Source: Terriglobia bacterium
GTDB taxonomy: Bacteria > Acidobacteriota > Terriglobia > UBA7540
DNA: 40,022 bases
Assembly: GCA_030041095.1 (NCBI GenBank)
Contig: JASHON010000112.1
Coordinates: 1 to 40,022 of the forward strand
Direction: 5' to 3'
Shown here: one piece after another, positions 1 to 40,022 of the stretch
Layout of the letters: each line of letters starts with the position of its first letter
Position numbering within the stretch: the first letter of the stretch is position 1
Translations under genes and position numbers: made by a program
The notes under the pieces: generated by a model
Told to the model about the DNA's origin: nothing
The model's database searches: none
The model's input: the letters and a program-made list of their open reading frames with translations, nothing else

Positions 1-1428
1 CTTTCCCGCTTTCCAGCGCTGGCGAAACGAGCGCCGCGCGAGCGCGGGGAAATCCCGGTGCAACGTCCAGCCGGAAATCGGAAAGAGTGGGACGTGCTGA
101 ATCCAGCCTTTCCTGGCGAAAAGGCGCTGAGTGAGGCGCAGGAGCCTGCCACCCCAAGCGTACGCTCGGGGCCTCTTCATCGCCCAAGCCCAACACCGGA
201 AGGACGCACGCTCGCCACGTGGAGCAGCGTTGCGGGCACCCGGGGCATTTTCCTCCTCAGCTCGGGTACGCAAATGGAGAAGAAGGTCCGGAATGTTGAT
301 CCGAACGGGACAAACCTCCCGGCACGCGCCACAGAGTGACGACGCGAAGGGTAGCTCGCGCGCGGCGCCAATCCCGTTGAATTCCGGAGTGATGAGCGCG
401 CCGATCGGGCCGCTATAGACCCAGCCGTAGGCGTGACCGCCGATCTTACGATAAACCGGACAGACGTTCAGGCACGCCCCGCACCGAATGCAATACAAGG
501 CCTCGCGCATCTTTTCGTCGGCAAGGGCAGTGGTACGACCGTTGTCAATCAGAATCACGTGCAGAGATTCCGGTCCGTCTTCGCCCGCTCGCCGAGGCCC
601 GGTTAACAACGAAGTATAAGCCGTCAGCTTCTGGCCCGTAGCAGAACGGGCCAAAAGCCTGAGAAAAACGGCGAGATCTTCGAAGCGCGGAATCATTTTT
701 TCAATTCCAACCAGGGCCACGTGCACGCGAGGTGAAGTGGTGCAAAGGCGGATGTTGCCCTCGTTTTCCACCAGGACGATCGTGCCCGTCTCGGCCACGG
801 CGAAATTGGCGCCGCTCAGTCCCATGCCAGCCCGGGCGAACGACTCCCGGAGAACCCTCCGCGCAATGGCCGTCAGACGCTCCGGATCTTCGGTCCGCTC
901 CGCCTGCAGGCCCTTTACGAACAAGTCGGAAACGTCGTAGCGAGTGAGATGAATGGCTGGAGCCACAATGTGCGCCGGGCGCTCGCCCGCCAACTGGATG
1001 ATCAGTTCGCCAAGGTCCGTCTCGATGGGGCGAATGCCCCGGGCTTCCAGGGCGTGATTCAATTCCACTTCCTCACCCACCATCGTCTTGGATTTCACGA
1101 AGTCCTTGACGCCTTCGCTCTTGGCGATTTCCCGCACGATGGCGCACACCTCAGACCCGTCGAGAGCCCAGTGCACCTTGCCTCCGCAGGCTTCGACACG
1201 GTCGGCAAACTCAGCAACATAGCGGTCGAGGTGCTCGATGGTATCCCGCTTGATGGCCCGGGCGCGATCGCGCAGAGCCTCCGAGCCGGCAAGGTCCGCG
1301 AGGGCCGTCTCGCGGTGCGTATAAAGGCGTAACGTGGACGAGCGGTAAGCTTCTTGCAAGCGAGCGTCGCCAAGCGTTTGCCTCGACCGCTCGTGAATGT
1401 GGCTGCTTTGAACGCCGAGATCGGGCAT
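1..1428 (-). CDS. lutB: LutB-like lactate utilisation iron-sulfur protein (3' end beyond window)
   Basis: The frame opens with ATG at 1428, sharing one base with the lutA stop (TAATG), and stays open for 476 codons to the window edge, so the C-terminus is missing. Residues up to about 300 form an LUD (LutB/LutC-type) domain. Two ferredoxin-like cysteine clusters follow: CIRCGACLNVCP (C313, C316, C319, C323) and CGACREVCP (C366, C369, C373). This is the layout of LutB/YkgF, the subunit that carries electrons in the LutABC L-lactate oxidation complex. The 1-nt overlap implies translational coupling with lutA. lutC would be expected just outside the window. The family call is firm; the substrate (L-lactate) is inferred from the family. 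Confidence 0.9.
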   Translation of the reverse strand, partial: MPDLGVQSSHIHERSRQTLGDARLQEAYRSSTLRLYTHRETALADLAGSEALRDRARAIKRDTIEHLDRYVAEFADRVEACGGKVHWALDGSEVCAIVREIAKSEGVKDFVKSKTMVGEEVELNHALEARGIRPIETDLGELIIQLAGERPAHIVAPAIHLTRYDVSDLFVKGLQAERTEDPERLTAIARRVLRESFARAGMGLSGANFAVAETGTIVLVENEGNIRLCTTSPRVHVALVGIEKMIPRFEDLAVFLRLLARSATGQKLTAYTSLLTGPRRAGEDGPESLHVILIDNGRTTALADEKMREALYCIRCGACLNVCPVYRKIGGHAYGWVYSGPIGALITPEFNGIGAARELPFASSLCGACREVCPVRINIPDLLLHLRTRAEEENAPGARNAAPRGERASFRCWAWAMKRPRAYAWGGRLLRLTQRLFARKGWIQHVPLFPISGWTLHRDFPALARRSFRQRWKAGK

Positions 1429-2168
1429 TATGACTCTTCTGCGGCCAGCAATTGCGCCAAGTGAAGGGTTTTGAGCGGCAGGCCTTTGCGATGAATCAGG
1501 CCCGCCAGGTGCATCAGGCAGCCGGAATCGCAGGCTACCAGGTATTCCGCTCCCGCTTGCGCGGCGGCGTTGAGTTTGTCCTCGCCCATGGCGGCAGAAA
1601 CTTCAGGAAACTTAACCGAAAACGTTCCCCCGAACCCGCAGCAAAGCTGGTGATCGTCCATTTCCACAAGCTCAAGACCATGGACGGCCCGGATGAGCTT
1701 CCGGGGTTCGTCCGCCACTCCCAATTCCCGCAAAAGGTGACACGAATCATGATAAGCAACGCGATGGTGAAACGACGCGCCCACGTTTTCAATTCCTAAA
1801 ATCTTAACAAGGAACTCCGAAAACTCATACAGCCGCCGGGCGAGCCGCGTGGCGCGATCGCAACGGGCAGGATCGTTTGCGAATAACTCCGGATAAAACA
1901 CTCGAATCATCGTCGAGCAGGAGCCTGCAAGGGAGACTACATAGTCCGAACCGGAAAAAACGTCGAGCATGTACTCCGCGACCTCCCGTGCCTGCTCGCG
2001 GTAGCCGCTGTTGAATGCCGGCTGCCCGCAACAGGTTTGCCGGGGATCGAACGCGACCTCCACGCCAAGGCGGCGAAGCACCCGAACCGCGCACTCTGCG
2101 GCGTCTGGAAAAAACTGGTCAGCCAGGCAGGTGACAAATAGTTGGACTCGGAGAGCTTCTTTAGGCAC
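1428..2168 (-). CDS. lutA: LutA-like (Fe-S)-binding CCG-domain protein of lactate oxidation
   Basis: This 246-residue protein carries two cysteine-rich CCG (DUF224-type) modules. The first contains TCCGQP and a C-S-T motif near residue 83 (AGSCST). The second contains YHDSCHLLRELG, LCCGFGG and DSGCLMHL. Length and motif order match LutA/YkgE, which works with LutB and LutC to oxidise L-lactate to pyruvate in the cytoplasm. The start is GTG at 2168, preceded by GGTGA; the family has no N-terminal extension, so this short start fits. It is the first gene of the operon, about 70 nt below a well-formed promoter. Related CCG proteins occur in glycolate oxidase and heterodisulfide reductase complexes, but the adjacent LUD-domain LutB makes LutA much the likeliest. 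Confidence 0.9.
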   Translation of the reverse strand: MPKEALRVQLFVTCLADQFFPDAAECAVRVLRRLGVEVAFDPRQTCCGQPAFNSGYREQAREVAEYMLDVFSGSDYVVSLAGSCSTMIRVFYPELFANDPARCDRATRLARRLYEFSEFLVKILGIENVGASFHHRVAYHDSCHLLRELGVADEPRKLIRAVHGLELVEMDDHQLCCGFGGTFSVKFPEVSAAMGEDKLNAAAQAGAEYLVACDSGCLMHLAGLIHRKGLPLKTLHLAQLLAAEES

Positions 2169-2243
2169 GCATCACCGCCGATGGCGCTGAACTGATTGGA
2201 AAACCGCAGGCAGGACCAGCTATCTCATTCCAGCCCATAGCGT

Positions 2244-2272
2244 AATCTAGGTCCCGAAAGCCTGGGTGTCAA
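2244..2272 (-). promoter_or_regulatory. Sigma70-type promoter of lutAB
   Basis: On the minus strand TTGACA (2272-2267) is followed by a 17-bp spacer and TAGATT (2249-2244). The predicted transcript starts near 2237, about 70 nt before the lutA GTG. Both boxes and the spacing are close to consensus. Confidence 0.65.
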
Positions 2273-2308
2273 GGCCGGAAACTCATGTTGGAGCACAAGT
2301 CAGCCGAT

Positions 2309-2638
2309 TTAATTGAGGGGCTCATCGAAGCTTAAAGCGCAGAGGAAGGAGGAATTGGAAGGCGATACCCTGACAACTCGAGCCTGGAAAATCCTGGAAA
2401 TCTGCGAGGGCTCAGACAGCTTTGGCATGGGAGCGGAAGGAATCTCCAAGGTGAGCGACGAAGATGGAGCAAGGTAGCGCCGCATGGCAACCAGGGCGCC
2501 GCCAGCACTGATGTTGAGCGTTGCCGTGAACTCCAGGAACTCCTTGCCCTGCTCGTCAAACCCCCTCGCAAATACGGGAACTGCGATCGGGACGCGTTGA
2601 GAGACCCGACGCTCTTTTATTCGTCTGCTGCGAACCAC
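2309..2638 (-). CDS. Small PilZ-domain protein (putative c-di-GMP receptor)
   Basis: The C-terminal part has PilZ hallmarks: an arginine-rich RRVSQR motif near the start, and a later NISAGGALV segment corresponding to the (D/N)xSxxG motif. Together these bind cyclic di-GMP in PilZ proteins. The frame is open back to an ATG at 2812 (167 residues), but that start has no Shine-Dalgarno sequence and the extra residues match nothing known. GTG at 2638 has AGGAG five bases upstream and gives a 109-residue single-domain PilZ protein, so I prefer it. The protein has no output domain, so it would act by binding a partner. It stands alone, between lutA and a divergently transcribed two-component pair. 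The N-terminus is the main uncertainty. Confidence 0.72.
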   Translation of the reverse strand: MVRSRRIKERRVSQRVPIAVPVFARGFDEQGKEFLEFTATLNISAGGALVAMRRYLAPSSSLTLEIPSAPMPKLSEPSQISRIFQARVVRVSPSNSSFLCALSFDEPLN

Positions 2639-2999
2639 AAAGGCTCCTGGCGCTGCCGCTTCTCGCAAGTGGAATTTGGCCCCCAAGTACCAACGTTGAC
2701 AGTGATACCCCGCAACGTCTATACTGGCACGCAAAGGACCAAACATGGAACTGAGCATGTTGGAGGGTTCTGGCCTAACCGTCATTCCTATTCGCAAGTT
2801 ACATTTACGCATTAATTATTCGATTAACAGAAGTACCGCATTTGCCCGAGACCGTGTGCAAATCTTTTCTCTTCAAGGGAACGGGATTTCCACTTCGCTG
2901 GTGGTTTTGGGTTAAACCTAAGTGACGCGGATCGAGCGAAGCAAGCGGGGGCCGAGGTCAAGTGCGTATGGGCGCGAAGCGGTAGTGTCTGGGGACGGC

Positions 3000-3917
3000 A
3001 TGCCAAAGATGCACGGAGAAGCTGAGTCTGCCGCCATAAGCACGGCGGAGGAAGGTTTTGCTGCGAAGCCTGCCCTTGCGGGCGAAATGGGAGAACTGGA
3101 GGAGTCTCCTGCAGGCTACATGGAGCTCCTCGAGACTTTCCAGAAGCTAAAGGAGGAGAACCGCAGGCGATCGGTGGCGCTGGGCAGTGCGGCGCATCAG
3201 CTCAAGACCCCTCTGGCAATCATTTCCGGCTACATTGATCTGCTTCTGACGAAAAAACCGGGCAAACTTAACGAGCGGCAACAGCAGATTCTTAAGGAAT
3301 CGCAGATCAATTGCTCCCGGCTGCGGCAGTATGTTGAAGATTTCCTTAGCTATAGCGCGCTCGAAACCGGGATGCACGTCTTGAACCCGTTGATGGGCAA
3401 TCTGAACGAATGCCTTTCGGAGCTCCATAGCTATTGGCTTCCGTCGTTCCAAAAAAAAGGAGTCGCCCTTTATCTGCCCAGCCAGAAGCAGCTCCCGCTT
3501 TTTCCGTTCGATTATGATAAGGTGCAGCACGTGGTTTCCAACCTCCTCGAGAACGCTCTCAAATTCACCCCGTCCGGCGGCACGGTTTGGCTGACGGCGG
3601 AGACGTACATGTGGGAGCGGCGGAGCCGGCGGGATGTGGTTACAGGAAATGAGCGAAGGAAGCAGGCTGATGCCTCACCCAACGCAGTCAGAGTGACCGT
3701 AGCGGATACGGGGATCGGAATTGCGCCGGAATATCACCAGGAGATTTTTGACGACTTCGTGAAGTTGCCCCAGGAAGGAGATCCCGTGGGAGGAACGGGG
3801 CTGGGGTTGGCCATTGCGCGTCGCCTCGTTTTGGCGCACAACGGCAAAATCTGGGTGGAGAGCGAAACGGGCAGAGGAAGCACGTTTTCCTTTCTCTTAC
3901 CGCTCAAAACGATGTAG
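3000..3917 (+). CDS. Soluble sensor histidine kinase
   Basis: Numbering from ATG 3000 (305 residues), a short unrecognised N-terminus with a helical stretch precedes a HisKA domain with the phosphoacceptor in HQLKTPLAII (H66). A HATPase_c domain follows: N box around N185 (NLLENALKF), G1 box DTGIGI (about 236-241), a FDDF segment, and G2 box GGTGLGLA (about 264-271). No membrane segment or recognisable sensor domain is present, so it is probably cytoplasmic. GTG 2922 would add 26 residues but lacks an SD sequence. The downstream sigma54 activator begins 27 nt later and is the presumed phosphotransfer partner. The input signal cannot be told from the sequence. Confidence 0.9.
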   Translation: MPKMHGEAESAAISTAEEGFAAKPALAGEMGELEESPAGYMELLETFQKLKEENRRRSVALGSAAHQLKTPLAIISGYIDLLLTKKPGKLNERQQQILKESQINCSRLRQYVEDFLSYSALETGMHVLNPLMGNLNECLSELHSYWLPSFQKKGVALYLPSQKQLPLFPFDYDKVQHVVSNLLENALKFTPSGGTVWLTAETYMWERRSRRDVVTGNERRKQADASPNAVRVTVADTGIGIAPEYHQEIFDDFVKLPQEGDPVGGTGLGLAIARRLVLAHNGKIWVESETGRGSTFSFLLPLKTM

Positions 3918-3944
3918 CCCACGACCGGGCGCAGGAGCTAGACC

Positions 3945-5342
3945 TTGAGTCATTCGGCAGGAAACATTCTGGTGGTGGACGATGAGCCCAGCATGCTGCG
4001 CTATCTGCAGACTCTGCTGGAGGTGGACTCGTACGAAGTGACAACGGCCCGCAGCGGGGTGGAAGCGCTGCAGCGGGTTCGCACCGGCCACAAGCCTGAC
4101 CTTGTTCTCCTGGATCTATTAATGCCGGAGTTGGACGGGCTGCAGACGCTCGAGCAACTTCGGCAGGCCAAGCCGGGACTGAAAGTGGTGATGCTCTCTT
4201 GCGTGACGGACACACGGAAGGTGGCTCAAGCGATCAAACTGGGCGCCCAGGACTACTTGACCAAGCCGTTTGACAAGGCGGAGTTGGATGCCGTTCTTAG
4301 CCATTGTCTCTGCGACCGTACGGCGACGGCCGGAAACGGTGACGAAGCCGGCCATGTTGAAGAGCTGAGCGATGACCAGTACTTCGTCGCGGCCAGTCCC
4401 GCCATGCGCAAGATCCGCGAGCAGGTGGTGCAGTTGGCTGCGGTGGATGTGCCCGTGCTGATGCTCGGGGAAAGCGGTACGGGGAAGGAAGTGGTGGCGC
4501 GGCTCATTCATAAGCTTTCGCCACGAGCCCACCGCACCTGGCTTAAGGTCAACTGCGCAGCGCTTCCCGCTGACCTGCTCGAGAGCGAGCTGTTCGGATA
4601 CGAGCCGGGTGCGTTCACGGGAGCCACGCGGTCCAAGCCGGGGAAGTTCGAGTTGTGCGATAAGGGAACCATCCTGCTTGACGAAATCGGCGAAATGCCG
4701 CCCACGCTGCAGGCGAAGCTGCTCCACGTCCTTCAGGACCAGCAATTCTCGCGCCTGGGCAGCCGCAGCTTTGTGAAGGTTGACGTGCGCATCCTCGCGG
4801 CGACGAACATCAACATTCCCGAAGCGATTGAATCCAGGAAATTCCGCGAGGACCTCTATTATCGTTTGAACGCCTTCACCATCCACGTGCCCGCTTTGCG
4901 CGAGCGTAAGCAGGAAATTCCACTGCTGCTGCGCCATTTCATGGGCGTCTATTCAGCCCGCTATGGCCGGACGCCGCTTTCCGTTTCACCGGCGCTCGTT
5001 CAGGCCTGCACGGCCTATCGCTGGCCTGGAAATCTTCGCGAGCTGGAAAACTTCGTCAAGCGATACCTGATCCTCGGCGACGAAGCGCTCATCCTGAGCG
5101 AGCTCGAGGCCAACAGCGCTTCTCATGCAGCGCCGGAGGAGCCGGCCGCAGGCGCTCCGCGAGACGGCACGCCTGACCTGAAGTCTCTGGTTCGCAATCT
5201 CAAAGGCGAAGCGGAGCGCGAAGCGATTTCCCGGGCCCTTCAGCAAACCAAATGGAACCGGAAAGAAGCCGCCCGGCTCTTGAACATCAGCTACAAAGCC
5301 CTCCTGTATAAAATCCAGCGCTACAGGCTCGACCGCGTTTAA
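3945..5342 (+). CDS. NtrC-family sigma54-dependent response regulator
   Basis: This 465-residue protein has three parts. The receiver domain (about 7-120) has the acidic pair D12-D13, phosphoacceptor D57 and K107. The sigma54 AAA+ domain has Walker A GESGTGKE (about 175-182), GAFTGA (222-227, the loop that contacts sigma54) and Walker B ILLDEIG. A C-terminal Fis-type helix-turn-helix ends in NISYKALLYKIQRYRL. All key residues are present, so it should be an active transcription activator for RpoN promoters. The start is TTG at 3945, decided by AGGAG seven bases upstream; no ATG lies near the family's usual N-terminus. It pairs with the preceding kinase. No sigma54 promoter in this window was identified as its target. 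Confidence 0.93.
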   Translation: MSHSAGNILVVDDEPSMLRYLQTLLEVDSYEVTTARSGVEALQRVRTGHKPDLVLLDLLMPELDGLQTLEQLRQAKPGLKVVMLSCVTDTRKVAQAIKLGAQDYLTKPFDKAELDAVLSHCLCDRTATAGNGDEAGHVEELSDDQYFVAASPAMRKIREQVVQLAAVDVPVLMLGESGTGKEVVARLIHKLSPRAHRTWLKVNCAALPADLLESELFGYEPGAFTGATRSKPGKFELCDKGTILLDEIGEMPPTLQAKLLHVLQDQQFSRLGSRSFVKVDVRILAATNINIPEAIESRKFREDLYYRLNAFTIHVPALRERKQEIPLLLRHFMGVYSARYGRTPLSVSPALVQACTAYRWPGNLRELENFVKRYLILGDEALILSELEANSASHAAPEEPAAGAPRDGTPDLKSLVRNLKGEAEREAISRALQQTKWNRKEAARLLNISYKALLYKIQRYRLDRV

Positions 5343-5379
5343 CAAATCCCTCGATCGCGTTTGCTACACTGAAAGCACC

Positions 5380-7878
5380 ATGCGTGAGTTTCCCTCGCCT
5401 GAAGAGATTCTTCGTGTATTCGAACGGCGGCCGGAAAAATCATTTCGCCTGCGCGAGATTGTAGAAGCGTTGGGCTTGCGAAGCAGCCAGGCGCGCCAGT
5501 TGCGGTCCGCGCTTCGCGAGCTGGCGAAGCGGCGGCAAATCATCGACTTCAGGAAGAACCACTTTGCCTGGGCCGGCCGGGCGCGGCCAGGAAAAGAGGT
5601 GGCCGCAATTCCGGTTCCGCGAACGCACGCAAACTTCGTCGCCGGCCGGCTGATGGGCCATCGTGACGGCTTTGGATTCGTCGTGCCGGATAATCTCCCA
5701 GGCTCTCGTGGAGAAGATATCTTCATTCCGCCCGGCGCCATGAAAGACGCGATGCACGGCGACCGCGTGGAAGTGCAAACCTTTCGCGCTCAAAGGCGCG
5801 GCTCGACGGCGCCTCGCTCGGGTTGGGAGGGAGCGGTGGTGCGCGTGCTCGAGCGGGCGCAGAAGACGGTGGTGGGAGAATTCCACCACGGCCCTCATTA
5901 TAACTACGTGACGCCGTTCGATGAGAGGATCCGGCGCGAGATTGTGATTCCGCGCGGCCAGGATCGCCCGTCACAAAACCGCCGGCATCGGCAGTTCGGT
6001 GGGGAGTCCGAACAACACGCGCGCAGGAGCGCCTCCGACGCCGGTCGGGAGCTCGAAGGAGTGATCGTTGACGTGGAAATCATGCGGTTTCCTACGGCTA
6101 CATCCCTCGCTCAGGGCCGCGTGGTCGAAATCCTGGGACGCCGCGAAGAGTTCGGCGTGGATGTAGAAATCATCATCCGCAAGTTTCACCTGCCTCATCG
6201 CTTCGCCGGCGATGTGCTCGCGGAAGCAGACGATGCTCGCCAGGTCGTCTCACCCGCAGAAATTGAAGGGCGTGCGGATTTCCGCGCGCTTCCGATCGTC
6301 ACCATCGACGGCGAAACGGCCAAAGACTTCGACGACGCGGTCTACGTGGAACCTGCTTCGAAAGGCCACTGGCGGCTTCAAGTCCACATTGCGGATGTGG
6401 CGCATTATGTTCGTCCCGGCTCCGCCATCGACCGCGAGGCGCGATTGCGCGGAACTTCAGTCTATTTTCCCGACCGCGCCGTTCCGATGCTTCCACTCGA
6501 GCTTTCCAACGGGATTTGCAGTTTGAATCCGCACGTGGACCGGTTGGTGATGTCCGTGCTCATGGAGCTGAATGATCGTGGTGAATGCATCGAATGTCGG
6601 CTCGTTCCGGGTGTGATTCGCAGCGCCGAACGAATGACTTACACCGCCGTTCATGCCGTTCTAACCGGAGAGGAAGCTGCATGCCGCCGCTATTCGCATC
6701 ACGTTCGCCTTTTTAAGTTGATGGAGGAATTGGCGGGCGTTTTGCGAGCCCGGCGCGAAGCGCGCGGCTCGATTGATTTCGATCTGCCGGAACCGGAAAT
6801 CGAATTTGACGCGCTCGGTCAAATGATTGGTATTTCCCGGTCGGAACGCAACGTGGCGCATCGCATCATCGAGGAGTTTATGCTGGCGGCCAATGAAGCT
6901 GTAGCCTCTTTCCTGGACCGGAAGGATGTCCCGTTTCTTTACCGAATCCACGAAAAACCGGATCCCAAGAAGGTCCTCGAATTCGAGGAGATTGCTTCCA
7001 CCTTCGGATATTCGCTGGGCGTGGAGCGGCCTACCGTGCGGCGCGTTCGCCTGCACGAGCGGCCTGGGGAGAAAAATCCGCGCTTCCAGAATTTGCTGGA
7101 AGCTCAAGACCTTAAAATTACGTCACAGCACTATCAACGCCTGACGCAGCGAATCGCTGGGAAGCCCGAAGAGCGCATCCTTTCTTACCTGATGCTGCGA
7201 TCGCTGAAACAGGCGCGGTATGCGGAGGAAAATGAAGGCCACTTCGCGCTGGCCTCATCCAATTACACTCACTTCACTTCTCCGATCCGCCGTTATCCTG
7301 ACCTCGTGGTACATCGGGCGCTGAAGGCGGCGTTGCGCAGCGAGAGCGAGGGCATCGTATTCCAACCGGGTCACGCCCTCCTGAAGGAAAGTGGCACGGA
7401 ATGGGCCGGCGCGTCGGCTGAGGGGCGTCGAGCGCGCGATGGGCATGCCCAAGCGATTTCGAGCGAGGATGGGCTTGCCGGCGCCGTGCTGTCTAAACGA
7501 GAGGAGCTTCGCGCGCTTGCCCTCGAAACCTCCGAAGCCGAGCGCCGCGCGGCTGAGGCTGAACGTGAGTTGATGGATTGGAAGAAGGTGGAGTTCATGG
7601 CGGGCCGGATCGGTGACGAGTTCGCCGCGCTGATCATCAGCTTAACGCGGCACGGCTTTTTTGTTGAGCTGATGGATCTATTTGTGGAAGGCTTCGTCCC
7701 CATCGATGGGTTGGCCGATCCGGGATGGATTTACCGGGAACGGCTCCGCGCCTGGGTGAACCGGGATTCAAAAGAGGCGCTCCACCTCGGCGACCGCATT
7801 GTCGTCCGCCTCGACCGCATCGATCGCTCCGGCAACAAGCTGATTTTTGGCCGTGCCGAAAGGCGAGCGCGAGCGTAG
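5380..7878 (+). CDS. rnr: Ribonuclease R (RNB-family 3'-5' exoribonuclease)
   Basis: This 832-residue protein degrades structured RNA processively from the 3' end. An N-terminal winged helix (about 7-65) is followed by cold-shock/OB domains, the RNB catalytic domain and a C-terminal S1 domain (about 735-825). The metal-binding core TIDGETAKDFDDA starts at residue 308, with D310, D316, D318 and D319. The conserved ASSNYTHFTSPIRRYPDL segment lies near residues 626-643. Two oddities are visible: a polar stretch in the OB region (about 195-225) and a low-complexity charged insertion of roughly 50 residues (about 655-710) between the RNB core and the conserved DWKKVEFM segment. It starts 37 nt after the response regulator and may be co-transcribed with it. 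Family assignment is secure. Confidence 0.95.
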   Translation: MREFPSPEEILRVFERRPEKSFRLREIVEALGLRSSQARQLRSALRELAKRRQIIDFRKNHFAWAGRARPGKEVAAIPVPRTHANFVAGRLMGHRDGFGFVVPDNLPGSRGEDIFIPPGAMKDAMHGDRVEVQTFRAQRRGSTAPRSGWEGAVVRVLERAQKTVVGEFHHGPHYNYVTPFDERIRREIVIPRGQDRPSQNRRHRQFGGESEQHARRSASDAGRELEGVIVDVEIMRFPTATSLAQGRVVEILGRREEFGVDVEIIIRKFHLPHRFAGDVLAEADDARQVVSPAEIEGRADFRALPIVTIDGETAKDFDDAVYVEPASKGHWRLQVHIADVAHYVRPGSAIDREARLRGTSVYFPDRAVPMLPLELSNGICSLNPHVDRLVMSVLMELNDRGECIECRLVPGVIRSAERMTYTAVHAVLTGEEAACRRYSHHVRLFKLMEELAGVLRARREARGSIDFDLPEPEIEFDALGQMIGISRSERNVAHRIIEEFMLAANEAVASFLDRKDVPFLYRIHEKPDPKKVLEFEEIASTFGYSLGVERPTVRRVRLHERPGEKNPRFQNLLEAQDLKITSQHYQRLTQRIAGKPEERILSYLMLRSLKQARYAEENEGHFALASSNYTHFTSPIRRYPDLVVHRALKAALRSESEGIVFQPGHALLKESGTEWAGASAEGRRARDGHAQAISSEDGLAGAVLSKREELRALALETSEAERRAAEAERELMDWKKVEFMAGRIGDEFAALIISLTRHGFFVELMDLFVEGFVPIDGLADPGWIYRERLRAWVNRDSKEALHLGDRIVVRLDRIDRSGNKLIFGRAERRARA

Positions 7879-7938
7879 CAATAGGCTGCGAACTTTGCCC
7901 CAGGCTCTACCCCTGGCCCTCAACCACGGGCTGCCGCC

Positions 7939-10608
7939 TCACTCGTAGTGCAAAGCCACGATCGGATCCACCTTGGCGGCGCGGCGCGCTGGGAGGTAGC
8001 TGGCCAGCAGCGCAACGCTGATAAGAGCCAGCGAGACGGCGACGAACGTGAACGGATCGGTCGGTTTCACGCCGTAAAGCAGGCTCGACAAGAAGCGCGT
8101 CAGAGCCAACGCGCCCACCAGCCCGATTCCCACTCCAATCACCGTCAGCTTGAATCCCTGGCTCACCACCAGGGTCAACACATCTTTCCGCCCGGCGCCC
8201 AGTGCCATCCGAATTCCAATTTCGTGGGTTCGCTGCGCCGCCGAATAGGAGACGACGCCGTAGAGTCCAACCGCTGCGAGCGCCAATCCCAGTAGGGCCA
8301 CAACCAACGCGACGTCAGCCGCGGTGCGGTAGGCAAAAAGAGAAACATGAAAAAGGTTTGCCACCGTATCGGTGGCGAGGATGGGAACGCTCGGATCGAC
8401 CGCATGCACTTGCGCCCGGACCGGGCCCAGGAGAGCCCAAGGGTCTCCCCCGGTCTTGATTAAGACGTTGGCGTCCGTCCAGGGCTGCTGAAAGAAAGGA
8501 AAATACATGAACGCCTCAGGGCTCTCATTCATGCTGTGATACTTGATGTCTTTCACCACGCCCACAACCGTCAACGTTTGACCCCAGTTGCTCAGACGGT
8601 GGCCCAAAGGGCTTTCTCCCGGCCAGAAACGTTGCGCCATGGTTTTATTGACCACGCAAACGAGAGGCGCGCCTGGCTTATCCTGATCCCTGAACCCGCG
8701 GCCGGAAAGAACAGGGATGCCCATCGTCGAGAAGTAATTGGGTCCTACGATGTCGTAATCGATGTCCATATCCTCGCCCGGCTTCGGTGTGTAGCCCTGA
8801 ATGGTTGGCCGGGTGGTGCCACGCCCTGTGAACCACAAGGGTACCCACTGCTCCAGGCTTACACCCTTTACCCCCGGCAGGGTTCCGATTCGGTCGAGCA
8901 ATTGCTCGAAGAATTCTCCCGATCGGGCAGGTGAGTAACCGTTTCCTCTCAGATCCATGGCGCCCAACAACACGTGGTGTACGTCGAAGCCCGGACCGGC
9001 TCGGCCGGCGTCACGCAAGCTGCGAACCAGCAGGCCCGCGCCGGCAAGCAGCATGACGCCGAGCACGGTTTCTGCAATCACCAGCAGACTGCGAAGGCGA
9101 TGCCGGTTCCCGGCTGCCGGCGATCTACGGCCTCCTCCTTTGAGCGACCGATTGAGGTCAGGCCCCGAGCTCAGCCAGGCTGGCGCCAGACCGAAGAACA
9201 GGACGGTTGAGATGGCAAGAACCACGCTGAACCACAGAACTCTGCCGTCCACGCCGAGCGGCAGCCCGATTGACAGATGAAGCGGAGGCAGGAAGAAGAT
9301 AAGGAAACTTGCAGCCCAGGATGCCAGAGCGATTCCGATGGCGCCGCCAATAAGAGAAAGCAGCAGGCTTTCAACGAGCATCTGCCGCACCAGCCGGGCG
9401 CGGCTCGCTCCCATCGCCGCGCGCACCGCAATCTCTTTTTCGCGGACGGCTGAACGCGCCAGCAGGAGGTTCGCAACATTCGCGCAGGCAATGAGCAGCA
9501 CTAAAGCCACGGCCAGCGCCAGGAAGGTGAGCGCTGGAAGAAGATACGCTTGCAAGCCGTAGTTCGCCTTCCACACCGGGCAAACGTAAACGCCAATGTT
9601 CTTGTTCGTCGCGGGATACCGCTCTGCCACGTGCTCCGCGATCGTGCTGAGGTCGGCTTGCGCTTCACCTGCGCTCACGCCCGGCTTCAGCCGTCCCATC
9701 ATGTGAATAAATGAAGGGGCGCGCTGGGTCAAGCTCGCCCCCGGCAAAATCGCCGGCTGCATCATCATCGGTACCCAGTACTTCGCGGCAACCCCCACGA
9801 TGGTCCCGTTGAACCCGCGCGGAGCTACGCCAATCACCGTGAACGGATGCCGGTTCATCTCAATCGTCTTCCCAACCACTTTGGAGCTGGAAGCAAACCG
9901 GCTTTGCCAGTATTCATAGCCGAGAACGATGTAGGGATCGGAGTTTAATCCCCGGTTGTCCGCGCGGTGGAAAACACGCCCCTTGGCAGCCTTCACGCCC
10001 AAAACATCGAAGTAGTTCTCCGTCACAATCTCGCCCCACGTACGCTCAGGCCTCTTCTCGGTTCGAAGCTCCGTATCCACATCAACGAACTCAAAGCCGA
10101 TCATGCCTCGGAACGAATGGTTTTGATCTCGATAATCCCGGTAATCCGGGTAAGAGCTTGTGTGGTATTCTCCGTCCGGCATGACGGTCTCAACGGCCAC
10201 CATTCGCCCGGCGTCGTGGACGAGGTACAACGGATGGAGAATCAGAACCTCGGCCCAACTGAACACGGTTGCGCTGCCGCCGATTCCGAGCGCCAGCGTG
10301 ATCGCGGCCACAACCGTGAAGCCCGGGTTGCGGCGCAATTGCCGCAAACCATAACGCAGGTCTTGAAGCAAGGTTTCGAGCCACGGAAAGCCCCACAATT
10401 CGCGATTCGTTTCGCGAAGTTGAGCCACTCCTCCTAAGCGAATGCGGGCCACCCGCCGGGCTTCCTCCTCCGGCATGCCCAGGCGAATGTTTTCTTCAGT
10501 GAGCATTTGCAGGTGTGCGTCGAGCTCCTGCTGGAATTCCTTGTCCAGCTCCCGCCGCGCGAATAACGCATGAATCCGCGAAGCCAGAACCTTCAGCCAG
10601 TGAAACAT
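7939..10608 (-). CDS. ADOP-family duplicated MacB/FtsX-type permease
   Basis: This 889-residue protein has the architecture of the acidobacterial duplicated orphan permeases. A soluble N-terminal segment (about 1-90, starting MFHWLKVLASRIHALFARRE) precedes a first transmembrane helix (about 97-119) and a MacB-type periplasmic domain. Next come a three-helix FtsX core (about 350-470), a second MacB-periplasmic domain and a final FtsX core (about 760-885, including YSAAQRTHEIGIRMALGAG). No ATPase gene is adjacent, hence 'orphan'; the substrate is unknown. These permeases usually sit just downstream of a PadR-type repressor, and here only remains of that gene are found. The family call is strong; the transport role is inferred from MacB relatives. 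Confidence 0.93.
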   Translation of the reverse strand: MFHWLKVLASRIHALFARRELDKEFQQELDAHLQMLTEENIRLGMPEEEARRVARIRLGGVAQLRETNRELWGFPWLETLLQDLRYGLRQLRRNPGFTVVAAITLALGIGGSATVFSWAEVLILHPLYLVHDAGRMVAVETVMPDGEYHTSSYPDYRDYRDQNHSFRGMIGFEFVDVDTELRTEKRPERTWGEIVTENYFDVLGVKAAKGRVFHRADNRGLNSDPYIVLGYEYWQSRFASSSKVVGKTIEMNRHPFTVIGVAPRGFNGTIVGVAAKYWVPMMMQPAILPGASLTQRAPSFIHMMGRLKPGVSAGEAQADLSTIAEHVAERYPATNKNIGVYVCPVWKANYGLQAYLLPALTFLALAVALVLLIACANVANLLLARSAVREKEIAVRAAMGASRARLVRQMLVESLLLSLIGGAIGIALASWAASFLIFFLPPLHLSIGLPLGVDGRVLWFSVVLAISTVLFFGLAPAWLSSGPDLNRSLKGGGRRSPAAGNRHRLRSLLVIAETVLGVMLLAGAGLLVRSLRDAGRAGPGFDVHHVLLGAMDLRGNGYSPARSGEFFEQLLDRIGTLPGVKGVSLEQWVPLWFTGRGTTRPTIQGYTPKPGEDMDIDYDIVGPNYFSTMGIPVLSGRGFRDQDKPGAPLVCVVNKTMAQRFWPGESPLGHRLSNWGQTLTVVGVVKDIKYHSMNESPEAFMYFPFFQQPWTDANVLIKTGGDPWALLGPVRAQVHAVDPSVPILATDTVANLFHVSLFAYRTAADVALVVALLGLALAAVGLYGVVSYSAAQRTHEIGIRMALGAGRKDVLTLVVSQGFKLTVIGVGIGLVGALALTRFLSSLLYGVKPTDPFTFVAVSLALISVALLASYLPARRAAKVDPIVALHYE

Positions 10609-10737
10609 CGCATGAACTCCTTGGTGCGAGCTGCAGTGCGCGCCCGATGCCGGCGGAGAGACGCTGCCAGTCTTCTATCTCCCTGGCGCCCTGAGATTGA
10701 GAGTGCCTTGAACGACCTCTGGTTTTTGGTCCGGCAT
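10609..10737 (-). pseudogene. Collapsed padR regulator gene (internal deletion)
   Basis: Directly upstream of the permease, ATG at 10737 opens MPDQKPEVVQGTLNL, the typical N-terminus of PadR regulators that accompany ADOP genes. It hits a TAG at 10675 after 20 codons. In another frame the remaining bases encode EDWQRLSAGIGRALQLA, which resembles the PadR C-terminus, and run into the permease start. The roughly 80 codons in between, which should hold the winged helix, are gone. This fits an internal deletion with a frame change. Too little DNA is present for a functional regulator. Confidence 0.75.
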
Positions 10738-10752
10738 CACGCCTCCTCTGGG

Positions 10753-10794
10753 TTATACACAGAAGTATCCCAAATGTCCCTGTGTAATGTCAAC
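10753..10794 (-). promoter_or_regulatory. Promoter and dyad operator of the padR remnant/ADOP unit
   Basis: On the minus strand TTGACA lies at 10794-10789, with GATACT at 10769-10764 as the best -10 (19-bp spacer, longer than ideal). Dyad arms ACACAG and CTGTGT (plus-strand 10757-10762 and 10780-10785) flank the -10 region. That is where a PadR repressor would be expected to bind its own promoter. Confidence 0.45.
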
Positions 10795-10812
10795 AGGTAT
10801 GAAAGCCCATGA

Positions 10813-11291
10813 CTTCAGTCCTGCCCTGCAGTTTCTACCTGTGCGCAGCAGTGTCGCATGCGTGTAATGCGGCTTTGCCGCCCGACGTGCGGCCAAGGAC
10901 GAGGAAAGCCTTGCCTCTCCCTCGAACTGATACATTTAGCGAGCCGGCCGGGGCACTTGATGCGGCTCCGCCGCCCGACGTGCGGAAAGGCTTGCCTTTC
11001 CGGGAGCGCCAGCGATCGAAATTATTTAGGGCGAGGCTGCGCCTCGCCCCGCGGAGTCTCCCAGACGCTCCGGCAGCCGCTTTCGTACCCCGTACCAGGA
11101 CATGACTTCAGTCATGCCGCCCCAGGCCGGCCGATGGCCGGGCTTTACAGGTTGCGGAAGAACTCTTTCGGGAGTTGACGTAGCGCCGGCTTCCAGCCGG
11201 CAACTCCCTTCAATTCAACGGAGGACGGCAAGATGCCGGCGCTACGTTTGCGGCGTCGTCGAGTAAAAGAAACCTCCGCTTTTCCCGCGAC
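10813..11291. repeat. Gene-free stretch of GC-hairpin and direct repeats
   Basis: No convincing gene lies here. A 26-nt unit of the form ATGCGGCTyyGCCGCCCGAC is present at 10867-10892 and again at 10960-10985, both in the same orientation. Other elements are a CTTGCCTTTCC-type segment after each copy, the inverted pair GGGCGAGGCTGCGCCTCGCCC at about 11029-11049, a palindrome ATGACTTCAGTCATG near 11102, and long arms CGTAGCGCCGGC (11179-11190) and GCCGGCGCTACG (11235-11246). The pattern resembles REP-like interspersed elements. Short open frames across it are repeat-encoded and unlikely to be real. Confidence 0.6.
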
Positions 11292-11339
11292 GTGGTGAGA
11301 AATGCAGGCCAAGCCGTTGCTCCGGCCGAGGTTCGGGTA

Positions 11340-11382
11340 TGTGACCGAGGTCACAGCCACGTTTTTGCTGTGCGGCTAGAAT
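11340..11382 (+). promoter_or_regulatory. CRP/FNR-family activated class II promoter
   Basis: TGTGACCGAGGTCACA (11340-11355) is a perfect TGTGA-N6-TCACA palindrome, the recognition pattern of CRP/FNR-superfamily regulators. A -10 box TAGAAT lies at 11377-11382 with no -35 box. The implied start at about 11389 puts the palindrome centre at -41.5, the standard class II activator position. Confidence 0.7.
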
Positions 11383-11402
11383 CGGCATGTGGTGAGCCGA
11401 GC

Positions 11403-12569
11403 ATGCCGGGAACCGCAGCCGATATGAGCTCCTCCGAACGGCCGTTTATTGTCATTTGGGAAGTGACGCAGGCGTGCAACCTCGCCTGCCTGCATTGCCG
11501 AGCTTCCGCTCAGCCTCAGCGGTCGCTTCTGGAGTTGACGACGCTCGAGGGCGAATCGCTCATCCGGCAGGTCCGGGAATTAAATGTGCCCGTCTTCGTA
11601 CTGACCGGAGGCGATCCGCTGAAGCGGCCTGACGTATACCACTTGGTTGAGTATGGAACCAGGCTGGGCGTGCGTGTATCCATGTCGCCCAGCGCCACGC
11701 CGCTCCTCACTCGCGACGCGCTGGCGGAGTTGAAAGCGCGTGGCCTTGCGCGGCTGGCGATTAGCCTGGACGGCTCGACAGTAGCCTTGCATGACCGGTT
11801 TCGTGGCGTTGCCGGCGCCTTTGACCGTGCCCTTCAGGCTATTTGCTGGGCGGGCGAGCTTGCCATGCCGGTCCAGATAAACTCCACCATGACGCGCCAT
11901 AACATCCACGATTTCGACGCCTTGGCAAAGCTTGTTGAAAGCCTCGGCGTTGTTCTGTGGAGCATCTTCTTCTTGGTTCCTACAGGGCGGGGGAAGGTCG
12001 AGGACTTGCTTTCCGGCGAAGAATTTGAGCGATTGTTTGCAAAGATGTATGACTTATCCGGGCGCGTGAGCTTCGACATCAAAACCACGGAAGCGATGCA
12101 TTATCGGCGGTATTTCCTGAAGAGAAAAACGCAGGAAAGGCTCGCCGGTTCTGAAGCGGCGGCGCGCTCTCTCGGCCCGCTCTGGCTAAAGTCTTCGGCG
12201 CTTGGCCAAGGCGGCCCGGACGGTATCCCTCGCGCCACAAAAGGCATTAATGACGCCAAAGGTTTTGTCTTTGTGTCTCACGCTGGAGATGTTTACCCGA
12301 GCGGCTTCCTCCCGCTCTCGGGAGGCAACATTCGCAGGAGAGCATTGGCGGAAATTTACCGCGCGTCGCCCCTGTTCGTGGCCTTGCGCGATTCCGCCCA
12401 ACTCAAAGGCAAGTGCGGCGCGTGCGAGTTCAAGGAGATTTGCGGCGGATCGCGTGCCCGAGCTTACGCCTTGACCGGAGATCCCTTCGCTGCGGAACCG
12501 TGCTGCAGCTTCCAGCCGGAAGCGTGGATCGCTCGAAGCTCCGCAGCCGTCAGCTCATCGTTTCATTAA
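11403..12569 (+). CDS. Radical SAM/SPASM protein of the TIGR04053-like (BA_1875) family
   Basis: Numbered from ATG 11403 (388 residues), the radical SAM motif CNLACLHC supplies C25, C29 and C32 for the [4Fe-4S] cluster that cleaves S-adenosylmethionine. LTGGDPLKRPDVY and SPSATPLLT follow in the core. The SPASM-like C-terminus has C338, C341, C347 and the pair C367-C368 (GKCGACEFKEICGG, EPCC), enough for auxiliary clusters. The overall pattern recalls TIGR04053 and the AhbC/AhbD/NirJ haem enzymes; the substrate is unknown. The frame is open upstream to GTG 11292, but that would put the promoter inside the gene; GGTGAG at 11391 supports 11403 (ATG 11424 is possible). It stands alone, so no partner peptide or haem gene indicates the product. 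Confidence 0.87.
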   Translation: MPGTAADMSSSERPFIVIWEVTQACNLACLHCRASAQPQRSLLELTTLEGESLIRQVRELNVPVFVLTGGDPLKRPDVYHLVEYGTRLGVRVSMSPSATPLLTRDALAELKARGLARLAISLDGSTVALHDRFRGVAGAFDRALQAICWAGELAMPVQINSTMTRHNIHDFDALAKLVESLGVVLWSIFFLVPTGRGKVEDLLSGEEFERLFAKMYDLSGRVSFDIKTTEAMHYRRYFLKRKTQERLAGSEAAARSLGPLWLKSSALGQGGPDGIPRATKGINDAKGFVFVSHAGDVYPSGFLPLSGGNIRRRALAEIYRASPLFVALRDSAQLKGKCGACEFKEICGGSRARAYALTGDPFAAEPCCSFQPEAWIARSSAAVSSSFH

Positions 12570-12590
12570 AAAATATTATGGATAAATCAT

Positions 12591-12619
12591 TTGACAATGT
12601 AGTACATCCCGTGTAGATT
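12591..12619 (+). promoter_or_regulatory. Upstream promoter P1 of the FecR-like gene
   Basis: TTGACA (12591-12596), a 17-bp spacer and TAGATT (12614-12619). The spacer contains the perfect palindrome ATGTAGTACAT (12597-12607), a plausible operator. Transcription would give an untranslated leader of about 215 nt. Confidence 0.5.
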
Positions 12620-12718
12620 GGAAGTTTCCCGTTGCTGGCGCCTGAGACTCGTCTCGGTGTCTTCATCTTAATCCAAGACGTTCTAGTTCTTCGTAGCGCT
12701 TGATTTCAAAGAAAACTG

Positions 12719-12747
12719 TTGACAAGCGTGCTCGCTTTCTCTATGCT
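12719..12747 (+). promoter_or_regulatory. Proximal promoter P2 of the FecR-like gene
   Basis: TTGACA (12719-12724), a 17-bp spacer and TATGCT (12742-12747). This is the stronger of the two promoters before the FecR-like gene and gives a leader of about 85 nt. Confidence 0.65.
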
Positions 12748-12839
12748 GAGGGGGATTTTTATAACCTGGGTATTATTCCAGTGCAAGTGGGTGAGGAGTG
12801 ACTGGCTCCTGACCTTATCTCAAGCAAGGAGTTAAGCAC

Positions 12840-13688
12840 ATGTCGATGAAATCCCGGATAACGCTGTTCCTGCTTCTGCTCGGTGTTGTAGGTGCGGCCC
12901 CTGTTTTTGCGGGTTCCGCAGCCATTGGAACAGTAGCGGGCAGCCTGAATGCGACTGTCAGCGGGCAGTCCCTCCTGCCGAACAGCACGATCTTCAGTGG
13001 CGACCATCTGCAAGTTCAGAATGGCGCGGCGGTGATCGCGTTTGCCAACGGTAGTCGCATGGCTCTTGGCCAGAATACGGTGGCCCAGTTCTTGAGAGAT
13101 CAGAACGGGGTTGACGTGGAATTGGCTTCGGGCAACGTCTCGATGTTCCACCCTGCGGCCGGAACGGGTCTCAAAGTGGACGTTGAGAACTGGGCGATTA
13201 CGCCAGGGTCCGGTTACAGGACCGTGGGCGAAGTCGCAATGGTCAATAGCGCTGTCGTGGTTACGGCCAAAGAGGGTATGCTTCATGTCCAGGGCAACGG
13301 CAAGTCGATGGACGTTGCTCAGGGAAAAACGATTACCCTTACGGCGCCCACGAAGGCCATGCCGCAAACGGGCACGTCTCAGAAACTGGTTAGCAGCAAC
13401 GTGCTTCCTGGGCTCGCTGCCGGCCTTGCTGGCGGTGGATTGATCGCTGCCATCATTGCTGCAAAGAAGGCGAGCGACGCGAACAACAACGCACAGAGCG
13501 CCACATCTGCTGGTGATGCTGCTGCGTCAGCGGCTGATTCGGCTGCGACGGCTGCTTCTGCTGCGGATTCGGATGCTCTAGCTGCGGGCGCCGCTGCGAA
13601 TGCCGCCGGATGCGCGATTAATACTTGGGCAAATGGGTTGGGCGATGTGAGCCCCTATACCCCGCCCGCCGGCTTTACCTGCCCGTAG
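12840..13688 (+). CDS. Exported FecR-like protein with alanine-rich tail
   Basis: The 282-residue product starts with a clear signal peptide (MSMKSRITLFLLLLGVVGAA, cleavage near residue 24). It continues with a FecR-like beta domain: a 'GSLNATVSGQSLLPNSTIFSGDHL' type opening, then NGSRMALGQNT and ASGNVSMF strands. A hydrophobic glycine-rich helix (about 190-209, AAGLAGGGLIAAIIAAKK) follows, then an Ala/Ser/Asp-rich coiled stretch (about 215-262) and a short tail with two cysteines. AAGGAG precedes the start. It has its own promoters and a strong terminator, so it is monocistronic and probably well expressed. The role is unknown: FecR domains sense or scaffold in the cell envelope, but no sigma factor or TonB receptor is nearby. 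Confidence 0.85.
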   Translation: MSMKSRITLFLLLLGVVGAAPVFAGSAAIGTVAGSLNATVSGQSLLPNSTIFSGDHLQVQNGAAVIAFANGSRMALGQNTVAQFLRDQNGVDVELASGNVSMFHPAAGTGLKVDVENWAITPGSGYRTVGEVAMVNSAVVVTAKEGMLHVQGNGKSMDVAQGKTITLTAPTKAMPQTGTSQKLVSSNVLPGLAAGLAGGGLIAAIIAAKKASDANNNAQSATSAGDAAASAADSAATAASAADSDALAAGAAANAAGCAINTWANGLGDVSPYTPPAGFTCP

Positions 13689-13738
13689 CTTGGTAGGTTT
13701 GCCACGGACGTCAGATTCTTAACCTTGTCAGTTTGAAA

Positions 13739-13776
13739 CGCCGGATCCGATGTAAGGATCCGGCGTTTTTGTTTTT
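13739..13776 (+). terminator. Intrinsic terminator after the FecR-like gene
   Basis: Perfect 10-bp stem CGCCGGATCC / GGATCCGGCG (13739-13748 and 13756-13765) with a 7-nt loop, followed by TTTTTGTTTTT. Confidence 0.93.
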
Positions 13777-13803
13777 CCCTCCCAATCGCAGCCTGTCCGA
13801 TCA

Positions 13804-13848
13804 AATTACCGTTCACAATTACCGTTGACACGTGGCCGGTCGCATGAT
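13804..13848 (+). promoter_or_regulatory. Putative promoter of the carboxypeptidase-esterase unit with tandem repeat
   Basis: AATTACCGTT(C/G)AC occurs twice in tandem with a 14-bp period (from 13804 and 13818). The second copy ends in TTGACA (13825-13830), a good -35. The -10 about 17-18 bp on (TTACAT/TACATG) is weak, suggesting activator dependence; the repeat could be its binding site. Confidence 0.4.
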
Positions 13849-13902
13849 TACATGTTAGTCTTTTGCACGGCTGATACACGAAGGGGACTCAAACAGGACG
13901 AA

Positions 13903-15516
13903 ATGGGGTTGTCCATGCATAATTCCTGCCTGAAGAACTCGCGGCGAAGCAACGGGCTTGTCCTTGCCGCAGCGTGCCTGGGCGCGTGCCTCTTGGCTTA
14001 TCCCGCATCGGGGCAAACAACGGCAAAGGCCCAGGCGAAGCCTGCTACGCCACCAACGAAGCCGGTTGAGCGCGCTGTCATCACTCATCACACGGTGACT
14101 GTGAATGGACGCAGTCTTGCCTACACTGCGACGGCCGGAACCATCATTTTGCGGGACTCAAAAGAAGAGCCCACGGCGAAGATGTTCTACATCGCCTTCA
14201 CCCTGGACAATGCCGGGCCGGTAGCCGAACGGCCGGTCACGTTCTCCTACAATGGCGGTCCAGGCGCAGCCTCCGCACTGGTGGACTTTGGCGGGTTCGG
14301 GCCAAGAGAGATCGTTTGGCCACAGCCGGGCCAGCCGCTATCCGTGCGGCCGCCCTATCGGGTGGCGCCGAATCCAGACACCCTGCTGCTCAGCACGGAT
14401 TTGGTCTTCGTGGACGCGGTGGGAACAGGCTATAGCCGCATCATCCACCCAAAAGGCACGCCGAAAATGTTTTACGGGATCAATGAGGATGCCGCGGCGT
14501 TCACGCAATTCATCGAACGATACATTACAAAATACGATCGCTGGGCGTCACCGAAATTCCTTCTGGGTGAAAGCTATGGCACCACGCGCTCTGCCGTGCT
14601 GGCCGATGAGCTTGTTCACCACGGAATCTACCTTAACGGCGTGATCCTGTGCTCCACGGTACTGAATTTTCCGACCATCGCGCTCGCACCTGGCAACGAC
14701 CTTCCCTACATTCTCTATCTGCCTTCTTACGCGGCCGTTGCCATGTACCATCACCGTCTTCATCCTGAGCCAACCAGCATCCGGCAACTGGTACAAAAAG
14801 CTGAGGCGTTCGCCGCCGGCCCCTATGCCACGGCTTTGTTTCAGGGATCCAATCTGAAGCCTTCCGATCTGCAATCGCTGGCCGACCAGCTTGCCTCCCT
14901 TACGGGTTTGCCCGCTTCGCTTTGGGTTCGAATGCACTTGCGTATACCGCTGCCCGTTTTCCAGCGCCGTCTGCTCGGAAGCGAGGATCAGTCAACGGGC
15001 CGTTATGATGGCCGCTATACGCTCAACGAGCTTGAGCCGATTTTGCCCATGCCTGGCCGCGGGGACATGGGCGCAAGCAGCAGCGCTATTACAGGTGCTC
15101 TTACCGCTAGCTTCGACGACTATGTCGAGCGCAAGCTGAATTATCATACGAAGGAACATTATCGCCAGCTCAGTTTCATGGTGAATCGCGCATGGGATTG
15201 GAAATTCGCGCCTCCCGTTTCCACTCTGCTGGGATGGCGAACGTTTACAATCAATGTGGCGCCGGCCCTTGCTGAGGCGATGAACAATGATCCGGGCCTG
15301 GAGCTGATGGTCAATAACGGGTATTACGATATGGCCACGCCGTTTTTTGCCACGGAATATACTCTGCGCCACATGGCGCTAAGCCCGGCAGCCTGGCAGC
15401 GCGTCGCCATCGATTATTATCACTGCGGCCACATGCTATATCTCAACCCCAACGTTGTGCCGGTGCTCAACCGCAACATCAACGAGTTCATCCAAAACGC
15501 CAGCAGCAGCCATTAA
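13903..15516 (+). CDS. Secreted serine carboxypeptidase, peptidase family S10
   Basis: Numbered from ATG 13903 (537 residues), a signal peptide (about 1-38, hydrophobic core LVLAAACLGACLLAYPASG) precedes an alpha/beta-hydrolase S10 domain. Visible motifs are FSYNGGPGAAS (oxyanion region), LLGESYGTTR with nucleophile S224, NNGYYDMATPF with D476, and CGHMLY with H510, a complete Ser-Asp-His triad. S10 enzymes remove C-terminal residues from peptides; this one would work outside the cytoplasm. The frame extends back to TTG 13825, but that codon lies in a likely -35 box; ATG 13903 has AGGA four bases upstream. The esterase gene follows almost directly, so both exported hydrolases are probably co-expressed. 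Confidence 0.9.
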   Translation: MGLSMHNSCLKNSRRSNGLVLAAACLGACLLAYPASGQTTAKAQAKPATPPTKPVERAVITHHTVTVNGRSLAYTATAGTIILRDSKEEPTAKMFYIAFTLDNAGPVAERPVTFSYNGGPGAASALVDFGGFGPREIVWPQPGQPLSVRPPYRVAPNPDTLLLSTDLVFVDAVGTGYSRIIHPKGTPKMFYGINEDAAAFTQFIERYITKYDRWASPKFLLGESYGTTRSAVLADELVHHGIYLNGVILCSTVLNFPTIALAPGNDLPYILYLPSYAAVAMYHHRLHPEPTSIRQLVQKAEAFAAGPYATALFQGSNLKPSDLQSLADQLASLTGLPASLWVRMHLRIPLPVFQRRLLGSEDQSTGRYDGRYTLNELEPILPMPGRGDMGASSSAITGALTASFDDYVERKLNYHTKEHYRQLSFMVNRAWDWKFAPPVSTLLGWRTFTINVAPALAEAMNNDPGLELMVNNGYYDMATPFFATEYTLRHMALSPAAWQRVAIDYYHCGHMLYLNPNVVPVLNRNINEFIQNASSSH

Positions 15517-15540
15517 ATGTTTCTGCAAGGAACGACGGGT

Positions 15541-16551
15541 ATGCGTTGCCTCACCAGGCAAAAAGGCGTGTCACCACCCGCAGGCCGCTCGCGGAAGTCT
15601 GCTGGATGGATGAGGTGTTTCAGGCGGGCGGCCTGGAATCAACAAATTGCCGGGCTTATTCTGCTGATTTTGGTTGTCCTGGCTGCCACAGCGGTGGCCC
15701 GCGATCCGAGCCAGGCGGCGCCAAGCCAGCTCTCATGCAGCTCCGTCGCCAGCAAGATTCTCAGTCGGCAAGTAGATTACTGTGTCGACCTGCCAGCGAA
15801 CTACCAGTCCTCTAATTTTCGTTATCCGACACTCTATTTCCTTCATGGCCTCTTCGAAAACTACCACGCCTGGGATGAAAAAGGTGGGAAAGCGGTCTTT
15901 GACCGTCTGCTGCAACGTGGGAAGATCGGACCATTCGTCGTGATCTTGCCGGACGCCGATAACTCATTTTACGTCAACTCGTACGACGGGCGCGATCGCT
16001 ACGAGGATTTCTTCATCCAGGAGCTGGTCCCTTTCATCGACCGCAAATATCGAACGTACGCCGACCCGGGGGCGCGCGGCATCAGCGGAGTTTCAATGGG
16101 AGGCTACGGTTCGTTGCACCTTGCCATGCGGCATCCGGATGTGTTCGGTTCGGTCAGCGCCCAGAGCGCCGCGCTCGTTGCCGGATTCCCGCATCCCATG
16201 CCCACAACGGGACGCTGGGGATTCTATGCGCGCATCCTGGAAGAGTCCTTCGGTAATCCACTCAATGAAGCCTACTGGGACGCGAACAGCCCGCTCACGC
16301 TCGCCGAACATCCGGAGACCTTTCCGAACCTCAGAATCTTTTTCGGCGTGGGAATCCATGACCGCTATGGATTCGAAAACGGCGCGGAGCTTCTCGATAA
16401 GATCCTGAACGAGCATGAGTTTCCTCACACGTTTGCACTGCGACCGGGTAACCACGGCTGGGCGTACGAGCGAAAGTACTTGAAGTACTCACTTATCTTC
16501 CACTGGGAGATCTTCAAAGCGTATGAGGATCAGGAGGCCGGCATTAAGTAG
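15541..16551 (+). CDS. Exported esterase of the FrmB/esterase D alpha/beta-hydrolase family
   Basis: From ATG 15541 (336 residues; AAGGAA eight bases upstream) the protein has a hydrophobic export segment (IAGLILLILVVLAATAVA) after a basic n-region, then a putative esterase domain. The nucleophile is S185 in GVSMGGYG, with candidate partners D274 (GIHDRYG) and H305 (GNHGW). The segment TLYFLHGLFENYHAW near the front fits the oxyanion strand. ATG 15517 directly abuts the carboxypeptidase stop and ATG 15610 is also possible, so the N-terminus is uncertain by some 30 residues. Relatives include S-formylglutathione hydrolases, feruloyl esterases and mycolyltransferases; export argues for an extracellular ester substrate. 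It forms a two-gene unit with the S10 peptidase. Confidence 0.87.
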   Translation: MRCLTRQKGVSPPAGRSRKSAGWMRCFRRAAWNQQIAGLILLILVVLAATAVARDPSQAAPSQLSCSSVASKILSRQVDYCVDLPANYQSSNFRYPTLYFLHGLFENYHAWDEKGGKAVFDRLLQRGKIGPFVVILPDADNSFYVNSYDGRDRYEDFFIQELVPFIDRKYRTYADPGARGISGVSMGGYGSLHLAMRHPDVFGSVSAQSAALVAGFPHPMPTTGRWGFYARILEESFGNPLNEAYWDANSPLTLAEHPETFPNLRIFFGVGIHDRYGFENGAELLDKILNEHEFPHTFALRPGNHGWAYERKYLKYSLIFHWEIFKAYEDQEAGIK

Positions 16552-16693
16552 CATAGAAATATATATTTATAATACATGTAATGAAACAACCGGCGCCAGT
16601 TGACCCCTTCAGGCGTCCTGGTAAGCCATCCTTGCCCTGCCTGAGTCCGGAACTTTCGGGCTGTTGCTCCGGCCTCACGGCAGGAAGGAGTCA

Positions 16694-17554
16694 TCAGTCG
16701 CGAGCTTCCGTATTGCCGCCGAGATGTGAATACAGACGCTGTAAGTCTTCCGCTGAAAAATAGGATATCTGGATTTTGCCTCGCCTTCCGTCGCCAGTGA
16801 TTCTGACTCGAGTACCTAACGCCTTCTCAAGGGCGTACTGGGCCGCCCGGATATTCGCGTCAACTCGCTGGTCGTCGGTTTCTCCCTTCACCTTTGGCGC
16901 CTGAGAGCCTCTGGCAGCCAGGCGTTCAGCTTCCCTCACGCTCAGCCCATCGTCCACAATCTGGCGTGCAAGGCGCTTCTGCTCTTCAGGATCGGCGCAG
17001 GCTAGCAGCGCTCTGGCATGGCCCGGGGTAAGCTGGCGCTGGTTAATCATTTCTTGCACGTCTCGCGGCAGCTTCAGCAGTCGAATCGTGTTGGCTACGG
17101 TGGCGCGGTCAAAGCCGAGCTTCGCGGCGATGTCTTCCTGGCGGTATCCAAAACGCTCTTGGAGTGTCTGGTAGGCCTCTGCCATTTCGACCGCGGAAAG
17201 ATCCTCTCGAAGCGCATTTTCAGTGAGTGCCAGCTCCAGGGACTCATGGTCACTAAGGTCCCGGACAATCACCGGAATGCTGGTCAGCCCCGCCAGGCGG
17301 GCCGCGCGCCACCTTCTCTCCCCGGCAATCAATTGAAAGCGATCAGCGGATTTTCTTACGATGATGGGCTGGATGACGCCGGTCGATCGAATCGACTGTG
17401 CAAGCTCTTCGAGGCGATCTTGGGTCATCGCCTTCCGCGGCTGGAAAGGGTTAGGGTCAACAAGGTCCAAAGGGATAGAGTGCGATCCTTCGTGCTCACC
17501 CTCGGCGTCACGGAGCAGCGCGCTCAATCCTCGTCCCAGAGCCTTTCTTGTCAT
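16694..17554 (-). CDS. parB: Chromosome-partitioning protein ParB
   Basis: This 286-residue protein binds parS and spreads as a CTP-dependent clamp during chromosome segregation. An N-terminal RKALGRGLSALL segment (ParA-stimulating) precedes the ParB/Srx domain with GERRWRA (78-84, CTP-binding) and ENALREDLSAVEMA (about 112-125). A helix-turn-helix (about 138-160, YRQEDIAAKLGFDRATVANT) and a C-terminal dimerisation domain (about 235-280) complete it. The ATG at 17554 has AGGTGA upstream and overlaps the end of parA by 47 nt, so the two are translationally coupled. It converges with the esterase gene; the 142-nt AT-rich gap between them holds no clear terminator. Confidence 0.96.
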   Translation of the reverse strand: MTRKALGRGLSALLRDAEGEHEGSHSIPLDLVDPNPFQPRKAMTQDRLEELAQSIRSTGVIQPIIVRKSADRFQLIAGERRWRAARLAGLTSIPVIVRDLSDHESLELALTENALREDLSAVEMAEAYQTLQERFGYRQEDIAAKLGFDRATVANTIRLLKLPRDVQEMINQRQLTPGHARALLACADPEEQKRLARQIVDDGLSVREAERLAARGSQAPKVKGETDDQRVDANIRAAQYALEKALGTRVRITGDGRRGKIQISYFSAEDLQRLYSHLGGNTEARD

Positions 17555-18308
17555 TGCTGATCACCTCGCTCGCCAGTTTGAGATAGCTTTCAGCTCCTCG
17601 GCAGGAGGCGTCATAGCTGAAGATGGGCTTGCCGTGACTGGGCGCCTCGGCCAGACGGACGTTTCGCGGAATGTAAGTCTCGAAGACTTGGCTTCCAAAG
17701 AATTCTTTGAGGTCGTTTCGCACTTGTTCGGAGAGATTCGTTCGCTCGTCGTACATGGTCAGGAGAATTCCCTCAACCGCAAGCCTTGGATTCAACGATC
17801 GGCGAATGCGAATGAGCGTGTCGATCAGCTCTGAGACACCCTCAAGCGCAAAATATTCACACTGCACGGGAATGAGAACGGAATCGGCTGCAGCGAGTGC
17901 GTTAAGTGTGAGCAAGTCCAAAGCTGGAGGGCAATCGATGAGGGTGAATTCGAATTTGTCGCGGAGTGGCTCTAGTTTTTTGGCCAGGACTCTCTCCCGA
18001 TCCGGCTGGTCCGCGAGCTCGAGAGGGGCTCCGACGAGGTTCTTCTCCGAGGGGATCAGAAAGAGGGCATCGGAGCCAGTTTGAATGATCAGCGGTTCGA
18101 GCGGGGAATCATCGATAATGCCATGGTAAATTGATCGGCGTCCTGGGTCTCTCAGCAGCCCCATCCCGGTAGTTGTGTTTGCCTGGGGATCAAAATCAAT
18201 GACGAGCGTGCGCGCACCTCTCTTTGCGAGTGCGGCCGCCAGGTTGATAGCCGTCGTTGTCTTTCCAACACCGCCCTTTTGGTTGGCAATGGCAATAATG
18301 CGTCCCAC
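17508..18308 (-). CDS. parA: Chromosome-partitioning ATPase ParA (Soj)
   Basis: This 266-residue protein has the deviant Walker A motif KGGVGKTTT (11-19), the DFDPQANTT switch segment (about 38-46) and the LIDCPPALDLLTLNA motif, as in chromosomal ParA/Soj. It binds DNA non-specifically as an ATP dimer and drives ParB-parS movement. Its short length, without an N-terminal helix-turn-helix, marks it as the chromosomal rather than the large plasmid type. The start is GTG at 18308, about 12 nt below the predicted transcription start. parB overlaps its 3' end, and two parS sites lie about 180-230 bp upstream. Confidence 0.96.
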   Translation of the reverse strand: MGRIIAIANQKGGVGKTTTAINLAAALAKRGARTLVIDFDPQANTTTGMGLLRDPGRRSIYHGIIDDSPLEPLIIQTGSDALFLIPSEKNLVGAPLELADQPDRERVLAKKLEPLRDKFEFTLIDCPPALDLLTLNALAAADSVLIPVQCEYFALEGVSELIDTLIRIRRSLNPRLAVEGILLTMYDERTNLSEQVRNDLKEFFGSQVFETYIPRNVRLAEAPSHGKPIFSYDASCRGAESYLKLASEVISNDKKGSGTRIERAAP

Positions 18309-18326
18309 GAGTCACCAGAAAGGGTG

Positions 18327-18355
18327 AATTTAGCAGAGGGAAGGCGAGCGAGCAA
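18327..18355 (-). promoter_or_regulatory. Promoter of parAB
   Basis: On the minus strand TTGCTC (18355-18350), a 17-bp spacer and TAAATT (18332-18327). The implied start near 18320 leaves a leader of only about 12 nt before the parA GTG. Confidence 0.6.
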
Positions 18356-18485
18356 GGGAAAAAATGTCGGCTTGAACAAACCAGCGTGGCGAGGTGGGTC
18401 GGATTGGAATACCAAGACGCTGGAAGTGGTCGTGCCAGCGGTATCGTCAGCAGTTGAGCAGGATTCTTCAGTGGTCGGACGGCCG

Positions 18486-18501
18486 CGTTCCACGTGGAAC
18501 G
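18486..18501. other. parS site 1 (variant)
   Basis: CGTTCCACGTGGAACG, a perfect 16-bp palindrome differing from the bacterial parS consensus TGTTTCACGTGAAACA by symmetrical changes at its ends and at one inner pair. It lies between rsmG and parA, 25 bp (end to start) from a second site, so ParB is the obvious ligand. Confidence 0.85.
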
Positions 18502-18525
18502 TTTTGTTCACGGTGCGACCCGTAC

Positions 18526-18541
18526 CGTTTCACGTGAAACG
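18526..18541. other. parS site 2 overlapping the rsmG stop codon
   Basis: CGTTTCACGTGAAACG has the full 14-bp parS core GTTTCACGTGAAAC. Read on the minus strand it also encodes the last rsmG residues (R-F-T) and the TGA stop at 18532-18530. Confidence 0.93.
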
Positions 18542-19174
18542 CACCCTGCTTCCGTGCAGAATAACCCGCTCCCTTGATAATGGGATCGGCCACTCGCCAG
18601 TCCAAGCGAGCCCGGCCATCGATCTAAACCGAAGCGACGCAGACCTCTTGCACGTTGTCCAAAAGAATATTCGTGCGCCGCCGCCAAGGCCCGGAACCAT
18701 CGCTGTCACCGCCTCCTCCAACCGTCCGAGGCCTCGCGAGGTCACGACGTCAAATTCGCGTCCTACAGCGCAAATTTCTTCGGCCAGCTCACTCCTTGCT
18801 TCCACGCCTTCCATCTCGCAGCTTCGAACAACCTCTTTCAGGAATGCCCGCTTCTTACCCACAGGCTCAAGAAGCGTTACCTGAATCTGGGGAAAAACAA
18901 GCTTCAGCGCCAAACCCGGAAATCCGGCGCCGCTGCCGACGTCAACAAGACGTCCCGAAATCGATTCATGCCGGCTGAGGTAAAGTGATTCCCCAAAGTG
19001 ACGGATGACACACTCTTCCGCATTGCGAATGGAAGTAAGGTTGATTCTTGAATTCCAACGCAGGAGAAGATCGAGATAGATCTCGAGTTGTTCAAATGAT
19101 CGTGGCGCCAGATCAATGCCAAAGGGCTGCAGCAACTCGCGGATTCTCGCTTCGCCCAGCCGTCGTGAATTCAC
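18530..19174 (-). CDS. rsmG: 16S rRNA (guanine-N7) methyltransferase RsmG
   Basis: From GTG 19174 the protein has 214 residues, the usual RsmG length. It has the SAM-binding motif VDVGSGAGFPG (77-87), preceded by LLLRWNSRINLTSIR. DVVTSRGLG stands where the family usually has DVVTSRA. RsmG makes m7G in the 530 loop region of 16S rRNA. The frame runs back to 19336, but this would overlap the bactofilin gene and add 54 unrelated residues; GAAAGG lies upstream of the GTG. The position next to parAB is widely conserved, although the usual upstream partner mnmG is replaced here by a bactofilin gene. The final codons coincide with a parS site, which may constrain the C-terminus. Confidence 0.92.
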   Translation of the reverse strand: MNSRRLGEARIRELLQPFGIDLAPRSFEQLEIYLDLLLRWNSRINLTSIRNAEECVIRHFGESLYLSRHESISGRLVDVGSGAGFPGLALKLVFPQIQVTLLEPVGKKRAFLKEVVRSCEMEGVEARSELAEEICAVGREFDVVTSRGLGRLEEAVTAMVPGLGGGARIFFWTTCKRSASLRFRSMAGLAWTGEWPIPLSRERVILHGSRVRFT

Positions 19175-19263
19175 CCGCCACAGCCTTTCGCGAACGTTGG
19201 AAAACGAGTTTGGTGCCGAGGCCTCGTATAGCCCACATATGTCGGCTATCGATCCCTCGGACC

Positions 19264-19695
19264 CTACGCTGCGTCCGTCGGCCTTTGGGCTTCGGCGACA
19301 GGAGCCGTCTCCGCTGTCTGCGTGGGCATGTGGCACTGGCCATCGAAGTAGCCGCCTGGCTCGACCAGCAGCACGGGGGTAAAGATATCGCCTAGAATGA
19401 CGCCGCGCTCGCGGATTTCCAACCGCTCGGCGGCGCGTACCGATCCCTTCACTTTTCCGACCACCACAACCGTTTTGGCCTTGATTTCCGCTTCCACTTC
19501 CCCGCGCTCCGCCACAAGGACCGTCCCATCACCAACGATCTCTCCCTTGAAATGGGCATTCACTCTGACGGTTCCCGAAGTCAACGCCATCTTGCCTTCC
19601 ACGTCGACTCCGGGCTCCAAGGCCGCAACGATCCCGTGCTTGTGAAGCTGGAGCAGATCCTTACTCTTCAGGCGCTTGCTTGACACGAGGTCCAT
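19264..19695 (-). CDS. Bactofilin (polymer-forming cytoskeletal protein)
   Basis: The 143-residue product has a central right-handed beta-helix of short repeated strands (GVDVEGKMALTSGTVRVNAHFKGEIVGD-type), flanked by a basic N-terminus (SSKRLKSKDLLQL) and a disordered Ala/Thr/Pro tail. This is the DUF583/bactofilin layout; such proteins form nucleotide-independent filaments, often membrane-associated. ATG 19695 has GGAGG four bases upstream; GTG 19707 would add four residues. Bactofilins are often found near parAB, and in Myxococcus one helps position ParAB-parS complexes, so a link to the adjacent segregation genes is plausible but inferred. About 90 nt separate it from rsmG. Confidence 0.9.
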   Translation of the reverse strand: MDLVSSKRLKSKDLLQLHKHGIVAALEPGVDVEGKMALTSGTVRVNAHFKGEIVGDGTVLVAERGEVEAEIKAKTVVVVGKVKGSVRAAERLEIRERGVILGDIFTPVLLVEPGGYFDGQCHMPTQTAETAPVAEAQRPTDAA

Positions 19696-19707
19696 GAATC
19701 CTCCCAC

Positions 19708-20637
19708 ACCTGCGCTCCCCCAACCAAGACAAATTGTCTACGCCTGTTATTATGGCGCAATTCTGTCCTATTTGTCCCCACCGTCTCAACCGAGTGTGAA
19801 ATAGTGTAACTGGTCTGGCGTTAGTAGGCCGCGGTTACAGCAGTCGTTGCGCATTGATAAGATCCCAAGGTTGGAAGGTGGATGGCGGAGGTTGTGTGCA
19901 AAAGACAACTGACTCTTCTTCGGAGAAGGCCGATAAATAATCTGGCCGGCTTGAGAATGAAGTTTTTTTTCACAAACGAAGCCGTTATGTGCCTAAGAAT
20001 GAGCAACATGATAAAATCCTAACCAAAAAACGAAGCCGTGAGAGCCGTTAGGTTATTGAAACTAAATATAGTTGTAAGTTTCCAAAGCCGTTAAGTGATT
20101 GAAAAACTGGGCTGTGACTTTCTAATTTGAAACCATTCCAGCGGACTTGCCGCCCCGATCTTCATCACTATCACTACAGTCCCGCATGCCGATCCACTCC
20201 CGATTAATGTTGTTGACTTATAACATATTACCATGTATTATAACTTTATCCCCCGTATGTGCCGTGGTTTTACACGGTCGAGTAAGTTTCGCCACCACAA
20301 ATTGCCGTCTCGCTGTGCCGTATGGAATCGCCGTTTTGTTTCCTCCGGGTGTCCGTTTGTCTGGGACAGTTCGTTGCGCCCGTGGAAGAAGCAGGGCTAT
20401 TCAAGCAATGCGGCAAATGAGGCTCATGATTCGGTTTCCGTAGGTAACAAGCTGACGCGCAGAATAGCTATCGAGTGCATAAATTAATTGATCGCATCAC
20501 AATGCAACAGGATGCATCTAACCAATCTGTAGTGGAAGGCTGATCCACTACAGTGAAAGAAGGGCGATGAAGTTTGGCGGAGGCAGCGGCAAGCTTCGCA
20601 GGTCCGCACTCGGTGGATGGAGGAACGGTCGGCGTCG
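19708..20637. other. AT-rich gene-free region with short direct repeats
   Basis: No recognisable gene is seen in 930 bp. Base composition between about 19900 and 20550 is clearly lower in G+C than the flanks. A 19-nt direct repeat, AGCCGTTA(G/A)GT(T/G)ATTGAAA, occurs at 20043-20061 and 20086-20104, with a partial copy AGCCGTTATGTG from 19980. Two open frames of 84-98 codons (20147-20487) overlap in different frames and match nothing. It could be a remnant of transferred DNA, a long regulatory region or an unannotated RNA. Confidence 0.5.
20527..20553. promoter_or_regulatory. Perfect inverted repeat before the small-protein/AAA+ pair
   Basis: CTGTAGTGGA (20527-20536) and TCCACTACAG (20544-20553) form a 10-bp perfect dyad with a 7-nt centre. 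No T-run follows, so it is more likely an operator or RNA hairpin than a terminator. It lies about 85 bp upstream of the small gene. Confidence 0.55.
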
Positions 20638-21066
20638 ATGGCATTCATTCGGAAGCGCGGCAACAGTTATTATCTCGTGCACAACGTTCGCAGGGACGGC
20701 CGCGTTCAGCAACTCCATCTGGCGTGCCTTGGCCCGCATCCGCGGATCGATGATCGCGTCATGAGCAGTGTTGCAGCGCGGCATCCTTTCGTGCAAGTGA
20801 ATTGGGAGACCGTGAAGGACCGTGCCGCACGCGATGCAGTGAAGCCCATCGAAAACGATTCGGACTATATCCGGAATTTAATCGATGAGCTTCGAAGCCT
20901 TCACATGAGCGTCGCAGAGCTACAGACGCCTGTCCTGGAAGTTCTGCGGGACCGGGAACTGCGATTGCAACTGATCGCGGAGCTTAAACTGCTCCGCGGC
21001 ACGCTTGACGTGAAGCTGAATGATTTCCGCAAAGCAGGTCCCGTGGACCTGCGGGGACGGTGTTAG
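20638..21066 (+). CDS. Unrecognised small protein paired with AAA+ ATPase
   Basis: From ATG 20638 the product has 142 residues. The N-terminal 40 look like a small beta domain rich in basic and aromatic residues (MAFIRKRGNSYYLVHNVRRD, then LHLACLG), somewhat like the arm-type or N-terminal segments of DNA-acting enzymes. The rest (about 75-130) is predicted helical and charged (YIRNLIDELRSLHMSVAELQ, LRDRELRLQLIAELKLLRG). No catalytic motif, signal peptide or membrane helix is visible. ATG 20617 would add seven residues; neither start has a good SD sequence. The AAA+ gene starts 14 nt downstream, so they are co-transcribed and probably act together. I do not recognise a family; nucleic-acid binding is only a guess from composition. 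Confidence 0.65.
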   Translation: MAFIRKRGNSYYLVHNVRRDGRVQQLHLACLGPHPRIDDRVMSSVAARHPFVQVNWETVKDRAARDAVKPIENDSDYIRNLIDELRSLHMSVAELQTPVLEVLRDRELRLQLIAELKLLRGTLDVKLNDFRKAGPVDLRGRC

Positions 21067-21080
21067 AAGGGAGGTCGAGG

Positions 21081-22226
21081 ATGACTTCAACTCAAACCCT
21101 CTTGGACCCGGAGGTGCGGAGCCCCGAGGTCCGTGATTTTGAAGGTGCGCTTCGCAAGCGCGTGGTGGGGCAGGACCGTGCCATTCGCCAACTGTCAAGG
21201 GTGTACCAGGTTCACCTGGCAGGCTTGGGCGCCCCGGGACGACCGATTGTGAATCTGCTCCTGCTCGGCCCAACGGGCTCAGGCAAGACACGTTTGGTAG
21301 AAGCCACGGCGGAAGTCCTCTTCGGCAAGGCGAGCGCCGTCCTCAAGATCGATTGTGCCGAGTTTCAGCACAGCCATGAGATTGCCAAGCTGATCGGTTC
21401 TCCGCCCGGTTACCTGGGTCACCGTGAGACTCAACCCATGATTACCCAGGAAATCCTGGACGAGCACCAAACCGATAAGCTGAAGCTCTCGTTGGTCCTC
21501 TTTGATGAAATCGAAAAATCCAGCGATGCTGTGTGGCAGCTCCTGCTGGGAATTTTGGACAAGGCGACGCTCACTCTAGGCGACAATCGCCGGGTGGATT
21601 TCTCCCGGGCCATGATCTTTATGACGTCAAACCTCGGCTCTCAGGAAATGTCCAAGCTCATGACCGGCGGATTGGGCTTTTCGAATACCGGCCCGGACGA
21701 CCCTCAAACTCTCGATCAGAAGCTCTACCGCACGGCGCGTGAGGCAGCACGCCGGAAGTTTGCTCCGGAATTCATGAATCGGATCGACAAGGTCATCGTC
21801 TTCCGTTCGCTTCAGCCTTTTCATCTGCGGCAGATTCTCGATATCGAGCTGCGTCGCGTTCAGCAACGCATCATGTCGTCTCCCAATGCCACGCAGTTTG
21901 TGTTCACGTGCACGGAGACTGCGAGAGATTTTCTGCTGGCGGAAGGAACGGATTCACAGTCAGGTGCACGCCATCTAAAGCGTGCCATCGAGCGCCATCT
22001 CGTTTTTCCGCTTTCCAACCTGATTGCGACCCGGCAGATCCTGCTTGGAGATTACATTACGGTGGATTACGACGAAGGCGTGCGGCGGCTGGCGTTTTTG
22101 AAAGAAGAGCAGGGCGCTTTGGTGGCCAAGACAGAAGAGCAAGCAGAGAACACGGCCCTCGCGCCGCTTCACTACGGCCAAGCGGCTGTCTCCACTGCGC
22201 TTGTCCGGCGCGCCCTGCCGGATTAA
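21081..22226 (+). CDS. Stand-alone ClpB/ClpC-D2-like AAA+ ATPase
   Basis: This 381-residue protein has one Clp-type AAA+ module and none of the N-domain, D1 or middle domain of ClpA/B/C. Motifs from ATG 21081: VVGQDRAI (28-35), Walker A GPTGSGKT (63-70), pore loop GYLG (110-113), Walker B VLFDEIE (139-145), sensor-1 TSN (182-184), a GGLGF loop (196-200), arginine finger NRID (233-236) and sensor-2 GAR (295-297). All residues for ATP hydrolysis and substrate threading are present. LGF sits where ClpA, ClpC and ClpX carry the ClpP-docking tripeptide. The tail (about 340-381) is unrelated to Clp proteins. GGGAGG upstream fixes the start; GTG 21060 would overlap the previous gene. Function as an unfoldase is inferred. 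Confidence 0.85.
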   Translation: MTSTQTLLDPEVRSPEVRDFEGALRKRVVGQDRAIRQLSRVYQVHLAGLGAPGRPIVNLLLLGPTGSGKTRLVEATAEVLFGKASAVLKIDCAEFQHSHEIAKLIGSPPGYLGHRETQPMITQEILDEHQTDKLKLSLVLFDEIEKSSDAVWQLLLGILDKATLTLGDNRRVDFSRAMIFMTSNLGSQEMSKLMTGGLGFSNTGPDDPQTLDQKLYRTAREAARRKFAPEFMNRIDKVIVFRSLQPFHLRQILDIELRRVQQRIMSSPNATQFVFTCTETARDFLLAEGTDSQSGARHLKRAIERHLVFPLSNLIATRQILLGDYITVDYDEGVRRLAFLKEEQGALVAKTEEQAENTALAPLHYGQAAVSTALVRRALPD

Positions 22227-22228
22227 GT

Positions 22229-25200
22229 CTATTGCGAAATGGGCTGGTCCTCGTCTGAGAGTTCCGTTCCGATCTCTGCCGAAGGGGGCAGCTCCGCTTC
22301 CAGAGCAACTTCGGCTTCTGCCGCCGGTTCCGGTTGAGCCGGCTCGACTTCTGTGAGTAACCGGAAATCCCGGTAGTATTGGAGTCCCGTTCCCGCCGGG
22401 ATCAGTCGTCCCATAATGACGTTTTCCTTCAGCCCGCGCAGTTGATCGACGGCGCCTCGAATGGCCGTTTCCGTAAGGACTCGAGTCGTCTCCTGGAACG
22501 AGGCTGCGGAGATAAAGGATTCGGTCGAGAGGGAAGCTTTGGTAATACCCAGAAGCAACGGGTGTCCTGTCGCCGCCTTGCCACCCTGAGCCAGGACGCG
22601 TTCGTTTTCTTCCCGGAAGCGGAACTTATCCACGTGCTCGTCAAGGAGGAATTCGGTGTCACCCACGTCCTCAACTCTCACCCACCGCATCATCTGGCGG
22701 ACGATCACTTCAATGTGTTTGTCGTTGATATTCACGCCTTGCAGGCGATAAACTTCCTGAATTTCATCAACCAGGTATTTCTGCAGCTCTTTCTCACCCA
22801 GAACGGCAAGAATATCGTGCGGATTGCGTGGCCCATCCATCAGAGGCTCGCCCGCTTCCACGCGCTCACCCTCCTGCACTGAGATGTGAACGCCGCGAGG
22901 CAGCGAATATTCCTTAGGCTCTCCTTTGGGCGGCACGACCTGAATCTTGCGCCAGCCCTTGCTGATCTCGCCGTAGCGAACCACGCCGTCGATTTCCGAG
23001 ATCACGGCGGGCTCGTGCGGGCGGCGAGCCTCAAACAACTCCACCACTCGTGGCAAGCCGCCCGTGATGTCTTTGGTCTTGGTCGTTTCGCGAGGAATCT
23101 TGGCCAGCACGTCTCCCGGCGTCACGGAGTCACCTTCCTGGACCATCAGGTGCGCACGGGAAGGCAGAAGATATTTCTTCGACGTCGCCTTCGAGTCCGT
23201 TTTAACGACCAACTGCGGCTGGAGTTTTTCGTCCGGCGCATCGATCACCACCCAACGCGAAAGCCCCGTCACTTCGTCGACCTCTTCGCGGAGCGTCACT
23301 CCAGGGTCCAGATCCTTGAACTGAACGGTGCCGCCGACTTCCGTCAGGATCGAAAACGTATATGGATCCCATTCAACAATCTGATCGCCCGGTTTAACGG
23401 CAGCCCCATCCGCCACTTTGATCTTCGCGCCGTATACAACCGGATTACGCTCGCGCTCGCGGCCCTTCTCATCCACGACGGCCACGGATCCATTGCGATT
23501 CATGACCACAAAGTGGCCGTCGCGATTCTTGACGACCTGCAGCCCGATAAACTTGATGAAGCCCGCATTCCGAACTTCGACGGAAGATTGTTCGCTCACG
23601 CGGCTGGCAGCGCCGCCGATGTGAAAGGTTCGCATGGTGAGCTGGGTGCCAGGCTCGCCGATGGATTGCGCCGCAATCACGCCCACAGCTTCTCCGATTT
23701 CCGCCAAGCGGCCTGAAGCCAGGTTGCGGCCGTAGCACCGCACGCAAACCCCACGGCGCGATTCACAGGTCAGTACCGATCGGATCCGGACTCTCTCAAT
23801 GCCCGCATCCTGCACCTGCTGGGCCAGGTCTTCTGTGATCTCCTGATTCACGTCAACAATGAGATTGCCCTCGTAGTCCCGGATTTGCTGCAGTGCCACG
23901 CGGCCGACAATGCGGTCGCGGAGCGGCTCAACCACTTCGCCCGCTTCTTCGATCTGCTCTACGTCGATTCCATCCAACGTCCCGCAATCGTATTCGAAGA
24001 CCACGACGTCCTGCGCGACGTCCACGAGACGACGCGTGAGATAGCCGGAATCCGCCGTCTTAAGCGCCGTGTCTGCCAGGCCTTTTCGCGCTCCGTGCGT
24101 GGAAATGAAGTATTGCAACACGTTCAGGCCCTCTCGGAAGTTCGCCGTGATCGGTGTTTCGATAATCTCGCCGGAGGGCTTTGCCATCAGGCCACGCATT
24201 CCGGAAAGCTGGCGAATCTGCTGTTTGGACCCGCGAGCGCCGGAGTTGGCCATGATGTAGATGGGATTCATTTCCCCCGCGCGATCTTGTGCTTCGAGCG
24301 TCTGAAACATCTCATCCGCCACGCGGTCCGTCACGTTGGACCAGATGGCGATCACCTTGTTGTACCGCTCGCCGTGGGTGATGGCGCCGTCCTGATACTG
24401 CTTCTCGACGTCGAGCACTTCTTTCTCCGCTTCACCGACGAGCCTCGCCTTGTTCGACGGAACGACAAGGTCATCGATGCCAATCGAGATGCCCGCGCGG
24501 GTCGCGTAGAGGAAGCCAAGGTCCTTGATCTCATCGAGCAAGTGTACGGTGGTATCCAATCCGAAGCGCAGGTAGCAATAATTGACCAGTGCGCCCAACC
24601 CTTTCTTGCGCAGCAATCCGTTGATATACGGCATGCCTTTGGGAAGATGATCGTTCAGGATGACGCGGCCGACCGTGGTCTCGATGAACTGGCTCTTGAC
24701 GGTGATCGGCTCCGTGTGCAGCACGTCCTGGTCATCATAGGCGTTTTCAAGATCGATCACCCGTCCCGTATAACGCAGACGAATGCGCGTGAGCGTTTCA
24801 ACCTCCTTTGCTTCCAATGCGAGCAATACATCCTCGGTGTTGGCAAAGGGGCGACCCTCGCCCCGGCTGCCTTTGCGATCCTTAGTGAGGTAATAGATTC
24901 CGAGGACGACGTCCTGCGTCGGAATGGCCAGAGGCGAGCCGTTCGCCGGAGACAGGATGTTTCTCGAGGAAAGCATCAGGACCGAAGCTTCAATCTGAGC
25001 CTCGGGAGATAGCGGAATGTGCACGGCCATCTGGTCACCGTCAAAATCCGCGTTAAACGCGGTGCAAACCAGCGGGTGAATCTTGATCGCCTTACCTTCC
25101 ACAAGGACAGGCTCGAAGGCTTGAATGCCCAGCCGGTGCAGCGTCGGCGCGCGGTTCAACAGCACCGGATGGTCGCGAATGACTTCTTCCAGGATGTCCC

Positions 25201-26422
25201 AGACGACCGGCTCCTGGCGCTCCACCATTTCTTTCGCAGCTTTGATGGTCGCGCACTGACCCGACTGCTCCAGCCGATGGTAAATGAAGGGCTTGAAAAG
25301 TTCGAGCGCCATTTTTTTCGGCAGACCGCACTGGTGCAGCTTCAGCTCCGGCCCCACGACAATAACCGACCTGCCGGAGTAATCAACGCGCTTGCCAAGC
25401 AGATTCTGACGGAATCGCCCTTGCTTTCCTTTGAGCGTGTCCGAGAGGGATTTGAGGGGGCGGTTGTTGGTTCCCCGCAGAACGCGCCCGCGACGTCCGT
25501 TATCAAACAGCGCATCCACGGCTTCTTGAAGCATTCGCTTTTCGTTGCGGATGATCACGTCCGGGGCGCGAAGCTCCATCAACTTCTTCAAGCGATTGTT
25601 GCGATTGATGACGCGCCGGTAAAGGTCGTTCAGATCAGACGTGGCAAACCGGCCGCCGTCGAGAGGCACCAGCGGGCGCAGCTCGGGGGGAATCACGGGA
25701 ATGACGTCCAGAATCATCCATTCCGGCTTATTTCCTGACTTGCGGAAAGCTTCAACAACCTTCAGGCGTTTCGAATACTTCAGCCGCTTCTGCTGAGAAG
25801 GGTCCGTTCGCATCTTGTCGCGAAGCTCTTCAGCAAGCTTCTCCACGTCCACGCGTCTGAGAAGGTCCTTGATCGCTTCCGCGCCCATGCCGGCGCGGAA
25901 CTTTCCTGCAAACGACTGCTGCAGGTCGCGATAGCGCTCCTCCGGAAGCACCTCCTTCTCCTTGAGCCCCGTCTCTCCGGGATCGATCACCACGTAAGTC
26001 TCGAAATAAAGAATTCGCTCGAGATCGCGAAGCGAAATGTCGAGCAGGTGGCCGATTCGACTAGGCAGGCCTTTGAAGAACCACACGTGGGAGCAGGGAG
26101 ACGCCAGTTCGATGTGGCCCAGCCGTTCCCGGCGAACCTTGGAAAGGGTGACCTCAACGCCGCACTTGTCGCAGATCACACCGCGATGCTTCATCCTCTT
26201 GTATTTGCCACAGAGGCACTCCCAATCCGTTACGGGGCCGAAAATGCGGGCACAGAACAGGCCGTCGCGCTCAGGCTTGAACGTGCGATAGTTGATGGTT
26301 TCGGGTTTGGTTACTTCCCCGTGCGACCACGATCGGATTTTTTCCGGGGACGCCAGGCTAACCCGGATATTATCAAACTCACCAAGCAGGCTGACTCGAT
26401 CATAAGGGCTGCTTCGAAACAA
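22229..26422 (-). CDS. rpoC: RNA polymerase subunit beta'
   Basis: This 1397-residue protein contains the active-site NADFDGDQM loop that holds catalytic Mg2+, the N-terminal zinc site ([19 protein letters not shown]) and the second zinc site ([17 protein letters not shown]). It assembles with RpoB, alpha and omega. The start is TTG at 26422, decided by AGGAGG six bases upstream, and the protein begins at the usual MFRSSPYDR-type position. It follows rpoB after 95 nt in the same transcript. Its stop lies only two bases from the stop of the convergent AAA+ gene, and no hairpin with a T-run follows on the minus strand, so its transcripts must end inside or beyond that gene. Confidence 0.98.
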
Positions 26423-26463
26423 GGGTAGCCTCCTGACTCATGGAATTATGAATGATAATTAAA

Positions 26464-26508
26464 GACGAGTGACGAGCCCAAAAGCCGGCGGCTTACGCTC
26501 CTCACTCG
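26464..26508. repeat. Dispersed GACGAGTGACGAG repeat, rpoB-rpoC spacer copy
   Basis: GACGAGTGACGAG, then AAAGCCGG, then a partly complementary CTCCTCACTCG. A second copy with the same internal order is in the spacer between tRNA-Tyr and tRNA-Thr(UGU). Confidence 0.5.
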
Positions 26509-26517
26509 CAACGGTTT

Positions 26518-29500
26518 CTAACTGCCGGGCTTCACCACTTCCTGATCCTTCGGTCTCTTGATCAACTCCACGTCAAGGCCCAGGCTTTGGAGTTCACGCA
26601 CCAGGACGTTGAAGGATTCCGGAACGCCCGGCTCGATGGCCGCTTCACCCTTGACGATCGCCTCATAAATCTTTGCACGCCCATAAACATCGTCAGACTT
26701 GGCCGTCAGAAGCTCCTGCAGGATATGAGCCGCTCCGTAGGCCTCCAGCGCCCATACTTCCATCTCGCCAAAACGCTGGCCGCCAAACTGCGCCTTCCCT
26801 CCCAAGGGTTGCTGCGTAATCAGCGAATAAGGCCCAATCGACCTTGCATGGATTTTGTCATCCACCAGGTGAGACAGCTTGAGCATGTAAATATAGCCGA
26901 CGGTCACAGGTTGGTCGAACTTCTCACCCGTCATGCCGTCGTACAACTCAATCTTGCCCGACCGTGGCAATCCCGCGTTCTCTAAATACTCATGGATTTG
27001 CTTCTCGGATGCGCCATCGAAGACCGGCGTGGCAAACGGCACACCGGCTCGGTAAGAACGAGCCAAGTCGTGCACCTCGTCATCGCCCGCGTGGTCGATC
27101 AAGTCAGCCGTGGAGGTGCCTCGCAGGATGGTTTTCAACTCTTTTCGGAGGGAGTCAGTGCCGTTGCCGCTTTTTAACAGCTCGGAAATCTTGGCGCCGA
27201 GGTCCTTGGCCGCCCAGCCGAGGTGCGTTTCCAAAATCTGTCCCACGTTCATGCGTGACGGAACTCCCAGCGGGTTCAGGACAACTTCAACCGGCGTCCC
27301 ATCCGGAAGATAAGGCATGTCCTCGACGGGAAGAATCCGTGCAATTACTCCCTTGTTGCCATGGCGCCCAGCCATTTTGTCGCCCACCGAAAGCTTGCGC
27401 TTCATGGCAATGTAAACCTTCACCAGCTTGATGACGCCCGGAGGCAGCTCGTCACCCTTCTTCAACTTGGAGATCTTCTCGTCCGTGATCTTCCGGAGGA
27501 TGTCGATCTGCCGGGAAGTCATCTCCTCGATCTCGTCCATCTTTTCAAGCAAGGTCGGGTCTTTTTTCGCGATCCGCATGCGCTTGAGGTTGCGGGTGGA
27601 GATTCGCGCCAGCGCTTCTCGGTCCAGCTTGGTTCCCTTACTCAGCAAGCGCTTGTTCGTTTTCTCGTCGTGCAGATCGACGAGCAGTTCCTCGCCCTCG
27701 AGGAGAGCGGCCAGCCGCTCCACGCGCTCGGTATTTAAAATGCGGATTTCGTCGGCCAGGTTCTTCTCGAGCCGCGCGATTCCCGCCTCTTCAATGGTGC
27801 GAGCCCGCTCATCCTTTTCCGCGCCTTTCCGGGAGAAGATCTTGACGTCAACAACGATGCCCTCAATGCCGGGCGGACAAGTCAGCGAGGCGTCTCGCAC
27901 CTCGCCGGCCTTCTCGCCAAAGATGGCACGGAGCAGCTTCTCCTCGGGTGTCAGTTGCGTTTCACCTTTCGGAGTCACCTTGCCCACCAACAGATCGCCT
28001 GGCTTGACGTAGGCGCCGATTCGGATGATCCCACTCTCGTCCAGGTCCTTCAGCAGCGATTCCGAAAGGTTGGGAATGTCGCGCGTCACTTCCTCCGGCC
28101 CGAGCTTGGTGTCACGAGCCTCAATTTCAAATTCCTCGATGTGAATAGAAGTGTAGGAATCTTCCTTCACCAGCCCTTCGCTGACGAGGATCGCGTCTTC
28201 GTAGTTGTACCCGCGCCAAGGCATGAAAGCGACGAGAACGTTCCGTCCCAGCGCAAGCTCTCCGCCTTCCGTGCAAGGGCCGTCAGCCAGCACCTGCCCC
28301 GCGGTGACTCGCTGCCCTTTTCGCACGACGGGTTTCTGGTTGATGCACGTGTTCTGATTCGACCGGCGGAACTTGATCAACTGGTAGATATCGGCTCCGA
28401 CTTCGCGTGAAAGATGACCACTGTGGCCGTTGCCCGCAACTCGCACGATGATCCGTTCGCCGTCCACGCTATCCACCTCGCCGTCCCGGCGGCAAATCAC
28501 GACGGCGCCGGAATCGCGAGCCGTGACGTGCTCCATGCCAGTGCCCACAAGCGGGGCCTGAGCGCGGAGCAGAGGCACAGACTGCCGCTGCATGTTCGAG
28601 CCCATCAGCGCGCGGTTGGCGTCGTCATTCTCCAGGAACGGAATCAACGACGCGGCAACGCTCACGAGCTGTTTCGGACTCACGTCGATATAATCCACGG
28701 CTTCGCGCCGGATGAGGACGAAGTTGCCCGCTTGCCGCGCGTTCACAATCTCGTTGATGATGCGCCCCCTGTCATCAACCGGGACGTTTGCCTGTGCGAT
28801 GATGTACCGGTCCTCTTCCCACGCGGAGAGATAGAACGAATACGGCTCGAATTCGGTGAGCTTTCGCCGTTTCTCGCGAAGCTCGTCGTTCGCGTTTTCC
28901 ACTTCCTTGAGCTCCACGTGCTCGCCCACTCGCCATGGCCCATCCCCGCCGTGGATGATCGTCACGAAGTCCGCTACCACGCCGTTCCGCACGCGCCGGT
29001 AAGGGCTTTCGATAAATCCGAACTCGTTGATGCGCGCGTAGCACGACAACGAAGAAATCAGGCCGATGTTCGGACCTTCGGGCGTTTCGATGGGACATAA
29101 GCGGCCGTAGTGCGTGGGATGCACGTCACGCACTTCAAATCCGGCCCGCTCGCGCGAGAGTCCTCCTGGACCCAAAGCTGAAAGACGCCGCTTGTGGGTA
29201 ATTTCCGAAAGCGGATTCGTCTGATCCATGAATTGTGAAAGTTGAGACGATCCGAAGAATTCACGAATGGCTGCCATGACGGGCTTGGCGTTGATCAGGT
29301 CGTGAGGCATGGCGGTCGACATTTCCTGATACACCGACATCTTCTCTTTGATCGCCCGCTCCATGCGCACCAGGCCGATGCGGAATTGGTTCTCCAGCAG
29401 CTCTCCAACCGCGCGTACGCGGCGATTTCCGAGGTGATCGATGTCGTCAACGAAATACGTCCCACCCGGATTCTTTCGTAGCTTCAGAAGGTAACGGATG

Positions 29501-31176
29501 CAGGCATAAAAATCCTCCGGCTCGAGCGTGCGCTTGTCCAGAGGCAACTGAATGACCGTGTTCTCCGAATGCTCGGTCGCCAGGGTGCCTTCACATCCCC
29601 GCACCACTTCCAGGCACGTGACCCCTTCGCGCCTGCCTACAAACATCTTTTCGCGGTCGACGACCACGTAGAAGTTCGAGCTGGGTAAATTGCGAGAATC
29701 CGTAACTTCCAGGGATGCTGCCTTCGCGTCCACACGGGCCTTGAGCCGCGTGTAGTAACCCAGCTTGATATTGAACTTCAGACGCCCCACTCTCGAAAAG
29801 TCGTATTTTCGAGGGTCAAAGAACATGCCGTTGAAAAGCGCGGTAGCCGTGTCCAACGTGGGAGGATCGCCCGGCCGCATTTTCCTGTAGAGCTCGATCA
29901 GGGCTTCAGCCGGATCCTTCAGCGTGTCGCGTTTGAGCGTATGGCTGACCACCATGCCCGTGTCATCACGTTCCGGAAAGAACACTTGGATTTCCCCGAT
30001 CGAGGATTCCAGGACCGTTGCCAGAGTCGCAGGGGTCAGCTCGCTATTCGCTTCCGCCAATACTTCGCCAGTCGTCGTATCCACAAGGTCAGAAGCCACA
30101 TGCGCGCCTGCCAGGTCCTCCGCCGTCACCTCAACTTGAGTGATTCGGGCCTTGCGGATTTCCTTCAACAATGCCCCAGTCATCTTCTTTCCGGCCGGTA
30201 CGATGACGCCTCCGCCACGCGCATGTTCGACGGTCTTAGATAGCCTCAGACCCAGCAGGCCGTCGGTCACCTCCCAATAGAGCTTGCCATCCTTCACCGA
30301 AACCTGATCCACCTGGTAAAACGCTTTGATGATCTCCGAATTATTTTTCAGGCCCAGCGCGCGCAGAAAAATTGTGGCAAGGAACTTCCGCTTACGGTCA
30401 ATGCGCACATAAAGGATGTTCTTGGTGTCGTACTCGAACTCCACCCAGGACCCGCGGTAGGGAATGATTTTGCCCAGGAAGTACGTCTTCTGGGGTGTCG
30501 ATTCGAAAAAGACGCCCGGAGACCGGTGCAACTGGCTCACAATCACCCGCTCGGTCCCGTTGATCACAAACGTCCCGTTCTCCGTCATCAACGGGATTTC
30601 TCCAAAATAGACTTCCTGTTCTTTGATGTCGCGAATGTTCTTTTGCCCGGTTTCGCTGTCCTTGTCGTAAAGGGTCAGCCGGATGGTGACTTTGAGCGGA
30701 GCAGCATAGGTCATACCCCGTTCCTGGCAATCTTTCACGTCGTACTTCAACTGCAGCGTCACTGGATCTCCGCACTTATTGCAAAAGGTTACGACGTTTT
30801 CGTTAAACGTGCCGCACCTCGTGCAAAGCACCTCGCCCGTCTTGAACGGGTCGGTGATGACGGTGTGCCCGCAGTTCTTACAGGTGCTACGAAGATGGTG
30901 CAGCCCCCGGAGGCTCCCGCACTTGCATTCCCAATTCCCGATGGAATAATCGACGAAATCAAGCTGCGAGATGCCGCGAAAATCCGTAATGGGAAAGACG
31001 GAATTAAAAACCGCCTGCAATCCTACGTCTTCCCGCTCGGAGGCCAGCAAATTCATCTGGAGGAAGGAATCGTAAGATCTCCGCTGGACCTCGATAAGGT
31101 TGGGAATGGAGATGACGGTAGGAATTTTGGAGAAATTAATGCGATGACGCAATGCACCGTTCTGGCCGTTAGGCAT
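26518..31176 (-). CDS. rpoB: RNA polymerase subunit beta, with lineage-specific insertions
   Basis: From ATG 31176 (AAGGAG eight bases upstream) the protein has 1552 residues, about 200 more than E. coli RpoB. The frame runs back to 31284 but those residues are not conserved. The rifampicin pocket ([20 protein letters not shown] onward, from about 643) has the sensitive residues D651, H661 and S666, equivalent to E. coli D516, H526 and S531. Two insertions stand out. Residues about 81-140 carry eight cysteines in CxC/CxxC/CxxC/CxxC order (C84, C86, C99, C102, C118, C121, C132, C135), resembling two zinc ribbons. Residues about 482-549 add a beta-rich segment before [17 protein letters not shown]. 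It is co-transcribed with rplL and rpoC. Confidence 0.98.
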
Positions 31177-31359
31177 GCGCTCGTCTCCTTGCTTAGGATT
31201 TGATCGAATTCGGTAGCCCGGCGATGATGAAACACTGCTCCTTAAAGGATTCGATGCATTCTTCCGGGATGGAGATGCAAACACCGGGGCTCCGCGGCAG
31301 GACGGAACGCTCCGCCGCGCGCTGCCTGCATTTCATCATGTCTACGCTCTTCGCCGCAA

Positions 31360-31752
31360 TCACTTCACCTCAACCGTTGCGCCGGCGTCAGTGAATTTCT
31401 TTTTGATGCTCTCAGCTTCGTCCTTGGTCACGCCTTCTTTGACTGGCTTGGGAGCACCGTCCACCAAGTCCTTTGCTTCTTTGAGTCCCAGGCTGGTGAC
31501 TTCGCGAACGGCTTTGATCACGTTGATCTTGTTGGCGCCCACCACCGTAAGAACCACGGTGAATTCAGTCTTTTCCTCCGCTGGTGCCGCGGCAGCCCCA
31601 GCTCCACCGGCAGCCCCGGCCGCTACCATCATCGGCGCGGCCGCCGCCGCGCTGACGCCGAGAGCTTCCTCCAGCATCTTCACGAGCTCCGCCGCTTCCA
31701 ACAGGTTTAGTTCCTTAATCTGCTCCACAATTTTCTCGAGCCGTTCTGACAT
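31360..31752 (-). CDS. rplL: Ribosomal protein bL12 (L7/L12)
   Basis: The 130-residue product has the N-terminal dimerisation helices ([20 protein letters not shown]), an Ala/Gly-rich hinge (about 35-58) and the C-terminal factor-binding domain ([34 protein letters not shown]). It forms the ribosomal stalk with uL10, recruiting elongation factors. It lies about 100 nt after rplJ and 183 nt before rpoB. In many bacteria a site in that last spacer adjusts the ratio of ribosomal protein to polymerase mRNA; no clear hairpin stands out here. Confidence 0.98.
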
Positions 31753-31852
31753 CGTTTTGTTATCCTCCTCAATCTATCCGACAAATTCGGCGGCGGTCCC
31801 GATGCGCCGGGACTCGCCGCGCAGCCATTCAATGCTGCCCCCAAAGCCAGAC

Positions 31853-32389
31853 CTAATCGTTAGGGCTTGCTTTGAACTTCTTTTCCTGCACCGCCTGTTG
31901 AATGACGACGGCAAGATTCCTGCCTACGGCCGCAACGCACGAAGCGAGGCGTTGCGCGGGTGAATTCATTAAATAAAGAACCTTGGCCAGCAATTCCAGC
32001 CGCGAAGGTAAAGCCGCAATCGCAGCGAGATCGCTCATCTCGATCACGCGGCCTTCAACCACGCCTGCCTTGAAAACTAAGACAGGATTCTCTTTCGCAT
32101 AGGCCGTGATCGCTTTTGCCAGCGAGACCGGATCCGTGGGAGTATAGGCGAGCGAGGTGGTGCCTTTCAAGTTTTGAGTTATAGGGCCGGCCGCCGTTCC
32201 TTGCGCCGCGCGCTCGATGATGCTGTTTTTTACGACCTTATACCTGGCACCAGTCTCACCCAGCTTGCGCCGCAACTCGTAGTCCTGCTTCACCGTCATC
32301 CCCTCAAAGCGGGAAAGAATCACCGTTTTGGCTGCGGACAGCTCTTCATGCAACTCGTCCGACTTTTGCTGCTTCTCGTCTCTTTTCAT
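31853..32389 (-). CDS. rplJ: Ribosomal protein uL10
   Basis: From ATG 32389 (AGGAG seven bases upstream) the product has 178 residues and begins [20 protein letters not shown], as in the family. The RNA-binding domain includes [13 protein letters not shown] and [13 protein letters not shown], and the C-terminal helix binds L12 dimers. It anchors the stalk to 23S rRNA. A start at 32407 would add six residues without support. In E. coli the L10-L12 complex represses translation of its own mRNA leader; the only room for such a leader here is the 30-nt gap after rplA, so control probably differs or acts further upstream. Confidence 0.97.
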
Positions 32390-32419
32390 TGCTCGGCTCC
32401 TGAACAAAACCGGTCGCGC

Positions 32420-33106
32420 TCAAGCTGCCTCGACCGACGCCACATCGACCGCAACACCCGGACCCATGCTCGAGGAAACAACGACGCTCTTCAGGTACCG
32501 CCCTTTGGCGCTGGCCGGTTTTGCCTTAATAATGCTGGACAAAAGCGCATGCGCATTCTCAGTGAGCTTTCCCGCGTCAAACGACACCTTGCCGACCGGA
32601 CAATGGATGATGCCCGTCTTATCGACGCGAAATTCCACTTTGCCCGCCTTCACTTCCTTGACCGCACGCGAAACGTCCGAGGTGACGGTACCGGTCTTGG
32701 GATTTGGCATCAAGCCCCGGGGACCAAGAACCTTACCCAAACGCCCCACGGACCTCATCATGTCTGGCGTGGCGATCACCGCCTCAAATTCCAGCCAGCC
32801 ACCCTGAATCTTCTGTACGATGTCGTCCCCACCGGCTTCGTCCGCTCCCGCCTCGCGAGCTTCTCGAACCTTCTCTCCCGAAGCAATCACGATCACTCGT
32901 TTGGTTTTGCCCAAGCCGTGAGGCAGCACAACCGTGCCCCGCACCATCTGGTCCGCATGCTTGGGATCCACTCCCAACCGGATCGCAACTTCCACGGTTT
33001 CGTCGAATTTGGCAAACGAAGCTTTCTTCACTAACGGCATGGTTTCAGCAAGCGTATAAGCGGGACGCTCCACGAGCTTCTTAGCCGCATCGTATTTCTT
33101 GCTCAC
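32420..33106 (-). CDS. rplA: Ribosomal protein uL1
   Basis: This 228-residue protein of normal length has the uL1 signature [20 protein letters not shown] in its second domain and begins [12 protein letters not shown]. It binds the 23S L1 stalk and helps tRNA exit; in many bacteria it also represses the L11-L1 mRNA. The start is GTG at 33106, with AGGAGGAGT about 6 nt upstream. Only 21 nt separate it from rplK. Confidence 0.97.
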
Positions 33107-33127
33107 AGGACCACTCCTCCTTGGCCG

Positions 33128-33559
33128 TTAACCCGCGATTTCAATTCCCATACTGCGCGCCGTGCCTTTCACGGTCGCGATCGCCGCGCTCAAATCCTGC
33201 GCATTCAGATCCTGAAGTTTCGTTTTCGCAATGTCTTCAACCTGTTTTTCGGTGACCTTGCCTACCTTCGTCTTGTTTGGCTCTCCCGAGCCTTTGGCGA
33301 TCCCGGCGGCCCGCTTCAACAACACCGAGGCAGGCGGCGTTTTGGTGACAAAAGTCAGCGTGCGGTCCTGGTAGATGGTGATGACGACGGGAATGATTAA
33401 CCCTTCCTGGTCCTTGGCGGAGGTTTTGGCGTTAAAAGCCTTGCAGAACTCCATAATGTTCACGCCGTGCTGGCCCAGCGCAGGACCGACGGGGTAAGCG
33501 GGCGTCGCCTTTCCCGCCGGAATCTGCAACTTTACCATCGCCGTGATTTTTTTTGCCAC
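33128..33559 (-). CDS. rplK: Ribosomal protein uL11
   Basis: From GTG 33559 (AAGGAG six bases upstream) the product has 143 residues and starts [20 protein letters not shown], the normal N-terminus. The proline-rich domain and the rRNA-binding C-terminal domain ([20 protein letters not shown]) are intact. The frame extends back to 33598, but those residues are not part of the family. It forms the base of the GTPase-associated centre with 23S rRNA. Confidence 0.97.
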
Positions 33560-33641
33560 TTGAATCTCCTTGATTTCCGCAAATCCTGGGGCGCTCAACG
33601 CGACAGCGAACGCAAGCAGCGTATTCCCATCCGCATAGCGC

Positions 33642-34172
33642 TCAACTTTTTTCCACCTGGTAAAAGTCCAGCTCCACGGGCGTTGATCGCCCGAAAATGG
33701 TCACCATCACGCGCAACGTCGAGCGGTCATCGTTGATTTCGTCCACCAAGCCCGTAAAGTCCTTGAACGGCCCTTCGTTAATCTTGACGGACTCGCCTTT
33801 TTCAAATTTCAGCCGCGGCTTTGGATATTCTGCCGCTGTCTCCACCCGGTGAACGATCCGATCCACTTCTTCGCGCGTGAGCGGAGTAGGCATCTGCCCG
33901 GACCCCACAAAGCCGGTCACCCGCGGCGTCGAGCGCACGAGATGCCAGCTCTCGTTGTTCATTTCAATTTCCACCAGCACGTAGCCGGGGTAGAAGAGTT
34001 TGGGCGCGACCGTCCTTCTTCCTTGCCGCATTTCGACGACGTCCTCGCTAGGCACGAGAACCTCGCCAAGCAGATCGCCGAGGCCGGCCGCTTCAACGCG
34101 GCTGCGCAAGGTTTCCGCGACTTTCTTTTCGAATCCGGAATACGTGTGAATGATGTACCAGTTCTTGGGCAT
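33642..34172 (-). CDS. nusG: Transcription elongation factor NusG
   Basis: The 176-residue product has an N-terminal NGN domain ([20 protein letters not shown], then [11 protein letters not shown]) that binds the polymerase clamp, and a C-terminal KOW domain ([20 protein letters not shown]) that binds S10 or Rho. Length and order are standard and no insertion is present. It lies 66 nt after secE. Confidence 0.97.
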
Positions 34173-34238
34173 GACGGATTTCGCGTCTGAGGCTTGGAGC
34201 GAAGCTAACCAGCGAAGACGACCTTCTCAATCGTCCAT

Positions 34239-34469
34239 TTAATGGTGCAGAAGATAACCCAGCAAGTGATAAATGAGATACTTAAAACCTGAGTCGCAAA
34301 AGTAAAAGAAAACCGCAAAGGCAAACGTGGTGACCAGCACCATCACTGTGGTGCCGTAAACTTCCTGCTTCCCCGGCCACGTCACGCGCTTCATCTCCAC
34401 CTTAACTTCGTGGGAGTATTCTCGCAGGCGTTCGAGCATTCCTCTTCGGATGATCAGTTCATCGGCCAT
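34239..34469 (-). CDS. secE: Protein translocase subunit SecE
   Basis: From ATG 34469 the product has 76 residues: an amphipathic N-terminal helix with the conserved EVKVEMKRVTWPGKQEVYGT segment, and one transmembrane helix (about 41-62). This is the small single-span SecE that clamps SecY in the translocon. The frame runs back to 34502 with no support for the extra 11 residues. It lies between tRNA-Trp and nusG, its usual place. Confidence 0.95.
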   Translation of the reverse strand: MADELIIRRGMLERLREYSHEVKVEMKRVTWPGKQEVYGTTVMVLVTTFAFAVFFYFCDSGFKYLIYHLLGYLLHH

Positions 34470-34528
34470 GGCAAACCCGTTGCTTTGGAAAGAACCCCCC
34501 ACCGCGAGTGCGGAGGCGCTGGGGCGAA

Positions 34529-34604
34529 TGGCAGGGGCGGAGGGATTCGAACCCCCACGACCGGTTTTGGAGACCGGCAGTCTAGCCGTTAAACTTACGC
34601 CCCT
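34529..34604 (-). tRNA. trnW: tRNA-Trp (CCA anticodon)
   Basis: A complete cloverleaf with acceptor AGGGGCG/CGCCCCT, anticodon loop CTCCAAA and T-loop GGTTCGAATCC. The discriminator is G73, the tryptophan identity base, and the 3' CCA is encoded. It sits between rpmG and secE in the same direction. Confidence 0.97.
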
Positions 34605-34621
34605 GTGCCCCGATCGAAACC

Positions 34622-34771
34622 TTACTTCACTTCCTTATGTGGAGTGTGATGACGGCAAGATGGGCAAAACTTCTTCAATTCCAGCCGATCTTGGTTTTTC
34701 TTTTTGTTTTTCGTTGTTGAGTAATTGCGGTTCTTACATTCTGAGCATTGCAGCGTAATAATCTCTCGCAT
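34622..34771 (-). CDS. rpmG: Ribosomal protein bL33
   Basis: A 49-residue product starting [20 protein letters not shown] and ending [17 protein letters not shown]. It has four cysteines in two CxxC pairs, the zinc-binding form of bL33, and the length is normal. It lies directly before tRNA-Trp and secE, the position seen in many bacteria outside the enterics. Confidence 0.97.
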
Positions 34772-34932
34772 AACTCCGAACCCGGCCGTTCAGCCCGCAT
34801 CCTCCCCTGTCTGCGCGGCGCCACGTGATGCCGCGAGTCGAAAGTCACTTCCTCTGAATCCTCGATTCCAGGCACCCGAAGCGATAGGGCAGGAAGAGAG
34901 CCGGCTGACGATTATTTTGACGGACCTACTTG

Positions 34933-34960
34933 ACTATAACACAGATTCGCGCAAAGCAAA
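34933..34960 (-). promoter_or_regulatory. Putative promoter before rpmG
   Basis: On the minus strand TTTGCT (34960-34955), a 16-bp spacer and TATAGT (34938-34933). It lies in the 213-nt gap where tuf would normally be and would drive rpmG, tRNA-Trp, secE and the genes downstream. Confidence 0.5.
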
Positions 34961-34984
34961 GCATTTTTTGTGCCAAAGCTTTTC

Positions 34985-35060
<76 letters not shown>

Positions 35061-35153
35061 CCCTTATCGAGCGATCCACGTTCAGAGATCAGCTTTCAGC
35101 AGATATCTTGCGGTTGCAGAGTATTTGCCGATTGCCGATGCCTGGCAGCTCAA

Positions 35154-35228
35154 TGGAGCGGGAGACGGGAATCGAACCCGCGACCAACAGCTTGGAAGGC
35201 TGTGACTCTACCACTGAGTTACTCCCGC
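35154..35228 (-). tRNA. trnG: tRNA-Gly (UCC)
   Basis: Acceptor GCGGGAG/CTCCCGC, anticodon loop CTTCCAA (UCC) and T-arm GCGGGTTCGATTCCCGT. The discriminator is U and CCA is encoded. It corresponds in position to E. coli glyT. Confidence 0.97.
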
Positions 35229-35247
35229 ACCCGAACTGCAGAAGCGG

Positions 35248-35290
35248 GAGACGAGAGGCAAGTAATCCCGCTTTTCAGGTCTCTCGTCTC
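35248..35290. repeat. Inverted repeat in the Gly-Tyr tRNA spacer
   Basis: GAGACGAGAG (35248-35257) and CTCTCGTCTC (35281-35290) form a perfect 10-bp dyad around a 23-nt centre. The arm sequence is related to the GACGAG repeats in the next tRNA spacer and between rpoB and rpoC. Confidence 0.55.
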
Positions 35291-35308
35291 TTGCCGCCGC
35301 CGTTCCAG

Positions 35309-35394
35309 TGGACAGGGGAGGGTTCGAACCTCCGTAGGCCGCAAGGGCCGGCAGATTTACAGTCTGCTGCTTTTGACCACTCAGCCACCTGTCC
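35309..35394 (-). tRNA. trnY: tRNA-Tyr (GUA)
   Basis: A class II tRNA with a long variable arm (GGCCCTTGCGGCC), acceptor GGACAGG/CCTGTCC and anticodon loop CTGTAAA (GUA). The discriminator is A. Unlike its neighbours, CCA is not encoded (CTG follows). It corresponds in position to E. coli tyrU. Confidence 0.97.
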
Positions 35395-35413
35395 GCAATA
35401 TACAGAAGCCAGA

Positions 35414-35500
35414 GACGACTGACGAGAGAGGAGCGAAAGCCGGTTCCGAATCTTGAGTCGCCCCTCCCGGTCGAGGCGCTTGCGTTTCTCTTCTCTCGTC
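35414..35500. repeat. Dispersed GACGACTGACGAG repeat, tRNA spacer copy
   Basis: GACGACTGACGAG (35414-35426) is followed by AAAGCCGG (35436-35443) and an inverted arm CTCTCGTC (35493-35500). The order matches the copy between rpoB and rpoC. Confidence 0.5.
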
Positions 35501-35516
35501 TATTGTTTCTGTTCCT

Positions 35517-35592
35517 TGGAGCTGGCGAAGGGATTTGAACCCCCGACCCTCTGATTACAAATCAGATGCTCTACCAACTGAGCTACGCCAGC
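35517..35592 (-). tRNA. trnT: tRNA-Thr (UGU)
   Basis: Acceptor GCTGGCG/CGCCAGC, anticodon loop TTTGTAA (UGU) and T-arm GGGGGTTCAAATCCCTT. The discriminator is U and CCA is encoded. It is the first gene of the tRNA cluster, as thrU is in E. coli. Confidence 0.97.
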
Positions 35593-35606
35593 AAACGGAT
35601 TTTTTT

Positions 35607-35635
35607 ATTCTAGGGAGTTGACTGCCAAAAAGCAA
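35607..35635 (-). promoter_or_regulatory. Promoter of the tRNA cluster
   Basis: On the minus strand TTGCTT (35635-35630), a 17-bp spacer and TAGAAT (35612-35607). Transcription would start near 35600, eight bases before tRNA-Thr(UGU). Apart from this promoter nothing is recognised between 35593 and 35819. Confidence 0.7.
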
Positions 35636-35819
35636 CCACACGCCGCCGTTACGCTTGCCGACACTCATTCTCATGCAAAGGGTCATGGCCTGACTTTATA
35701 GAGTGGAAGCAGAACGAGCCCGGCTGCACCCCGGGGTGCGCCGGCCTGCGAATGGATGTTTCAGGAAGCTTGCAATCAGCGGGACTGATGGCGTTGGTGA
35801 GCTTCGGGAGGCGAAGCCG

Positions 35820-36032
35820 CTACGCTCCCGCCGCCTTGGCGCGCCGTCTGGCGGAGCCTCTCTTCTTTTTGGGAGCCTCGCCCTCAGCGATCTCAAAAAT
35901 GGCAATCGAAGTAACGAACTTCCTCAGTCCCGCAGTGTCGAAATCCACGACGGTACGGTCCTCATCGCGCTCAACAATCGTTCCACACCCGTACTTGGCG
36001 TGCCGAACGTATTGGCCGGTTTTCAGTGTCAT
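35820..36032 (-). CDS. Small DUF3553/Tudor-like domain protein
   Basis: The 70-residue product starts MTLKTGQYVRHAKYGCGTIV and continues with a small SH3/Tudor-like barrel (VVDFDTAGLRKFVTSIAIFE). A lysine/arginine-rich tail follows (PKKKRGSARRRAKAAGA). The pattern of 'VRHxxYGxGT' and 'VDFDxxGxRKFV' matches the DUF3553-type domain seen alone or at the C-terminus of UvrD/PcrA helicases, where it contacts RNA polymerase. The basic tail suggests nucleic-acid binding. It stands alone, minus strand, about 185 nt downstream of the cold-shock gene. Function is not established. Confidence 0.75.
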   Translation of the reverse strand: MTLKTGQYVRHAKYGCGTIVERDEDRTVVDFDTAGLRKFVTSIAIFEIAEGEAPKKKRGSARRRAKAAGA

Positions 36033-36217
36033 CTTAAAACCTCTCTTTCACTTTGGTTTTAGGAACGGCATGCAACTTCTCGAGTCATCCGCCCGGGGTG
36101 CACTTGGGGAAACTGCGTCTCCGGGCGCTCAAAGGAAGGAGTCAGATTCCAGGGAAGCCAAAGAGCGATTGCACTCAAAGCGTGGGGCGGCCCGATCGAG
36201 CCGCCCCACAGGGGAAA

Positions 36218-36421
36218 TTATGCTCTCTCGACGTTATCAGCCTGCAAACCCTTGGGCCCTTGTTTGACCTCAAAGCTTACACGGGCGCCTTCCTCTAGAG
36301 AGCGGTAGCCGTCTCCCACGATGGCCGAGTAATGGACGAACACGTCATCGCCGCTTTCACGTTGGATAAATCCATATCCTTTCGCGGCATTGAACCACTT
36401 CACAGTACCAAGTTCCTTCAT
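36218..36421 (-). CDS. csp: Cold-shock domain protein (CspA family)
   Basis: The 67-residue product has the OB-fold RNA-binding motifs RNP1 (KGYGFIQ) and RNP2 (VFVHYSAI), and starts [20 protein letters not shown] 36421 has AGGATG nine bases upstream; the longer frame to 36454 adds 11 unrelated residues. Csp proteins melt RNA secondary structure and can act as antiterminators. The upstream 200 bp form a leader, but no cold-box motif was clear. Confidence 0.95.
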
Positions 36422-36624
36422 GCGGGAAAAACATCCTTTGAATTGAATTAGCAATTTGTCGACACGGCGACGGCGGGATAAGCCCGATCAACTGCGGCAA
36501 AAAAGCTACCGGGAGCCGGACAGGCGAACCTGGAAAGCAGATTTTTACCCGTCGAGATACTCGTCTCCACTGCGGACATAAACTGCAATACTACAATAAC
36601 ATAACCAATACTGCTTTGCCACAC

Positions 36625-37689
36625 CTATTTTTGCAGCGAGTATCCCAGGCCAGAATCCCAAGGCGAAGATCCCGTTTGTTTGATGAATCGGGCCACGCCA
36701 TAGAAATAGCCGGTTCGCGTTCGGATATGATATTTCTTTAATGGGACGCCGGTCAGCCTGACGGTGATGCGGCGCCAACCCCGGTTGGCATTGGGCTGCG
36801 GATAGTAACTGAGCGAATAGAGGTGTTCCAGGTCGTCACGCACGGACGCAAAAGCCTTCTGTTGCTCCTCCCAGTTCTTGGCAAAGTAGGCCTTGCCTCC
36901 GGTTGCTTTGGCGACGCGCTCGAATACTGCAGAAGAGAGCGGATCGCGCTTGGCCGCGCGTGTGCTGATCATATAAATCGGCACGCCTTCGGACTGCGCA
37001 AGCTCGAGTACGTTTTCCGGCGCAATGACGCTGGCGTTGTCCGGGCCGTTCGAAAAAACCACCACCACTTTACGCCCTGTGAACCGGGCGGCATCCTTGA
37101 GGGTGAGCAAAAGACTGTCGTAAAGTGCAGCATCGTCGCCCGCTACAGTGTGGCGCACTGCGGCTACAACCACGTTCCGATTCGAGGAGAGCGCGGCGCC
37201 GCGAGAAAGGTCCCGGCTATACGAGTAAAAGGCCACTTGGTCGACAGGGTCCAACGATCGGACGAACTGGCTGATGGCATCTTGCGCAAACACAAAACCT
37301 CTGTACATGTAATTGCTGGTGTCGAACAGGATAAAGACCCTGTGGCCCGGACCGCCCGTTGAGCCTGCCGTTGCGCTATCGGAGCGCAAGCCTCCGGTCC
37401 CGTTGAGCAACCGGTCAGCGTATGCCGAATCGCTGCCTTGCGGGCGAGTCCGGCGCGTTCCGGACTCGGCCCCGAATTGATCAACCTTTTCACGGATGCC
37501 ATCTTCGTCAATTATAAAATTGGACGGGTGCAAACCCGTGATGTAGTTTCCTTTCAGGTCGGTAACGGCGACGTCGAGCTGTACCAGGTCCACCGTCCTT
37601 CGGATCACCATCCGGCTTTGGCCGGCGCCAGCCAGCGCGCTCCAACAAATGGTTGCGAAGCACAGCAAGAAAAAGCATCGATTTTTCAC
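36625..37689 (-). CDS. Secreted VWFA-related acidobacterial protein (TIGR03436-like)
   Basis: From GTG 37689 (AAGG seven bases upstream) the product has 354 residues. A signal peptide (NRCFFLLCFATICWSALAG) is followed by the TIGR03436-type N-terminal strand segment (VDLVQLDVAVTDLKGNYITG, then FIIDEDG) and a von Willebrand factor A domain. The MIDAS motif is altered: DTSNY (D123, S125, Y127) instead of DxSxS, so metal binding may be weakened. The end has YSLSYYPQPNANRGWRRITV, typical of the family. ATG 37740 would add 17 residues before the signal peptide and is less likely. It follows the large unknown gene by about 78 nt, probably in one transcript. Function is unknown; binding of surface or periplasmic ligands is inferred. 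Confidence 0.87.
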   Translation of the reverse strand: MKNRCFFLLCFATICWSALAGAGQSRMVIRRTVDLVQLDVAVTDLKGNYITGLHPSNFIIDEDGIREKVDQFGAESGTRRTRPQGSDSAYADRLLNGTGGLRSDSATAGSTGGPGHRVFILFDTSNYMYRGFVFAQDAISQFVRSLDPVDQVAFYSYSRDLSRGAALSSNRNVVVAAVRHTVAGDDAALYDSLLLTLKDAARFTGRKVVVVFSNGPDNASVIAPENVLELAQSEGVPIYMISTRAAKRDPLSSAVFERVAKATGGKAYFAKNWEEQQKAFASVRDDLEHLYSLSYYPQPNANRGWRRITVRLTGVPLKKYHIRTRTGYFYGVARFIKQTGSSPWDSGLGYSLQK

Positions 37690-37767
37690 GGGACACCTTC
37701 CGATCTTCCTTCCCACCCTGATCTGAGCCAACCGGGACAAACATTCGGCAAACGGCTTGAAAGGCCG

Positions 37768-40022
37768 TCAAGGCCCCAACGCCGAAGCGACCTTGGGCGG
37801 AGATACATTCCTGCTCATTTCGAACTGGTTGCCCGTTTGCCGCAACGCTCGCAGGAGCGCGGCGCGGTCTTCCAAATCAGTAGCGAAGATGTTCGCCACC
37901 ATCCGACGCGTCAATTCGGGAACCAGGATGTTCAGCATGGCTGGCGAGTACCCCATCACATCGGCAAGCCGCGCCCAATAGAGGTTGTTCGACTCCCAGG
38001 TCTCCGCAAGCAGTCGGCTCGAATACCCCATATAAGTCGGAAGAGCCCCCATGTTGACCAGCGTGCTGCCATAGGAATCAGCCAGCACGGGATGAGGATC
38101 TCCAAAGTCGGTCGAGAGCCGTTGCCAGGACAATTCCTCCGGATAGAGCTTGGCCAGTTGGTTCAATTCCTGTCCCACTTTTCCGGATTTGGCGGTTTCC
38201 TCGGGAAACTGCTGGCGGAATACAAACCCCAGATAGAACGTCTCTTCGGGACTGAGGAGAGAGGCGGCTGGTTGCGCGCTTCCAGCCAGCAGTCCGTCCC
38301 TCACTTCTTCGTACCGTTCCGGTTGCATGCGGTAAGTCAGGATCTTCAAAACGCTGCGGCGCAAGGTCTCATCATGGCAAGCGGCGGAAACCAGGTTCCC
38401 TCCCAGTTGCTGATAAAGATCGACCGCACGCAGTTCGTGCGGGCTGACGTTCCACCACCGGGGCACCACAGCATCAGTTAGAAGGGTGGGGACGAGGTCC
38501 TCCCAAACAAGCGCCTGAACGTTGCGAGGGACGATAAAGTCTTGATCCACTTTTGCAAGGACGTAGGGCAGATTGGCGAGCGATCCTACCAGGTGTGCGC
38601 CGCCGCTCGCGGTCCAGCCGCGCCCAAAGATGATCGCTGTTTTCCACGTCTGGTCGATCCCGATAACTTCGTCGCCGGAGAAATCATGAAAGCGAACGAA
38701 GAACGGATCGTTCGCGAGCATTTCTCCGCCGGGTGGTCGGTAATAAGCGTAGTTCAGTCCAACCAGGCTATCCCGAAGGAAAGGAACGAGCAGGCCGCGC
38801 GCTGCTTCAAACCCTTTAGAAGAGTGGTGTGACCGGACGATTTTGCGCAAGTCCGTGGACATTTCGGCCTGAACGTGCTCGTTCCTGTAATAGCCGTATC
38901 CCCATTCAGCGCGTTCCCCGCTTGAGAATAGCGGTCTTGGCATCCGGAGTTCTCGCAGATCCCCGGCCATCTGAACGAAATCGGAAGGCGTGTGCTTTCC
39001 GTGCGCCATTCGCTCGAGGTCGTTTCCCAGTGTGAAGAGCGTGTCGAGGGAAACGAGGCGCTGGGCTTCGAACGTCTGATCCATCTGGGCCGCGATGTCA
39101 TCACGAATCTGCTGATTTTGGGGGTTCGTTTGCGGTGGTCCCGCAAGCGCGCTCACCAGCTCTTCCTGGGATACGTGTGGCCGCCCGGCAGCGGCTCGTG
39201 AGAGCGCATCAAAGGAGTTTTGGGCTGCCGTGAAGAGTTGGCTCGCCGTGCGGGAATGAGCAAAAGGACGAATCAGACGCTGCCATGAACGGTTCCAGGC
39301 CGCCTCGGGAATCTCGCCTTGACGTGCCAGAATCTCCCACAAGCCAACATTCGCCTGGAAGATTCCAGCGGCGTCAGCACGCAGCAAGCGGTCATGAAGA
39401 CGATCGATCCCTTTCGCGACGGCAAGATAGCGGGCGATGGAAGAAGCATTCAGAGAGTGAAACTCCGAAAAAATCGAATACTGATCGCCAAACTGCGCAT
39501 AATTAGCCGCTAACAACTCTACCGTTCTGGCTTGCAGTCGGCTGGACGTCGCGCGGTCGCGGTCCATCTCATTGAGTGCCAGGAAAACGCGAAGTGGGTT
39601 ATCCTTCGCGCTGACGCGAGTGAGGGCGAACATCGCGGCAACGAACTGATCGGGGCTCTTCCAGTCCCTTGCCCTTTCCGCCCAGTTGCGGACCTCCCGC
39701 GATTTGGAGCGCCGGTCGTCCGTCAGGATGGTTTTCCAGGCCGCCAAGCCTCCGGGAAGGCGAGGCTTGCCGGAGCGATCCAGCCGAAACCGTGTTGCCA
39801 AGAGCACCAGATTCGGATCCGGTCGAAACACAGGCCGGATGGCGGAAGGCGAAGCTTTGTGCCCTCGAAGGGCACGATAAAACATGCGCAGACGGCGGCG
39901 TCTCGTGAAATACGTTTGTTGAGCGATCGAGGTACGCGAGAGAGCGTCATAATATGCCGCCATCCAGCCGCTGTCTTTGGTAAGAAGGCGAGTAATGAAG
40001 GCAGAGGGATCGGCTGGGCTTG
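37768..40022 (-). CDS. Large unrecognised protein (5' end beyond window)
   Basis: The frame is open from the right window edge to the stop at 37768, giving 750 residues without the N-terminus. An internal ATG at 39963 (731 residues) is not the start: 19 sense codons precede it, ending in FITRLLTKDSGW. The visible part is soluble, rich in helices and in aromatic/arginine residues, with no P-loop, zinc or catalytic motif I recognise. Noticeable segments are SAKDNPLRVFLALNEMDRDR, QANVGLWEILARQGEIPEAA and YGSTLVNMGALPTYMGYSSR. It lies directly upstream of the VWFA protein, so the two may share a pathway in the cell envelope. A signal peptide may lie outside the window. Confidence 0.8.
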   Translation of the reverse strand, partial: SPADPSAFITRLLTKDSGWMAAYYDALSRTSIAQQTYFTRRRRLRMFYRALRGHKASPSAIRPVFRPDPNLVLLATRFRLDRSGKPRLPGGLAAWKTILTDDRRSKSREVRNWAERARDWKSPDQFVAAMFALTRVSAKDNPLRVFLALNEMDRDRATSSRLQARTVELLAANYAQFGDQYSIFSEFHSLNASSIARYLAVAKGIDRLHDRLLRADAAGIFQANVGLWEILARQGEIPEAAWNRSWQRLIRPFAHSRTASQLFTAAQNSFDALSRAAAGRPHVSQEELVSALAGPPQTNPQNQQIRDDIAAQMDQTFEAQRLVSLDTLFTLGNDLERMAHGKHTPSDFVQMAGDLRELRMPRPLFSSGERAEWGYGYYRNEHVQAEMSTDLRKIVRSHHSSKGFEAARGLLVPFLRDSLVGLNYAYYRPPGGEMLANDPFFVRFHDFSGDEVIGIDQTWKTAIIFGRGWTASGGAHLVGSLANLPYVLAKVDQDFIVPRNVQALVWEDLVPTLLTDAVVPRWWNVSPHELRAVDLYQQLGGNLVSAACHDETLRRSVLKILTYRMQPERYEEVRDGLLAGSAQPAASLLSPEETFYLGFVFRQQFPEETAKSGKVGQELNQLAKLYPEELSWQRLSTDFGDPHPVLADSYGSTLVNMGALPTYMGYSSRLLAETWESNNLYWARLADVMGYSPAMLNILVPELTRRMVANIFATDLEDRAALLRALRQTGNQFEMSRNVSPPKVASALGP

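Follow-up and report, generated by a model that had tools for sequence, protein, structure and literature searches.

As described in PMC12634643, CtsR controls the ctsR-mcsA-mcsB-clpC operon of Bacillus subtilis and is in turn degraded by ClpCP. The small repressor gene stands first in this operon and the Clp ATPase gene last, with operators in front. PMC10149685 sets ClpI of Actinomycetota apart from ClpB and ClpC as a Clp class of its own, in which some members bear LGF, and Skd3 is described in PMC9934407 as having ankyrin repeats. The unit analyzed here resembles the ctsR operon in that a small gene precedes a Clp ATPase gene and operator-like sites lie upstream (Table 1). The window, that is, the whole stretch of 40,022 nucleotides that was analyzed, is an entire contig from a genome of 4.9 Mb in 207 contigs. 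Titles and the starts of abstracts were searched in the literature, with most subscription papers outside this scope, and none concerned this ATPase family, the operator or the small protein.

A single-ring Clp-type ATPase

The unit, made up of dyad, small gene and ATPase gene, sits between genes named from their sequences as bactofilin-like and rpoC. A preliminary description had given its layout as a perfect 10-bp dyad followed by two plus-strand genes with 14 nt between them, and the coordinates bear this out: the stop codon of the small gene ends at 21066 and, after a 14-nt gap, the ATPase gene begins at 21081. The open reading frame of the small gene opens at 20617 (149 aa); because 39 aligned sequences line up at ATG 20638 (some relatives start with GTG), the protein is assigned 142 residues, the length first given.

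Table 1. Positions of the unit's features in the window
Feature	Position	Strand	Basis or detail
Operator-like dyad, CTGTAGTGGA-N7-TCCACTACAG, core GT[AG]GTG-N10/11-CAC[TC]AC	20527-20553	.	Perfect 10-bp arms, 27 bp
Small gene, 142 aa, proposed DNA-binding autoregulator	20638-21066	+	Start from alignment of 39 sequences
N-domain of small protein (residues 1-40), three-stranded sheet, basic, IS1634-transposase-like	20638-20757	+	AlphaFold2 model and BLASTP
Single-ring Clp/Hsp100 D2-type AAA+ ATPase, 381 aa	21081-22226	+	Pfam and structural matches
Walker A, GPTGSGKT (residues 63-70)	21267-21290	+	Sequence and alignment
Pore loop, GYLG (residues 110-113)	21408-21419	+	Invariant in 55 aligned members
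LGF tripeptide (residues 198-200), ClpP-docking-like loop	21672-21680	+	phi-G-phi in 81 of 81 aligned members
Arginine finger, R234	21780-21782	+	Invariant in alignment A2 (55 rows)

The ATPase had been described as one D2-type Clp module with its catalytic motifs and a GYLG pore loop, lacking N-domain and D1, and Pfam, the alignment and the length of the N-terminus all confirmed this. The Pfam matches above cut-off were AAA_2 (8.7e-36) and ClpB_D2-small (1.2e-14); further AAA models overlapped the same region more weakly, no Pfam domain scored above cut-off outside the single AAA+ module, and neither a ClpX-type zinc domain nor ankyrin repeats were among the matches. Since only 62 residues precede Walker A, the protein is without D1 and without an N-domain. 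The NCBIfam models of ClpA, ClpB, ClpK, ClpG and TssH matched by their last part only and far under cut-off, and the ClpX models scored 31.7 bits (cut-off 359) and 17.1 bits (cut-off 370.75). The motif set was complete (Walker A, pore GYLG, Walker B, sensor-1 TSN, the arginine finger and sensor-2 GAR), and GYLGHRET and CAEFQHSHE were found as signatures of the family. The best structural matches were ClpB NBD2 and ClpC, and the nearest solved chains were those of ClpC and the ClpB D2 ring. An AlphaFold2 model with 55 family members as input had a mean pLDDT of 84, with an average of about 64 for residues 191-210 and less than 50 for the last 34 residues. Sequence and model together suggest that six ATPase subunits would form one ring, the counterpart of the D2 ring in ClpC.

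The placement of GGLGF (residues 196-200) between sensor-1 and the arginine finger, from which a ClpP-docking-like loop had been proposed, was confirmed, and the loop is conserved in orthologs. The phi-G-phi pattern was kept in all 81 aligned family ATPases, which were taken from the fetched loci at E up to 1e-60 and include one 251-aa fragment (L082); the tripeptide was LGF in 39, MGF in 26, IGF in 10, FGL in 3, FGF in 2 and MGY in 1. In alignment A2 (55 rows) G199 was present in 55 rows and F200 in 54, and no residue at positions 201-207 reached half, so these two residues stand out in a variable loop. Members read from other classes had GGIGF or GGMGF in nine of nine cases, and members without the small gene kept the motifs, phi-G-phi included. 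One ClpP gene was found in the genome, which also encodes proteins that are ClpB-like, ClpC-like and TssH-like by sequence; phi-G-phi is present in the ClpC-like protein (HLGF) and absent from the other two. Because the loop is kept throughout the family and absent from the genome's own ClpB-like and TssH-like proteins, it is likely that the ATPase docks on ClpP through it. The earlier idea of a minimal Clp unfoldase with a docking-like loop is thus supported, and the low confidence of the loop in the model fits a flexible loop. If this is right, we know of no simpler relative of ClpC and ClpA than such a one-ring, D2-only, ClpC-like unfoldase, and it would test what a lone D2 ring with a docking loop is capable of.

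The ATPase family was spread over the Acidobacteriota. It was found in 189 of the 299 genomes of the class (E up to 1e-80) and in 40 of the 297 genomes drawn from the phylum (1e-68), 33 of these 40 lying outside the class, and in 31 of the 33 the best match was 62-67% identical. Many lineages had the ATPase without the small gene or the dyad, and a second copy in the same genome, 72% identical, has no small gene ahead of it. The small gene was found in 92 of the 299 class genomes, in family groups f1, f6 and f12, with its nearest named relatives in Acidobacteria, Terriglobia and subdivision 13. From one scan, in which 92 relatives were found, 80 named loci were kept, and the ATPase follows the small gene in every one of them: a same-strand ATPase reading frame begins within 300 nt behind it in 75, and in the five cut by contig ends, 115-333 nt past the stop, the N-terminus of the ATPase could be read each time. 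The conserved adjacency that the preliminary description had named as a check therefore holds in all 80 named loci that carry the small gene. In 20 of the 75 loci a second ATPase stands behind the first.

In a tree of the ATPase with 83 rows (21 with the small gene, 59 without and 3 outgroup) the rows with the small gene did not form one clade, and the small gene is therefore an add-on to a wider ATPase family. The tree has seven changes in small-gene state, some of them due to paralogs and with long outgroup branches, and at least five are forced by well-supported branches. As judged from this tree, the small gene appears to have been gained more than once or lost often. Within 6 kb of the ATPase loci the commonest close neighbor on the same strand was the small gene (21 loci). 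At a distance of 1.1-2.4 kb upstream, 16 loci each had genes named from their sequences as SDR oxidoreductase-like and branched-chain aminotransferase-like, and nine had a gene for a metalloprotease-like exported protein, likewise named, downstream of the ATPase; none of these adjoins the unit in the contig described here.

The dyad and the small gene

The dyad, which the preliminary description had seen and left unused, is the key observation. Mononucleotide shuffles of the 160 nt ahead of the small gene gave arms of at least 10 with a spacer of up to 20 in 4 of 2000 cases, and the dyad is the sole match in its genome to CTGTAGTGGAN7TCCACTACAG at up to three mismatches. When up to one mismatch was allowed in each half, the pair GTAGTGGA-N6/7-TCCACTAC was present in 35 of 39 regions upstream of the small gene, this one included; one of the other four (L018) has only 73 nt upstream, and three (L020, L021 and L068) have a single half. 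Where the small gene is missing, the 400-nt regions upstream of 60 ATPase genes had no such pair; one of these regions had 311 nt, one belonged to the fragment L082, and the starts were those set by the search expression. These counts tie the dyad to the small gene and not to the ATPase.

Of the 79 named loci scored (one of the 80 was too short), 76 had the core within 200 nt ahead of the small gene, and there was no further core in the remaining 431,804 bp of these loci. The 76 cores comprised 67 A/T, 6 G/C, 2 G/T and 1 A/C variants, the G variant having entered the pattern after an earlier comparison had revealed such sites; the core was missing in L219, L241 and L244, and the unit of L068 is also without an exact core dyad. 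With the earlier pattern, which allowed at most one mismatch per 8-mer half, the count was 65 of 79 loci against one match in 433,384 bp. An unbiased count of 7-mers in the 79 upstream regions was headed by GTAGTGG (66), TAGTGGA (54) and ACACTAC (49). Because the named loci and the class genomes share species, the two sets are not independent.

For genome-wide specificity the pattern GTAGTGGN{8,9}MCACTAC was run on 40 genomes chosen from f1 and f6, 39 with the small gene and one (G070) without. In 36 of the 39 a site lay a short distance ahead of the small gene, the other three (G028, G112 and G116) having only mismatched sites at the unit, and ten sites in the 40 genomes were off the unit; a reversed control pattern gave 16 forward and 15 reverse matches in the same genomes. 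In 40 genomes without the small gene (6 from f6 and 34 from other families, G070 being in both sets) there were no sites, and the control pattern gave 9 matches forward and 9 reverse. The contrast between ten off-unit sites and none is left unexplained by the model proposed below. Seven of the ten fell inside mechanically picked reading frames and three between them, and nine of the ten are treated as chance. A wider regulon is not claimed, the reversed-pattern controls being equally numerous, with the exception of one site at a transposase gene (see below). In the genome described here a second site (C81, N12 spacer) falls inside a 775-aa open frame. That the site is mostly single and at the unit, in the company of the small gene, argues for a dedicated local regulator.

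The preliminary description had offered the small protein as an adaptor, a substrate or a nucleic-acid tether. The last of these came nearest, and a role as adaptor or substrate only is not the first choice: since the presence of the dyad follows that of the small gene rather than that of the ATPase, a DNA-binding autoregulator is favored. From this co-occurrence and from similar half-sites ahead of other N-domain genes, the small protein is likely to bind the dyad. The predicted DNA site would be a concrete and cheap handle on a family of small proteins without known relatives.

The N-domain outside the unit

The small protein had no match above cut-off in Pfam, against which 39 members were also run; at E up to 1, NCBIfam, PADLOC and PHROGs gave no match. 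Its profile gave only coiled-coil matches against the PDB (E 0.38 and worse), and Foldseek gave no match to its model below E 0.001. The AlphaFold2 model had a pLDDT of about 90 in the N-domain and 73 overall, the C-terminal half being helical and of low confidence. The N-domain has a median net charge of +6 (range 2 to 10, 39 members). In fold comparison its likeness to the integrase arm-domain rows 3rmp_C and 3jtz was weak (Z 2.8, 47 residues, rmsd 3.2-3.3), with the ribosomal chain 9j9h_2 higher (Z 4.7) and unrelated proteins tied with the arm-domain rows.

In G037 one of the off-unit sites lies directly against the GTG start codon of a gene, and the encoded protein has SFIRKIKKGNKIYLAEVENRRVEGKVVQRFIRYVG at its N-terminus. 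According to NCBIfam this gene, which is cut by a contig end, encodes an IS1634 family transposase (120.7 bits, cut-off 100), and its product was identical to the N-terminus of the small protein at 19 of 50 residues (E 8e-4, BLASTP, one comparison). Relatives of this transposase were found in 5 of the 299 class genomes (8 matches), and four copies beyond that of G037 had a readable start. A 76% identical copy (L314) has GTAGTG-N11-CACTGC 1 nt before its ATG; read by eye, ATAGTG-N11-CACTAT runs into the ATG in L312, and ATGGTG-N11-CACTAT does so in L310 and L311. No relatives of the transposase were found in viral contigs or, at 1e-20, in plasmids, and no IS1634-like N-terminus was found in phages. 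In a Novosphingobium plasmid record, a gene that encodes an IS1634-like N-terminus is preceded by one GTGGTG only.

The small-protein profile also reached five more genes in the 297 phylum genomes (E 3e-5 to 3e-4), encoding three long proteins and two shorter ones of 196 and 75 aa, the gene for the 75-aa one lying close to a recombinase-like gene. Two of the long proteins had TPR matches above cut-off, and in sequence the third is similar to them; all three genes have exact GTTGTG inverted repeats upstream, and the 75-aa gene has two direct copies of GTGTAGTGCCTAACC instead of an inverted pair. A strict test for an exact inverted GTNGTG pair was positive for 4 of 10 N-domain genes, namely the three long genes and the G037 transposase gene (L310, L311, L312, L314, L254 and L255 were negative), with a background of 301 in 20,000 random windows, and this figure is descriptive only, since the test was devised after some of the sequences had been seen. 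The N-domain may well share its origin with the N-terminus of IS1634-type transposases. A bolder and more tentative reading is that the N-domain may be an undescribed DNA-binding module for GTNGTG half-sites, with which IS1634 transposases and some TPR proteins act at their own promoters, and that acidobacteria have domesticated it for autoregulation of a D2-only Clp protease; regulator and unfoldase would then make up a switch that clears itself and has no relation to CtsR.

A mobile or phage origin of the unit was rejected. The small protein had no match in 50,697 phage and 72,556 plasmid records (E 0.01), and the ATPase had no plasmid match at 1e-60; in phages the ATPase matched 116 records, all at less than 60% identity, the ten matches listed being 33-37% identical.

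Proposed mechanism and comparison with known systems

We favor, with moderate confidence, the explanation that in these soil acidobacteria the two genes and their dyad make up a proteolysis module that regulates itself. The ATPase ring would plug into ClpP through the phi-G-F loop, as the conservation of the loop suggests, and would unfold substrates and feed them to it. The small protein, probably a dimer, would bind the dyad through its basic N-domain and control transcription of both genes. The likeliest way for the loop to close, by analogy with ClpCP and CtsR, is that the ATPase, with or without ClpP, might pull the small protein off the DNA or destroy it when needed, although proteolytic feedback as such is less likely than not.

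The small protein could instead serve as an adaptor and deliver substrates to the ATPase, the dyad being bound by another regulator. The strict adjacency of the two genes and an ATPase without an N-domain would fit such a role, and the C-terminal half, modeled as helical with low confidence, could bind the ATPase. However, the dyad tracks the small gene, some N-domain genes outside the unit have similar half-sites, and the ATPase keeps its motifs where the small gene is missing, which makes an adaptor unlikely. ClpX removes MuA from DNA, and single-ring ATPases remodel DNA complexes. In the same way the present ATPase, whose partner has a transposase-like N-domain, might act without ClpP as a remodeler and take the small protein, or a transposase related to it, off the DNA. 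This is improbable to a similar degree, as an invariant phi-G-phi, found also in members without the small gene, is hard to explain without ClpP.

The dyad could also be an RNA hairpin in the 5' leader that acts on translation or RNA stability, and the variation among sites bears on this. Among the 65 sites of the earlier pattern, which by allowing at most one mismatch a half favors invariance, five of the six core pairs never varied, and the pair beside the core was a G-A mismatch in 45. A symmetric switch from A-T to G-C at the third pair, seen in both arms in six loci that belong to one lineage, would fit a hairpin, and so would two G-T and one A-C intermediates. The small proteins of these six loci share N-domain residues such as K9, E19, V26 and N33, which are in the minority or absent in 67 others; this is only suggestive, because the loci come from one lineage. 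The invariant pairs, the mismatch and a distance to the start codon that varies from 37 to 146 nt make a hairpin very unlikely, though a protein site on RNA is conceivable, and we read the dyad as a DNA site for a dimer. A defense system was rejected, as PADLOC matches covered only parts of the AAA module, and a toxin-antitoxin pair was rejected because many lineages have the ATPase but not the small gene; no toxin-like feature was seen in the ATPase.

The favored module can be compared with described systems part by part. With the D2 ring of ClpC and ClpA the ATPase shares the D2 module, the GY-G pore loop and the position of phi-G-phi, but it is without N-domain, D1 and M-domain and has signatures of its own. 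Unlike ClpX it has no N-terminal zinc domain, and the ClpX models score far under cut-off. Skd3 (human CLPB) is alike in having one ClpB-D2-type module, the 7ttr chain being matched at E 1.2e-27; we know of no ClpP-docking loop in Skd3. The present ATPase differs from the ClpB and Skd3 disaggregases in having phi-G-phi and in lacking an M-domain or ankyrin repeats. ClpI, as described in PMC10149685, is double-ringed, whereas the ATPase here is single-ringed.

The small protein resembles IS1634 transposases in an N-terminus of the type [MV]xFIRK...GKVxQ...LG, and the IS1634 copies that were read have a dyad of the type [AG]T[AG]GTG-N11-CACT at the gene start; it differs from them in its length of 142 aa and in having no DDE domain match in Pfam, its 39 members included. 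Pfam and NCBIfam contain a CtsR model, which the small protein did not match at E up to 1. The operator here is an inverted GTAGTG repeat, mostly with one exact site per genome, whereas that of CtsR is a heptanucleotide direct repeat that controls a regulon, and no McsA or McsB gene lies between the small gene and its single-ring ATPase. The best reading, by analogy, is that the pair works like ctsR and clpC of Bacillus without being related to CtsR. If so, the arrangement of a repressor gene ahead of its own Clp ATPase gene would have had a second, independent origin, with a transposase-like domain as the regulator.

Sequence features of the ATPase

Residues 92-99 of the ATPase carried a C-x4-H-x-H family signature (CAEFQHSHE), and C92, H97 and H99 were invariant in an alignment of 55 members. 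The ATPases of family group f5 (loci L159-L163) formed a distinct subgroup on the tree; in the aligned sequences, the docking loop read FGL or FGF in four of the five, and the C-terminal part was shorter in four of the five.

Copies and neighbors of the ATPase gene

Single-ring ATPase genes were paired in tandem at three loci, L065 (genome G154), L066 (G146), and L067 (G070). A search of the G070 genome for the small gene and the dyad found neither. In G086 a lone ATPase (L130) was present on its contig, near-identical to an ATPase having the small gene, while G086's small gene and dyad were found at the end of a different contig; this separation is perhaps an assembly break. One unit of the acidobacterial type (L201) was found in a record titled Betaproteobacteria, which possibly reflects either a mislabelled bin or a transfer.

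At nine loci, the same-strand gene following the ATPase encoded a predicted exported protein, which appeared M48-type metalloprotease-like when its sequence was read. In one relative (L105), genes named from their sequence as tig-, clpP- and clpX-like were encoded 3-6 kb from the unit.

Loci with a metalloprotease-like gene after the ATPase
Feature	Loci
Putative M48-type metalloprotease gene, same strand	L065, L066, L067, L068, L071, L084, L134, L142, L143

The N-domain outside the unit

The N-domain of the small protein was also borne by TPR-type proteins from other acidobacterial families (L246, L248, and L249), and GTTGTG inverted repeats were present upstream of their genes. Further (L247, L255), it was encoded as a stand-alone 75-residue protein with a recombinase-like gene nearby, and GTGTAGTGCCTAACC occurred twice upstream, as direct repeats.
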